Assembly (NCBI GenBank): GCA_025359685.1 | Contig: JANYEY010000050.1 | Coordinates: forward strand, 1 to 64,000 | Direction of reading: 5' to 3' | Length of the DNA: 64,000 nucleotides | DNA from: Sphingomonadaceae bacterium | GTDB lineage: Bacteria; Pseudomonadota; Alphaproteobacteria; Sphingomonadales; Sphingomonadaceae | Shown: positions 1 to 64,000 of the stretch, piece after piece | Layout: each line of letters opens with the position of its first letter | Numbering within the stretch: position 1 is the first letter of the stretch | Translations under genes and position numbers: made by a program | The notes under the pieces: model-generated | The model's database searches: none | Seen by the model: the letters and a program-made list of their open reading frames with translations, nothing else | Told to the model about the DNA's origin: nothing

Positions 1-73
1 GGGGTGGAAAGCGGCCATTAGGCTCGGTCCTGGCTTGAAGTCACGCACCGCTTCCGCAAACGCCGTCCATAAA

Positions 74-1417
74 TTAGTGATCGTGTCCCTCGGGTTCCAA
101 CATTTCGAACGCAAGCCGGGCTGACTGATCTTTGACATCCAATCGCAGGACCGCTTGGAATGCATGCGGCTCGCGGGGGGCTTGCGCGCTTTGCAAAACC
201 GTCGGATCCTCGGTTTCGAAAAGCGGGATGGTCTCAATTCCGTCGCCGCCCCGGTCGATCTGGACCTCGGCGCTCAAATCGGCGGCTTGTCGGGCAAGCG
301 TGAGGCGCATGCGTTCGCCGCCGGCGGTATCGACGATGGCAAGCGTTCCTTCGGCAACACGGCTGGCAAAATGAAACGGCTCGGGTGCGTGATGGCCGAC
401 GTGTCGGTCGGCTGGCGCTGGCAGGTTCAATTTGCCCAACTCGGAATGCTCGAACGTCACATTCGCGGTCTTCAGCGCGGGCGTGTGCGCCAGCAGCTCC
501 GATTTCAAATTACGCGCAATGTCCATCGCCGCAGACAACGAGAGTTGTTCATCGACGTGAATCGCAACGTCGGCATGCAGCTCGTGACCGATCCACCGTG
601 CTCGCGCATCAGTAACTCTTGCAATCCCCGGGACATGCTCGGCCGCATGGCGAATTTCCGCGGTCACGCCGGGATCCACACCATCCAGCGTGCGCGTGAT
701 CACTGCTTTGGCAGACTGCCAGACGATACCGCCGATCGTGATCGTAATCAAAAGGCCAACTATCGGGTCGGCCAGCGGGTAACCGAGCCAGACTCCGAGC
801 GCGCCCAGCACAACCGCCAGAGAGGTCAGCCCGTCAGTGCGCGCATGATAACCATCGGCGATAAGGGCGGCGCTGTTCATCTGCCGACCGACCCGGATGC
901 GAAACACGGCAACGACTTCGTTGCCGACGAACCCGATGAACCCGGCAAGGGCAAGCCAGCCAAGGTGGCTGACTGGCTGGGGATTGAGCAAGCGATGGAT
1001 CGCTTGGTAGCCAGCGACTACCGCGCTGAACAGGATAATAAGAATAATGAGAATGCCTGCCAGGTCTTCGACGCGACCGAGCCCGTAGGTAAACGTTTTG
1101 GATGGCTTGCGCCGCGCCAGGACAAACGCGATCCACAGCGGAATTGCGGTCGTGGCGTCGGCAACGTTGTGGATCATATCGGCGAGTAGCGCGACAGAAC
1201 CCGACACAAGGACAATAGCCAATTGGAATGCAGCTGTGATAGCCAGAATTACGAACGACCACTTGATCGCCCAGATGCCGCGTTCGGAGTTTGCCAGAGA
1301 CGAGTCGATCACGCCGTGGGTGTGGCCATGTCCTTGGGCGCCGTGGTCGCCATGCGCAGCATGACCGCCACCATCCTTTTGGCCGCCGAAGCCGAGCCAA
1401 TCGCGAATGTCCATCAT
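74..1417 (-). CDS. CDF-family cation efflux protein (DmeF-like), His-rich N-terminus
   Basis: In-frame ATG at 1417 (MMDIRDWLGFGG...) within the 513-aa ORF; HGDHGAQGHGHTHG stretch followed by CDF transmembrane core (LLADMIHNVADATTAIPLWIAF, DGYHARTDGLTSLAVV). Confidence 0.85.
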   Translation of the reverse strand: MMDIRDWLGFGGQKDGGGHAAHGDHGAQGHGHTHGVIDSSLANSERGIWAIKWSFVILAITAAFQLAIVLVSGSVALLADMIHNVADATTAIPLWIAFVLARRKPSKTFTYGLGRVEDLAGILIILIILFSAVVAGYQAIHRLLNPQPVSHLGWLALAGFIGFVGNEVVAVFRIRVGRQMNSAALIADGYHARTDGLTSLAVVLGALGVWLGYPLADPIVGLLITITIGGIVWQSAKAVITRTLDGVDPGVTAEIRHAAEHVPGIARVTDARARWIGHELHADVAIHVDEQLSLSAAMDIARNLKSELLAHTPALKTANVTFEHSELGKLNLPAPADRHVGHHAPEPFHFASRVAEGTLAIVDTAGGERMRLTLARQAADLSAEVQIDRGGDGIETIPLFETEDPTVLQSAQAPREPHAFQAVLRLDVKDQSARLAFEMLEPEGHDH

Positions 1418-1427
1418 GCCGCGCACC

Positions 1428-1694
1428 TCATAGATACTTTGCCAGTTGTCTGAACTCGTCGAGCACGGCCCCGGTAACCGGCTCGGCCGGGCCAGAACCT
1501 TCATTGAGGCAATGGTCGATGTGATCATGGATAAGCGCGCGCTTGGCATTCGTGATTGCGCATTCGACCGCGTGAAGCTGCTGTGCGAGATCGACGCACT
1601 TACGGCCACTTTCAATCATCGCGATAACGGACGCCAGATGACCATTCGCCCGTTTCAGACGTTTGATTATTCCGGGATGGGACTCGTGTTGCAT
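1428..1694 (-). CDS. Metal-sensing transcriptional regulator, CsoR/RcnR/FrmR (DUF156) family, DmeR-like
   Basis: 88 aa, MQHESHPGIIKRLKRANGHLASVIAMIESGRKCVDLAQQLHAVECAI...; ends 10 bp before the CDF gene. Confidence 0.85.
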   Translation of the reverse strand: MQHESHPGIIKRLKRANGHLASVIAMIESGRKCVDLAQQLHAVECAITNAKRALIHDHIDHCLNEGSGPAEPVTGAVLDEFRQLAKYL

Positions 1695-1705
1695 GATGTG
1701 GCCAG

Positions 1706-1722
1706 TATCCCCTGGGGGAGGA
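1706..1722. promoter_or_regulatory. Candidate operator of the CsoR/RcnR-family regulator (C/G-tract)
   Basis: tatcccctgggggagga, an AT-flanked C-tract/G-tract 12 bp upstream of the regulator start codon; this architecture is typical of RcnR/FrmR/DmeR operators. Confidence 0.5.
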
Positions 1723-2182
1723 TCATTGCAAACAAATTCACGTTGAAGTTTGTGTCCGCAATCGGTTCATTGGCCGCCAACCGCGCCGACGCATTTGAGG
1801 GTGGTATTCCGTTGAAGAAATCGGATGCGGGATCATTCGTGGGCCGCTTCGCAACGAAGACGAGCGAGGTCCCGCTACCGATCAGGCCGTAAAGTTGGCG
1901 CGAGGCTACCGGCCTCCGGCTCCGGAAGCAGCAAAACCGCCAAGACTGCCCTTCGGTTCCGCTTCGTACCACCTACCAGCAAACTTGGCGCCGGAGGCAG
2001 CTTGACACTAACAATCAGCACGGACCACTCGGAGGGGGCCGATCATCTTGGTGCGGGCCATGAAATACTGGCCACCGACGGACAGGGCCGGGCTGGACCA
2101 TGACGTCCAGCCCGGTTCAAAAACGGCATTCATGCTCTAGGGCAGTACGTCCGAAAATTCGGTGCCGTGCCAAGCCTCCACA

Positions 2183-2575
2183 TCAATAGCCATAGCGATT
2201 GTAGTTGCGATAACGCGAGGAATCGCGGCGCTGCCAGGCGCGGCTATGCCACCGATCGTGATTGTCTTCGAGCTGGTCGTGTGCGTCGGCATGATCTTCC
2301 CTCAGATCGCGGTGCAGACGTCTGTGCGTACGGCCCGACATCCCATACTGGTGCGCTCGGTCATGCTCCTGCTCAAGGTCGTCGTGCACGTCGTCATGCT
2401 GATCCTCGATCTGGTCATGCTCGTCGTCGTGCCGGGAATATCCCCCTCCATATGGCTGACCATAATAGCCACCCGAGCCGATAGTCACCGACCAGCTGCT
2501 TTGCGCAAAAGCCGCGCTCGGTATCAGTGCCGCTGTTGATGCCAATCCCAGCAGCGCGATAAAAGTCTTGTTCAT
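2183..2575 (-). CDS. Secreted His/Asp/Glu-rich protein, putative periplasmic metal-binding
   Basis: Start MNKTFIALLGLASTAALIPSAAFAQ (signal peptide) inside the 208-aa ORF; body HDDEHDQIEDQHDDVHDDLEQEHDRAH...HRDLREDHADAHDQLEDNHDRWH. Confidence 0.7.
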   Translation of the reverse strand: MNKTFIALLGLASTAALIPSAAFAQSSWSVTIGSGGYYGQPYGGGYSRHDDEHDQIEDQHDDVHDDLEQEHDRAHQYGMSGRTHRRLHRDLREDHADAHDQLEDNHDRWHSRAWQRRDSSRYRNYNRYGY

Positions 2576-2692
2576 TCCGATACTCCCTACATCTAAGCCA
2601 CGGACGAAACTGACCATGATGCAATGCACGAAGGCTGAATGGATTGTTTTGGCTACCGTAAGTGTACCAACCCTCGTTGCGCTAAGCGACGT

Positions 2693-2712
2693 CGCGTCCG
2701 CAATCGGGTCGT
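2693..2712. repeat. Dispersed intergenic repeat cgcgtccgcaatcgggtcgt (copy 1)
   Basis: 20-bp exact match to 22160-22179; related copy near 1754-1772. Confidence 0.5.
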
Positions 2713-2885
2713 TGATTGACAAACAGTAGCGGCGTGATTGGGGTGATTTCCGCAAGAGCAGGTTTTGGATGGGTAACCCAAAAAGCGGACATCGCCAGTG
2801 CGGCTGCAAAGTGAACCGTTATTGGTGAACGAACAGAAGCCGGCGTTGGCGCAGCACCGCATGTGCCTTTAGTCACACCACGAAT

Positions 2886-2983
2886 TTATAACTGCGCAAT
2901 GACTTTTGCCAGCTTCGCCTGAATCTGGACAGCAGCCTGTTTAAGCGCTGGATTGTCGATTGCTTCCATGGATGCAACAGGAT
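2886..2983 (-). pseudogene. C-terminal fragment of DUF302 gene, separated by the IS1-family insertion
   Basis: Reads ...DPVASMEAIDNPALKQAAVQIQAKLAKVIAQL* on the minus strand; joins in frame to 5583..5879 when the IS and one TSD copy are removed. Confidence 0.85.
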
Positions 2984-3066
2984 GGTAGTGTCTCAGTTTG
3001 AATTTTGACGCCTTGGCTATCCAGCCGCTTGTCCTATATGCTTAGCGGTATGCATGGAGGTAAGCG

Positions 3067-3237
3067 ATGGAATACTGGGATCGCGCTGGGAAAGTTGTCG
3101 GCCTATGGGTCGATAAAAAGCATCGGGTTTGCGATAAGTGCGGGCGTGAGTTTTTGAGCGGGACTTTCCGAATCGCGAGGGGCAGAGCCTATGAGGCGTT
3201 GTGCCATACTTGTGACCCGGAGACGCCCCATGCCTAA
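3067..3237 (+). CDS. 56-aa zinc-ribbon-like protein, IS passenger (not in ORF track)
   Basis: MEYWDRAGKVVGLWVDKKHRVCDKCGREFLSGTFRIARGRAYEALCHTCDPETPHA*, two CxxC pairs; stop overlaps the next start. Confidence 0.55.
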   Translation: MEYWDRAGKVVGLWVDKKHRVCDKCGREFLSGTFRIARGRAYEALCHTCDPETPHA

Positions 3238-3475
3238 AGGCCCGCGCGGAGAGAAGCGCCCAGCCGACGCAATCGGACTTGCTGTGATGATCGGCAAGAT
3301 CGCCACTGGCGAGATTGAGGACATTGCGGACGCAACCAAAAGCGCCGCTGCACAGCTTGGTAGCTTGGGCGGGAAGAAGCGGGCGGCGAATATGACACCA
3401 GAGCGACGGGCGGAGATTGCCCGAAAGGCGGCGGAGAAACGCTGGGGTCAATCGTCCTCGACGAAAGGTAATTGA
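3230..3475 (+). CDS. Small basic passenger protein with A-R-x-A-A-E-x-R-W motif
   Basis: MPKGPRGEKRPADAIGLAVMIGKIATGEIEDIADATKSAAAQLGSLGGKKRAANMTPERRAEIARKAAEKRWGQ..., ATG overlaps the stop of the upstream ORF. Confidence 0.65.
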   Translation: MPKGPRGEKRPADAIGLAVMIGKIATGEIEDIADATKSAAAQLGSLGGKKRAANMTPERRAEIARKAAEKRWGQSSSTKGN

Positions 3476-4467
3476 AGAGTAGTCCCACGTTTTGGCAGAG
3501 CCGTATCCAACATGAGTTTGAACTGATTCCAGTTCTTTGACGCCTTCATAAGCGTGATGACGGCATGAAGGTGTTGGGCAAGCGCCGGGTGGCCAATGTC
3601 CTCGGTAAAGAGTTGGTGCAGCCGCCCCCTCCTCTTGCCGTCACTGTCTTTCGGCATTCTCTTCTCCAACTCTTCACGAATGCCGGGCGCAAGGCGCTCA
3701 TAAACGAAATCTGTTGTGTAACCGGCAACCGCTTGAGGCGGATTGAATCTGCGTCCGCGCCATTCCCATCCCCGCAGGCGATAGATTTCCTTGTAAAAAT
3801 CGTCGGGGAACCGCTTTGCCCATGCCGCCAACTCTTTGAGCAAGAAGGCGTCCAAAATGTCCTGCAAGGCGTGACGTTGACGAACTTCTTGGAAGCCGGT
3901 CGCTTCGTCAACCAACGCGACGATGCCGATCTCGGCCAGCGCGCGAATAAGAGTGTCAGCAGCCAGGATCATTCCTTCGTAGCGCGCCGGAATCTTTCCC
4001 GACGCGCGTAGGCTGGCGTCACGAAATTGGAGATAGACCTCGGCAACCTTTTTGAGCGATCTCGCGTTGTAACCGACGCCCTTCCCACCCTTTTTTGTGC
4101 GATAAAAGATGGGCTTGGTCGACTCTACCAAGTCATTGGTAATAAACGGCTTTAGGGCATCTGCCTGCAAAAAGAAGGGTAGTTCGTCGACTGTCGAAAG
4201 AACACCCGTCCCGGCTTTCGGAGAGCGGGAGCGGCCCAGCGCACGAAGGAACGTAGCCTGCGTTATTATGCGAGTTTCGTCGCGAAGAACCGCAGCGGAC
4301 AATTCTACTTGGCCAATGTTAAACGTGCCCTCGAAATCGGCCATTGGAAGATCGGCAGACCAACGGGCCTCTGCCGCCAAGCGCGCGTTGTCTCTCCGCT
4401 CGGCGGGCGACATCGCCTTCATGCGCGCCTTTCCAGCTGCTACTTTTTTGGGGTCTTTCTCGCTCAT
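3448..4467 (-). CDS. P63C-domain-like protein, IS passenger
   Basis: 339 aa; ...IITQATFLRALGRSRSPKAG...ELPFFLQADALKPFI...PIFYRTKKGGKGVGYNARSLKKVAEVYLQFRDA...VYERLAPGIREELEKRMPKDSDGKRRGRLHQLFTEDIGHPALAQHLHAVITLMKAS, resembling the P63C domain family. Confidence 0.75.
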   Translation of the reverse strand: MSEKDPKKVAAGKARMKAMSPAERRDNARLAAEARWSADLPMADFEGTFNIGQVELSAAVLRDETRIITQATFLRALGRSRSPKAGTGVLSTVDELPFFLQADALKPFITNDLVESTKPIFYRTKKGGKGVGYNARSLKKVAEVYLQFRDASLRASGKIPARYEGMILAADTLIRALAEIGIVALVDEATGFQEVRQRHALQDILDAFLLKELAAWAKRFPDDFYKEIYRLRGWEWRGRRFNPPQAVAGYTTDFVYERLAPGIREELEKRMPKDSDGKRRGRLHQLFTEDIGHPALAQHLHAVITLMKASKNWNQFKLMLDTALPKRGTTLQLPFVEDD

Positions 4468-4475
4468 GACAACCT

Positions 4476-4533
4476 CATGCTTGCATCGTTGATTATGCTA
4501 GCATATGCCAGCACAAGAAAAAGTGCAAGCATG
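4476..4533. promoter_or_regulatory. Nested palindromes between divergent P63C gene and transposase
   Basis: Perfect 10-bp arms catgcttgca (4476-4485) / tgcaagcatg (4524-4533) around the 12-bp palindrome tatgctagcata (4494-4505). Confidence 0.45.
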
Positions 4534-4579
4534 GTGATTTCTCTTGACCCTAGGCATAAAAGTTCATATCAAAATGGGC

Positions 4580-5458
4580 ATGAACAAGCTGCCCCTCTCC
4601 AAGCGTGTCCAAATCCTCGCCATGCTGTGCGAGGGATCGTCCATGCGCTCGATCAGCCGCGTTGCTGACGTGTCGATCAACACAGTTTCCAAACTTCTGG
4701 TTGAAGCTGGTGAGGCCTGCCTGATCCTGCACGACGAAACCGTGCGCAACGTGAAGGCGAGCCGCATTCAGTGCGATGAAATCTGGTCGTTCTGCCATGC
4801 CAAAGCCAAGAACGTAGCGACTGCGAAAGCAGCCCCGGAAGGCGCTGGCGACGTTTGGACTTGGACCGCGATTGATGCCGATACCAAGCTGATCGTGTCC
4901 TACTTCGTCGGTGACCGTTCGGGCGAAAGCGCAATGGTGTTGATGGACGATCTACAAGCCCGTCTTGCCAATCGCGTCCAGCTTACCACCGATGGTCACA
5001 AGGCTTACCTAGAGGCCGTAGAAGGCGCATTCGGCAGCGACGTGGACTTTGCCCAGCTTGTGAAGCTCTACGGCCCCACGATCACCGCACCGGGCCGCTA
5101 CAGCCCAGCGGAATGCACCGGGATCAAGAAAATCCGCCGCGAGGGCAATCCTGACATTGCGCACGTTTCGACCAGCTACGTTGAGCGCCAGAACCTGACC
5201 ATGCGCATGTCCATGCGGCGCTTCACCCGGTTGACCAACGCTTTCAGCAAGAAGCTGGACAACCACATTCACGCACTCGCGCTCTATTTTGTGTTCTACA
5301 ACTTCACCCGCATTCACAAGACGCTGCGCATGTCCCCTGCTATGGCGGCAGGGATCGCGGATCGGCTGTGGTCGCTTGAGGACGTGATCGCCAAGATTGA
5401 CGAGCTGGCACCGGAGCCGAAACCGCGCGGACCTTACCGCAAACGAAATGGGGTGTGA
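4580..5458 (+). CDS. IS1-family transposase
   Basis: MNKLPLSKRVQILAMLCEGSSMRSISRVADVSINTVSKLLVEAG...QCDEIWSFCHAK...DVWTWTAIDADTKLIVSYFVGDRS...; N-terminal HTH plus DDE-type core. Confidence 0.9.
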   Translation: MNKLPLSKRVQILAMLCEGSSMRSISRVADVSINTVSKLLVEAGEACLILHDETVRNVKASRIQCDEIWSFCHAKAKNVATAKAAPEGAGDVWTWTAIDADTKLIVSYFVGDRSGESAMVLMDDLQARLANRVQLTTDGHKAYLEAVEGAFGSDVDFAQLVKLYGPTITAPGRYSPAECTGIKKIRREGNPDIAHVSTSYVERQNLTMRMSMRRFTRLTNAFSKKLDNHIHALALYFVFYNFTRIHKTLRMSPAMAAGIADRLWSLEDVIAKIDELAPEPKPRGPYRKRNGV

Positions 5459-5459
5459 T

Positions 5460-5573
5460 ATGAGCGATGGGACGATTTGGTTTGGGCTGCTGGTTTTTGG
5501 AGTCTTCGCTTACGGTCTTGATAGCAAGCTCGACAAGATCATCGAGCTGCTCAAAAATCAAAATTCAAACTGA
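5460..5573 (+). CDS. 37-aa membrane peptide encoded after the transposase; stop codon inside the IS inverted repeat
   Basis: MSDGTIWFGLLVFGVFAYGLDSKLDKIIELLKNQNSN*; ATG one base after the transposase stop; TGA falls in the right IR. Confidence 0.45.
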   Translation: MSDGTIWFGLLVFGVFAYGLDSKLDKIIELLKNQNSN

Positions 5574-5582
5574 GACACTACC

Positions 5583-5879
5583 AACAGGATCGATGGCCGC
5601 CACTTCGGTTTGTCCGCCTCCAGCGTCGCGAACGACAACATTGCACGGCAGCATCGTGCCGACCTTATCCTCGAGCTTGAGTGCTTCATAGGCAAGGGCC
5701 GGGTTGCAGGCACCCAGTATCCGGTAATCGGGAAAATAGACCCCGATCTTCGCCTTCAAGGTTTGCTTGATATCAATCTCGGTGATGATGCCAAAGCCTT
5801 CATCTTTCAAGGCTTCTACGGTGCGGGCGACAGCCGCTTCGAACGGCATCGAAAGCGTCTTGCCAAGATAGTATGCCAT
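5583..5879 (-). pseudogene. N-terminal part of DUF302 gene interrupted by IS1-family element
   Basis: MAYYLGKTLSMPFEAAVARTVEALKDEGFGIITEIDIKQTLKAKIG...LEDKVGTMLPCNVVVRDAGGGQTEVAAIDPV, then reads into the IS (GSVSV*). Confidence 0.88.
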
Positions 5880-5891
5880 CTCCTGGTGCTC

Positions 5892-6023
5892 CTAGCGCTT
5901 GGTGTTGAAAAACAAATACTTGATAAGGGCTGCCACGGCTAAAACCAGCAGGACAACTCCCAGCAATCCACCCCAGCCCATGCCGTCCATCCAAGCGCCG
6001 CCGCCATTCATTGCTCCGTTCAT
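5892..6023 (-). CDS. 43-aa single-TM membrane peptide (below ORF-track length)
   Basis: MNGAMNGGGAWMDGMGWGGLLGVVLLVLAVAALIKYLFFNTKR*; lies between multicopper oxidase and DUF302 on the same strand. Confidence 0.6.
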   Translation of the reverse strand: MNGAMNGGGAWMDGMGWGGLLGVVLLVLAVAALIKYLFFNTKR

Positions 6024-6092
6024 GGTAATTTCCTCGTTTTGGTGAATAGTCTAATTGCTCATGCCGTTTATGAGTCGTCGGAATCGCGCCGA

Positions 6093-7730
6093 TTATGTCC
6101 GCACTCGCATGTTGACCATCATGTCGCCGTCCTCGTGCTCCAGATTGTGACAATGGAACACGTAGGTCTGATCGCCAGCGAATTCGTGTGAGAAATCTAC
6201 CGCAAGCCGCACGGTTTCGCCGGGCCAGACCAGCACCGTGTCCTTCCAGCCAAGGTCACTGACGATGCGGCCGCTGCCATGCACGCCGAGTGCCTCGATC
6301 TGCTTCGGACTGTTCTGGCGGGACAGCACCTGAAACTGAAAACCGTGCATGTGCATGGGATGCGGCATGCTTTGTTTGGCGTTGTGCAGTTCCCAGACTT
6401 CTGTGGTGCTTCGCTTTGCGTCGATCGGAAAGGCATCCATGCGGAAGCTCTCGCCGTTGATGAGCCAGCGCATATGCCCCATCTCGACCTGAACTGAGCG
6501 CTGCGCGGCTCCCTTGATGTCGATCGGCAGGATTTGCGACAGCTGCGCCGGCAACGGGCGCGGTGCTGGTGCGGGCTTCGTCACCACCAGCTTCAGCAGA
6601 TTGAACTCAAGTCCGTCGTCGAGCCGCGTGCTGCCGTGGCTGCGATCCATCGAATTATTGCCGGACATGCCGTTTGACGATCCAATGATCGCCATCATGC
6701 CATCATTTTCCATAGTATCGAATGCGAGGCTTTTCAGGAAAACTGTGTCGCCTTGACGCAACCGGCTCGCGTCGAACAGCACATCGAGCCGCTCGCCGGG
6801 CGCCAGAAAAGCCTCTTTGACCGGATACGGCCGATCGAGCAGCCCTCCATCGGTGCCGATCACCTGATACGCCAACAGCTCTTTGCCGCGCATGAAAGCA
6901 AGCTTGTAAATGCGCGCGTTGGAGCCGTTCAGACAGCGGAACCGAAAGATGCGCGGGGCAATGTCGAGATAGGCATTGGGCGTCAGGTTGACCAGCACGA
7001 TGTCGCCGAGATAGCCCATCATCTTCTCGCCCGGGTCCGGCTGATAGACCAGCTCGCCGGCGGCGTTGAAACGCTTGTCCTGGATGACCAGCGGCAGATC
7101 GGTTTCGCCAAGCTTGAGGTCAAGTGCCTTGGCGAGCCGCAGATCGTCGTCATCCTCAACAATGAAGAAGCTGGCAAGGCCGCCATACGCCTGTTTCGCC
7201 GTCAAATGATTGGCATGCGTGTGATACCAATAGGTGCCGCCGCGGTTGTTGACCGTAAAATCATAGGAATAACTGGCGCCGGGAGCGATGCTGTCGACTG
7301 GGTGGCCGTCCATGTTGGCCGGGATGTGCAGGCCATGCCAATGAATGATCGTCGGCTCGTTCAAGCCATTTTGCAATGCGGCTGCGAACCGGCCGCCGCG
7401 CCTGATTTTGAATATAGGATTTTGATAGGTCTTGCCCGCGTAGCTGGTCTCGTACTGCAAAAACGGTGAGGCCCGTCCGCCAAGGATTGGGAATGTCGCT
7501 GCGCGGGCGTTGAGCGTCAGCGGTGTGTCGGTCACGTTAAGGACGCCAAATGGCCCCTCGGCGCCCGGAATAAGCAGCGGGTTTGTAAAATTCTCTGGCC
7601 TCACCGGGTCGTTTGCATAGGGCTTCAACGCCGCGTCGGCAGTGCTGCTGCCACCGCAGCCGGCAAGCCCCAAACCGGCGCCAACTGCGAGTAGCGAAGC
7701 ACTGCACTGCAAAAATTTGCGACGTTCCAT
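6093..7730 (-). CDS. Multicopper oxidase (CueO/FtsP-like)
   Basis: 545 aa, lipobox-like LGLAGCGG; copper motifs HWHGLH, HTHANH, HPMHMHGF, HCHNLEHEDGDMM. Confidence 0.92.
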   Translation of the reverse strand: MERRKFLQCSASLLAVGAGLGLAGCGGSSTADAALKPYANDPVRPENFTNPLLIPGAEGPFGVLNVTDTPLTLNARAATFPILGGRASPFLQYETSYAGKTYQNPIFKIRRGGRFAAALQNGLNEPTIIHWHGLHIPANMDGHPVDSIAPGASYSYDFTVNNRGGTYWYHTHANHLTAKQAYGGLASFFIVEDDDDLRLAKALDLKLGETDLPLVIQDKRFNAAGELVYQPDPGEKMMGYLGDIVLVNLTPNAYLDIAPRIFRFRCLNGSNARIYKLAFMRGKELLAYQVIGTDGGLLDRPYPVKEAFLAPGERLDVLFDASRLRQGDTVFLKSLAFDTMENDGMMAIIGSSNGMSGNNSMDRSHGSTRLDDGLEFNLLKLVVTKPAPAPRPLPAQLSQILPIDIKGAAQRSVQVEMGHMRWLINGESFRMDAFPIDAKRSTTEVWELHNAKQSMPHPMHMHGFQFQVLSRQNSPKQIEALGVHGSGRIVSDLGWKDTVLVWPGETVRLAVDFSHEFAGDQTYVFHCHNLEHEDGDMMVNMRVRT

Positions 7731-7851
7731 TGCGCGTTACTTTGGCAATTATATACATGACGTACTGGAATTGTAATGTTAGAAGATTCGCCGATAGGCC
7801 GGTGCTTAGAAATTGCGGTAACGCCCGCGATGCTTTCGGCGGGGGTTGAGG

Positions 7852-8481
7852 CTATTTGCCTGTTTCATCCGAATGACGATTTTGAGGTGATGCTTCCGTT
7901 TGTGTTTCGGGCGATGCTGACTGCCATGCCTGATGCACAGACAGCGCCTTGTCCCACAAATTTGACCAACTGAGTTCAAGCCCGTCGTTCGCAGTGACGT
8001 GGTTCAATGAGGTCACTCCTACGGAATAGATTCCCCGAACTTCGAGATCATCCCAGCCATCGAAGTTGCTTCCAAGTTTGCCAAAAAGGCTTGCGACAGC
8101 ATCTCTGATCTCAGGTGTGCCGAAAGTTAGTCGCGCGTGGCAGTGGGCCGCGACATTACGGATTTCCTTTATCATCTCAAATTTTCGCCGGGTCGTCCGG
8201 TCAATGACCCCAAGAGCTTGCGCCATTCTAATCCGGTTGGAAAAGCTGCCAATCGGGCCTTCATATGAAAATAGCCGAGCTGACTCCTCAGAGTTTATTC
8301 CTGGCATCAAGCGTTTGATGCGCTCAACGAGAAATTCCTCAAGCATTGCCGCATGCAAGATCATGGTTGCGCGATCACTCTCGCCGATCATGTGTTTGAC
8401 ATGATCGTTCGGGTGGATCGCTTCAATTCCTTGGTTCAAAAGCTGCTTCAGAGCGGCTATGGAAGTCGCATGGCTCAACAA
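7852..8481 (-). CDS. MtlR (mannitol repressor)-like protein, IS1595 passenger
   Basis: 209 aa; ...RATMILHAAMLEEFLVERIKRLMP...LFSYEGPIGSFSNRIRMAQALGVIDRTTRRKFEMIKEIRNVAAHCHARLTFGTPEIRD; family call by eye. Start may lie further in. Confidence 0.55.
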   Translation of the reverse strand: MLSHATSIAALKQLLNQGIEAIHPNDHVKHMIGESDRATMILHAAMLEEFLVERIKRLMPGINSEESARLFSYEGPIGSFSNRIRMAQALGVIDRTTRRKFEMIKEIRNVAAHCHARLTFGTPEIRDAVASLFGKLGSNFDGWDDLEVRGIYSVGVTSLNHVTANDGLELSWSNLWDKALSVHQAWQSASPETQTEASPQNRHSDETGK

Positions 8482-8643
8482 TCAACGTCTCCGACCGATG
8501 CCAACCAACAGCGCGACGAATTGCTTCGCCGCGCGCTGGCGACTCCCCCGATCAGCAATGAGGATATCCTCAAGCGGTCGAAAGAGTCTCACCGAAAGTA
8601 ACGTTTGCGCCTTTCCCCCTTCACTGGCGGGGGTTCGTAAAAG

Positions 8644-9555
8644 TCAGGCAGCGAGCGAACTAGGTTGCCGGTACATGAGGCGCTTGCCGCGTGCGCCCTT
8701 GATCGCTTCGATCGTGCGTTCGCTGTCAGTCAGCTTGCGGGTGTTGTAGCGGAAATCGAACTCGCGGCAGTAGCGGGCCAGATGGGCTTCGCTCATGTGA
8801 TGGTATGTGCCGATCACACCGCGCTTAAAGATCGAGAAGAAGTTTTCGACCGTGTTGCTATGCTTGAAGCCGCCGGTGGTCACATACTCGCTGGCGCTGT
8901 GATTGACGCTGCTATGGCCGTTAAATTCACGCCCAACGCGAGTGTAAACGGGGCTTTCGTCGGTCATAAGGTGAGCCGAGCGGTCAACGTTCGTGACGAT
9001 CAGCGGGCGAAGGGTTTTGGCATTGACGTTCGCAACGTGGAAGCTGCGGGCCATGCCGTCACGTTCAACCAGCGCGACGACCGCCTTCTTAGGAGCGGGC
9101 TTGCGCGTAGCACGATTGCGGGCCTTGCCGCCGACATATGTTTCATCGGCTTCGACCACGGTTTCGGGACCGCCGAGCGGGCTATCGTCGCCAGCCATAG
9201 CTTCGCGGATACGGTGCGCCATGAACCATGCCGACTTGTACGTAATGCCGAGATCGCGGTGCAACTCGTGAGCGCTAAAACCCTTCTTGGCGCTGTTAAG
9301 CAGGCGGAACGCGAGCAACCACTTATTGAGCGGGATTTTGCTATCCTCGAAGATCGTGCCGACCGTCACAGTGAAAGGCTTGGCGCACTCATTGCACTTG
9401 TAAACGCCGGGGCGCGTGGACTTGCCAGCGAGCTTCGTAATGCGGTCCAAGGTGCCGCAGCGCGGGCAGACGGGGCCATGCGGCCAGTGCAGCGCTTCAA
9501 GGTGCTCGCGGGCCTTGTCTGCATCGCTGTAAATGGGGTTGGTGAGGTCGGTCAT
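8644..9555 (-). CDS. IS1595-family transposase
   Basis: Zn-ribbon CPRCGTLD...YKCNECAKPF, VEADETYVGGKARNRATRK, NHSASEYVTTGGFKHSNTVENFFSIFKRGVIGTYHHMSEAHLARYCREFDFRYN. Confidence 0.92.
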   Translation of the reverse strand: MTDLTNPIYSDADKAREHLEALHWPHGPVCPRCGTLDRITKLAGKSTRPGVYKCNECAKPFTVTVGTIFEDSKIPLNKWLLAFRLLNSAKKGFSAHELHRDLGITYKSAWFMAHRIREAMAGDDSPLGGPETVVEADETYVGGKARNRATRKPAPKKAVVALVERDGMARSFHVANVNAKTLRPLIVTNVDRSAHLMTDESPVYTRVGREFNGHSSVNHSASEYVTTGGFKHSNTVENFFSIFKRGVIGTYHHMSEAHLARYCREFDFRYNTRKLTDSERTIEAIKGARGKRLMYRQPSSLAA

Positions 9556-9653
9556 TCGCTTGGTCCCTGTCTATGCAGAGACACTACGCCTAGGCCGCTA
9601 GTACGTCAAGTATATAATTGCCGTTACTTTCCTAAATTGGAGCGCTTGATTCT

Positions 9654-9689
9654 ATAGCGATGGAACTATCTCATTAGTTCCATCGCTAT
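9654..9689. other. Perfect 14-bp inverted repeat (hairpin/operator candidate)
   Basis: atagcgatggaact-atctcatt-agttccatcgctat in AT-rich intergenic DNA beside the IS1595 insertion. Confidence 0.6.
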
Positions 9690-9845
9690 TTAATCGAATT
9701 AAAATGCGTATTTATAGTATAAACAACTCAGCAAAGATTTCCTCGAAGTTTAAATATCGGATCCGTCTAATTGTTAATTGTTCTGCGATGCAGCCAAAAA
9801 TATTATTAAAGTTATAACATCAATTCATCGCAAAAGGCACGCAGG

Positions 9846-12227
9846 TTACAGTTTGACCCGGTTGAGCCGGAGTGAGTTCATGACAACCGTGAAGGATGAC
9901 AATGCCATCGCCGCGCCCGCAAACATCGGCGACATCAGGATGCCCGATATCGGATAAAGCACGCCGGCCGCGACCGGCACGCCAATCCCGTTAAACAGGA
10001 ATGAGAAGAATAGGTTCTGGCGGATGTTGCGCATCGTCGCCTTGGCGAGCGCACGGGCGCGGACGACGGCTGCAAGATCGCCTTTGGTGAGTGTGATGCC
10101 GGCACTTTCGATGGCAACATCGGTTCCTGTTCCCATGGCGAGACCAACATCGGCAGCCGCGAGCGCTGGGGCGTCATTGATCCCGTCACCTGCCATCGCG
10201 ACCTTTGCGCCGGATGCCTTGAGTTCGCCGACGATGCGCGCCTTGTCGTCGGGTTTGAGTTCGGCGTGAACACCGTCGAGGCCGCCCACAGCACCGGCAA
10301 CGACCTGGGCGGTGGTCGGATTGTCACCGGTCAGCATGATGACGCGCAGGCCCTGTTTGCGGAGCGCTTCGATAGATTCGCGCGCATTGGCGCGAATGGG
10401 ATCGGCGACCACGACCATTCCGGTAAGTTTCCCATCGACCGCGACCAGCATAACGCCAGCACCTTCGCGCCGTCTGGCTTCGGCAGCGTCGTTGAGTGGC
10501 GCCGGATCGACGCCGATGCGCTGCATCTGTGCGGCATTGCCGATCACGACGTTGCGACCGCCGATAACGGCGCTAATGCCCGCCCCGACCTGAATCTCGA
10601 AATTTTCTGGCTCGCCGAGTGTCAGCTTGCGTTCTTGCGCGGCGCTCACAATGGCATGGGCCAGCGGATGCTCCGAGCGCGCCTCGACGGCAGCCGTTAG
10701 CGCGAGCAAATCATTCTCGGCAATCCCGCCAATGGTCTCGATGGCAATGAGCTTGGGCTTGCCTTCGGTGAGCGTCCCCGTCTTGTCGATCACCAGCGTA
10801 TCGACTTTCTCGAAGGCTTGCAGAGCTTCGGCATGTTTGACCAGCACGCCAGCCTGCGCCCCGCGCCCGGTAGCCACCATGATCGACATCGGGGTGGCAA
10901 GACCTAGCGCGCAAGGGCAGGCGATAATCAGCACAGCGATGGCATTGAGCAGGGCATGGCCCATGCGGGGTTCAGGCCCGACGAGGCTCCACACCGCAAA
11001 GGAGACGAGGGCGATCCCGATTACCAGCGGCACGAACCATCCCGAGATTCGATCCGCCACCGCCTGAATGGGCGCGCGGCTGCGTTGGGCTTCGGCGACC
11101 ATCCGGACGATGCGGGCGAGCATGGTATCCGCGCCAACTGCCTGAGCCTCCATCACCAGACTGCCGGTGCCGTTGACGGTGCCGCCGGTGAGCGCGCTCG
11201 CCGATTCCTTGGCGACCGGCAAGGGCTCGCCGGTAAGCATCGATTCATCAACAGAGGATCGCCCGTCGATCACGATACCATCCACCGGCACCGCTTCGCC
11301 GGGCCGGATGCGGAGGCGGTCGCCCGTTTGCACTTCTGCGAGCGGAATGTCGGTTTCGGTTCCGCCGGTATTGATGCGTCGCGCCGTTTTTGGCGCAAGA
11401 TTGAGCAGCGCACGGATCGCTTTGCCTGTTGCCGCACGGGCGCGCAATTCGAGAACTTGCCCGAGAAGGACAAGCGCAACGACGACGCCTGCCGCTTCAT
11501 AATATACTGGCACCATGCCGCCGTGGGTTCGGAAGCTCGGAGAGAACAGCCCCGGAGCAACGGTTGCGACCAAGCTATAAAGGAAAGCCGCGCCAACGCC
11601 GATGGCGATCAAGGTGAACATATTTAGCTTGCGCGTGATGATCGAAGTCCAGCCGCGCGAGAAGAATGGCCACCCCGCCCACAGGACGATGGGCGCGGTA
11701 AGTGCCAACTGGATCCACGGCGAAACAGCGGAATCGACTAAATGCAACCCAAGCAGCTCGCTTCCCATCGTCAGGACGAGCAGCGGCACTGCCAGCGCGG
11801 CAGATACCCACCAGCGCCGTGTAAAGTCGATCAGTTCGGGGTTGGGGCCATCATCCAGCGATGGCTCTTCGGGCTCCAGCGCCATCCCGCAGATCGGGCA
11901 GGTTCCTGGCCCTTCTCGCCTGATTTCGGGGTGCATCGGGCAGGTCCACATCGCGCCGGGAGCAGCAATGGCTTCCGCGCGCAGAGCGGCGGAGAGATAT
12001 TTGGCCGGATCGGCAGTGAACTTTGCCAGGCATCCCGCACTGCAAAAATGAAATTCGACGCCATCATGGTGGGTATGGTGAGTGGTCTTAGCGGGATCGA
12101 CCGTCATGCCGCAAACCGGATCAATGATTGCCGTCGCATCTCTTGAAGGGCTGTGTGAATGATTATGATGCAGCCCTGTCATGGAAATGTCCTTGGTTGG
12201 TGGCGCGCTCCTAATATCTTCTGTCAT
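9846..12227 (-). CDS. Copper-translocating P1B-type ATPase with YHS and heavy-metal-binding N-terminal domains
   Basis: [27 protein letters not shown] (YHS), [78 protein letters not shown]. Confidence 0.95.
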
Positions 12228-12733
12228 TCTGTCTTTGATTTGTGCCCAAGCTTGAAATGCACCGCCGAATCTTCAGCCATTTTGCTGACGCACCACCGTG
12301 CGTAGGGTCTCGCAAACATTAGCCCAAAGAAATGACCCAACGGACTGGCTGGCAAGTCGTATTCGATAAACACACGCAACAAGGATCGGTTGCCGTCGGC
12401 CTCAATCTCGAATCCCATCCGGTAGGCGCCCATGACCAGAATGCGCGGCGCGCCCACGGTTTGCCAAACCTTTCTCCGTGGTCGCTCGTGCTCGGTCACT
12501 TCTTCCTGCAATGTCAGCGTTAGCCCCAGAATTTTTCCGTCCATCCGGATTACTGAACCGACAATTCGACCTTCACCTTCATCGAAGGTGTAGTGCATCG
12601 ATCCGCCGAGCATCATCGCAGACGGTTTTTCCATATGGCCGCCCAAGCTGGCTTGGTCGTCCAGAAAGGCAAAGACGGCATCGGCTTTCGCTGCGATCGT
12701 TGACCGCGCCTCCTGAGTGTAATGAAATGTCAT
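12224..12733 (-). CDS. SRPBCC (START-like) family protein in copper operon
   Basis: [71 protein letters not shown]...; overlaps ATPase start by 4 nt. Confidence 0.65.
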
Positions 12734-12753
12734 ATTCACTCTCCCTGGGGCGG

Positions 12754-13689
12754 TCACATCGACATCGGCGGCTCGAGCGTTCCGAGCCACGCGACAAGTC
12801 CGAGGATGATGAGCGCTGCGCTCGTCTCGCAGATCACGCTCACGCGCAACTGGCTTATGGCCGGTAATGTTCCCCCGCCCGTGATGGCGTTGCCAAAGGC
12901 GGGCGTCAGCCGGAACCTGTTTGCCGCTGCCAGTCCCAGCATCCCTCCAAACAGCAGGAGCTTTGCTATAAGCAGCTGCCCATAGAGTGTCGAACGCATC
13001 GACAGCAGATGTTCGGGGCCAACCAGCATCCAGCTATTCACAAGGCCGGACAAGACGATCAGTGCGACAATCAGCCCTCCGATAAGTGAAAAGCCTTCGA
13101 GCGCGCGGTGGGTGAGCCGGATATGATCTTTCGACATCGAACGAGCGGGACGAAACAGCAGCGCGCCAAGCGCCACAAGCGCGCCGAACCACGCTCCCGC
13201 CGCCAACAAATGCACAATGTCCGCGATCAGATGACGCGTCCCCGCGATACCGTCGCTTGCTGCGCCATGCCCGGTCCAGGCCAGCGATGCGAGCGCACCC
13301 GCCGCACTTATCGAGACCAAGGCCAGCCACAGCGGAGTCTTGCGCCCACCCATCACAATCGCAATCGTGAACGACATCAACAGGGCCCCAATACGCGCAG
13401 CCCAGGCGTTCCCCATTGGCGTTTCGTAAATCATCATTTCAACCGAGGCGCGGTCAACCTCAAGCAATTCAACGCCCGCCATCGAGGCGGTCATCGCAAC
13501 GATACTTAGCACCGACAGCAAAATGGCCGTCGCAGAAAGCCAGATTGTCATAAGCCGGAACGGCAACACGTTCCCCCGCAGCCGTTCCGGGCCCTTCAGG
13601 CCATATAGTCCGAACAGCGGCAGTCCGAACAACAGCATCAGGTTCACATAGAGCGCGAACCTGATGCCGATGGTCAACGTGTCGATCAT
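12754..13689 (-). CDS. copD: Copper resistance membrane protein CopD
   Basis: Multi-TM; GHGAASDGIAGTRHLIADIVHLLAAGAWFGALVALGALLF; immediately downstream of copC. Confidence 0.85.
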   Translation of the reverse strand: MIDTLTIGIRFALYVNLMLLFGLPLFGLYGLKGPERLRGNVLPFRLMTIWLSATAILLSVLSIVAMTASMAGVELLEVDRASVEMMIYETPMGNAWAARIGALLMSFTIAIVMGGRKTPLWLALVSISAAGALASLAWTGHGAASDGIAGTRHLIADIVHLLAAGAWFGALVALGALLFRPARSMSKDHIRLTHRALEGFSLIGGLIVALIVLSGLVNSWMLVGPEHLLSMRSTLYGQLLIAKLLLFGGMLGLAAANRFRLTPAFGNAITGGGTLPAISQLRVSVICETSAALIILGLVAWLGTLEPPMSM

Positions 13690-14076
13690 TTACCGCACGG
13701 TGAAGGTGAGAGTGCCTTCCATGCGGTGCGTGTCCGCGCCCGCTGCGTGCCACTTCAGCTGGTACGTTCCGGGAGTAAGCGCGCGGCGCATCGTCAGGGT
13801 GAGCGTCTTGCCGTCCGCGCTCATTGCCGAAGTAAAGCCGGTAATTAGCATCGGCTGGTGGTTGGCCATGCCAGGCATCGAGGTCATGATCAGCGTGGCC
13901 CCGGTAAAGTTGGCAACGACCCGCTCGTTGAAGGTCAGGACAACCCGGCCGGTTTTGCCAATAGTGGCATTGGCCGCAGGCGAGGACGACACAAGCTTGG
14001 TATGGGCCTGCGCGCCGCCTGCGAACGCAAGAGCGGCAAGAAGGGGGGCGGTCAAAGCAATGCGGAATCTGGACAT
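13690..14076 (-). CDS. copC: Copper resistance protein CopC
   Basis: Signal peptide, AHTKLVSSSPAANATIGKTGRVVLTFNERV...GTYQLKWHAAGADTHRMEGTLTFTV. Confidence 0.92.
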   Translation of the reverse strand: MSRFRIALTAPLLAALAFAGGAQAHTKLVSSSPAANATIGKTGRVVLTFNERVVANFTGATLIMTSMPGMANHQPMLITGFTSAMSADGKTLTLTMRRALTPGTYQLKWHAAGADTHRMEGTLTFTVR

Positions 14077-14105
14077 GAAGAGTCTCCATCTAGGGGTTCA
14101 TGGCA

Positions 14106-14133
14106 TATACGCAGCGTCGAAGCCCGCCCCTTG
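14106..14133 (-). promoter_or_regulatory. Candidate ECF-sigma promoter for copC-copD-SRPBCC-ATPase operon
   Basis: Minus strand CAAGGG-N16-CGTATA, about 30 bp upstream of copC; same layout as 14166-14193 and 15491-15518. Confidence 0.45.
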
Positions 14134-14165
14134 AAAAATCCGTGTCCAGCTGATCAATCTGGTAT

Positions 14166-14193
14166 TGAGGGATCGCGATATGCCATGCGTATA
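14166..14193 (+). promoter_or_regulatory. Candidate ECF-sigma promoter for the CnrYXH-like trio
   Basis: TGAGGG-N16-CGTATA, 24 bp upstream of the 14218 start codon. Confidence 0.5.
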
Positions 14194-14217
14194 ACATCGA
14201 CACTGGAGTTTCTGGCA

Positions 14218-14490
14218 ATGAACGATGTTGACGAGATGCTGGCACGGCTGGCCAATGCGCCGCTCCCTTCGCGTCTGGCGACAATGGACCAGGCGGTATT
14301 TGCCGGGCTCGCACAATATGACCGATCGGATGCATCGAGGTCGCTTGGCATTGCCGGAATGGTGGCGCTAGCCGTCGGCGTAGCCAGTACCGGGCTTCCC
14401 GGCAGCCCCGCCGTTGCCGCGCCGTCAGTCACGCCGTTTGGCGTGCCGTCCGCGCTGGCGCCGTCTTCATTGCTGCTGGCCTCGAAGTGA
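14218..14490 (+). CDS. CnrY-like anti-sigma factor (single TM, 90 aa)
   Basis: MNDVDEMLARLANAPLPSRLATMDQAVFAGLAQYDRSDASRSLGIAGMVALAVGVASTGL..., GGAG RBS upstream; position directly before a CnrX-like sensor and ECF sigma gene, 4-nt overlap. Confidence 0.6.
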   Translation: MNDVDEMLARLANAPLPSRLATMDQAVFAGLAQYDRSDASRSLGIAGMVALAVGVASTGLPGSPAVAAPSVTPFGVPSALAPSSLLLASK

Positions 14491-14927
14491 CAAACCTCCG
14501 CCGCACGCTGCTGGTGGCCTTAATCGCATTCACCGCATCCATTACTGGTGTGTGGGTTGGCCGAGTCGTGCTCCCGCCCAGCCATGCCGCTGACAGCGAA
14601 CTGCATGCCCTGCTGCACAATCAGCTCGATCTCGATGCGGCCCAACGCGCCAGGATTGATGCCCTCGAGGGGCAATTCGCGATGCGCCGCAAAGCGCTCG
14701 AACTCGAGATGCGCGCCGATAATGCCAGACTGGCGGGGGCGATCGAGACCGAGCATGGCTACGGCCCTCAGGTTTCAGCGGCCATCGACCAATCGCACAT
14801 GGCAATGGGTGAACTCCAAAAGGAAACGCTGGAACATGTTTTTGCGATGCGCGGGCTCTTGCGGCCAGATCAGGCCGCAAAATTCGATACGGCCGTGGTG
14901 AAGGCGCTGACAGCCGATCAGCAATGA
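14487..14927 (+). CDS. Periplasmic heavy-metal sensor, CnrX-like
   Basis: ELHALLHNQLDLDAAQRARIDALEGQFAMRRKALELEMRADNARLAGAIETEHGYGPQVSAAIDQSHMAMGELQKETLEHVFAMRGLLRPDQAAKFD; keeps HxxxH and HxxxM metal-ligand patterns. Confidence 0.85.
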   Translation: MTNLRRTLLVALIAFTASITGVWVGRVVLPPSHAADSELHALLHNQLDLDAAQRARIDALEGQFAMRRKALELEMRADNARLAGAIETEHGYGPQVSAAIDQSHMAMGELQKETLEHVFAMRGLLRPDQAAKFDTAVVKALTADQQ

Positions 14928-15493
14928 CGATGGCGCTGGGCGAATGCTCGGACGGCGAGTTGGCAGCCCTCGCCCTTGCTGGACGGCAGGCGGCTTTTGG
15001 CGAACTCTTGGAACGCTACCGTTCGCCCGTCTTCCGTTTGGTGCGGGGCAATACTGGCGATGATGATGCCGCGCTCGATGTGACGCAAGAGACCTTCATC
15101 GCCGCGTTTGCAGCACTGAAGAGCTATGACGGCACGCGACCGTTCAAGACCTGGGTATCGCGGATCGCGCTCAACAAATGCCGAGATTGGGCCCGCCGGC
15201 GTGCGGTGCGACGTTTCTTTTCATTCGCACTGCCAATTGAAGCCGCAGAGAACATATCCGACGACAGCATCCCGGCCGATCGGCAGCTGGCCGATCGAGC
15301 CGAACTTGCCCGTGTGCGCGAAGCGATTGCCAAACTTCCAGCTACACTCCGCGAACCCTTGATCCTGCGTACTGTCGAAGGACTTAACCAGGCCGAAACT
15401 GCAGGGATACTGGGGATCAGTGAGAAGGCCGTTGAAACGCGAGTCTACCGAGCACGCAAAGCGCTCGAAGCGAGCCGCTCGTTAAATTTTTGA
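14924..15493 (+). CDS. RNA polymerase ECF sigma factor, CnrH-like
   Basis: AFGELLERYRSPVFRLVRGNTGDDDAALDVTQETFIAAFAALKSYDGTRPFKTWVSRIALNKCRDWARRR...LPATLREPLILRTVEGLNQAETAGILGISEKAVETRVYRARKAL. Confidence 0.93.
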   Translation: MTMALGECSDGELAALALAGRQAAFGELLERYRSPVFRLVRGNTGDDDAALDVTQETFIAAFAALKSYDGTRPFKTWVSRIALNKCRDWARRRAVRRFFSFALPIEAAENISDDSIPADRQLADRAELARVREAIAKLPATLREPLILRTVEGLNQAETAGILGISEKAVETRVYRARKALEASRSLNF

Positions 15494-15518
15494 GGGAACG
15501 GCTCACGCGCTGCGTATG
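15491..15518 (+). promoter_or_regulatory. Candidate ECF-sigma promoter for DUF305-copA-copB operon
   Basis: TGAGGG-N16-CGTATG starting at the sigma-gene stop codon and 44 bp before the next start codon. Confidence 0.5.
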
Positions 15519-15561
15519 ACCCGATAGCGGTCACCGAGATTCAGCGCAAAGGACTTTGGAC

Positions 15562-16122
15562 ATGGCAGGAGAGCATCAGCAGCCTGAGCATGACGGCACG
15601 CATGGTGCGCCGACCCACGCTCATGAAGCAATGAAGAGTGACGCAAAGGGGGGCATGCCCCACACCGGTCATGGTGCCCATCCGTATCGAAAGCTGTTTG
15701 CCGAACTCGTGCTTGATTTCGTGATCATGTTTTTCGTGATGTACGCGATGATCGCAAGCGCGGAGCATCTCTATTTCAATATTGGCAACGTCTACATGAC
15801 CCTGATGATGGTCGCACCCATGATGGCGCTGATGATTTTCTTCATGGGCAAAATGTACCCTTCGCCCAGGGCCAATCGGATGCTGATTGGTCTTGCCGCG
15901 CTCATTTTCGCGGTCGGCTGGTTTGGCATGCGCGAGCAGCTCGGCGTGGGCGATGCCCAGTTCCTACGTTCGATGATTCCGCACCACAGCGGGGCGATCC
16001 TAATGTGTGAGAAGGCGAAACTGACGGACCCGGAAACGGTGCGACTTTGTCAAAATATCATTGCGGCGCAGGAACGCGAGATCGCGCAGATGCAAACCAT
16101 TCTGACACGAGTTGAAAGATAA
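15562..16122 (+). CDS. DUF305-family membrane protein
   Basis: MAGEHQQPEHDGTHGAPTHAHEAM...; two TM segments then QFLRSMIPHHSGAILMCEKAKLTDPETVRLCQNIIAAQEREIAQM. Confidence 0.85.
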   Translation: MAGEHQQPEHDGTHGAPTHAHEAMKSDAKGGMPHTGHGAHPYRKLFAELVLDFVIMFFVMYAMIASAEHLYFNIGNVYMTLMMVAPMMALMIFFMGKMYPSPRANRMLIGLAALIFAVGWFGMREQLGVGDAQFLRSMIPHHSGAILMCEKAKLTDPETVRLCQNIIAAQEREIAQMQTILTRVER

Positions 16123-16126
16123 CTTG

Positions 16127-17923
16127 ATGACGTCACATCTAAGCCGCCGCCAGATTCTCCAAGGTGCGACCATCGCCGGTGGCTCGCTCGCGATGGGTTC
16201 GCTGTTCCCGGCATGGGCAGCAAGCGGGTCCGCCGGCATAAGTCCGGCGATGGGCTCCGTTTCCGGAACCGATATTGCGCTTTCAATCGGTCATGCGCCA
16301 TTTCGCGTGGGCGGGAGAACTGGCCACGCTGTAACGGTCAACGGAACGCTGCCCGGACCGATCATCCGGTTGAAGGAAGGGCAGAGGGTCCGCCTTGCCG
16401 TCACCAACACGCTCAAAGAGGACAGCTCGATCCACTGGCACGGCGTTCTAGTGCCGTTCCAGATGGACGGCGTTCCCGGTGTCAGCTTTCCGGGGATCAA
16501 GCCTGGCGAGACCTATAATTACTGGTTCGAAGTCAAGCAGTCCGGCACTTACTGGTATCATAGCCATTCGGGTGGGCAGGAGGCGATGGGGCAGTATGGG
16601 GCCATTGTAATCGACCCGGCCGGTGCCGATCCCGTCGCCTATGACCGCGAGCATGTGATCGTGCTTTCAGACTGGAGCTTCATGCATCCGCTGGAGCAAA
16701 TGCGGAAGCTGAAGGCGATGGGCGGTTATTTCAACCACAACAGACAGACGCTGGCTGGGTTGATCCAGTGCAAGGATCAATCGCAGTCAGACCGTGCGAT
16801 GTGGGGCAAGATGCGGATGGATCCGACCGACATCTCCGATGTGAACGGTTCCATCTATACCTACCTGATCAACGGGCACGGGAGCCAGGAAAACTGGACA
16901 GGTCTGTTCACTCCAGGTGAGCGGGTGCGGCTGCGGATCATCAATGCTTCGGCCATGACCAATTTCAATGTGCGGTTGCCCGGATTGCCGATGACTGTGG
17001 TGGCGGCGGACGGCCAGCACGTTCAGCCGGTCGAGACCGACGAGTTCCAGATCGCGATCGCCGAAACCTATGATGTGATTGTCCAGCCCAAAGACGATCA
17101 GGCTTACGGCCTCATTGCTGAAGCAATTGACCGCTCGGGCCAATGCCGCGCCACGCTGGCCCCGCGCATGGGCATGATCGCGGCGATTCCGGCCATCCGC
17201 GAACGCCCGCTGCTCACCATGAAGGACATGGGGATGGGCGCTATGGATATGTCGGGGGGAAGTGGGCATTCCGCGCACGGTTCGGCTACCCCTGCCACGG
17301 ACCCGATGGCCGGTATGGACATGTCGGGCGGCGGTGACATGGCCGGAATGGACATGAGCGGCGGATCGATGAACATGCGCGACCCATCCGTCGCGCCCCA
17401 GGTCAAGATGGGACCGGGCGTCGCTACGCTTTCGCCGATGCCGATGGATCGCACCGGGGAACGCCCGACCGGCCTCGAGAAGGTCGATCACCGTGTTCTG
17501 ACCTATCGCGATCTCAAATCGCTCACTCCCAACGCCGATACCCGCAAGCCGTCCCGAGAACTTGACTTGCACCTCACCGCCAACATGGAACGCTATATGT
17601 GGTCGTTCGATGGGGTGAAATTCAGCGAGGGTGTCGATCCCATTCCGTTCCGTCACAACGAGCGGGTTCGGATCAATTTGATCAATGACACGATGATGCC
17701 GCATCCCATCCATTTGCACGGCCATTTTGTCGAACTGGTGACGGGAAATCCCGGCAATCACCCCGTCAAACACACCGTCAATGTCCTGCCCGGAGGTAAA
17801 GTGTCGGTTGATTTGACTGCGGACGCGCTCGGAGACTGGGCGTTCCACTGCCACATGATGTTGCACATGATGGCAGGGATGTTCCGCGTCGTAACGGTGC
17901 GCCCCGAGGAGGCAGCGGCATGA
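16127..17923 (+). CDS. copA: Copper resistance multicopper oxidase CopA (PcoA-like), TAT-exported
   Basis: MTSHLSRRQILQGATIAGGSLAMG (RR signal), IHWHGVLVPFQMDGVPG, YWYHSHSGGQEAMGQYG, MDMSGG/MAGMDM repeats, HPIHLHGHFVEL, HCHMMLHMMAGMFRVV. Confidence 0.96.
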   Translation: MTSHLSRRQILQGATIAGGSLAMGSLFPAWAASGSAGISPAMGSVSGTDIALSIGHAPFRVGGRTGHAVTVNGTLPGPIIRLKEGQRVRLAVTNTLKEDSSIHWHGVLVPFQMDGVPGVSFPGIKPGETYNYWFEVKQSGTYWYHSHSGGQEAMGQYGAIVIDPAGADPVAYDREHVIVLSDWSFMHPLEQMRKLKAMGGYFNHNRQTLAGLIQCKDQSQSDRAMWGKMRMDPTDISDVNGSIYTYLINGHGSQENWTGLFTPGERVRLRIINASAMTNFNVRLPGLPMTVVAADGQHVQPVETDEFQIAIAETYDVIVQPKDDQAYGLIAEAIDRSGQCRATLAPRMGMIAAIPAIRERPLLTMKDMGMGAMDMSGGSGHSAHGSATPATDPMAGMDMSGGGDMAGMDMSGGSMNMRDPSVAPQVKMGPGVATLSPMPMDRTGERPTGLEKVDHRVLTYRDLKSLTPNADTRKPSRELDLHLTANMERYMWSFDGVKFSEGVDPIPFRHNERVRINLINDTMMPHPIHLHGHFVELVTGNPGNHPVKHTVNVLPGGKVSVDLTADALGDWAFHCHMMLHMMAGMFRVVTVRPEEAAA

Positions 17924-19092
17924 GGCTTCTGACCTCCAGCGCTGTAGCGATGTCCTTTGCACTGGCGACGCCTGCCGCCGCGCAGATGGATATGAACATG
18001 CCGGGGATGCAAATGTCCGCCAAGCCGGCAGTGAAACCCAAGCCAAAGGCCAAGGCAAAGCCTGCCCCGAGGCCGAAAGCCGTGGTTCGCAGGGGAGCAC
18101 GGCCGGCGGCCCACCGGCCACGGCAACAGCCCGTGCCCAAACCCGTACCCCAACCCGCTGCGAGCGTGGATCCTATGCCGGGAATGGACATGAGTCCGGC
18201 GACGCCCGCGCCGGCAACACCTGCTCCTGAGCACGATATGTCATCCATGCCCGGTATGGATATGACCAAGCCGGAAGCGCCCGCTGCAAGCGATCCCCAC
18301 GCTGGCCACGACATGGCAGGAATGCCGGGCATGGAGATGCCGGCGAGTGAGATCGGCGACACGCCTGCTCCGGCGCCGCCCTCCGACCACGCAGCAGACG
18401 GCATATTTGGTGCAGCGCAAATGGCGAACTCGCGCGCCATGCTACGCCATGAGAACGGCGGGATGCCCGCCTACAGCATCGTCTTCAATCTTGCCGAGTA
18501 TCGCGTTCAAAAAGGTGCAGATGCCTATCGCTGGGATGGCGAGGGCTGGTTCGGCGGCGACATCAACCGCTTTGTCGTCAAGACCGAAGGTGAAGGTTCT
18601 GTTCGCGGAGGCGTCGAAAGCGGCGAGGTACAGGCACTCTATTCGCGCGCGATCGGTCCCTGGTTTAATCTTCAGGCAGGTGTCCGGCACGATTTCAAGC
18701 CGGGGCCTTCACGCACCTATGCGACCATCGGCTTTGAAGGCGTCACCCCTTACTGGTTTGAGGTCGAGGGTGCGCTGTTCCTTTCGGACAAGGGCGATGT
18801 CCTCGGCCGGCTTGAGGGATATTACGACCAACGCATCACCCAGAATCTGATCCTGCAACCACGTGTAGAGCTGAATTTCGCAGCGCAAGATGTGCCAGCG
18901 AACGGCATTGGTTCGGGCTTGTCCGACGCGGAACTAGGGTTGCGACTGCGTTACGAGATCAGACGCGAGTTTGCGCCCTATATCGGCGTGTCATGGGAGC
19001 GAAAGATCGGCGACAGCGCCCGTTTTGCCCGCGCTGCTGGAGAGCGGGTGCAAGCGACAAGCCTCGTCGTCGGCATCAGGACGTGGTTCTGA
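17920..19092 (+). CDS. copB: Copper resistance outer membrane protein CopB with Met-rich and Pro/Lys-rich N-terminus
   Basis: MPGMQMSAKPAVKPKPKAKAKPAPRPK..., MPGMDM repeats, beta-barrel C-terminus YRWDGEGWFGGDINRFVVKTEGEG...FAPYIGVSWERKIGDSARFARAAGERVQATSLVVGIRTWF. Confidence 0.95.
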   Translation: MRLLTSSAVAMSFALATPAAAQMDMNMPGMQMSAKPAVKPKPKAKAKPAPRPKAVVRRGARPAAHRPRQQPVPKPVPQPAASVDPMPGMDMSPATPAPATPAPEHDMSSMPGMDMTKPEAPAASDPHAGHDMAGMPGMEMPASEIGDTPAPAPPSDHAADGIFGAAQMANSRAMLRHENGGMPAYSIVFNLAEYRVQKGADAYRWDGEGWFGGDINRFVVKTEGEGSVRGGVESGEVQALYSRAIGPWFNLQAGVRHDFKPGPSRTYATIGFEGVTPYWFEVEGALFLSDKGDVLGRLEGYYDQRITQNLILQPRVELNFAAQDVPANGIGSGLSDAELGLRLRYEIRREFAPYIGVSWERKIGDSARFARAAGERVQATSLVVGIRTWF

Positions 19093-19832
19093 GTTCCCGG
19101 CGCCACCGCCTGCACCTGTTTGCAAGCCGTCTCCATAAATGGCTGGCGCTGTTCATTGGCGCACAGCTGCTCATCTGGTTTGCGAGCGGGGCGCTGATGA
19201 GCTTTCTGCCCATCGACAAGGTGCGCGGCGAACATCTTGTTGATCGGGCGGCCGTGGTGACCATTCCCCTTGGCACCCGGTTTGCAGATCCAGCAGCGAT
19301 TAGCGTCCGTGCAGGAGAGCCGGTCGAGGCCATCAACCTGCATATGGTTGATGGCCGCGTGGTCGCCGAGGTGACGACCGGCAAGGGCATCAAGCTGGTC
19401 GATGCAGCAACGGGCGCCTCTTTGCCGCCAATTAGTGCAGTGCAAGCCACTGCCATTGCGAACGCCGCATGGAAAACGGTCACCAAGCCGATCAGCAAGG
19501 CGTCGCGTGTCACCGAGGAAGGCCCCGAATATCGCGGCGCGCTCCCAGCCTGGCGGATCGCCTTCGCCGATCCCGATGCGACCAGCGTGTTCGTCTCGGC
19601 GGACACGGGCCGGATCACCGCCGTCCGCACCGGCACTTGGCGGCTCTACGATTTCTTTTGGAGCCTCCACATCATGGACTGGAAGAACCACGAGGATTTT
19701 AACACGCCGTGGCTGCTCGCCTTTGCCATTGGCGGGCTTCTGCTCGGGCTGGCCGGTACCATACTGCTGTTTATGCGCTGGCCGTTCCGGCGCAGGAAAA
19801 AACGCCTAAGCAAAGAAGGAATCATCCGATGA
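19083..19832 (+). CDS. PepSY-domain inner membrane protein
   Basis: GTG start overlapping copB stop; LHKWLALFIGAQLLIWFASGALMSFLPIDKVRGEH...FFWSLHIMDWKNHEDFNTPWLLAFA. Confidence 0.8.
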   Translation: MVLSSRRHRLHLFASRLHKWLALFIGAQLLIWFASGALMSFLPIDKVRGEHLVDRAAVVTIPLGTRFADPAAISVRAGEPVEAINLHMVDGRVVAEVTTGKGIKLVDAATGASLPPISAVQATAIANAAWKTVTKPISKASRVTEEGPEYRGALPAWRIAFADPDATSVFVSADTGRITAVRTGTWRLYDFFWSLHIMDWKNHEDFNTPWLLAFAIGGLLLGLAGTILLFMRWPFRRRKKRLSKEGIIR

Positions 19833-20257
19833 AAAAACTCATTCTCGCGCTTGCATTGGCATCGACCCCGGCACTCGCCGCGACCGACATCGTCATGCAC
19901 CGTGACCCCGGCTGCGGGTGTTGCGAAAAATGGGCGGCGCAAGTGCGGGCTGCTTTCGGCCGCAAGGTGCAGATTTTGGACGACGCGAACCGCGCCACCT
20001 TCGATGCCAGGCTTGGCGTCCCTGCTTCGCTGTCTGGCTGTCACACCGCGATTATCGACGGGATGACGTTTGAAGGCCATGTTCCTATCGCTGACATGAA
20101 GCGCGTTATTGCCGCCAAGCCTGCAGGTGTTCGCGGACTTGCCGTTGCCGGAATGCCGATGGGATCGCCTGGAATGGAAATGCCGGGAATGGCAGCGGGC
20201 CATTACAACGTGATCGCGTTTGGTTCAGGCAGGCCATTCGTATTCGCGCGACATTGA
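19829..20257 (+). CDS. DUF411 metal-binding protein
   Basis: Signal peptide; MHRDPGCGCCEKWAAQV...GVPASLSGCHTAIIDGMTFEGHVPIADMKRVIAAKPAGVRGLAVAGMPMGSPGMEM. Confidence 0.92.
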   Translation: MKKLILALALASTPALAATDIVMHRDPGCGCCEKWAAQVRAAFGRKVQILDDANRATFDARLGVPASLSGCHTAIIDGMTFEGHVPIADMKRVIAAKPAGVRGLAVAGMPMGSPGMEMPGMAAGHYNVIAFGSGRPFVFARH

Positions 20258-20424
20258 AGAGATAGCATTACCGGTCAGCATGCGGTTGAGAAATGCCTGA
20301 AATCCAAGTGCCGAATGCACGGAACCTATTTGCCTTTGATTGCGTTTAAATAGAGCAGAATTTAATTGATTGGAACTTGATCTCTTAAGTCAGGATCATG
20401 GCCACCGGCTATCTAGGATTCTAC

Positions 20425-21783
20425 ATGATCAAGAAGCTGAACCTAATTTCGATTTTAGCGATGACATCAGGATTTGGCTGGAGCGCGCCTTCTTTCGCTT
20501 CTGAGCCGCAGTGTTTGCCGGGCGGCCGTTGGGACCCAGAAATGCAAATGTGCATGCAAACCGGGGTAAAAGTTCCCGAACCCCCTGTTGTTGCGCCACC
20601 GTCCAGGGGAGCCCAAACAGAGGCTTCACGTGCAGCGCCTGCGGCAATGCCAACCATGCCTATGGCAAGCCGCCAGCCACCGACCAGGACTGTCATGGAC
20701 ATGCCTGCTGAAACGATGCCGGAAGCTCCTTTGATGCTCCAGGTCAATCAATTCGCACTGTATTCTCATACAACCGGCCCACGCGGCGGGTCACGCGTGA
20801 CCGGACCTGGCACCTGGATGTTGATGTATAATCAAAGCCTGTCACCCAGCAACAAGTTGCAGGTTAGTTTGATGGCGTCGCCCGAACAATTGACTGTTGG
20901 AGACAAAGGGACGCCGCAGCTCCTGCAAGTCGAGAACATCGACAACATGCATGCACATGATACGATCATGGCGCTCGAATTCAGGGACATAATCTCAATT
21001 GGTCCGAACGGTAACCAGCATCTGACGTTTCTGTTCGCCCCACGCGGAGCTGCGGCGATTGGCCCTGTCCCTTTCATGCACAGGCAGTCCGCAGAGGGCA
21101 ATCCAGATGCTCCCCTTGGACACACTCTGCAGGACGGCTTCCATGATGCTTCCACGGTTTTGGGTGTTGAATATGGATTTGGGCGAACCACAGTCGAGGC
21201 CACAGCATTTAGCGGCGCTGGCATTAGCTGGCCGTTGCCACTGCACAGCCCTGATTCCTTCGCCTTCCGTTTGACTCAGGGCATCGGCGAGCATGTCAAT
21301 TTGGGAGCATCATATGGAGACGTCCTTTCGACCGGCGATCACGGAAATATGGAACACAGCCAGTATATTTCAGCCTGGGTGGCGACCTCGCACAAGATCG
21401 GACCCGGCACCCTCAAATCTTCGCTCGTCTTTGCAAGAGGACGAAATGGCAGCAGCCCCTCGCAAAGCAGCCTGCTGGCTGAAGCAGTCTATGCACGCGG
21501 AATGAACGCATTTTTCGGAAGGGCCGAGGTGTTGCAGGCCACGCCAGAGGAACTTGACGTAGCAACGATTCCCAACCCTATCGATCCCCAATGGGTGAAG
21601 GCACTTACCTTTGGATACGAGCGGACTTTGTTTGAACAGCGGGGCTTATCATTTCGTCTTGGCGGTTCGTACACCAAGGATTTCGTACCATCGGATTTCA
21701 GGCCCGAATATGGCTCTCATCCTGGCGGATTTAAGCTCTTCCTGCGGATCAAGTTTGTCACAAATGGCGGGCACGCGATGTAA
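20425..21783 (+). CDS. Uncharacterised outer-membrane-like protein of the copper region
   Basis: Signal peptide MIKKLNLISILAMTSGFGWSAPSFA; Cys/Met-rich CLPGGRWDPEMQMCMQ; barrel-like alternating C-terminus ending GGFKLFLRIKF. Confidence 0.7.
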   Translation: MIKKLNLISILAMTSGFGWSAPSFASEPQCLPGGRWDPEMQMCMQTGVKVPEPPVVAPPSRGAQTEASRAAPAAMPTMPMASRQPPTRTVMDMPAETMPEAPLMLQVNQFALYSHTTGPRGGSRVTGPGTWMLMYNQSLSPSNKLQVSLMASPEQLTVGDKGTPQLLQVENIDNMHAHDTIMALEFRDIISIGPNGNQHLTFLFAPRGAAAIGPVPFMHRQSAEGNPDAPLGHTLQDGFHDASTVLGVEYGFGRTTVEATAFSGAGISWPLPLHSPDSFAFRLTQGIGEHVNLGASYGDVLSTGDHGNMEHSQYISAWVATSHKIGPGTLKSSLVFARGRNGSSPSQSSLLAEAVYARGMNAFFGRAEVLQATPEELDVATIPNPIDPQWVKALTFGYERTLFEQRGLSFRLGGSYTKDFVPSDFRPEYGSHPGGFKLFLRIKFVTNGGHAM

Positions 21784-22159
21784 GCGATGGGTCAACCTCA
21801 CCGGAGGGGTCTAGTTTCTCACCCTTAAGGCCACAGGAAAGCTTTCATATCCAGAGACAGTCTGGTCAGTGGCTGACTTTCAGCGGCATTTCGCCAAGGC
21901 GCGAGAGTTGCGCCGCAAGTTTGATGAGATTCTGTCAAAGCTTGAGATTCGCCGAATGGCGAATAGCGGCCTATCAACAGACGGTCGACGCTCGCGTCGC
22001 CGTCAGTGGCTGGCGGAAGGGCATCGACTGGGCGAGCCGAGTTTATCTTGGCGCTGCGCACGAGGGAAAATCTTGGGCAGCACGCCTGCCCGAGATATTT
22101 GTCTGGCTGCTGGAAGATCGGGTGACCAATGGCGACTGATTTGAAGTTGGCTAGAAACT

Positions 22160-22179
22160 CGCGTCCGCAATCGGGTCGT
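22160..22179. repeat. Dispersed intergenic repeat cgcgtccgcaatcgggtcgt (copy 2)
   Basis: 20-bp exact match to 2693-2712; sits in a gcggac-rich intergenic block. Confidence 0.5.
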
Positions 22180-22401
22180 AAGCGGACGGTCCGCTTTTGG
22201 CCAGAAATCCACGAAAGCGGACGTTCAGCTTACCGAACTGTTGCACGTCTTCGTCGTGGCGCATCCCTGCCGCGTGGAGCCGCCGGGATGCCAAAGGAGC
22301 GCACAGACAACAGCGTTGATCCGCGCACCACATTGCAACATGGACATTCTGACCGAAAGCCGGACTGAATGGCCAAAGTCCATGCCAATCTGGAGAAAAA
22401 T

Positions 22402-22478
22402 TGGTAGCGGAGGAGGGACTCGAACCCCCGACACGCGGATTATGATTCCGCTGCTCTAACCAGCTGAGCTACTCCGCC
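22402..22478 (-). tRNA. tRNA-Met (CAT), elongator type
   Basis: Minus strand GGCGGAGTAGCTCAGCTGGTTAGAGCAGCGGAATCATAATCCGCGTGTCGGGGGTTCGAGTCCCTCCTCCGCTACCA; 5-bp anticodon stem, CAT, encoded CCA. Confidence 0.93.
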
Positions 22479-22544
22479 ATACCAGGCATGCACCGGTACT
22501 TTCAACCGGACAGGCGGCGCACATAGGGTGCGCTTCGGGCGTGG

Positions 22545-23078
22545 TCAAGCACCCTTAGCCCGGCGGAACTTCCACACTCCGACCTGCTCCCAATGCGGCC
22601 CGAGATAGCGGTGCAGGCCAAGTCCGGTGAAGCGAAACGGGCGCGGCTCAAGCAGGGGGCCCAGCTCGGCCTGCAAGGCTTTTGCGGCCTTGCGTTCGAC
22701 CTTGTTCTGCACCGTGATGTGAAGCCGCTTGCCGCCGCGATCCTGCGCGGTCAGCATGGTGTAGAACCGCTCCGCAAGTTCGGCACGAATTGCCAGCATT
22801 GCTTCACTGCGCAGCGAGATCGCAGTCCCGCCGCCTAGATCCATCAACCCATCGATCTGCGCGTCTGGCGGCGCGTATTCGGCAGCGCAGCGGGCCAATT
22901 CGCGCGGCAGTTCGGCGCGCAATGACGGCGCGAACGAATGGAACAGCGTGACATGCGCTGCCAGATGGTTGCGCTCTGGCGGGAAGTGCGCGGTGCGCAG
23001 GCCATTGGCCCAGGCATAGACATCGCCGGGCATTTCGGCGGTGACGATGAACGGGGCGTTGTCGGGCAAGTGGCTCAC
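22545..23078 (-). CDS. 2'-5' RNA ligase family protein
   Basis: GTG start VSHLPDNAPFIVTAEMPGD...; HxT-type motifs NHLAAHVTLFHSF and GKRLHITVQNKV. Confidence 0.8.
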   Translation of the reverse strand: MSHLPDNAPFIVTAEMPGDVYAWANGLRTAHFPPERNHLAAHVTLFHSFAPSLRAELPRELARCAAEYAPPDAQIDGLMDLGGGTAISLRSEAMLAIRAELAERFYTMLTAQDRGGKRLHITVQNKVERKAAKALQAELGPLLEPRPFRFTGLGLHRYLGPHWEQVGVWKFRRAKGA

Positions 23079-23174
23079 GCGTTCAGCGCTAGCCGGTGCT
23101 GGGCCGATTTGCCAGCTTTGGCCTTGCCTCGTGCAGTGCTCCGGCGCAGTCTGCACGCGGGGAGGATTACACCA

Positions 23175-27121
<3,947 letters not shown>

Positions 27122-27122
<1 letters not shown>

Positions 27123-28384
27123 CAGTCTTCGACCGCTTTGACGATCACCGAGGCGTTGGTCCCGCCGAACCCGAAGCTGTTGTTGAGCGCAGCGCGGACG
27201 CGGCGCTTGCGGGCGGTGTGCGGCACCAGATCGACGCCTTCGGTGCCCTCGTCCGGGTTATCTAGATTGAGCGTCGGCGGCACGATCTGGTCACGGATCG
27301 CGAGGATGCAGAAGATCGTCTCGACCGCGCCGGCCCCGCCGAGCAAGTGGCCGATTGCCGACTTGGTGCTGCTCATCGAAGCGCCGCCCAGATCGTCACC
27401 CAGCACGCGCTTGATCGCGGCCAGTTCAATCGTATCGGCCATGGTCGAAGTGCCGTGGGCGTTGACATAATCGATATCGCCCGAGCCCATCCCGGCCTTC
27501 TTCAGTGCCATCCGCATGGACAGCTCGGCGCCCTTGCCTTCGGGGTGCGGCGCAGTGACGTGATAAGCATCGCCCGACAAGCCGTAGCCGACCACTTCGG
27601 CGTAGATCTTCGCGCCGCGCGCCTTGGCGTGCTCGTATTCCTCCAGCACCACCACGCCCGCGCCTTCGCCCATGACGAACCCGTCGCGGTCCTTGTCATA
27701 GGGGCGGCTGGCTTGTTCGGGCCGGTCGTTGAAGCTGCAATTGAGCGCGCGCGCCTGAGCGAACCCGGCCACGCCGAGCGGGTTGATCGTGCCTTCTGCC
27801 CCGCCCGCGAGCATGATGTCGGCATCATCATCCTTGATCATCCGCGCGGCATCGCCAATCGAATGCGCGCCGGTCGAGCAGGCGGTTACAACCGCATGGT
27901 TTGGGCCCATCAGCCCGTACTTGATCGAGACCTGGCCCGAGATGAGATTGATCAGCCGGCCATGCACGAAGTGCGGGCTGACCCGGCCCGGACCTTTTTC
28001 GTGGAGCACGATGGATTCGCTTTCGATCCCCGGCAGCCCGCCGATGCCCGAACCGATCGAGCAGCCGGTGCGCGTCTTGAGCTCATCGTCCATGTCGGTC
28101 AGCCCGGCATCTTCGAGCGCCTGCCCGGCGGCATCGATGCCGTAGATGATGAACGGATCGACCTGGCGCTGAACCTTGAAATCGACCCGCTTGTTGGGAT
28201 CGAAGCCATAGGGATGATCAGCCGGCTTGACCTCGCAAGCGATGGTGCACTTCTGGCCCTCGGTGTCGAACCGCGTGATCGGGCCCGCGCCGCTTTTGCC
28301 AGCGATCAGGTTGGCCCAGACGGTTTCGACATCGGCCCCCAGCGGGGTGACCAGGCCAAGCCCGGTGACGACTACACGGCGCAT
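27122..28384 (-). CDS. fabF: Beta-ketoacyl-ACP synthase II
   Basis: [23 protein letters not shown]...[18 protein letters not shown]...[13 protein letters not shown]...[14 protein letters not shown]. Confidence 0.97.
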
Positions 28385-28410
28385 ACTTTTCTCCGCAAAC
28401 TCAAATGCAA

Positions 28411-28440
28411 CAGGCCCAGCCCGTTAAGGGGCTGAGCCTG
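28411..28440 (-). terminator. Hairpin between acpP and fabF (attenuator/terminator candidate)
   Basis: caggctcagccc-cttaac-gggctgggcctg on minus strand, 12-bp stem with one G-U pair; poor U-tract. Confidence 0.4.
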
Positions 28441-28517
28441 TCAAAGTCCTGCGCAACCGTCAAACCGCTTTGCAATTGCAAGGGGATGGATCGCGCGGAC
28501 TGTTCGCCAAAGGCGTG

Positions 28518-28754
28518 TCAGCCCTTGTGCTCGTCGATGTACTTGATCGCGTCCGATACGGTGCCGATCTTCTCGGCCGCATCGTCAGGGATTTCGACGC
28601 CAAACTCTTCTTCGAAGGCCATCACCAGCTCAACGATGTCGAGCGAATCAGCACCCAGATCGTCGATGAAGCTCGCGTCTTCGGTGACCTTGTCAGCTTC
28701 AACACCGAGGTGTTCGACAACGATCTTCTTAACCCGGTCGGCGGTGTCGCTCAT
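28518..28754 (-). CDS. acpP: Acyl carrier protein
   Basis: [63 protein letters not shown]. Confidence 0.98.
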
Positions 28755-28866
28755 GGTATATCCCTTCGTGAACGGCAGATGAAATACGGTTGAACTTTGC
28801 CCTAGAGAACGGCGAACCCGCTGGCAAGAGGGTGCACCGCATCGCCAAACGCGCAGCGATAGAAAG

Positions 28867-30648
28867 TCACCCCTTCGGCGGTTCCACCACCCGCAGCGCC
28901 AGTTCGCGCAGCTGGCGCGGTTCGGCCGGTGACGGCGCGCCCATCAGCAGGTCTTCGGCCTTCTGGTTCATCGGGAACAGCGTGATTTCACGCAGGTTCT
29001 GCACCCCGCAGATCAGCATGACCATGCGGTCGACCCCGGCGGCCATCCCGCCGTGCGGCGGCGCGCCGTACTGGAAGGCGCGGTACATCCCGCCAAAGCG
29101 GTCCTCGACGTCCTGCTGGGTCAGCCCGGTGAGTTCGAACGCCTTGACCATCAGGTCGGGGTGCTGGTTACGGATCGAGCCCGAGGCCAATTCATAGCCG
29201 TTGCAGACCATGTCGTACTGGTAGGCCTTGATCGACAGCGGATCCTGCGTTTCCAGCGCCTCAAGCCCGCCCTGCGGCATCGAGAACGGGTTGTGCGCGA
29301 AGTCGACCTTCTTGTTCTCATCATCCCATTCGTAGAACGGGAAGTCGATAATCCAGCAGAAGCGGAAGGCGTTCTGGTCGGTCAGTTCGAGCTGGTCGCC
29401 CACACGCACGCGGGCTGCACCGGCGAGCTTGGCCGCCTGGCTCTCGTTGCCGGCAGCAAAGAACGCGCCGTCATTCGGGCCGAGGCCAAGGCTGTCCCAC
29501 AACGCCGCCATCTTGTCTTCGCCGTGGTTCTTCGCAATCGGGCCGCCGAACACGCCGTCCTTGCGGGTGGCATAGCCAAGCCCCGCATGGCCTTCGCTGC
29601 GCGCCCATTCGTTCATCTCGTCGAAGAACTTGCGGCTGAGGCCGGCGGTGCCCGGTGCCGGGACCAGGCGCACGGTACCGCCATCGCCGACGATCCGTTC
29701 GAACAGGCCGAAGCCCGATGAACGGAATTCCTCGGTAACATCGCGGACGATCAGCGGGTTGCGCAGATCCGGCTTGTCGGTGCCGTAATCGAGCATCGCC
29801 TTGGCATAAGGAATGCGCGGGAATTCACCTGCCGGAGTGACCGATTTGCCGCCGGCAAACTTCTCGAAGATCCCGGCCATGACCGGCTCCATCGTGTCCC
29901 AGACTTCTTCCTGGGTGACGAAGCTCATCTCAAGATCGAGCTGGTAGAATTCGCCCGGCAGCCGGTCAGCGCGCGGATCTTCGTCGCGGAAGCACGGCGC
30001 GATCTGGAAATAGCGGTCGAAGCCCGCCACCATCAGCAGCTGCTTGTACTGCTGCGGGGCCTGCGGGAGGGCAAAGAACTTGCCGTTGTGGATGCGGCTC
30101 GGCACCAGAAAGTCGCGCGCGCCTTCGGGCGAGCTCGCGGTCAGGATCGGGGTCGAAAACTCGGTGAAACCGATGTCTTCCATCGCCCGCCGGGTTTCGC
30201 GGATCATCGCGGTGCGGGTCATGATGTTGGCGTGCAGCGTCTCACGCCGCAGATCGAGGAAGCGGTAGCGCAGGCGCACGTCTTCCGGATATTCCTGTTC
30301 GCCTGCTACTGGCAGCGGCAGTTCCTCGGCGCGGCTCAGCACGGTCGCGCCGCGGGCGTAGACCTCGATCTCGCCGCTCGGCAGGTTGGGGTTGATCGTC
30401 GAGGCGCTGCGGGCCTTCACTTCGCCATCGATCGTCACCACGCTTTCCACCCGCAGACCATCGAGAATGGCCAGCGCCGGGCTGTCGCTGTCGGCGACGA
30501 TCTGGGTCATCCCGTAGTGATCGCGCAGGTCAACAAACAGCACACCGCCGTGATCGCGCTTGCGGTGGACCCAGCCTGAGAGGCGGACGGTCTGTCCGAC
30601 ATCATCAGCGCGCAGCGCGCCGCAGGTGTGGGAGCGGTAAATATGCAT
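28867..30648 (-). CDS. aspS: Aspartyl-tRNA synthetase
   Basis: [51 protein letters not shown]...[50 protein letters not shown]. Confidence 0.97.
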
Positions 30649-30784
30649 CGAAACACTTTCAATTTGGCCTGCTTTAATGCAGGGGGAAGGCGCGGCTAAC
30701 AGGCGATGGCCGCACATTTGTCAAGCCGCGGACCCGCACGGGTCCAACGATCAGGGCTGGCGTCGGCCCATACAGAAAAGAACA

Positions 30785-32020
30785 ATGAAGATACATCCGC
30801 TAATTACCACGTCGGCCGCACTGGCTGACCTGTGCTCCCGCCTCGCCAAAGCTGACTTCGTGTGCGTCGACACCGAATTCATGCGCGAGAATACCTTCTG
30901 GCCAGAACTGTGTCTGATCCAGATCGCCGACAGCGAGGAAGCTGCGGCGATCGATCCGCTTGCGCGCGATATCGACATGCAGCCGTTGATGGACCTGCTG
31001 GTCAATAATGAGGACGTGCTGAAGATCTTCCATGCCGGCGGACAGGACGTTGAGATCATCTACAATATCACTGGCAAGACCCCGCACCCGATCTTCGATA
31101 CCCAGATCGCGATGATGGCGGTCAGCCAGTCCGAACAGATCGGTTATTCGAACCTGGTCGAATCGTGGCTTGGCACGGTGGTCGACAAAGGCGCGCGGTT
31201 TACCGACTGGTCGCGGCGGCCGCTCACCGAGCGTCAGATTGACTACGCCATCGGCGATGTGACTTATCTTTCAACGATTTTCCCCAAATTGCTCAAGCGG
31301 CTTATCAAGACCGGGCGCGGCGAGTGGCTCAATATCGAGATGGAGAAGCTCGCCGATCCGGCCAATTACCGCAACGATCCTGCCCAGGCGTGGCACCGGA
31401 TCAAGGCATCCGGGCGCAACCCGGCGATGCTCGGGCGGCTCAAGGCTCTGGCGCAGTGGCGCGAGATCGAAGCGCAGGACAAGAACATCCCGCGCGGGCG
31501 GATTGCGCGCGATGAAACCGTTGCCGATATCGCCAGCCACCCGCCCAAGACTCAAGCCGATCTCGCCAAGGTGCGCGGGCTCTCCGCCGGGTGGAAGGAT
31601 AACGAAATCGGCCGCCGCCTGATGGCCGCGATCGACAGCGCCCAGCCGATGACCGACGCCGAATTGCCCCCACGCACGCCCAGAGGCGCGCCGCTGGGCA
31701 AAGAAGGCGCGCTGGTTGCCGACCTGCTGAAGCTGCTGCTCAAGATCCGCAGCCGCGAAATCGACGTGGCCGCGCGGCTGCTCGCCCGGAGCGAAGACCT
31801 TGAGCTGCTCGCCGCCGGGGTGCGCGAACTGCCGATGCTGCAGGGCTGGCGGTTCGAACAGTTCGGCAAGGACGCGCTCGATCTGGTTGAGGGCAAGATG
31901 GCCTTCGCGGTGGTCAATGGCCGACTCAAGATGACGCACGTCGACGATACCAAGGTGGCCGAAGACGCTGCCAACGACGATGTGTCCGAGGATGTGTTGT
32001 TGGGCGACGATCCCGAGTGA
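30785..32020 (+). CDS. rnd: Ribonuclease D
   Basis: VCVDTEFMRENTFWPELCLIQIAD...KIFHAGGQDVEIIYN...DTQIAMMAVSQSEQIGYSNLVESWLG; HRDC region. Confidence 0.95.
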   Translation: MKIHPLITTSAALADLCSRLAKADFVCVDTEFMRENTFWPELCLIQIADSEEAAAIDPLARDIDMQPLMDLLVNNEDVLKIFHAGGQDVEIIYNITGKTPHPIFDTQIAMMAVSQSEQIGYSNLVESWLGTVVDKGARFTDWSRRPLTERQIDYAIGDVTYLSTIFPKLLKRLIKTGRGEWLNIEMEKLADPANYRNDPAQAWHRIKASGRNPAMLGRLKALAQWREIEAQDKNIPRGRIARDETVADIASHPPKTQADLAKVRGLSAGWKDNEIGRRLMAAIDSAQPMTDAELPPRTPRGAPLGKEGALVADLLKLLLKIRSREIDVAARLLARSEDLELLAAGVRELPMLQGWRFEQFGKDALDLVEGKMAFAVVNGRLKMTHVDDTKVAEDAANDDVSEDVLLGDDPE

Positions 32021-32913
32021 GCAAATACCTGCCCACGCTCAAGCAGCTGCAATATCTTGTCGCGCTGCATGAACATGGACATTTCGGCCGGGCCGCCGAT
32101 GCCTGCTTCGTCTCGCAATCAACGCTTTCCGCCGGCCTGCGCGATCTGGAAACGCTGCTTGGCGTGGTGCTGGTCGAGCGGACCAAGCGCGCGGTGCGGT
32201 TTACCCCGCTGGGCAATGCGGTGGTCGCCAAGGCGCACCGCCTGCTGCGTGAGGCCGAGGAGCTCAGCGACATGGTGCAGAGCTCGGGCCAGCCGCTGTC
32301 GGGCGAGTTGCGGATGAGCGTGATCCCGACCATCGCCCCGTTCCTGCTCCCGCGCATGCTCCCCCGCCTGCGCCGCGAACGTCCGGCGCTGAAGCTCTAC
32401 CTGCGCGAGGAAACTAGCGCGGCGGCGATCGAATCGCTGCATCACGGGCGCAGCGATTGCGTGCTGCTCGCGCTGCCCTTCCCCACTGGCGAGGTCGAGA
32501 AAGAAACGATCGAACTCGATGCGCTCTATGTCGCCTTCCCCAAGGACGATCCACGCGATCCGCCCGCCGAGATCGACCCGGCGTTGATCGACGAGCACCG
32601 GTTGCTGCTGCTCGAGGACGGGCACTGCCTCAAAGAACATGCCCTCGCCGCCTGCAACCGCCCCGAACTGCGCGCCAGTGCGACGATGATCGGCACCAGC
32701 CTGCACACGTTGGTGCAGATGGTTGATAATGGCCTGGGCCTGACGATGCTGCCCGAAATGGCGCTCGATGCGGGGATTCTCAACGGCACGCAGGTCGTTG
32801 CCCGCCCCTTGAAGAGTGGCAACGCCAACCGCGAGATCGCGCTGGTCTGGCGCAAGAATTCCCCGCGCGGGGACGAGTTCAGGCTGCTGGCCGAGGAACT
32901 GCGGGCGGGTTGA
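32017..32913 (+). CDS. oxyR: LysR-family hydrogen-peroxide-sensing regulator OxyR
   Basis: LPTLKQLQYLVALHEHGHFGRAADACFVSQSTLSAGLRDLETLLGVVLVERTKR...DGHCLKEHALAAC. Confidence 0.85.
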   Translation: MSKYLPTLKQLQYLVALHEHGHFGRAADACFVSQSTLSAGLRDLETLLGVVLVERTKRAVRFTPLGNAVVAKAHRLLREAEELSDMVQSSGQPLSGELRMSVIPTIAPFLLPRMLPRLRRERPALKLYLREETSAAAIESLHHGRSDCVLLALPFPTGEVEKETIELDALYVAFPKDDPRDPPAEIDPALIDEHRLLLLEDGHCLKEHALAACNRPELRASATMIGTSLHTLVQMVDNGLGLTMLPEMALDAGILNGTQVVARPLKSGNANREIALVWRKNSPRGDEFRLLAEELRAG

Positions 32914-32942
32914 TGGTGGAAGACGATAGGGGCCCTCGCCCG

Positions 32943-33467
32943 ATGATACTCCGCGCGGCCGCGCGCAATGAAGTGTCGTGGAAAAACGGCGGCGGCGTAA
33001 CCAGCGAAATCGCGGCATACCCCGCGGGTTCCAGCATCGACAACTTCGGCTGGCGGATCAGCACCGCGCTGGTGACGGCCCCGGGACCCTTCTCAGTGTT
33101 CGAGGGCATCGACCGCAGCCTGACCGTGCTCGAAGGTAAACTTGCGCTACAGTTTGCCGAGGATAATCACGAAGTCATCCTTGAACCCTGTCAAAGCCAT
33201 AGTTTCGCCGGAGACGTCGCAGTGACAGGCGTCCCGCTCGGCGGCCCGGTGCGCGACCTTAACGTCATGGTTCGGCGCGGCGAGTGGCAGGCCGAGGTGA
33301 CCGCCTACTGTCCGCAGTTGAGCGGCAACGGGACTTTGATCGCGATTGCTACTCAGCCGGCCAAAGGGTTGATGACGCTCGATGCTGTGCAGTTGGATAA
33401 TGCCGCTCAGCTGCCAGCGGGTTTTGTCGGATATTTCGTTTGTCTGAAGCCGGCGACGGAGCCCTGA
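32943..33467 (+). CDS. HutD/Ves-family protein
   Basis: MILRAAARNEVSWKNGGGVTSEIAAYPAGSSIDNFGWRISTALVTAPGPFSVFEGIDRSLTVLEG. Confidence 0.88.
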   Translation: MILRAAARNEVSWKNGGGVTSEIAAYPAGSSIDNFGWRISTALVTAPGPFSVFEGIDRSLTVLEGKLALQFAEDNHEVILEPCQSHSFAGDVAVTGVPLGGPVRDLNVMVRRGEWQAEVTAYCPQLSGNGTLIAIATQPAKGLMTLDAVQLDNAAQLPAGFVGYFVCLKPATEP

Positions 33468-33474
33468 AGCCCGC

Positions 33475-34068
33475 TCAATCCATGTGCTTCAAACCGACCC
33501 GCAGGTAATCCCACCCGGTAATCACGGTTAGCACCGCAGCCAGCCACAGCGTGATCAGGCCGACGGTGTGCGGCACGTTCAGCTCGATCCCGCCCAGCAC
33601 CACGTTCCACCACGGCATCGCATTGCCCAGGATCAGCGCGCCGAAGCAGATCATCTGGAAGGTGGTCTTCCACTTGGCCAGACGGCTGACGGGGACCGAG
33701 ACCTGAATGCCGCCGAGGAATTCGCGCAGTCCTGAAATTGCGATTTCGCGGATCAGGATCACTAGCCCCGCGATAACGTGCATATCGCCCACATAGGGCC
33801 CGCGCAGCACCCCTTGCGCGGCGAGCACCAGGATCACCGCCGCGACCATGATCTTGTCGGCAATCGGATCGAGGAACGCACCGAGCTTGCTCACCGCGCC
33901 GTAAGACCGCGCGACATAGCCATCGAAATAATCGGTCAGCCCCATCAGCGTGTACATGGCAAAACCTAACCCATAGCCAAGCCGCCAGTCCGGCCACCAC
34001 AACAGCGCGACCAGCAAGGGAACCGCGACGATCCGCGACAGGGTGAGCAGGTTCGGCAGCGTCAGCAT
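33475..34068 (-). CDS. pgsA: CDP-diacylglycerol--glycerol-3-phosphate 3-phosphatidyltransferase
   Basis: MLTLPNLLTLSRIVAVPLLVALLWW...LTDYFDGYVARSYGAVSKLGAFLDPIADKIMVA. Confidence 0.94.
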   Translation of the reverse strand: MLTLPNLLTLSRIVAVPLLVALLWWPDWRLGYGLGFAMYTLMGLTDYFDGYVARSYGAVSKLGAFLDPIADKIMVAAVILVLAAQGVLRGPYVGDMHVIAGLVILIREIAISGLREFLGGIQVSVPVSRLAKWKTTFQMICFGALILGNAMPWWNVVLGGIELNVPHTVGLITLWLAAVLTVITGWDYLRVGLKHMD

Positions 34069-34180
34069 CGTCTGCGGACATAGCGCCCCTGTCGCGCATG
34101 CAAAAGAGCGACTTAGCGCTTGTCCGCACCGCAACTGCCGTTAGGGTCCCGGCAACCTCGGGGCGGCGCAAAGCAATACC

Positions 34181-35491
34181 ATGACCACGCAGACTCATCT
34201 GATTCACAGCCGGCGCTTCCTGCCGCTGTTCGTCACCCAATTGCTCAATGCTTTCAATGACAACCTGTTCAAGAACGCGATGGTGCTGTTCGTCGTGTAC
34301 CAGGTTTACAATTCCGAAGCTGCCGAAGGCCAGTTCAGTGCGATTGCCTCGGCGGTGTTCATCCTGCCGTTCTTCATTCTCTCTGCCGTGGCAGGTCAGC
34401 TCGCCGATATGCGCGACAAGGCGCGAATCATCCGGATCGTGAAAGCGTGCGAGATCGGGATCATGACGGTCGGCGCGGCGGGCCTGCTGATGGCGTGGCA
34501 AGGCCTTGCGGTCACCACGCTGGCGATCCCGCTGATGCTGCTCGCGCTGTTCGGGATGGGGGTTCATTCCACCTTTTTTGGTCCGATCAAGTACGCGATC
34601 CTGCCCCAGCACCTGCACCCCGATGAAGTGCTCGCGGGGACCGGACTGGTTGAAGCCGGAACTTATATCGCGATCCTGGCCGGCACGATCCTGGCGGGCT
34701 GGATCCCGGTGCAATGGGCTGCAGCCGGAGTGATCGTGACGGCAGTGATCGGCTATTTCACCAGCCGCGCCGTGCCCCCGGCCCCGCCTCATCACGAGCC
34801 CGAGCCGCTCGACTTCCACTTGCTCCGCGCCTCATGGGCTCTGGTGCGCAACACCAGCCACGATCGGCGGGTGTTCCTCGCGGTCATGGCGATCAGCTTT
34901 TTCTGGACTATCGGCACGGTGCTGTTCGTCCAGTTCCCGCCGCTCGCCAAGAATGTGCTGTCCGCCAGCAAGGAAGTCGCCAGCCTGTTCCTGGTGATCT
35001 TCTCGATCGGGGTGGCGATCGGCTCGATGTCGGTCAACGCGCTGCTCAAGGGTACCGTATCGGCGCGATATTCGCCTTCATCGGTGCTGGTGATGGGGCT
35101 GTTCGTGGTCGGCTTCTATCTAGTTTGCCGGCAGTGGACTCCCGACACCTCCGGGCTGCTCGACGTCAAGGGCTTCATGGCCGAGCCGCTGGCGGTGCCG
35201 CTGCTGCTGTGCCTGCTGGGCATTGCCATCGCCGGCGGCATGTTCGTAGTTCCGCTCTATGCCTTCCTGACGACTTTTGTCGACAAGTCGCAGACCTCGC
35301 GGACGATTGCCGCGAACAACATCGTCAATTCGTTCGCGATGGTGATGGGCGCGTTGCTGGCCAGCGGACTGTCGCTTGGCGGGGTGCCGATCGTCCAGCA
35401 AGTGCTGCTCAGCGCGGCGATGTGTCTGGTCGCTGCATGGATCGCGAGGCTGCTAGTCGCAGCCGAGGGCCTACCCCGGCCGGACGCCTGA
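34181..35491 (+). CDS. MFS transporter
   Basis: RRFLPLFVTQLLNAFNDNLFKNAMVLFVVYQVYNSEAAEGQFSAIASAVFILPFFILSAVAGQLADMRDKARII; 12-TM like. Confidence 0.88.
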   Translation: MTTQTHLIHSRRFLPLFVTQLLNAFNDNLFKNAMVLFVVYQVYNSEAAEGQFSAIASAVFILPFFILSAVAGQLADMRDKARIIRIVKACEIGIMTVGAAGLLMAWQGLAVTTLAIPLMLLALFGMGVHSTFFGPIKYAILPQHLHPDEVLAGTGLVEAGTYIAILAGTILAGWIPVQWAAAGVIVTAVIGYFTSRAVPPAPPHHEPEPLDFHLLRASWALVRNTSHDRRVFLAVMAISFFWTIGTVLFVQFPPLAKNVLSASKEVASLFLVIFSIGVAIGSMSVNALLKGTVSARYSPSSVLVMGLFVVGFYLVCRQWTPDTSGLLDVKGFMAEPLAVPLLLCLLGIAIAGGMFVVPLYAFLTTFVDKSQTSRTIAANNIVNSFAMVMGALLASGLSLGGVPIVQQVLLSAAMCLVAAWIARLLVAAEGLPRPDA

Positions 35492-35695
35492 TCAGGCGAT
35501 ATACAGCGATACGGCGATGAAGCAGGCGCAGTAGGCCAGCAGGAACTCTTTGAGGTCCTGCAGCCAGCGCGGCTTCGGCACCGCGGGAGCGGGGGTGACA
35601 ACCGCAACCTCGCCGCCGCGACGGACATGGGGAGCAAGACTGGCCAGGAATGGATGGCGAGCCTGTTCATCGGTGAGTACCAGCGACCTTCTCAT
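35492..35695 (-). CDS. Small hypothetical membrane-anchored protein
   Basis: MRRSLVLTDEQARHPFLASLAPHVRRGGEVAVVTPAPAVPKPRWLQDLKEFLLAYCACFIAVSLYIA, C-terminal TM. Confidence 0.6.
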   Translation of the reverse strand: MRRSLVLTDEQARHPFLASLAPHVRRGGEVAVVTPAPAVPKPRWLQDLKEFLLAYCACFIAVSLYIA

Positions 35696-35843
35696 GACGC
35701 TTGGGTTAAGAACTTAGAAACCATCGTACCAGCCGGAAAATCGCGGTTAATATGCACATTCCCATAGTGGCACAGGTCCGCTGCAAGGGATGAACGGTGC
35801 GCTCCACGTTGCGGCAGCGGCGCAGCCTCGCTAAAGCCCGCGC

Positions 35844-37511
35844 ATGACCGAGCACACGACAGTTAACGGCGGGCGGCTGCTAGTCGATTGCCTCGTCGCC
35901 CAAGGCGCCGACCGCATCTTTACAGTTCCGGGCGAAAGCTTTCTGGCGGTGCTTGATGCGCTGCACGACACTCCCGAGATCGAGACGGTGGTGTGCCGCC
36001 AGGAAGGCGGCGCAGCGTTCATGGCCTGCGCCGATGGGGCGATGACCGGCAAACCGGGCGTGTGCTTCGTCACCCGCGGTCCCGGCGCGACCAATGCCAG
36101 CATCGGCGTCCACGTCGCGATGCAGGATTCGCAAGCCATGCTGCTGTTCATCGGCGACGTCGATCGCGGCATGAAGGACCGCGAAGGTTTTCAGGAAGTC
36201 GATTTCGGCGCGATGTTCGGCCCGCTGGCCAAGCTGGTGCTGCGGATCGACGATGCTGCGCGCATTCCCGAATATGTCGCGCGGGCATGGAACGTGGTCT
36301 TGGCGGGCCGCCCCGGCCCGGTGGTGATCGCTCTGCCCGAAGATATGTTGCTCGAACAGGTGACCGGCGCTCAGCCGCGCCCTGCCGTCGCTCGCCCGGC
36401 GCAGGCCGTCTGCCCGGACGCAATGGGCGTGCTGATCGAGATGATCGAAGCTGCTGCGTCTCCGATCGCGATCGTCGGCGGTGCGGGCTGGCACGCCAAG
36501 GCGCGGCAGCACTTCACCAGCTTTGCCGAGCGGATCGGCCTGCCCGTGGCTGGCGCGTTCCGCCGTCAGGATGCAATTTCGAACGCCAGCCCGGTCTGGG
36601 CCGGCAACCTCGGCTATGGCCCCAATCCCAAGCTGGTCGAGCGGATCAAAGGGGCTGATCTGGTCATCGCAGTCGGCGCGCGGCTGGGCGAGGCCACGAC
36701 CGACAGCTATACTTTGGTCACGCCCGAACATCCGGGCCAACTGCTGGTTCACGTTCACCCCGATCCAAACGAACTCGGCCGGGTCTACCGCGCCGATCTC
36801 GCGATCTGCGCCGATATGGCCGAGTTCGCCGAAGCCGCCGACCTGTGGGACGATGATTTGATCTCGTTCGATGCGGGCCAAGAAGCGCACCTCGAATGGC
36901 TGGACTGGACGACCGCAAAGCCCGCGCCCTACCCGCTCGATATGGCCGCCTGCGTCACCGAGATGCGCGACATGCTGCCGGGCGACAGCATCATCTGCAA
37001 CGGCGCGGGCAACTTCTCGGGCTGGTGGCACCGTTATTGGCACTACGATGGTTTCCCGACCCAGCTTGCGCCGACCGCCGGAGCGATGGGCTATGGCGTT
37101 CCCGCCGCGGTTGCAGCAGCGCTGCGCCATCCGGAACGGACCGTGGTCGCGCTGGCCGGAGACGGCGATTTCCTAATGAACGGTCAGGAACTGGCCACTG
37201 CGGTACAATACGGCTGCGACCTGCTGGTCGTGCTGGTCGACAACAGCGCTTACGGCACAATCCGCATGCATCAGGAACGCGAGTTTCCAGAGCGGGTTTC
37301 GGGCACCACGCTGCACAACCCTGATTTTGCGGCGCTGGCGGTGGCTTATGGTGGCTGGGCAACCCGGGTCGAGACGACAGATCAGTTCAAGACGGCGCTG
37401 GCCGAGGCGCAGAGCCGCAAGGGGCTGCGGCTGTTGCACCTTATTATCGATGTCGAGCAGTTAAGCGCTGGCGGGGCGACGATCTCGGGGCTGCGGGCAC
37501 GCAAAGCCTAG
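35844..37511 (+). CDS. Thiamine-pyrophosphate-binding protein (acetolactate synthase-like)
   Basis: GADRIFTVPGESFLAVLDAL...VVCRQEGGAAFMACADG...GAGNFSGWWHRYW...MGYGVPAAVAAALRHPERTVVALAGDGDFLMNGQELATAVQYG. Confidence 0.93.
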   Translation: MTEHTTVNGGRLLVDCLVAQGADRIFTVPGESFLAVLDALHDTPEIETVVCRQEGGAAFMACADGAMTGKPGVCFVTRGPGATNASIGVHVAMQDSQAMLLFIGDVDRGMKDREGFQEVDFGAMFGPLAKLVLRIDDAARIPEYVARAWNVVLAGRPGPVVIALPEDMLLEQVTGAQPRPAVARPAQAVCPDAMGVLIEMIEAAASPIAIVGGAGWHAKARQHFTSFAERIGLPVAGAFRRQDAISNASPVWAGNLGYGPNPKLVERIKGADLVIAVGARLGEATTDSYTLVTPEHPGQLLVHVHPDPNELGRVYRADLAICADMAEFAEAADLWDDDLISFDAGQEAHLEWLDWTTAKPAPYPLDMAACVTEMRDMLPGDSIICNGAGNFSGWWHRYWHYDGFPTQLAPTAGAMGYGVPAAVAAALRHPERTVVALAGDGDFLMNGQELATAVQYGCDLLVVLVDNSAYGTIRMHQEREFPERVSGTTLHNPDFAALAVAYGGWATRVETTDQFKTALAEAQSRKGLRLLHLIIDVEQLSAGGATISGLRARKA

Positions 37512-37550
37512 AGGTCCTCTCCATTTTGCGAAGCCAAATGGGGAGGACCT
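37512..37550. repeat. REP-like palindrome aggtcctctccatttt...aaatggggaggacct (copy 1)
   Basis: Imperfect hairpin immediately after a stop codon; related to 63757-63800. Confidence 0.6.
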
Positions 37551-37711
37551 GAGCTGTCTCATCTCAGACCATTTTCCTACATCGCTTCGCAATGGTACTA
37601 TCGTCACTGCTCGTTGAACTGGTTCGATCCACAAATCGCAGGCGAATGGGCCAGACAAGCACTCGGCCCGCACACGTTTTGGTGTCAACTTAGTGTGACC
37701 TTTGGCGCAAA

Positions 37712-38131
37712 TCACGCGTTCGACAGCGCCAGAATATGCTCCCACTCGGCCGGTTTGACCGGCGAGATCGAGAGGCGGAACTTGGTCAGCAGGTCCATGT
37801 CGGCCAGCGCCGGATCGGCCTTGATTTCCTTCAGCGTTACCGCCCGCTTGAGCTTCCGCACGGGCTTGACCTTGACCGAAGTCCACCGGCCGGTGTCGTC
37901 GGTCGGGTCCTGGAAGCCGGCCTTGGTAATCTTGATGATCCCGACAATCTCCACCCCCACGTTCGAATGGTAAAAAAACGCTTCGTCACCTACCTGCATC
38001 GCGCGCAAGTGGAGCCGTGCGGTGTAGTTGCGCACGCCATCCCAGGTGCCCTCACCCTCAGTCACCAGATCGTCCCAGCCATAGACATCGGGTTCGGACT
38101 TGAGCAGCCAGTACGATTTGATTTTGGTCAT
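37712..38131 (-). CDS. EVE domain-containing protein
   Basis: MTKIKSYWLLKSEPDVYGWDDLVTEGEGTWDGVRNYTARLHLRAMQVGDEAFFYHSNVGVEIVGIIKI. Confidence 0.95.
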   Translation of the reverse strand: MTKIKSYWLLKSEPDVYGWDDLVTEGEGTWDGVRNYTARLHLRAMQVGDEAFFYHSNVGVEIVGIIKITKAGFQDPTDDTGRWTSVKVKPVRKLKRAVTLKEIKADPALADMDLLTKFRLSISPVKPAEWEHILALSNA

Positions 38132-38207
38132 TCCAGCGCCCCGAAAAAGGTCTATGCACCCTCACTTAGCAATGCTCATAGCAAGGCAATTATGGACCCG
38201 TCCACCA

Positions 38208-39146
38208 ATGGTACTCGATAAACTCCCCGTCCTCTCGCTGGCCGACGACCAGGCCCGCTTTTCGCAAGATATCGGCGAAAGCTTCCGCAATTCCGGCTTC
38301 GCGCTGGTCAAGGATCACGGCATCGACGCCGATCTGATCGCCAAGGCCTGGAAGCTGACCGAAGACTTCTTCGCGCTCCCAGAAGCCGAGAAGCGCAGCT
38401 ATTTCGATGCGGCCAAAGCAGGTGCGCGCGGATACACCCCGTTCGGAACCGAGATTGCGAAGGGTGCCAAGGTCAGCGACCTCAAGGAATTCTGGCACGT
38501 CGGGCGCGATCTGCCCGAAGGCTCGCCGCTCGCCGATGCCTCGATGCCGCCCAACGTCTGGCCCACCCGTCCGGCAGAGTTCCGCGACGTGCTTGAGGCG
38601 CTTTACGCGCAGTTCGACATTGCCGGGGCGACGATCCTGTCGCGCATTGCGGTCTATCTCGGGCTCGATGAGCACTGGTTCGATCCCGCCATCGAAGACG
38701 GCAATTCGGTGCTGCGCCTGCTCCACTATCCGCCGCTGACGGGCATCGACGGCGAGGCGATACGTGCCGGGGCGCACGGCGATATCAACCTGATCACGCT
38801 ACTGCTCGGCGCTGAGGAAGCGGGCCTCGAATTGCTGACCAAGGAAGGCAACTGGATTTCGGCCTCTCCGCCCGAAGGCGCGCTGGTCATCAACGTCGGC
38901 GACATGCTCGAGCGGTTGACCAACCACATGCTGCCCTCGACCATTCACCGGGTGCGTAATCCGGATGCGGCGCGCGCGCAGTTCAGCCGCTATTCGATGC
39001 CGTTCTTCCTCCACCTGCGCAGCGATTTCCCGATTCGGACGCTGCCGCAATGCGTCACCCCGGACAATCCCGATCGCTATCCGCAGCCAATTCTGGCCGA
39101 CGAATTCCTCCAGCAGCGCCTGCGCGAAATCGGGCTCAAGAAGTAG
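38208..39146 (+). CDS. 2-oxoglutarate/Fe(II) oxygenase, isopenicillin N synthase family
   Basis: MVLDKLPVLSL...SFRNSGFALVKDHGIDADLI...GAHGDINLITLLLGAEEAGLELLTKEGNWISA...INVGDMLERLTNHMLPSTIHRVRNP. Confidence 0.92.
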   Translation: MVLDKLPVLSLADDQARFSQDIGESFRNSGFALVKDHGIDADLIAKAWKLTEDFFALPEAEKRSYFDAAKAGARGYTPFGTEIAKGAKVSDLKEFWHVGRDLPEGSPLADASMPPNVWPTRPAEFRDVLEALYAQFDIAGATILSRIAVYLGLDEHWFDPAIEDGNSVLRLLHYPPLTGIDGEAIRAGAHGDINLITLLLGAEEAGLELLTKEGNWISASPPEGALVINVGDMLERLTNHMLPSTIHRVRNPDAARAQFSRYSMPFFLHLRSDFPIRTLPQCVTPDNPDRYPQPILADEFLQQRLREIGLKK

Positions 39147-39244
39147 CAGGCCTACCCGCTAACGCGACGTAAAGCCGTCCTTAACGCTATTTTCAGGCCT
39201 CTCTGCGACACCTCGTCCTCGATACGATAAGGGGACGAACGCGC

Positions 39245-40885
39245 ATGGCGCGGAGCGGCATGACCGATGCTGGACACGAAGCGGATTCACCGCGCCTTGG
39301 GCGTTCGAACCGCGATATCGTGACGCTGGGCATCGCCAGCGCCGCCATTGTCATGTTCGTCGGCACCGGCGGCTCGGTCTTGCCCCGGATCGTGCGGCAA
39401 CTTGCCGGCGACGGTGCCGGACCCGATTTGCTGCTGACCAACGCACTGCTGCTCAACATCGCCCTCGTGATTTTCGGATGGCGGCGATACCGTGACCTCG
39501 CGGCCGAAATAGCCGAGCGGCGCAAGGCGGAAAAGCTTGCCCGCGATCTGGCCGAACACGATGCGCTGACCGGCTGCCTCAACCGCCGCAGCATCGGTAA
39601 CGCCGCGAGCGCCCTTTGCCTTGCAGCTCACCAGCGCGGCGACCTGGCGGCTTTCATCATGCTTGACCTCGACCGCTTCAAGCAGGTCAACGATGCCAAT
39701 GGTCACGCGGCAGGCGATTGCCTGCTGGGCGAAGCAGCAAGCCGAATCCGTGCGCTTCTGCCACCGGGCGCCTTGCTGGCGCGGCTTGGCGGGGATGAAT
39801 TTGCGGTGGTCATGGCCGTTGCAGCCAGTCGCGGCAATGAGGCCGAACGCTTGGCTGAAGGCCTGATCCACGCGGTTGCCCAGCCGGTCTCATTCGGCGA
39901 GTTCGAACTGGAAACCACGATTTCTGCCGGCATCAGCCGCACGACCATTGGCGAGCCGGTCGATGTGCAGGCGCAGCTTCACATGGCCGACATCGCCATG
40001 TACCATGCCAAGCGCAACGGCCGAAACCGGCTGGCATGGTTTGAGCCGAACATGGAAAACGAACAGCGGTTCCGGTCCGAAATTGCCTCAGGCATCCGCC
40101 GCGGCATTCCGCTCGGCGAATTCGTCCCGTTTTATGAAAAGCAGGTCGATCTTGAAAGCGGCACGATCGTCGGCTTCGAGATGCTGGCGCGGTGGAATTC
40201 GCCGCGGCTCGGGATGGTCAATCCCGAGATCTTCATCCCCGTGGCCGAAGAGATCGGCATGATTGCCGAGCTGTCCGAAAGCCTGATCCGCCAAGCCTTG
40301 CACGATGCCAGGAACTGGGATCCCAAGCTGACCCTGTCGGTCAACATTTCGCCGGTTCAGTTGCGCGATCCGTGGTTTTCGCAAAAGCTGCTCAAAATCC
40401 TGGTCGAGGCAAACTTTCCGCCGAGCCGCCTAGAGATCGAAGTTACCGAAAGCTGCCTCCATGAAAATGTCGGGCTGGTCCGCTCGCTGATCTCCAGCCT
40501 CAAGAACCAGGACATCACGGTCAGCCTCGATGACTTCGGCACTGGCTACAGCTCGCTGTCGCAGCTGCGCTCGCTGCCGTTTGACCGGATCAAGATCGAC
40601 CGTAGTTTCGTGATGTCGCTGCTCGAAGACAAGGACAGCGCGACGATCATCCAGTCGATCATCCAGCTGGGCGAAGGCCTGGGCCTGCCGATCACTGCCG
40701 AAGGGATCGAGAGCGAGGCGGTGCTGGCGGAGCTTAAGCGCTACGGCAAGTTCAAGGGTCAGGGCTATCTCTATGGCTACCCCGAGCCGGCCGACCGAAC
40801 CCAAGCAACCTTGGCGCAGCTCGACTTGCTGCTCGAAATGCCGGACAAGATCGAAGCCGGGTCCAGGCGCAAGGCCGCTGGCTAG
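39245..40885 (+). CDS. GGDEF/EAL bifunctional c-di-GMP enzyme with two N-terminal TMs
   Basis: ARLGGDEFAVVM; EAL domain with GFEMLARW, DDFGTGYSSLSQLRSLPFDRIKIDRSFV, ITAEGIES. Confidence 0.93.
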   Translation: MARSGMTDAGHEADSPRLGRSNRDIVTLGIASAAIVMFVGTGGSVLPRIVRQLAGDGAGPDLLLTNALLLNIALVIFGWRRYRDLAAEIAERRKAEKLARDLAEHDALTGCLNRRSIGNAASALCLAAHQRGDLAAFIMLDLDRFKQVNDANGHAAGDCLLGEAASRIRALLPPGALLARLGGDEFAVVMAVAASRGNEAERLAEGLIHAVAQPVSFGEFELETTISAGISRTTIGEPVDVQAQLHMADIAMYHAKRNGRNRLAWFEPNMENEQRFRSEIASGIRRGIPLGEFVPFYEKQVDLESGTIVGFEMLARWNSPRLGMVNPEIFIPVAEEIGMIAELSESLIRQALHDARNWDPKLTLSVNISPVQLRDPWFSQKLLKILVEANFPPSRLEIEVTESCLHENVGLVRSLISSLKNQDITVSLDDFGTGYSSLSQLRSLPFDRIKIDRSFVMSLLEDKDSATIIQSIIQLGEGLGLPITAEGIESEAVLAELKRYGKFKGQGYLYGYPEPADRTQATLAQLDLLLEMPDKIEAGSRRKAAG

Positions 40886-40931
40886 GGCGCGGCCCTTTAC
40901 GTGACCGCGAGCAGCGCATAAAGCCCGCGCC

Positions 40932-41744
40932 ATGCGCGTCCCCTTCGTCAAGATGCACGGCCTCGGCAACGATTTCATCGTGCTGGACGCCCGCGGCGGC
41001 GCCTTGCCGAGCATGACGCGGAGCCTGGTCACGGCGCTTGCTGACCGGTTTACCGGGATCGGCTGCGACCAGCTGATCGTGCTCGAACCGAGCGACCGCG
41101 CCGACCTGACCATGCGGATCTTCAACCACGACGGCGGCGAGGTTGAAGCCTGCGGAAACGCGACCCGTGCGGTTGGGCTGCTGCTCGGCAAACCGGCGCG
41201 GATCGAAACCCTCGGCGGCATGCTCATGGTCGATCTGGCAGCGGGCGGTATCAGCGTCGATCTGCCCACGCCGCGCCTTGAATGGGATGCCATCCCGCTC
41301 GCCTACGCGATGGATACCTTCAATCTGCCGGTCGCTTGGGAACAGCTCGACAGCCCATCGGCAGTCAATGTCGGCAACCCGCACGTGGTGTTCTTCGTCG
41401 CTGACTGCAACGGCGTAGAGCTTGACCGGCTGGGCCCTGAAATCGAGCACGATCCGCTGTTTCCAGAACGCATCAACGTCAATGTCGCCACGGTCGAAAG
41501 CCGCCAGCGCATCCGCCTGCGGGTGTGTGAACGCGGGGTCGGCGAAACCCGCGCTTGCGGGACCGGAGCCTGCGCCACCGCAGTCGCGGCGATCCGGCGC
41601 GGACTGGTCGATCACGAAGTCACGGTCGCCCTCCCCGGCGGCGAACTGCAGATCGCCTGGGCCGGACAAGGCCCGATCCGGATGACCGGCCCCGCCGCGG
41701 AAAGCTTTCGCGGCGACTTCGACTTGGCGGACTATCCGGCGTGA
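40932..41744 (+). CDS. dapF: Diaminopimelate epimerase
   Basis: MRVPFVKMHGLGNDFIVLDARGG...EVEACGNATRAVG...GVGETRACGTGACATAVAA. Confidence 0.97.
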   Translation: MRVPFVKMHGLGNDFIVLDARGGALPSMTRSLVTALADRFTGIGCDQLIVLEPSDRADLTMRIFNHDGGEVEACGNATRAVGLLLGKPARIETLGGMLMVDLAAGGISVDLPTPRLEWDAIPLAYAMDTFNLPVAWEQLDSPSAVNVGNPHVVFFVADCNGVELDRLGPEIEHDPLFPERINVNVATVESRQRIRLRVCERGVGETRACGTGACATAVAAIRRGLVDHEVTVALPGGELQIAWAGQGPIRMTGPAAESFRGDFDLADYPA

Positions 41745-42916
41745 GCCTTCAAGTCGTTTCGCTTGGCTGCCGGCTCAACTTGTCCGAAAGCGAACGGATG
41801 CGCGGCTTCTTGCCACAGGATCAGGACCTGGTGGTAATCAACAGCTGCGCGGTAACCGCCGAAGCCGTCCGCCAGACTCGCCAGGCGATCCGCAAGGCCC
41901 GGCGCGAGCACCCCGAAGCGCGGCTGCTGGTGACGGGTTGCGCGGCGGAAATCGAACGGGCTGCAATTGCCGCCATGCCTGAGGTCGATGGCTTGGTAGC
42001 CAATGCAGCCAAGCTCGATCCGCGCAGCTGGAACGTCGCCCCCTGCCCGCCCAGTCCTGATCAGTCGCGCCACTCCCGTGCCTTCATCGCGGTCCAGAAC
42101 GGCTGCGACCATGCCTGCACGTTCTGCGTAATTCCGCAGGGGCGCGGGAACAGCCGCTCGCTCGCGCTCGATGAAGTGTTGCAGGAGATAGACCGGTTTG
42201 TGCAGCGCGGTGCTGGTGAAGTGGTTCTGACCGGCGTGGACCTGACCAGCTGGGGTCATGACCTGCCCGGCGCGCCTCGCCTCGGCACGCTGGTCGCCGC
42301 GATTCTCGCCGCGTTTCCGCGACTTGAACGCTTGCGGTTATCGTCGGTCGACGGGATTGAGATCGATCCTCTGCTGTTCGAACTGATCGTCAGCGAAGCG
42401 CGGGTGATGCCGCACGTCCACGTCTCACTGCAGCACGGCAATGACCTCATCCTCAAGCGAATGAAGCGCCGCCATTTGCGCCGCGATGCTGTCGATCTGG
42501 TGTGCAAGCTCAAGGCCATGCGGCCCGAGATCGCCATCGGCGCGGACCTGATCGCCGGGTTCCCGACCGAGGACGACGCCGCCCATGCCGACAACTTGTC
42601 GATCGTGACCGAGCTTGGCATCGTGCACGGCCACGTGTTCCCCTATTCGCCGCGTCCCGGCACTCCGGCTGCGCGAATGCCGCAGGTTGCCCCGGTGCTG
42701 GCCAAGGCGCGCGCCGCGGAACTGCGTGTTGCCGTGGCCAAGCAGCGAGCGGCGTGGCTGGCGGTGCAGATCGGCAAGCCGCTCAGCGTGCTTGCGGAAC
42801 GCGATGGAACCGGCCATGCGCCAAACTTCGCCCGGGTGCAGTTGCCGCCCGCAACCCCTGCCGGATCGATCGTGACCGTGACCCCCACCCGCATCATCGA
42901 AGGCCTGCTGGCATGA
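41741..42916 (+). CDS. mtaB: tRNA (ms2t6A37) methylthiotransferase MtaB-like
   Basis: GTG start; VSLQVVSLGCRLNLSESERM...VINSCAVTAEAVRQTRQAIRKARR...VQNGCDHACTFCVIPQGRGNSRS. Confidence 0.9.
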   Translation: MSLQVVSLGCRLNLSESERMRGFLPQDQDLVVINSCAVTAEAVRQTRQAIRKARREHPEARLLVTGCAAEIERAAIAAMPEVDGLVANAAKLDPRSWNVAPCPPSPDQSRHSRAFIAVQNGCDHACTFCVIPQGRGNSRSLALDEVLQEIDRFVQRGAGEVVLTGVDLTSWGHDLPGAPRLGTLVAAILAAFPRLERLRLSSVDGIEIDPLLFELIVSEARVMPHVHVSLQHGNDLILKRMKRRHLRRDAVDLVCKLKAMRPEIAIGADLIAGFPTEDDAAHADNLSIVTELGIVHGHVFPYSPRPGTPAARMPQVAPVLAKARAAELRVAVAKQRAAWLAVQIGKPLSVLAERDGTGHAPNFARVQLPPATPAGSIVTVTPTRIIEGLLA

Positions 42917-43836
42917 GCGAAGCGACCTGGTCCGACCGCGTGCTCGGCGGCTTCCGCAAAACTTCCGAACGGCTGGGTGAAAACCTTGCCGGGATCGTCA
43001 GCAAGACCCGGCTCGACGAGGCCCAGCTCGACGAGCTTGAAGACGCGCTGATCCTCTCCGACCTCGGCCCGCGCGCCGCTGCCCGCATCCGCGAAAAGCT
43101 GGCGGGTGAACGATTCGAGCGCGGCGCTGACGAGGCATCGATCCGGGCCGCCGTGGCAGAGGAAATCGCCGCGATCCTGCGCCCGGTGGCGAGGCCACTC
43201 GATGTGGTCGCCTTCCCGCGCCCGCAGGTGATCCTGGTGATCGGGGTCAACGGCAGCGGCAAGACCACCACTATCGCCAAGCTGGCGCACTATTTCCAGG
43301 AGCTTGATTACGGGGTGATGCTGGCGGCGGGCGACACCTTCCGCGCCGCCGCGATTCAGCAGCTTGCGGTCTGGGCTGAGCGGGTCGGCGTTCCGATCAT
43401 CACCGGGCCCGAGGGCGGCGATCCCTCGGCGGTAGTGTTCGATGCGGTCAAGGCGGCGACCGAGCAGGGCATCGATGCGCTGATCGTCGACACCGCCGGG
43501 CGGCTCCAGAACAAGCGCGAGTTGATGGACGAACTCGCCAAAATCCGCCGCGTGCTTGGCCGGCTTAACCCCGAAGCGCCGCACGATGTCGTGCTAGTGC
43601 TCGATGCCACTAACGGACAAAATGCTTTGCAGCAGATCGATACCTTCAAGGAAGTGGCCGGAGTGACCGGACTGATCATGACCAAGCTCGACGGCACCGC
43701 GCGCGGCGGGGTGCTGGTCGCCGCAGCCGAGCAATACGGCCTGCCGATTCACGCGATCGGGGTCGGCGAAAAGCTCGACGACTTACGCCCGTTCGACCCC
43801 GATCTGGTCGCGCGCGTGATTGCCGGGGTGGTCTGA
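42913..43836 (+). CDS. ftsY: Signal recognition particle receptor FtsY
   Basis: VILVIGVNGSGKTTTIAKLAHYF...LAAGDTFRAAAIQQLAVWAERVG...VDTAGRLQNKRELMDEL...TKLDGTARGGVLVAAAE. Confidence 0.97.
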   Translation: MSEATWSDRVLGGFRKTSERLGENLAGIVSKTRLDEAQLDELEDALILSDLGPRAAARIREKLAGERFERGADEASIRAAVAEEIAAILRPVARPLDVVAFPRPQVILVIGVNGSGKTTTIAKLAHYFQELDYGVMLAAGDTFRAAAIQQLAVWAERVGVPIITGPEGGDPSAVVFDAVKAATEQGIDALIVDTAGRLQNKRELMDELAKIRRVLGRLNPEAPHDVVLVLDATNGQNALQQIDTFKEVAGVTGLIMTKLDGTARGGVLVAAAEQYGLPIHAIGVGEKLDDLRPFDPDLVARVIAGVV

Positions 43837-44501
43837 TGGAAAGCGCAGCACCCAAGGCGAAGGCCAAGTCGGGCTGGCTCAATATCGCGGTCGATTACGG
43901 CCCGGTGCTGGTGTTCTTCCTGAGCTATCGCCACTTCTCACCAAGCGACCATAACGACGCGATCGGCGAAATGCTGGCGGTGGTCAAAAGCACGGCTGCG
44001 TTCATGCTTGCCGCGATCACCGCGCTCATCGTATCGCGCTGGCGGCTCGGGCACATCTCGCCGATGTTGTGGCTTTCGACATTGCTGATCGTCGGTTTCG
44101 GCGGGCTTACGATCCTGCTGCGCGATCCGGTGTGGATCCAGATCAAGCCGACCGCGATCTACCTGCTGTTCGGCGTGGCTTTGCTGGTCGGCTACGCGCG
44201 CCGCAGGCCGCTGCTCAAATACCTGCTCGAGGCCGCGTTCGAAGGGCTCAGCGACGAAGGCTGGCTCAAGCTTTCGCGCAACTGGGGCATCTTCTTTTTC
44301 GCCCTCGCCGCGCTGAATGAGGTTCTGCGCCAGATCTACAACGTCGAGCTCGGCAATTTCGGCACCTGGATCGCGCTCAAACTGTGGCTGTTCATGCCGC
44401 TGTCGTTCCTGTTCACCTTCACCCAGCTGCCGATGCTCCTGAAGCACGGGCTGATGCAGCAGGCCGAGGGAGAGGTTCTGGCTGATCCGCCGCACGAGTG
44501 A
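43836..44501 (+). CDS. Inner membrane septation protein YciB/IspZ family
   Basis: VDYGPVLVFFLSYRHF...IQIKPTAIYLLFGVALLVGY...LSRNWGIFFFALAALNEVLRQI. Confidence 0.9.
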   Translation: MESAAPKAKAKSGWLNIAVDYGPVLVFFLSYRHFSPSDHNDAIGEMLAVVKSTAAFMLAAITALIVSRWRLGHISPMLWLSTLLIVGFGGLTILLRDPVWIQIKPTAIYLLFGVALLVGYARRRPLLKYLLEAAFEGLSDEGWLKLSRNWGIFFFALAALNEVLRQIYNVELGNFGTWIALKLWLFMPLSFLFTFTQLPMLLKHGLMQQAEGEVLADPPHE

Positions 44502-44602
44502 ATAAGTCACGCAGGGGCGGTGACAACCTCGCGGAAACGCGCAATAGTGCGCTCTACAGGGTTCGCGCTCGAATTTTCGCTTCACAGAATTAGGGGGAAG
44601 CA

Positions 44603-45190
44603 ATGGCCAAGTTTTTCGGAAATCTTCATCTGGTGCTGCTCGCCGGCCTCGTGCTGTCGCTGGTCGTAATGTACCACTTCGTCGGCGCATCGCAGGGCGC
44701 GCTGCCGATCGATGCCAATTCGGTGCTGCGCTGGCTGCACGTGTTCTTCGCCATCGTGTGGATCGGGCTGCTCTATTACCTGAACTTCGTGCAAGTGCCG
44801 ACCATGCCGAAAATCCCCGCCGAACTCAAAGGCGGCGTCACCGGCTACATCGCGCCCAAGGTGCTGTTGTTCTTCCGCTATGGCGCGCTGCTTACAGTTT
44901 TGACCGGCCTCGCGATCGCCTTCGTCAATGGTTACGGTGACCGGGCGATGCGCTTCCGGGGCGCCACCGCGGCTGAAAATCTGATCGGCCTGGGCATGTG
45001 GCTCGCGCTGATCATGGCCTTCAACGTGTGGTTCATTATCTGGCCGGCGCAGAAGAAAATCCTCGGCCTGGTTGACGCCACGCCTGAGCAAAAGGCCGCT
45101 GCCGCGCCGCGTGCGCTCTATGCCAGCCGCACCAATGTGCTGCTGTCGCTGCCGATGCTCTACTGCATGGTCAGCGCCAACCTAGGTTAA
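44603..45190 (+). CDS. Urate hydroxylase PuuD-type membrane domain protein
   Basis: RWLHVFFAIVWIGLLYYLNFVQVPTMPKIPAELKGGVTGYIAPKVLLFFRYGALLT; family call by eye. Confidence 0.65.
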   Translation: MAKFFGNLHLVLLAGLVLSLVVMYHFVGASQGALPIDANSVLRWLHVFFAIVWIGLLYYLNFVQVPTMPKIPAELKGGVTGYIAPKVLLFFRYGALLTVLTGLAIAFVNGYGDRAMRFRGATAAENLIGLGMWLALIMAFNVWFIIWPAQKKILGLVDATPEQKAAAAPRALYASRTNVLLSLPMLYCMVSANLG

Positions 45191-45273
45191 AACCGGATCG
45201 ATCACCGAGAGGCGCGGCGTCCCACCTGGGGCGCCGCGCTTTTCTTTTGGGCCCGGCATGGTAATCCGCCGCC

Positions 45274-46419
45274 ATGTCTGCACAGATCGACCCATTCAAA
45301 GCCATGTTCGTCTCCCAGCTCGCCCACCGCCTCAAGGGCGAAGGCCGCAGCGTGATCCACATGGAATTTGGCCAGCCGAGCACCGGCGCTCCGCCGGCAG
45401 CCATCGCCAAGGCGCACGAAGTGCTCGATGCCGATGCGATGGGCTATTGGGAAAGCCAGCCGCTCAAGGCACGGATCTGCAAGCTTTACGCCGATCGCTA
45501 CGGGGTGGAAGCAATCCCTTCCCAGATCGTGCTGACTTGCGGCGCCTCCCCCGCGCTGGTGCTCGCGCTCAGCAGCATGTTCGCTCCCGGTGCACGCGTA
45601 GCAACCGCGCGGCCCGGATATGTCGCCTATCGTAACAACCTCAAAGCCCTGCATATGGAGCCGGTCGAAGTCGATTGCGGGGCCGAACAAGGCTTTCAGA
45701 TGACCGCCGCTGCGCTCGCCGCGATCGATCCGGCGCCTGACGGACTGATCCTCGCCAGTCCGGCCAACCCGACCGGCACGATCATCCCGCGCGAGGAACT
45801 GGCCGCGATTGCCGAGGTCTGCCGCGCGCGCGGCATCGCGGTGATCTCGGACGAGATTTACCACGCGATCTCCTACGGCATGGACACGCCCTCGATCCTT
45901 GAGGTCATGCCCGAGGCCTGGGTGGTGAATTCCTTCTCGAAGTATTTCAGCATGGCCGGTTGGCGGCTCGGCTGGCTGGTCGCGCCTAAGGACGGGGTCG
46001 ACGCCGCCCGCGCGCGGATGAGCAACCTGTTCCTCACTCCGCCCAGCCTCGCCCAGCACGCCGGGTTGGTCGCGATGGACTGCACCGAGGATCTTGAAGG
46101 CCACATCGCGACCTATACCGCCAACCGGGAACTGCTGCTGGCCGCGCTGCCCGATCTCGGCCTCGCCAGGATCGCCCCGCCCGACGGTGCGTTCTACGTT
46201 TATGCTGATATCTCGGACTACACCGACGACTCGATGCAGTTCTGCATGCAGCTGCTGGAAGACACCGGCGTCGCCACCGCTCCGGGGATCGATTTCGACC
46301 CGGTCAATGGCCACCGCTTCATGCGGATCAGCTTCGCCGTATCGACCGATCAGGTTGCCGAAGCGATTGCACGCATGAAACCGTGGTTTGCCGCGCGCAA
46401 CCGGGGCGCGCGGAGCTAG
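45274..46419 (+). CDS. Pyridoxal-phosphate aminotransferase class I/II
   Basis: VIHMEFGQPSTGAPPAAI...GLILASPANPTGTIIPREELAAIAEVCRARGIAVISDEIYHAISYG...SFSKYFSMAGWRLGWLVAP. Confidence 0.95.
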   Translation: MSAQIDPFKAMFVSQLAHRLKGEGRSVIHMEFGQPSTGAPPAAIAKAHEVLDADAMGYWESQPLKARICKLYADRYGVEAIPSQIVLTCGASPALVLALSSMFAPGARVATARPGYVAYRNNLKALHMEPVEVDCGAEQGFQMTAAALAAIDPAPDGLILASPANPTGTIIPREELAAIAEVCRARGIAVISDEIYHAISYGMDTPSILEVMPEAWVVNSFSKYFSMAGWRLGWLVAPKDGVDAARARMSNLFLTPPSLAQHAGLVAMDCTEDLEGHIATYTANRELLLAALPDLGLARIAPPDGAFYVYADISDYTDDSMQFCMQLLEDTGVATAPGIDFDPVNGHRFMRISFAVSTDQVAEAIARMKPWFAARNRGARS

Positions 46420-48362
46420 ATCTCGACCTGGCTGCCCAGTTCGACCACGCGGTTGGTGGGCAGGCGGAAGAATTCCATCGCGCTGGCCGCATTGCGCAGC
46501 ATCCAGGCGAACAGTTTCTCGCGCCAGATCCACATCCCGGGCTTGGCCGAAGCGATCAGCGTCTGGCGGGAGAGGAAAAAGCTGGTCTTCATCATCTCGA
46601 ACGGTGCGCCGCACAGCGATACCCGCTTCAGCGCGGCAGGCACGTCGGTTTCCTCAAGGAAGCCGAATTTGATGATCAAGCGGTAGAAGCCCTGCCCCAG
46701 GTCGGTGACCTTGAAGCGCTTTTCCTCATCGACGTAAGGTACGCCCTGGATCGCGATGGTCAGGATCACCACGCGTTCGTGCAGCACCTTGTTATGCTTG
46801 ATGTTGTGCAGCAGCGCCGAGGGCACGCCCGACTTGGTGCTGGCCATGAATACCGCGGTGCCAGCGACCCGAGCCGCGCTGGAATGCGCGCTTTTGGCGA
46901 AAACCTCCATTGGTATCGCGCCTTCTGCCATCGAAATTCGCATTAGAGCGCGCCCTCGCGACCAAGTCGTCAGAAGCATGAAAATGATCAGACCGGCGGC
47001 GATCGGAAACCATGCGCCTTCGAAGAACTTGGCCGATCCAGCCGCGAGATAGGCGCAATCGACAGCCAAGAAAAAGGTCAGCATCGCAATCGCCGGACCT
47101 GGGGAAACCTTCCAAATGCGCAATACAACGACAGCCTCCATGATCGTTGTGATCGCCATCGTACCCGCCACTGCAAAGCCATAGGCCGGGAGCATCGCTG
47201 CCGAGCTGCGAAACGAAATGACCAAAGCCGCCACCATGAATGCGAGAAACCAGTTCACCGCTGGCATGTAGATCTGGCCAACCACTTTCGAACTTGTGTG
47301 CATGATCTGCATACGGGGAAGATAGCCGAGCTGGACCGCCTGTTGGGTGACCGAATATGCACCCGAAATGACTGCCTGGCTGGCGATGACCGTCGCTGCG
47401 GTCGCGAGCAACACCAGCGGAACCAGCAGTTGCTCGGGAACCATCAGAAAGAATGGATTGGTCGCTGCCTCGGGCCTGACGACCAACAGTGCAGCCTGCC
47501 CCATGTAGTTGAGCAACAGACATGGAAACGCGACGTAAAGCCAAGCAATCGTGATCGGCTTGCGCCCGAAATGCCCCATGTCTGCGTAAAGCGCTTCCAC
47601 GCCCGTAATCGCATAAATCACGGCTCCGAGTGACAGGAACGAGAGCGTCGGATGGGCCTGGTAGAAGCGCCATATGTACCAGGGATTGAGTGGCTCCCAC
47701 AGGACTTGCGGATGGCTGGGTATATTGTAGATTCCCATCGCAGCAATCGCGCCGAAATAAACCAGCATCACCGGCCCGAACAACTTGCCAACACGCTCGG
47801 TGCCGTGAGCCTGGATTGCAAACAGGCCAAACAGGATTGTTAGAGCAATCGGGACGATGAACGGATGGAACCGGTCGCTGATGACGCCGAACCCTTCGAC
47901 GGCGGAAATTACCGAGATAGCTGGAGTAAGCATCGAATCGGCATAGAACAGTGCGGTCGCCAGCAGTCCTAACGTGGTGAGCCACTTCAACCGCCCCGAA
48001 TCAGGCAGGGTCCGGTTGATGAGCGCGAGCAGCGCAAGACTGCCACCTTCGCCGTTGTTATCCGTCCTGAGCACCAACAGTACGTACTTTGCGGTAACCA
48101 CTACCATCATCGACCAGAAAATCAGGCTGACAACACCGTAGATATCGGTCAGGTCAACCGCGAGTGGATGCGGTCCGGTCAGGACTGCCTGAAAAGCGTA
48201 AAGCGGGCTGGTTCCGATGTCTCCGAACACCACCCCGATCGCGCCTACAGCCAGCACGGCGAGTGAGCCTTGCGGCGCGTGCGATCCCTCAAGGAGTTCG
48301 TCATCGTCAAGATCGCTTGCAGTAGGCTTCGGGGATGTGCCCGGATCGACCAGATTGCTCAT
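46416..48362 (-). CDS. kup: Potassium uptake protein Kup
   Basis: AVGAIGVVFGDIGTSPLYAFQAVLTGPHPLAVDLTDIYGVVSLIFWSMMVVVTAKYVLLVLRTDNNGEGGSLALLALI. Confidence 0.95.
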   Translation of the reverse strand: MSNLVDPGTSPKPTASDLDDDELLEGSHAPQGSLAVLAVGAIGVVFGDIGTSPLYAFQAVLTGPHPLAVDLTDIYGVVSLIFWSMMVVVTAKYVLLVLRTDNNGEGGSLALLALINRTLPDSGRLKWLTTLGLLATALFYADSMLTPAISVISAVEGFGVISDRFHPFIVPIALTILFGLFAIQAHGTERVGKLFGPVMLVYFGAIAAMGIYNIPSHPQVLWEPLNPWYIWRFYQAHPTLSFLSLGAVIYAITGVEALYADMGHFGRKPITIAWLYVAFPCLLLNYMGQAALLVVRPEAATNPFFLMVPEQLLVPLVLLATAATVIASQAVISGAYSVTQQAVQLGYLPRMQIMHTSSKVVGQIYMPAVNWFLAFMVAALVISFRSSAAMLPAYGFAVAGTMAITTIMEAVVVLRIWKVSPGPAIAMLTFFLAVDCAYLAAGSAKFFEGAWFPIAAGLIIFMLLTTWSRGRALMRISMAEGAIPMEVFAKSAHSSAARVAGTAVFMASTKSGVPSALLHNIKHNKVLHERVVILTIAIQGVPYVDEEKRFKVTDLGQGFYRLIIKFGFLEETDVPAALKRVSLCGAPFEMMKTSFFLSRQTLIASAKPGMWIWREKLFAWMLRNAASAMEFFRLPTNRVVELGSQVEI

Positions 48363-48449
48363 GCTGACACAACCCTCAAGGATTTGGCGCGGTTCCCCAC
48401 CACGCAAAAATCGCGCCTAGCAGCTAGCATCTGGGCGGTCCAGCTTTGC

Positions 48450-49118
48450 TCAAGGTTGCTGGCCGGGCGCGGGTTTTGCCGTCACGGCAGCGTCTTGGGC
48501 AATCATCTGGTCAAGCAATGCAACGCGCTCGGCCAGACCCTGCCGCCACGGCGTGCTCTCTGGCGTGCGAGCCAGCAGCGCAGCCCAGATCGCCCGGCCC
48601 TCCTGCGACCGGCCGTTCTGGATGAGCATGAGCCCCAGGAAGAACGGCGGTCCAGCGGCTTGCGGATCCGCTTCTGCGGCCTTGCGGTAGGCATAAAGCG
48701 CCGCGGGCGTGAGCGTTCCATCGGCATGGCCGACGAGATTATTCGCCAGCGCCAGCCACGCCTGGCCATCGCGCGGGCTTTCCTTGATTCCGCCCAGCAG
48801 GAATCCCGCCGCGTTGCTGAAATCGCCTTGCCGCGTCAGCGCATCGGCGGTCATCACCCAATGGTTCTGCGCAATCGGTCCCTGGCCCGATAGCTGCTGG
48901 CGCACGGTCACCAGTCCGGCGCCGACCTTGCCTTGCGGTGCCTCAGCCTGTTTCGGCGCACCGGGAAGGTCGGGCCGCGCTTGCCAGAAGAAGCCGATGA
49001 ACCCGAAGACCAATGCCGTAGCAAGCGCTTCCCAGCTTTTGCGCGGGGCTTTGCCCAGCACGATCAGCGCGGCCAGTGCCGATAGCGCGAGCAGAATGGG
49101 AACAATCCAGCCGCTCAT
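48450..49118 (-). CDS. Cytochrome c biogenesis protein CcmI-like (TPR)
   Basis: Two N-terminal TMs, TPR-like tail NAAGFLLGGIKESPRDGQAWLALANNL...; last gene of the ccm operon. Confidence 0.75.
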   Translation of the reverse strand: MSGWIVPILLALSALAALIVLGKAPRKSWEALATALVFGFIGFFWQARPDLPGAPKQAEAPQGKVGAGLVTVRQQLSGQGPIAQNHWVMTADALTRQGDFSNAAGFLLGGIKESPRDGQAWLALANNLVGHADGTLTPAALYAYRKAAEADPQAAGPPFFLGLMLIQNGRSQEGRAIWAALLARTPESTPWRQGLAERVALLDQMIAQDAAVTAKPAPGQQP

Positions 49119-49522
49119 ACTGCGCTCCTCGTGAAACGCCGCCGGAGCAGCAATGCCGCCAGCGCGAGCAATGCGAACGGCGCAGCGAACAGCGGCCAGG
49201 TCAGCCCGGTCACCCGCGGCGCATAGCTTACATAGTCACCGTACTTGTCGATCAGCCAGGCCCGGATCGCTTCTGGATCCTCGCCTGCCTTGATCCGGAG
49301 GCGGACCTGATTGCGCAAATCCCCGGCAATTTGCGCATCCGAATCGGCGATCGACTGGCCCTGACACTGCAGGCAGCGCAGGCTTTCCATCAAGGCCTCT
49401 GCCTTCACTTCCTGAGCGGGGTCTTCGAGCTGGACATTAGCATAAGCCGCGGCCGGCATGTTGCTGTCGGCCAGCAGCGGTGCGGCGGCGAGCAAGGCCG
49501 CAAGGATCACGGCCCGCTTCAC
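49115..49522 (-). CDS. ccmH: Cytochrome c biogenesis protein CcmH/CcmL
   Basis: LMESLRCLQCQGQSIADSDAQIAGDLRNQVRLRIKAGEDPEAIRAWLIDKYGDYVSYAPR. Confidence 0.95.
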   Translation of the reverse strand: MKRAVILAALLAAAPLLADSNMPAAAYANVQLEDPAQEVKAEALMESLRCLQCQGQSIADSDAQIAGDLRNQVRLRIKAGEDPEAIRAWLIDKYGDYVSYAPRVTGLTWPLFAAPFALLALAALLLRRRFTRSAV

Positions 49523-50067
49523 TGCGCCGCCTCAACCATTTTCTGGGCAATCAGCTCCACCTGATCGGCGCGGATATCGCCGATATGCTGGTACCGGATC
49601 ACGCCCCGGCCATCGATCACGAAGCTTTCGGGCACGCCTGACGAACCCAGTGCGAACTGGATCGCGCTGACATCATCACGGCCGACCCGGCTGAACGGGT
49701 TGCCGTTCCGGGCGAAGAAACGCGCCAGATCCTCCGGCTTATCACGAATGGCGACCCCGACCACATCGATCCCGCGGTCCTTGAGCACGCGCAGCTGCGG
49801 TGCCTCGACCGCGCAAGGTACACACCAGCTCGCAAAGATATTGAGCAAGTGCGGCTTGCCGGTTGCCAGGTCGGCGCGGGCCAGGCCGGGCTGCGCGGGC
49901 GTGGCTGCGAGCAGCGAGAACTGCGGCAGCGCGCGGCCAATCATCGCGCTTTTCACCGCGCGATCGGCCGGGCGGAGCATCGCGAACAGCACCAGTGCGG
50001 TAAAAGCGGCAAAGAAGCCCAGCGGCAGCCACAAGGCCCAGCGCGACGGTGCAGGCGCGCTCGCCAT
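49519..50067 (-). CDS. ccmG: Thiol:disulfide interchange protein DsbE/CcmG
   Basis: HLLNIFASWCVPCAVEAPQLRVLKDRGIDVVGVAIRDKPEDLARFFARNGNPF. Confidence 0.94.
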   Translation of the reverse strand: MASAPAPSRWALWLPLGFFAAFTALVLFAMLRPADRAVKSAMIGRALPQFSLLAATPAQPGLARADLATGKPHLLNIFASWCVPCAVEAPQLRVLKDRGIDVVGVAIRDKPEDLARFFARNGNPFSRVGRDDVSAIQFALGSSGVPESFVIDGRGVIRYQHIGDIRADQVELIAQKMVEAAQ

Positions 50068-52013
50068 TACAGCCTGCCCTGCTGCTGGCGGCGATAGGCT
50101 ATCTTGTCGATGGCGATGAACCGGCGCAGATCGCTCAGCACCCGGCCAAGCAAGGCCAGCGCGCCGCCCAGCGCAACCAGCGCCCCGCCCAGCCAGATCA
50201 AGGTCACGAACGGTTTCCACCACAGCCGCAGCTGCCAGCGCCCGTCCTCGGCCTCTTCGCCCAGCACGGTGTAGAGCTGGCCGTTCCAGCGGGTCAGGAT
50301 CGCGCTTTCGTTGGTTTGCTGCACCGGGGTCCAGAAACTGCGCGCCTGGGGTTTGAGCTCGCTCGTCGAACCGCCGCCATAACTGGCGTTAAGCGTCGCT
50401 TCGAGCGCGGTCCAGTTCGGACCGGTGATCGGCTCAATCCGGCCCAAGCGGATCAGCCAAGGACCGACCGAGACCGTTTCACCCACCCGCGCGGCGACCA
50501 GCTTTTCGGTGCTGAACGCGCTATCGCAAGCGATCCCGAGCAGGGCCACGCCGATTCCGAAATGAGCGACGACCATCCCCCACAGCGGCAGGGTAACGGT
50601 GCGCAGGCGCCGCCCCTTGAGCGGGACCAGCGCCACCATCAGCAGCATCGTGCCAAGCGCAATGCCCAGCAGCGGCATCAGGTGAACGCCGCGCAGGCTC
50701 AGCCATATCGCCACGCCCGCCAACACGAGCGCTGGCAATACGAGAAAATGCTTGATCCGCCCGAGCTTGTCCCGCCGCCAGCGCAGCAATGGGCCGATTC
50801 CCATCACCACCAGCATCGGCACCACGAACACCGCCGTGGCCGGGTTGAAATACGGCGGCCCGACCGAAACCTGCGCGCCCATCGCTTCGGCGACCAGCGG
50901 ATAGAGCGTGCCGAGCAGGACGATGCCAAGCACAGCGCTCAGCATGACATTGTTGAACACCAGCGCGCTTTCGCGGCTGACGATCGCAAAGCGCTGCCCT
51001 TCGCTCACCGTTCCCGCACGAAGGGCGAAAATGACGAACGCCGCGCCGATATTGATGGCGAGAAGCGCCAGAATGAAAGTCCCTTTGGTGGGATCGACGG
51101 CGAATGCGTGAACGCTGGTCAGCACGCCTGAGCGCACGAGGAAGGTACCGACCATCGACATCGCGAAGGCGACCACGCCCAGCATCACCGTCCAAGCGCG
51201 CAGCGCATTGCGCGAGGCCAGCACCGAGACCGAGTGCAGCAGGGCGGTCGCCGCCAGCCACGGCATCAGCGATGCGTTTTCGACCGGGTCCCAGAACCAC
51301 CAGCCGCCCCAACCGAGCTCGTAGTATGCCCAGTACGAACCGGCGGTGATGCCCAGGGTGAGGAAGATCCACGCCCCCAGTACCCATGGCCGCATCGCGC
51401 GGGCGAAATTCGGCGAAACCTCGCGCGTCAGCAAAGCCCCGACCGCGAAGCTGAATGCAACCGACAGGCCAACGTAGCCGACGTAAAGCGTCGGCGGATG
51501 GAAGGCGAGGCCCGGGTCCTGCAACAGCGGGTTAAGGCCATTGCCTTCCGCCGGGACCGGATCGAGCCGCGCAAACGGGTTCGAGGCGAGCAGCAGAAAA
51601 GCATAAAAACCAAGACTGACAAACGCCTGCGAGCCTAGCGTCGCCAGCAAGGTCGGCTCGGGCAGGCGCTTTTCAAGGAGCGCGACGAAGCCGCCGGCGA
51701 GCGCCATGATCGTCACCCACAGCAGCATCGAGCCTTCGTGATTGCCCCAGGCTCCGGCAACTTTGTACAGCATCGGTTTGGCCGAATGTGAATTCGCCGC
51801 GACCAGCGCGACTGACAGATCGGTCTGTACAAACACGATAATCAGGCACAGAAATGCAAACGCAACCAGCCCGGCCTGCGCCATGGCGAGCGGACGTACC
51901 ACCGGGGTCAGGGGATTGTCCGGCTGGCGCAGCGCGAGGAAGCCGCTGAACAGTTGTAAAACTGCAAGCGCGGCGGCGAACCACAAGGCGGCAAGGCCAG
52001 CTGTCGCGATCAC
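50067..52013 (-). CDS. ccmF: Heme lyase CcmF
   Basis: GAWGNHEGSMLLWVTIMAL...GLNPLLQDPGLAFHPPTLYVGYVGLSVAFSFAVGALL...WGGWWFWDPVENASLMPWLAATALLHS. Confidence 0.96.
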   Translation of the reverse strand: MIATAGLAALWFAAALAVLQLFSGFLALRQPDNPLTPVVRPLAMAQAGLVAFAFLCLIIVFVQTDLSVALVAANSHSAKPMLYKVAGAWGNHEGSMLLWVTIMALAGGFVALLEKRLPEPTLLATLGSQAFVSLGFYAFLLLASNPFARLDPVPAEGNGLNPLLQDPGLAFHPPTLYVGYVGLSVAFSFAVGALLTREVSPNFARAMRPWVLGAWIFLTLGITAGSYWAYYELGWGGWWFWDPVENASLMPWLAATALLHSVSVLASRNALRAWTVMLGVVAFAMSMVGTFLVRSGVLTSVHAFAVDPTKGTFILALLAINIGAAFVIFALRAGTVSEGQRFAIVSRESALVFNNVMLSAVLGIVLLGTLYPLVAEAMGAQVSVGPPYFNPATAVFVVPMLVVMGIGPLLRWRRDKLGRIKHFLVLPALVLAGVAIWLSLRGVHLMPLLGIALGTMLLMVALVPLKGRRLRTVTLPLWGMVVAHFGIGVALLGIACDSAFSTEKLVAARVGETVSVGPWLIRLGRIEPITGPNWTALEATLNASYGGGSTSELKPQARSFWTPVQQTNESAILTRWNGQLYTVLGEEAEDGRWQLRLWWKPFVTLIWLGGALVALGGALALLGRVLSDLRRFIAIDKIAYRRQQQGRL

Positions 52014-52468
52014 TTGGTTGCTTCCACCTTCTGTCGGGCTTCCTGCGTAGTCATCTGCTGCATTTCGCGTGGCACGTATTTCTCGTCGTGCTTGGCCAGC
52101 AGGTTATCGGCGAGGAAGGTACCGTCAGCTTGCCGGTGTCCTTCCGCAACTACCCCGGACCCTTCCTTGAACAGGTCCGGCGTAATCCCGCGGAACGTAA
52201 CCGGGACGCGCGCCTTGCCATCGCCGACCACGAAACCGATCGTCACTCCGTCCGGCGCAGTCTTAAGCGATCCGGCCTCGACCATTCCGCCGAGCCGCAC
52301 TGCACGCTCTGCTGCGGGCGGCTTGGCGACCAACTCGGTCGGGAGGTAGAAATAGCTCGCCTGATTACGCAGCGACCAGGCGGCGAGCAATGCCGCCGCA
52401 ATCAGGGCCGCCGTTGCCGCCAGAACCAGAACGAGGCGCTGGTGCTTGGGCTTCAACGCGGCGCTCAT
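52010..52468 (-). CDS. ccmE: Cytochrome c maturation protein CcmE
   Basis: MSAALKPKHQRLVLVLAATAALIAAALLAAWSLRNQASYFYLPTEL...VRLGGMVEAGSL...LLAKHDEKYVPREM. Confidence 0.95.
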   Translation of the reverse strand: MSAALKPKHQRLVLVLAATAALIAAALLAAWSLRNQASYFYLPTELVAKPPAAERAVRLGGMVEAGSLKTAPDGVTIGFVVGDGKARVPVTFRGITPDLFKEGSGVVAEGHRQADGTFLADNLLAKHDEKYVPREMQQMTTQEARQKVEATK

Positions 52469-52605
52469 AGTTCGCGGCTTCGATCGCGCCGGGCTTCGGC
52501 TCGGCGCATCGCCGCCAGGCTTTGCAGGATCAAAGCCACCGTGCCGCCAATGCCCAAGACATATGCGGCATAAACGTAAGCGAGCTGGTTGAGGTTCTCA
52601 TGCAT
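52465..52605 (-). CDS. ccmD: Heme exporter protein CcmD
   Basis: MHENLNQLAYVYAAYVLGIGGTVALILQSLAAMRRAEARRDRSREL within ccm gene order. Confidence 0.8.
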   Translation of the reverse strand: MHENLNQLAYVYAAYVLGIGGTVALILQSLAAMRRAEARRDRSREL

Positions 52606-53341
52606 CGGCCAGCTCCATCGCGCGGCGGCGCAGGCGCGCTTCGGCTTGCTGGTTGGCCAAGATCGTGCGCATCCGCGCCAGCACCACTCCGCCGAACAGC
52701 AGCGAGAAACCAAATGTCGCCGCTAGCAGGCCGAGCAAGAACGGCGCGGCCATCGGCGCATTGCCAGATAGCATCGACATCCCCAAGCTGGGCGGCTGGT
52801 GCAGGCTTTGCCACCAGATCACCGAGTAATGGATGATCGGAATATTGACCGCGCCGACCAGCCCGAAAATAGCGGCGATCCGGCCCCCGCCCTGCCCTGA
52901 ACGCGCTTCGGCATCAGCCAGGGCGATGTAACCGCAATAGAGGAAGAACAAGATCAGCATCGAAGTCAGCCGGCCATCCCAAACCCACCAGGCGCCCCAC
53001 GCCGGGCGGCCCCAAATCGAGCCGGTGACCAGACATATGAGCGCGAAGACAGCGCCCGGAACCGCCGCGGCGCGGGCCGCGATACCGGCCAGCGGATGGC
53101 GCCAGACCAGCTCGCTCAGACTGGCGAGCGCGATCATGCTCCACCCGCCCATGCCCAGCCAGGCGGCGGGCACGTGGATGAACAGGATACGCACCGTCTC
53201 GCCCTGCAATTGTTCAGCCGGAGCGCCGGTCAGGCCCCACAACAGGACGATGGCGGTGACCGCTGCCCCGGCGATGAGCAAGGGCGCGGTCAGCAACCGC
53301 GCGAGGCGCAGGAACCGGGCAGGATTTGCATAACCGTGCAT
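52598..53341 (-). CDS. ccmC: Heme exporter protein CcmC
   Basis: ILFIHVPAAWLGMGGWSMIALASL...GSIWGRPAWGAWWVWDGRLTSMLILFFLYCGYIAL...VNIPIIHYSVIWWQSLHQPPS. Confidence 0.95.
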   Translation of the reverse strand: MHGYANPARFLRLARLLTAPLLIAGAAVTAIVLLWGLTGAPAEQLQGETVRILFIHVPAAWLGMGGWSMIALASLSELVWRHPLAGIAARAAAVPGAVFALICLVTGSIWGRPAWGAWWVWDGRLTSMLILFFLYCGYIALADAEARSGQGGGRIAAIFGLVGAVNIPIIHYSVIWWQSLHQPPSLGMSMLSGNAPMAAPFLLGLLAATFGFSLLFGGVVLARMRTILANQQAEARLRRRAMELADA

Positions 53342-53440
53342 GGACGTCGAGTGACCCTCAGGGGCCTTTTGGGCCCGCGCCCCTCTGCCATGCAGCGCCC
53401 CTGCGGGCAAGCGGATTGGGGTGGTTCAAAAGCAAAGAAA

Positions 53441-53518
53441 TGGGGCGATCGATGGGTCTCGAACCCACGACCTCCGGTACCACAAACCGGCGCTCTAACC
53501 AACTGAGCTACGATCGCC
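53441..53518 (-). tRNA. tRNA-His (GTG)
   Basis: Minus strand GGCGATCGTAGCTCAGTTGGTTAGAGCGCCGGTTTGTGGTACCGGAGGTCGTGGGTTCGAGACCCATCGATCGCCCCA; GTG anticodon, G-1:C73 pair, encoded CCA. Confidence 0.93.
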
Positions 53519-53677
53519 ACAGCCCTGCGCGTACAGCCGCGCAAGGCAGGCGCGCGCATTTGCACAACCCATGCGCGTTGTGAAGGAAAAACTACCATCT
53601 GCAGTCATTGCAGCGCGATCAATTGCGTAAGGAAAATTAACCCTCATTGGATAGTTTTACCGGCAACACCGAAGGCA

Positions 53678-54022
53678 ATGGGGAAACCAGTAGTGAGCGC
53701 GAAGGCCAAGATAGAGCAACTGGAACCGCAGGCTGCGCGTCCCAACACGCGCCGTACGACACGCCGGATCGCCGGCACCGTGGCAACCGTGCGCACCGCT
53801 GGCGGCGCCCGCAGCCGCGCACGAATTCGCGATGTATCGGTCTTTGGCTGCAGCATCGTGACAGAAGCCGACTGGCTGCGCACCGGCATTTTCATAACCC
53901 TGCAACTGTCGGCCGACTGGTCCATCCAGGCCATCGTCCGCTGGGCCCGCGACGGCATTGGCGGGGTGGAATTCCTCCGCGCCATCAGCGAAGCCGATGC
54001 GCGGAGCATTGCCGGCGACTAA
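53678..54022 (+). CDS. PilZ-domain protein
   Basis: RRTTRRIAGTVATVRTAGGARSRARIRDVSVFGCSIVTEADWLRTGIFITLQLSADWSIQAIVRWARDGIGGVEFLRAI; degenerate PilZ motifs. Confidence 0.65.
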   Translation: MGKPVVSAKAKIEQLEPQAARPNTRRTTRRIAGTVATVRTAGGARSRARIRDVSVFGCSIVTEADWLRTGIFITLQLSADWSIQAIVRWARDGIGGVEFLRAISEADARSIAGD

Positions 54023-54042
54023 TTGCCCCCAAATCTGCAACG

Positions 54043-54074
54043 AAAAAGGGCGGCCCGCCAAGGCCGCCCTTTTT
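54043..54074. terminator. Bidirectional rho-independent terminator between PilZ gene and rpmE
   Basis: aaaaagggcggc-ccgccaag-gccgccctttttt-type hairpin with A-tract/T-tract flanks between convergent genes. Confidence 0.8.
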
Positions 54075-54095
54075 GTATTGGCTTGAGGCCTGCGC

Positions 54096-54323
54096 TCAGT
54101 TCTTCTTGAGCGTCAGTCCACCGAAACGCTTGTTGAACTGGGCAACACGGCCGCCCTGATCGATATTGCGGGTGCCGCCGGTCCAGGCCGGATGCGACGT
54201 GGGATCGATCTCGAGCACCAGCGTTTCGCCTTCCTTGCCCCAGGTGGAGCGGGTTTCGAACACGGTGCCATCGGTCATCTGCACCTTGATGGTGTGATAA
54301 TCGGGATGGATATCGGCTTTCAT
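54096..54323 (-). CDS. rpmE: 50S ribosomal protein L31
   Basis: [70 protein letters not shown]. Confidence 0.97.
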
Positions 54324-54421
54324 GAATCTGTACTTTCGCTTGCGGCCGGTACCGACCGGCCTGAAAAGGAAGCCCCGCGCTTAGCGATGGTTTTTGCTTT
54401 TGTCCAGCCCTTCGGCTGGAC

Positions 54422-54505
54422 GCAACACCAGCCCGCTCCCCCGGCCCGACCACCCATTTACGGTACCCTGAGGGTGGTCGGGCCGGGGGAGCGGGCCGGT
54501 GTTGC
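54422..54505. repeat. Long inverted repeat (34-bp arms, 1 mismatch, 16-nt loop)
   Basis: gcaacaccagcccgctcccccggcccgaccaccc / gggtggtcgggccgggggagcgggccggtgttgc in the fabZ-rpmE side intergenic region. Confidence 0.9.
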
Positions 54506-54539
54506 ACGCTATCGGCAGAGGCCGATCGCGCACCAAAAA

Positions 54540-55031
54540 CTACGCATCCGCGATCATTGCGGTGAACTGCACATCGCAGGTCACTTTGCCATCGACGCTG
54601 GCCTGCCCCCAGAACTTGCAAACGCGGCTGCGCTTCTGGATGAAGCCGGCCTTAAGGTCGAGCAGCACGCCAGGTTCAACCGGGGCGCGGAATTTCGCTT
54701 CCTCGATCGCCATGAAGTAGACCAGCTTGCCCGTTCCGGCGAGACCAAGGGTCTCGATGGCGAGGATGCCGGCGGCCTGCGCCAGCGCCTCGATCTGGAG
54801 AACCCCCGGCATGATCGGTCGCCCAGGGAAATGCCCTTGGAAGAAACCTTCGTTGAAGCTGACCGCCTTGACCGCGTGAATTTCGCCATCGGCAACCAGA
54901 CTGATAACCCGGTCAACCAGCAGCATCGGATAGCGATGCGGCAAGGCAGCAAGGATTTCAGGGATTTCCATGCTCGACGCGGGCGCTGGGCCCGCGTCGG
55001 CTTGGATCTGGTCTTCGCTCATCGCAGTCAA
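54540..55031 (-). CDS. fabZ: 3-hydroxyacyl-ACP dehydratase FabZ
   Basis: [21 protein letters not shown]...[30 protein letters not shown]. Confidence 0.96.
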
Positions 55032-55044
55032 CCCCCGCTAGCGA

Positions 55045-55794
55045 TTAGCGGCCTTCAGGCTGCGGACCGGCGGGCTTGGGCGCCGGAACAGCTGGCCGGG
55101 CAGCGCCGGCAGGAGCGGTACCGGCCGCTTGCTGCTGCTGTTGCTGCTGCTGGCGGACACGAGCCGGCTGCCAGCCCGGGGGCGGGGTGAGCTGCGCCGA
55201 GGCGACCGACTTGTTAAGTTCGCCGACCAGTTCGCCGGTGAGGTCATAGGCCGGCGCCGAAACCAGGATTGCTTCGGGGTTGAGGAGCAGGGTGATCCCG
55301 CGGCGGCTCATCACACTGCCCAGTGCTGCGGGCAACTTCGCAGTGATCTGCTCGACAACGTATTCATCAGAGAGATTGGCCGGGGCCAGGATCTGCTTGA
55401 TCTCGGCTTCGCCCTGAGCCTGCGCCTTCTGGATTGCATCGTATTCAGCCTGCAACGTCGCATCGGGCTTGCCCGCTGCACGGTCAGCGTTGAACTGGTC
55501 TGCCATCGGCTTCAGCTGAGCCTGAAGCTGGGTCAGGCGGGCCTGCGCAGCATCATAGATCTTCTTGTATGACGGGTCGCTCTGACGCGCGACAACGGCA
55601 TTCTTGTAGGCGGCTGTGTTGGCCACTGCGGCCTGCAGGTCGGCGGTGCCGATCCCGGCTGCAACCGCGCCGCGCGGCACGGCAGCGACTGGCGCAGCAA
55701 TGGCGGGCTTCTTGGCAGTCTGGGCAATTGCCGGCTGGGCCAGAAGTGCAGCGGCGAGCGCGCTGCCGAGGACGAGCTTGATCATCTTGGTCAT
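55045..55794 (-). CDS. OmpH/Skp-family periplasmic chaperone
   Basis: Signal peptide; AYKNAVVARQSDPSYKKIYDAAQARLTQLQAQLKPMADQFNADR...; directly downstream of bamA. Confidence 0.85.
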   Translation of the reverse strand: MTKMIKLVLGSALAAALLAQPAIAQTAKKPAIAAPVAAVPRGAVAAGIGTADLQAAVANTAAYKNAVVARQSDPSYKKIYDAAQARLTQLQAQLKPMADQFNADRAAGKPDATLQAEYDAIQKAQAQGEAEIKQILAPANLSDEYVVEQITAKLPAALGSVMSRRGITLLLNPEAILVSAPAYDLTGELVGELNKSVASAQLTPPPGWQPARVRQQQQQQQQAAGTAPAGAARPAVPAPKPAGPQPEGR

Positions 55795-58478
55795 CAGAAT
55801 TGGGTTCCTACGTTGAACGTGAAGGACTTGGGGTTATCCCCATCGACCTTAAGCAGAGTTTTGGCGAAATCGATCCTGAACGGACCAAAGGGTGAGTTCC
55901 AGTTGACGCCAATGCCTATGGCAACGCGCGGCTTGGGCGAATTGCCGACAAAGAATTCCTGGAACGGCGAACCCGCCACAACCACATCGTTGGTGGTCGT
56001 GCAGGTTGCCGGGAGGGTCGGAATTCCAGCTTGGGTGGCCGCGTATCCGTTGGTCGCAATGCCGTTGCAAACTACGGTATACGGGAAGGTCAGCGGCAGC
56101 GGATCGGGTGAGGTTATCCCCCACACGGCCCCAGCATCGACGAAGATCGACGGACGCAGCCCAAGCTCCTTGGCCCCCGAACCCAGCGGAATTTCCAGCT
56201 CGACATGGCCAAGGTAATAATAGCGCCCACCGATCGCATCATCAGCCCAGTTCTTGCGGTCGGCCGCGAAGGTATTGGTGGTCGGATCGAACGGCTTACG
56301 CAGCACGCGCGGACCAACGCCGCGGATGTCGAAGCCGCGGATCTGCGGTTCGCCCAGATAGAACCGGTCGGTCAGGCGAATCGGATCGGAACCCGATGCG
56401 ACGTTGTTGTTGCCCCACGGCACGATCGCGCCGCCTTCGGCCCGCAGCGAGAGGATGAAGCCCTTGCCGATGGTCTTGTACTGGGCAAAACGCCCGGTCA
56501 CCCGGCCATACTTGACCGAACCACCAAGGCCCGCAAACTCGGTCGTAAGCGATATCGAGCGGCCGCGCCCCGGGTGGACGCGGTTGTCGAGTGAATCGTA
56601 GATCAGCGTCAGGCCCAGGATCGAGCTGGTCCGCTTGCCCAGCGCATCGCACAGATAGCGGCCGGCAATGAGCACGTCACACTGCGGCGTGCTGCTCAAA
56701 CGGGTCGAATAGTACTGCGACTGATCGACGCTGACGTCATCGTAGTTGAACGTGTAGCTGCCGACCGCCGAAATGAACTCGGTCACCGGGATGCCCACGC
56801 GCGCCTGGACGCCGGTGGTAGCCTGCTGATAGATCGTGTTGCGGTTGGCGTTAAGGTAATTGAAGCTGTTCAGGTCGCGCCGATAGACGTTGACCCCCAG
56901 GCTAACGTTGTGATCGAACACATAGGGTTCGGTAAAGCTGATGTCGGCCTGCTTCGAATACTGCGAATAGGCGAGGTTGAGCCCGATCGTCTGACCGCGG
57001 CCGCGGAAATTGCGCTGTTCGATCGAGCCCTGGAAGATCAGCTTCTCAAGGCTGGAATAGCCGGCCGAAAGCTGCAGCTGCCCGGTCGGCTTTTCTTCGA
57101 CATTGGCTTCCAGAATGATCCGGTCGGGCGCCGAACCCGGCTTCTGCTCAACTTCGAACTTCTCCTGGAAATACCCCAGCGAGTTGATGCGGGCGGTCGA
57201 ACGCTTGACCTGGATCGAGTTGAACGCGTCGCCTTCGGCCAGACGGAATTCGCGGCGGACCACCTTGTCCTGAGTCAGCGTATTGCCGTTGACATCGATT
57301 TTCTCGACATAGACGCGCGGCGCCTCCGCGATCTGGAAGGTCAGGCCCATGGTGAGCCCGTCCTTGTCGCGGTTGTAGTCAGGCCGCACGTCGGCGAAGG
57401 CATAACCGAACGCGCCAAGCGTTTCGTTGAGCCGGTCGATCGTATCCTCGACCTGCTTGGCGTCGTACCAGTCGCCCTTCTTCATCGGCAGCTGCGAGGA
57501 AAGCCGCTCACCGTCGAAATCACGCAGTTGGCTGTCCACCTTGACGTCGCCGAACTTGTAGCGCGGGCCTTCCTCGACCACGTAGGTCAGGATGAAGTCC
57601 TTCTTGTCGGGCGTCAGCTCGGCCACTGCCGAAACGATGCGGAAATCGGCGTAGCCCTTGGTCAGGTAGAATTGGCGCAGCTTCTGCTGGTCGAAGGCCA
57701 TCCGGTCAGGATCGTAGGTCGTGCCCGACGAGAAGATGCGCGTCAGGCTGGCCTGCTTGGTAAACATCTGGTCGCGCAGGTCACCGTCCGAGAACTGCTC
57801 GTTGCCGAGGATGTTAATCTGGCGGACCTTGCTCTTCGGGCCTTCGTTGATCTCGAACACAATATCGACGCGGTTCTGGTCGAGCATGACCATCTTGGGA
57901 TCGACCGAGGCCGCGAACCGGCCCTGGCGTTTGTACAGCTCGATGATTCGCGCCACGTCGGCGCGGACCTTCGAACGGGTGAAGATCTGGCGCGGGGCAA
58001 GCTTGATCTCGGGCGTGATCTTCTCGTCCTTGATGCGCTTGTTGCCTTCAAGCACGATGCGATTGATGACCGGGTTTTCCTTGACGTCGATCGTGACGTT
58101 CCCAGCGCCGTCGTTGTTGATCTTCACATCTGAAAACAGCTCGGTCGCGAACAGGTCCTTGAGCGCCTGGTCAGCCGCGGCCTGGCTATAGGGCTGGCCG
58201 ACGCGCAGCTTGATGTACGAACGGATCGTGTCGGCTTCGAGCCGCTGGGCACCGTTGACGGTGATCGACTGGATTATCGCCGGTGCTACAGGCGCCGGAG
58301 CCGGAGCGGCGGTTGCGGCGGCAGGCGCGGCCGGGGTGGCGGTCTGCGCAAAGGCCGCTTGCGGAACACCGGCAAGGATCGTCGTCCCCATCAACACCGC
58401 GGCAAGCCGCAAGCCGGCCGCGGATGCGGTGGAACGATAGATCGAACAAGGTGAATTAAGCACGGCTTTTCCCGTCAA
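55794..58478 (-). CDS. bamA: Outer membrane protein assembly factor BamA
   Basis: Five POTRA-type repeats (IQSITVNGAQRLEADTIRSYIKLRVGQPYS...), C-terminal barrel with VRGF-type RGFDIRGVGPR, ends FTFNVGTQF. Confidence 0.96.
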   Translation of the reverse strand: MTGKAVLNSPCSIYRSTASAAGLRLAAVLMGTTILAGVPQAAFAQTATPAAPAAATAAPAPAPVAPAIIQSITVNGAQRLEADTIRSYIKLRVGQPYSQAAADQALKDLFATELFSDVKINNDGAGNVTIDVKENPVINRIVLEGNKRIKDEKITPEIKLAPRQIFTRSKVRADVARIIELYKRQGRFAASVDPKMVMLDQNRVDIVFEINEGPKSKVRQINILGNEQFSDGDLRDQMFTKQASLTRIFSSGTTYDPDRMAFDQQKLRQFYLTKGYADFRIVSAVAELTPDKKDFILTYVVEEGPRYKFGDVKVDSQLRDFDGERLSSQLPMKKGDWYDAKQVEDTIDRLNETLGAFGYAFADVRPDYNRDKDGLTMGLTFQIAEAPRVYVEKIDVNGNTLTQDKVVRREFRLAEGDAFNSIQVKRSTARINSLGYFQEKFEVEQKPGSAPDRIILEANVEEKPTGQLQLSAGYSSLEKLIFQGSIEQRNFRGRGQTIGLNLAYSQYSKQADISFTEPYVFDHNVSLGVNVYRRDLNSFNYLNANRNTIYQQATTGVQARVGIPVTEFISAVGSYTFNYDDVSVDQSQYYSTRLSSTPQCDVLIAGRYLCDALGKRTSSILGLTLIYDSLDNRVHPGRGRSISLTTEFAGLGGSVKYGRVTGRFAQYKTIGKGFILSLRAEGGAIVPWGNNNVASGSDPIRLTDRFYLGEPQIRGFDIRGVGPRVLRKPFDPTTNTFAADRKNWADDAIGGRYYYLGHVELEIPLGSGAKELGLRPSIFVDAGAVWGITSPDPLPLTFPYTVVCNGIATNGYAATQAGIPTLPATCTTTNDVVVAGSPFQEFFVGNSPKPRVAIGIGVNWNSPFGPFRIDFAKTLLKVDGDNPKSFTFNVGTQF

Positions 58479-58638
58479 TTTGAGCTGCGGTTGATGCCCG
58501 GCCGAGTCAGTCGATCCGCAGCGTGCAGGTATGTCGCCGCCCTCTGCCCGATGCGTCTCGTCCGATCAAGCAAAGTTGCTGCAACCTTCCGCAGAAATCC
58601 AAGTCCGGACCCGCAGTTCAGCCCATCAGAGCAACGCT

Positions 58639-59790
58639 CTAGAGGAACATCCCGGCAAGGTCATTCACAGTGACGAAGACCGCGAAGGCAAGCACGAAGG
58701 CCATGCCGATGCGGAACGCCAATTCCTGACTGCGGAGGCCCAGCGGTTTGCGGCGGATCGCTTCCGCGGCATAAATCGCCAGGTGCCCGCCGTCGAGGGT
58801 CGGGATTGGCAGCAGGTTGATGAATGCCAAATTAATTGAAATGAGCGCAGCGAAGCCAACGAACTCGGGCCACCCGAGCGAAAGCATTTCGCCCGAGAAT
58901 TTGGCCACCTTGGGCAGCCCGCCCATTTCGTTGATCGAACGTTCGCCGGTGACGATCTGCTTGAGCCCGATCGCCATCATGCGTCCGATCCCCAAGCTTT
59001 GCTGGGTGCCATATCCGACCGCGCGCAAGGGATTGACCCGTGTAACCTCAATCCCGGCGCTGGCGACGCCCAGCAGGCCCCGCCGCATCTCGTTGCCGAA
59101 CTGATCCTTGCTGACGTCAAGCGCGAGCTTGACCGGCACCTGCATCGTCCGGCCGGCGCGCTCGTATGAAATGTTCACCGTGGCACCGGGATAAAGCGCT
59201 ACCCGGGGAGCGATATCGGCAAAATCCGTGATCCGGTTACCGTCGATCGCCAATATCCTGTCACCGGCCTGCAAGCCCGCGCTGCGCGCCGCAGATGCGT
59301 CGGAAAAGCCGCCAATGACCGCCGGTGACGAAGCAATTCCATAGACCATCGCAAAACCGGCGAAAATCAGGATCGCTGTGATCAGGTTGGCCATGGGCCC
59401 GGCCAAGATGATGATCACCCGCTGCCAAAGCGCCGCGCCTGCCAGCGTGCCCGGCGCGGCGGGCTGGCCCAGCGGATCGGCGCTGGGCTTGCTCGACGGA
59501 TCGGCGTCGCCGGCAAACATCACGTAGCCGCCCATCGGGAAGGCGGCGATACGCCAGCGGGTTCCGCGCTTGTCGATGCGGTGCCACAGCTCTTTGCCAA
59601 AGCCGACCGAGAAGGTCTCGGCGCGCACGCCGAAAATGCGCCCGGCCCAGTAATGCCCCAGCTCGTGCAGGACGATCAGCGGCCCGAGCAGCAGCACGAA
59701 GGCGAACAGGGTCAGGAAAATGGACGGTGAATGGGCCAATTCAGGCAAGCTCCAACAGTTCGCGCGCTTTGGCCCGGGTGGCGGAATCAA
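58639..59790 (-). CDS. rseP: RIP metalloprotease RseP (start codon uncertain)
   Basis: LIVLHELGHYWAGRIFGVRAETFSVGFGKELW; PDZ; INLAFINLLPIPTLDGGHL. Confidence 0.93.
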   Translation of the reverse strand: MIPPPGPKRANCWSLPELAHSPSIFLTLFAFVLLLGPLIVLHELGHYWAGRIFGVRAETFSVGFGKELWHRIDKRGTRWRIAAFPMGGYVMFAGDADPSSKPSADPLGQPAAPGTLAGAALWQRVIIILAGPMANLITAILIFAGFAMVYGIASSPAVIGGFSDASAARSAGLQAGDRILAIDGNRITDFADIAPRVALYPGATVNISYERAGRTMQVPVKLALDVSKDQFGNEMRRGLLGVASAGIEVTRVNPLRAVGYGTQQSLGIGRMMAIGLKQIVTGERSINEMGGLPKVAKFSGEMLSLGWPEFVGFAALISINLAFINLLPIPTLDGGHLAIYAAEAIRRKPLGLRSQELAFRIGMAFVLAFAVFVTVNDLAGMFL

Positions 59791-60892
59791 CCGCGATTAC
59801 ATCGCCGAGGCCAGTCGGTGCAGAAGGGTTATAGCGCGACATCACTTCCGCAACCATTACCGATATGCGGGTGAATGCCACCTGACCTGCAAGGAAGGCG
59901 GCGACCGCCACTTCGTTCGCGGCATTGAGCACCGCCGGAGCCGCGCCGCCCGCCTCGGCCGCAGCGCGGCACAGCGCGGTTGCAGGGAACCGGACTTCAT
60001 CGGGCGCACGGAAGGTCAGCTCGCCAATTTGCGCCAGATCGAGCGGCGCGCATGGCGTTGCCATCCGCTCGGGCCAGGCGAGGCACGAGGCGATCGGCAC
60101 ACGCATGTCGGATGGGCCAAGCTGTGCCAGCGTCGAGCCATCGCGGTATTCGACCATCGAATGCACCACCGACTGCGGGTGGACGATGATCCGCAGCTTA
60201 TCGAGCCCGACCGGGAACAGGTAATGCGCCTCGATCAGTTCAAGCCCCTTGTTGAACATGGTCGCGCTATCCACGCTGATCTTGGCGCCCATGTTCCAGT
60301 TAGGGTGCTTGACCGCCTGCGCCGGGGTGGCGGCGGCCAGCTGCGCATCGCTCCAGTCACGGAACGGTCCCCCACTCGCAGTGAGCGTGATCGTGCGGAC
60401 CTGCGCCAGATCGTTACCGGCGAGGCACTGGAAGATCGCGTTGTGTTCGCTATCGACCGGGAGCAGCGTGGTACCATGCCGCGCGACCGCGGCAATCATC
60501 ACTTCGCCCGCGGAAACCAGTGCTTCTTTGTTTGCCAGCGCAACGGTCTTGCCCTGCTCGATCGCCGCCATGGTCGGGGCAAGCCCGGCACAGCCAACGA
60601 TTGCGGCAAGGGTAACATCCGCCCCGCGCGCCGCTGCTTCGACCAAAGCAGCAGCCCCGCCAGCCGCCTCGATCCGGCTGCCGGCGAGCGCGGTGCGCAA
60701 GTCGGCAAGGCAGCCTGCATCGGCCACTACGGCCACTTCGGCCGAGAATTCGCGCGCCAAGGCCGCAAGTTCAGCCGCCTGGCAGTTGGCGGTGAGCGCG
60801 ACGACGCGCCACTTGTCCCGCTCGCGCCGGATCAGGTCCAGCGTGGATGCGCCGATTGAACCGGTCGCCCCAAGGATCGAAATCGAGCGCAC
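59741..60892 (-). CDS. dxr: 1-deoxy-D-xylulose 5-phosphate reductoisomerase
   Basis: MRSISILGATGSIGASTLDLI...LANKEALVSAGEVM...LPVDSEHNAIFQCL...TASGGPFRD. Confidence 0.97.
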   Translation of the reverse strand: MRSISILGATGSIGASTLDLIRRERDKWRVVALTANCQAAELAALAREFSAEVAVVADAGCLADLRTALAGSRIEAAGGAAALVEAAARGADVTLAAIVGCAGLAPTMAAIEQGKTVALANKEALVSAGEVMIAAVARHGTTLLPVDSEHNAIFQCLAGNDLAQVRTITLTASGGPFRDWSDAQLAAATPAQAVKHPNWNMGAKISVDSATMFNKGLELIEAHYLFPVGLDKLRIIVHPQSVVHSMVEYRDGSTLAQLGPSDMRVPIASCLAWPERMATPCAPLDLAQIGELTFRAPDEVRFPATALCRAAAEAGGAAPAVLNAANEVAVAAFLAGQVAFTRISVMVAEVMSRYNPSAPTGLGDVIAVDSATRAKARELLELA

Positions 60893-60894
60893 GT

Positions 60895-61653
60895 TCAGCC
60901 GCCTGCCGAAACGTTGAAAAGCGCGAACAGCCCGACCACGAACATCACCGCCAGCATGCCGTCAGCCCGGTCAAACAGGCCGCCGTGGCCGGGGATCAGG
61001 TTGCTCGAATCCTTTACCCCTGCGCGCCGTTTCATCCAGCTTTCGAAGAAATCGCCGGTCTGCGCAACGACCGCAACCACCGCGCCGAGCGCCAGGCAGC
61101 CAGGGATGGAAGGCATATTGCTGATCGAAACGACCGTAGTATCGTCCGGACCAAGCCGCGCGGCATCGGTGACCAGCCCGGTGAACCAGTCGCCCGCCGC
61201 GATCATCAGCGCGAGGTAAATGCCCGTCGCAGCGCCAAGGATCCCGCCGCCCAGCCCCGCCCAGGTCTTTGATGGGCTGATTTTGGGTGCGATCTTCGGT
61301 CCGCCAATCGTGCGGCCGGCAAAATATGCGCCAACATCGGTGAACACCACCCCGAACAGCACGATCAGCAGCATCGGCCAGCCGATCTTGGGATCGAGCC
61401 GCAGCACATCGAACATGAAGGCAGCGACGCCGATGTAGACCATGCCGCCCAGCATCCACGCAGCGCGCAGCGGCAGGCGGAGGACGAACTTGCTCACCAG
61501 CCCCCACCATTCCCACAGCACGCCCGCCGCGATAGCCGCGACGAACACAGTCCAGTACCATCCGCCGAGCCACAGCGCCGCGCCCGCCACGGCGACCATG
61601 CCCAGCGCCGATGCGGCGCGGACCGGCAGGTCGGACTTCTTAGCGTCCGCCAT
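60895..61653 (-). CDS. cdsA: Phosphatidate cytidylyltransferase
   Basis: [39 protein letters not shown]...[39 protein letters not shown]. Confidence 0.95.
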
Positions 61654-62353
61654 AGCGCCGCTCCCTCCCGGCAAATTCTTCGAGTGCACTGCGCAAGTGA
61701 TCTGGCGTGAAATCGGGCCACAGCACGTCAGTGAACACCATCTCGGCATAGGCCGCCTGCCACAGCAGAAAGTTCGATAGCCGAACCTCCCCCGAAGTCC
61801 GGATCAGCAGGTCAAGCGGCGGCAAGCCGGCGGTATCGAGTTCGGCGGCGATCGCATCGGGCGTGATCGCGCCTTTTGCGGCAGCCTTGGCTGCGGCGCG
61901 GGCGATCTCGTCCTGCGCGCCGTAATTGAGCGCGACCACCAGCGTGGTGCCATCATTGTCCGCAGTCTGCGCCAAAGCATCGTCGAGCAGCGCGACCACA
62001 TCCGGGGCCATCGCGCGCCAATTGCCGATGATCTGCAGCCGCACGTTGTTTTCGACGAATTCCTCGAGGTCGGCGAGGATGTACCGCTTCAGCAGGCCCA
62101 TCAGCGCCGAGACCTCGTCCTCGGGACGATTCCAGTTCTCGGTTGAAAAGGCATAAAGCGTCAGCGCCTGCAGCCCCATTTCGCGCGCCGCGCGGACCAG
62201 CGCGCGCACCGCTTCGACCCCGCGCTGGTGCCCCACCGCACGCGGCAAGTGGCGCTTCTTGGCCCAGCGTCCGTTGCCATCCATGATGATGGCGACGTGG
62301 CGTGCAGCGATACCGCCATGCACCGGTTTGGTCTGAGCCTGGCGCAGGCTCAC
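61640..62353 (-). CDS. uppS: Undecaprenyl diphosphate synthase
   Basis: [32 protein letters not shown]...[16 protein letters not shown]...[25 protein letters not shown]. Confidence 0.97.
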
Positions 62354-62907
62354 CGCCCCATGATTTCCTGCTCTTTGGAAGCGGCGACATCGTCGACCGC
62401 CTTGATTTGCTCGTCGGTGAGCTTCTGGACCTCGGTTTCGCCGCGCTTGCGATCGTCTTCCGAAATTTCCTTCTTGCTCTCGTCGGTCTTGAGATTGTCG
62501 ATCCCGTCACGGCGTACGTTGCGGATCGCGACCCGGGCCTTTTCGGCATAGGTGTGCGCGAGCTTGGCCAGTTCCTTGCGGCGATCCTCGGTCAGGTCGG
62601 GGATCGGCAGGCGCAGGGTGTTGCCGTCGTTGATCGGGTTGAGCCCCAGCCCGGCCGAGCGGATCGCCTTTTCGACGGGGCCAATGTTGGTCTTGTCCCA
62701 GACCTGCACCGTCAGCATCCGCGGTTCGGGCGCCGAAATGGTCGCGACCTGGTTGAGCGGCATCTGGCTGCCGTATACGGTGACAGTGACCGGTTCGAGC
62801 AGCGTGGTGTTGGCGCGGCCCGTGCGCAGGCCGCCCAGATCGTGGCGCAATGCCTCGACCGCGCCTTTCATGCGGCGTTCGAGATCGGCTTTGTCGTACT
62901 TTGCCAT
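62350..62907 (-). CDS. frr: Ribosome recycling factor
   Basis: [62 protein letters not shown]. Confidence 0.98.
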
Positions 62908-62918
62908 TGCAGCTGTCC

Positions 62919-63632
62919 TTACTTGACGATCGTCTGTGTACCCTCGCCGCGCAGCACCTTGGCAAGGTTGCCCCTTTCGCGGATCGAGAAGACGACAATC
63001 GGAATGTTGTTATCGCGGCACAAAGCGACCGCGCTGGCGTCCATCACTTTCAGGTCCTGCGAGAGAACGGTCGAGTAATCGACTGTATCGTAACGTTTTG
63101 CGTTGGGATTGATCTTGGGATCGCTGTCATAGATCCCGTCGACGCTGGTGCCCTTGAGCAGCGCATCGCACTGCATTTCGGCCGCACGCAAGGCTGCGCC
63201 GCTATCGGTAGTGAAATACGGCGCGCCGACGCCTGCGGCGAAGATCACCACCCGGCCCTTTTCAAGATGCCGTTCGGCGCGGCGGCGGATCACTGGCTCG
63301 CACACCTGGTCCATCTGCACCGCGCTCTGCACGCGGGTGTGGACGCCCTGCTGCTCAAGCGCATTCTGCATGGCGAGCGCGTTCATCACAGTGGCGAGCA
63401 TGCCCATGTAATCGGCCTGCGCCCGGTCCATGCCCTTGGCCGCCCCCGCCATCCCGCGAAAAATATTGCCGCCGCCGATGACGAGGCAAATCTGCAGCCC
63501 CGTTTCCTGCGCCGCCTTCACTTCCTTGGCGAGTTCGGCGACGAATTCGGGATCGATCCCGAACTGCTGATTGCCCATCAGCACTTCGCCCGAAAGCTTG
63601 AGCAGGATGCGTTTGTAGGCGGGCTTGGACAT
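62919..63632 (-). CDS. pyrH: UMP kinase
   Basis: [31 protein letters not shown]...[46 protein letters not shown]. Confidence 0.97.
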
Positions 63633-63718
63633 GGCGTGTGGCATCGCTCTCGGAAGGTTTGAGCGGCCTTATACCGATGGTGCGGCGATGCCAAGAACTG
63701 CACGGAATATTCACGCGA

Positions 63719-63750
63719 AAAGGGCGCGAACACTGCTGCTCGCGCCCTTT
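63719..63750 (-). terminator. Rho-independent terminator/attenuator after tsf
   Basis: aaagggcgcga-gcagcagtgt-tcgcgccctttt on minus strand, 11-bp stem followed by short T-tract. Confidence 0.6.
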
Positions 63751-63756
63751 GTTCTT

Positions 63757-63800
63757 AGGTCCTCTCCATTTTTGGCGAAGACCACAAATGGAGAGGCTCT
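63757..63800. repeat. REP-like palindrome (copy 2)
   Basis: aggtcctctccatttttggcgaagaccacaaatggagaggctct; shares aggtcctctccatttt with 37512-37550. Confidence 0.6.
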
Positions 63801-63806
63801 CAGGCC

Positions 63807-64000
63807 TCAGCCCAGCCCGGCAGCCGCAGCAACCTCCGCTGCAAAGTCGCTGACTTCCTTCTCGATGCCTTCACCCAGCTGGAAGCGGACGTAGTCCTTG
63901 AGCACGACCGGCGCGCCGGCGTCCTTCGCGGCGTTGGCGACGACCTGGGCGATCGGGGTCTTGTTATCCATCACGAAGACCTGGCTGAGCAGTGCCTTGT
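63807..64000 (-). CDS. tsf: Elongation factor Ts, C-terminal part (runs off window)
   Basis: Minus strand ...[63 protein letters not shown]. Confidence 0.93.

Follow-up and report, generated by a model that had tools for sequence, protein, structure and literature searches.

A CnrYXH-like sigma factor system predicted to regulate the copper resistance operons that flank it in a Sphingomonadaceae bacterium

For sigma systems that sense metals in the periplasm, the standard example is CnrYXH, known from resistance to nickel and cobalt; in Cupriavidus metallidurans, pMOL28-encoded CnrYXH drives the RND efflux system CnrCBA. Which metal, then, is served by a CnrYXH-like trio that lies among copper resistance genes? 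This question is raised by a locus in the window, a stretch of 64,000 nucleotides from contig JANYEY010000050.1 of a Sphingomonadaceae bacterium, for which an earlier note had proposed an anti-sigma factor, a CnrX-like sensor and an ECF sigma factor that regulate the surrounding copper genes. The note had left two possibilities, a sensor repurposed for copper or copper genes placed under Ni/Co-responsive control.

Open reading frames read from the sequence gave three overlapping genes on the plus strand, in the order anti-sigma factor, sensor and sigma factor:

14218..14490, plus strand: anti-sigma factor (Y), 90 aa, with one hydrophobic/membrane stretch recognized by eye
14487..14927, plus strand: CnrX-like periplasmic metal sensor (X), 146 aa, GTG start
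14924..15493, plus strand: CnrH-like ECF sigma factor (H), 189 aa, with Sigma70_r2 and r4_2

The sensor matched the Pfam family Metal_resist (PF13801) with 56 bits (cut-off, 29), and its best solved relatives were CnrX (E value, 4e-20) and NccX. The earlier note had suggested checking 14487..14927 by structure prediction and alignment with CnrX/NccX. The AlphaFold model (pLDDT, 88.5), its top Foldseek matches, which were all CnrX/NccX with the CnrX structures first, and the alignment of the ligands all pointed to these proteins. Among PDB entries, the sigma factor was closest to CnrH (4cxf; E value, 1e-32), followed by matches at approximately 1e-17. The proposed trio was therefore borne out by the reading frames, by PF13801 and by CnrX and CnrH as best PDB matches, and this kinship is established at the level of sequence. 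By the same sequence comparisons, the anti-sigma factor is the weakest link of the homology case. It aligned with the CnrY/NccY family model over its full length but below the threshold (13.7 bits; cut-off, 35), and a profile match between copper-linked and CnrCBA-linked Y proteins (probability, 79%; E value, 1.6e-5) indicated a distant relation only. The span first assigned to the trio, 14099 to 15493, holds at its end; its start lies upstream of the real gene start at 14218, and positions 14077 to 14217 are intergenic space with two divergent promoter sites.

The trio is located between a copC-copD-ATPase operon on the minus strand and a copM-copA-copB-PepSY-DUF411 operon on the plus strand, and all neighbors postulated before in these divergent copper operons were confirmed by profile matches, which also identified an SRPBCC-like protein and a transposase:

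8644-9555, minus strand: IS1595-type transposase (PF12762), the next gene downstream of the copper ATPase
9846..12227, minus strand: copper-type P1B ATPase with YHS and HMBD domains (TIGR01511, above cut-off)
12224..12790, minus strand: SRPBCC-like protein (Polyketide_cyc2, PF10604), within the copCD-ATPase operon and overlapping copD
12754..13689, minus strand: copD (NF033808, above cut-off)
13690..14076, minus strand: copC (NF033814, above cut-off)
15562..16122, plus strand: DUF305/CopM-like protein (PF03713), ATG start assumed, frame opening with TTG at 15556
16127..17923, plus strand: copA multicopper oxidase (TIGR01480, above cut-off), ATG start assumed, frame opening with TTG at 16112
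17920..19092, plus strand: copB outer-membrane protein (PF05275)
19083..19832, plus strand: PepSY_TM protein (PF03929), start approximate
19829..20257, plus strand: DUF411 protein (PF04214)

The SRPBCC-like gene also adjoins the ATPase gene in relatives such as L062, L120, L123, L127, L130 and L156. Directly after the DUF411 gene, positions 20398 to 21783 (plus strand) encode a 461-aa protein with no Pfam match; a 71% identical counterpart also follows DUF411 in L062 and L120. The protein may be a further copper cluster component that is as yet uncharacterized. No RNA elements were found between positions 8000 and 22000 with Rfam.

As the earlier note had observed, no CueR-like gene is present in the cluster. 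In the genome assembly of this bacterium (2.58 Mb, 88% complete), likewise, no protein scored above the CueR family cut-off (best, 85 bits versus 147). Many relatives carry cueR beside the ATPase gene, the position occupied here by the transposase; since no CueR scored above the cut-off in this genome, cueR may have been lost or displaced. In many relatives, judging from this neighboring cueR, the trio is thus not the sole copper regulator.

A possible link between the trio and the copper operons was provided by a bipartite motif, RAGGG-N16-CGTAT, that closely precedes copC, the trio and copM:

14107..14133, minus strand: predicted sigma-H promoter of copC-copD-ATPase, CAAGGG...TGCGTAT, ending 30 nt before the copC start
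14166..14192, plus strand: predicted sigma-H promoter of the trio, TGAGGG...TGCGTAT, ending 25 nt before the anti-sigma start
15491..15517, plus strand: predicted sigma-H promoter of the copM-copA-copB operon, TGAGGG...TGCGTAT, overlapping the sigma stop codon

At the last site, the sigma stop codon TGA (15491-15493) forms the first three bases of the putative -35 box TGAGGG; in relatives, the positions of the motif, counted from the sigma stop, group at -10 and -2. In the 2.58 Mb of assembled sequence, the stringent pattern GGGR-N13-TGCGTAT had three exact matches, corresponding to these three transcription units only. With one mismatch allowed, 31 matches were found versus 27 for a reversed-pattern control, so the assembled genome gives no indication of additional sites, and a looser pattern, RAGGG-N15-GCGTA, returned the same three sites plus two others, which is chance level. 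Since the motif had been recognized initially by visual inspection of the window, its test rests on other genomes.

We therefore turn to related loci, in which "copper-linked" means cop genes within approximately 4 kb and is defined by gene neighborhood alone; the loci were fetched with the window sensor as the query, so the sample is biased toward its kin and gives no relative frequencies. In copper-linked loci, the motif was present before the anti-sigma gene (96 of 117), after the sigma gene (95 of 114) and before the divergent copC (58 of 93). The background in the same comparison was 0.029 sites per kb and strand, a level far exceeded by the three sites across relatives in the Sphingomonadales. 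CnrH-dependent transcription starts have been published for cnrY and cnrC of C. metallidurans (PMC9045368). Because the equivalent boxes there end approximately 8 nt before these starts, the pair very likely represents the -35 and -10 elements recognized by a CnrH-type sigma factor. If the boxes have this function, the trio would activate itself and both cop operons, suggesting an autoregulated copper regulon. The earlier proposal that the trio is wired to the copper operons thus gained support from a motif of ECF type which is shared by three units, conserved in relatives and matched by mapped CnrH promoters. In some genomes, the regulon may have extra promoters. In locus L066, where the copper ATPase gene stands apart from copCD, a 16 bp motif (G115:C17:31313-31338, plus strand) is also located approximately 280 bp ahead of that gene.

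By analogy with CnrYXH, the membrane anti-sigma factor Y and the periplasmic sensor X would sequester the sigma factor H at rest. A rise in periplasmic copper, the presumed inducer, would lead to copper binding by X and to the release of H from Y. RNA polymerase carrying H would then start transcription at the RAGGG-N16-CGTAT site before the trio, and the same H-dependent start would occur before copC-copD-ATPase and copM-copA-copB-PepSY-DUF411.

Next, we consider which metal the sensor might recognize. The HALLH (H40 and H44) and HVFAM (H117 and M121) motifs noted previously are present, and the fifth ligand position, E61, aligns with CnrX E63. These five CnrX metal-ligand positions are nearly universal in copper-linked and CnrCBA-linked sensors alike, so that the HxxxH/HxxxM pattern does not tell copper from nickel; moreover, CnrX has been crystallized with Ni, Co, Zn and Cu, according to the titles of the structure entries, and therefore the ligand set does not decide the metal. 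Both observations would suit a sensor that controls the copper operons while being broad or retaining a response to Ni/Co (or Zn or Ag), in which case several metals would switch on the copper genes. We regard this explanation as rather improbable in view of two features that separate the copper-linked systems from the CnrCBA-linked ones.

The first feature is found in the sensor. An H104xxM107 pair was present in 115 of 115 distinct copper-linked sensors and in none of the 8 CnrCBA-linked sensors, where these positions are occupied by E and A; H90 occurred in most copper-linked sensors only. H104 and M107 are located on a predicted helix (residues 94 to 122) together with the ligands H117 and M121, 10 to 17 residues away, and the helix geometry suggests that they lie outside the primary metal site. 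In two distant sensors of other alphaproteobacterial families, L218 and L254, D takes the place of the first His ligand, and in L218, I takes that of the Met ligand; both keep H104 and M107.

The second feature is the promoter spacer. When all spacings of 12 to 21 bp between RAGGG and CGTA were counted (shuffled regions gave approximately 0.1 to 0.3% per spacing), the spacer was 16 bp at 198 of the 202 sites of copper-linked loci and 17 bp at the remaining 4, with no other spacing, versus 17 bp in 11 of 11 CnrCBA-linked sites. The spacer was 17 bp in a further Cupriavidus locus and 16 bp both in Asticcacaulis and in a locus from another alphaproteobacterial family. Four CnrA-linked plasmid loci were also fetched; one (L256) has an annotated trio and a 17 bp spacer, and the other three (L257 to L259) have no annotated trio. 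A CnrX search in Alphaproteobacteria yielded no further clearly CnrCBA-linked loci. Both kinds of site occur in one Novosphingobium genome (G035): on contig C100, a 16 bp site lies approximately 400 bp from its sensor gene, and on contig C5, a CnrCBA-linked locus has a 17 bp site. The CnrCBA-linked sequences form their own branch, with SH-aLRT values of 100 in the sensor tree and 99 in the sigma tree, and the window protein falls outside it; since this group is one clade, the association of spacer and residues with the metal type is a single evolutionary contrast.

Taken together, copper repurposing is favored over Ni/Co control of copper genes. In nearly all of the retrieved relatives, whether on a chromosome or a plasmid, the trio is flanked by cop genes, and a plasmid of Asticcacaulis has the 16 bp motif also before a gene for a copper-binding protein, before copA and upstream of an RND operon. 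In addition, separate CnrCBA-linked trios (L097 and L098), whose spacer is different, occur in the same genus, which suggests separate duties and argues, together with the H104/M107 pair conserved in the copper-linked set only, against a broad sensor. The trio is very probably a dedicated copper resistance regulator, and from these comparisons we assign a probability of roughly 0.78 to the full reading, namely, a copper-dedicated CnrYXH relative that drives itself and both cop operons through RAGGG-N16-CGTAT.

That reading also requires the motif to be recognized by the sigma factor of the trio, which is a prediction. The motif might instead belong to another regulator or sigma factor and the trio be a bystander, given the cueR gene beside the ATPase gene in many relatives and the MerR- and CopR-type homologues, below family cut-offs, in the genome of this bacterium. 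This seems very improbable, as both boxes are found at the mapped CnrH promoters of Cupriavidus and the presence of the motif tracks that of the sensor between genomes. Among 120 genomes of the same genus, a longer version of the motif was found in 59 of 72 with the sensor versus 4 of 48 without it (P = 2e-16, kinship ignored). With the right spacing, the longer motif was present in 83 of 200 genomes, compared to 20 of 200, and none in the genome studied here, for a control spacing one base longer. The conservation of these promoter-like sites and their link to the sensor are thus apparent from genome comparison. Finally, the transposase that adjoins the ATPase gene where many relatives have cueR could be taken as a sign of decay or inactivity of the system in this genome, which is hardly credible with three open genes in overlapping frames and with ligand positions and three promoter sites intact.

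Clusters of this kind were found in sphingomonads and some Caulobacterales, on chromosomes and many conjugative plasmids; by the gene neighborhoods retrieved, the copper-linked arrangement is common in sphingomonads and not peculiar to the window. If this widespread branch serves copper, it would supply matched sensors and promoters with few differences between the members of a pair. These would allow direct tests of how a single protein scaffold distinguishes the two metals, copper and nickel, and of what keeps paralogous sigma factors from using one another's promoters. The branch would also provide a named regulator for the copper clusters of sphingomonads and some Caulobacterales, in which the sensor is now recorded as a "periplasmic heavy metal sensor." Tentatively, and with somewhat less than even confidence, the one-bp difference in spacer between otherwise common boxes and an added His-Met site, which would make the sensor respond to copper, might keep copper and Ni/Co modules apart within a cell.

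The copper-linked branch seems not to have been described previously: no description of a copper-linked CnrYXH was found in the literature searched, although this is weak evidence, as the search covered mostly papers available without subscription and probably lacked the main ECF classification papers. The system resembles CnrYXH in its Y-X-H order with overlapping genes, in the sensor fold and its five ligands, in having CnrH as the closest sigma factor with a structure, in the RAGGG and CGTAT boxes and in its autoregulated layout. Unlike CnrYXH, it is linked to copper resistance genes and not to CnrCBA/NccCBA; copper-linked spacers are 16 bp (17 bp in CnrYXH), the sensor has H104/M107 in place of the CnrX-type E/A, the anti-sigma factor of the window scores below the CnrY model cut-off, and the window protein lies outside the CnrCBA-linked clade. 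Judged by spacing, linked genes, tree and CnrY score, the trio is homologous to CnrYXH and outside its nickel/cobalt branch. NccYXH (nickel/cobalt/cadmium) is similarly close, with NccX being one of the sensor's best matches in both sequence and structure, and the same differences apply; the E/A residues and, following the sigma gene, a 17 bp spacer occur in an ncc/cnr-type paralogue (L241).

Other ECF sigma factors have been connected with copper. The CorE-type sigma factors of Myxococcus answer to copper, which CorE senses through its own Cys-containing C-terminal extension (PMC8999054). The window sigma factor shares with CorE, as described there, a link to copper, here by gene context. It differs in having separate anti-sigma and periplasmic sensor genes and in lacking such an extension: the 189-aa protein ends soon after region 4 (residue 181), and its only Cys residues are at positions 8 and 86. 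Two copper-stress-induced ECF sigma factors with separate anti-sigma factors are known, SigAb-AabAB of Acinetobacter (PMC12153292), in which AabA is modeled to bind like CnrY and SigAb acts on cop genes indirectly, and SigF-NrsF of Caulobacter (PMC8224329), whose core copper response lies in other gene clusters. In the passages of these reports considered here, both systems are described without a CnrX-like periplasmic sensor, whereas the trio in the window has one.
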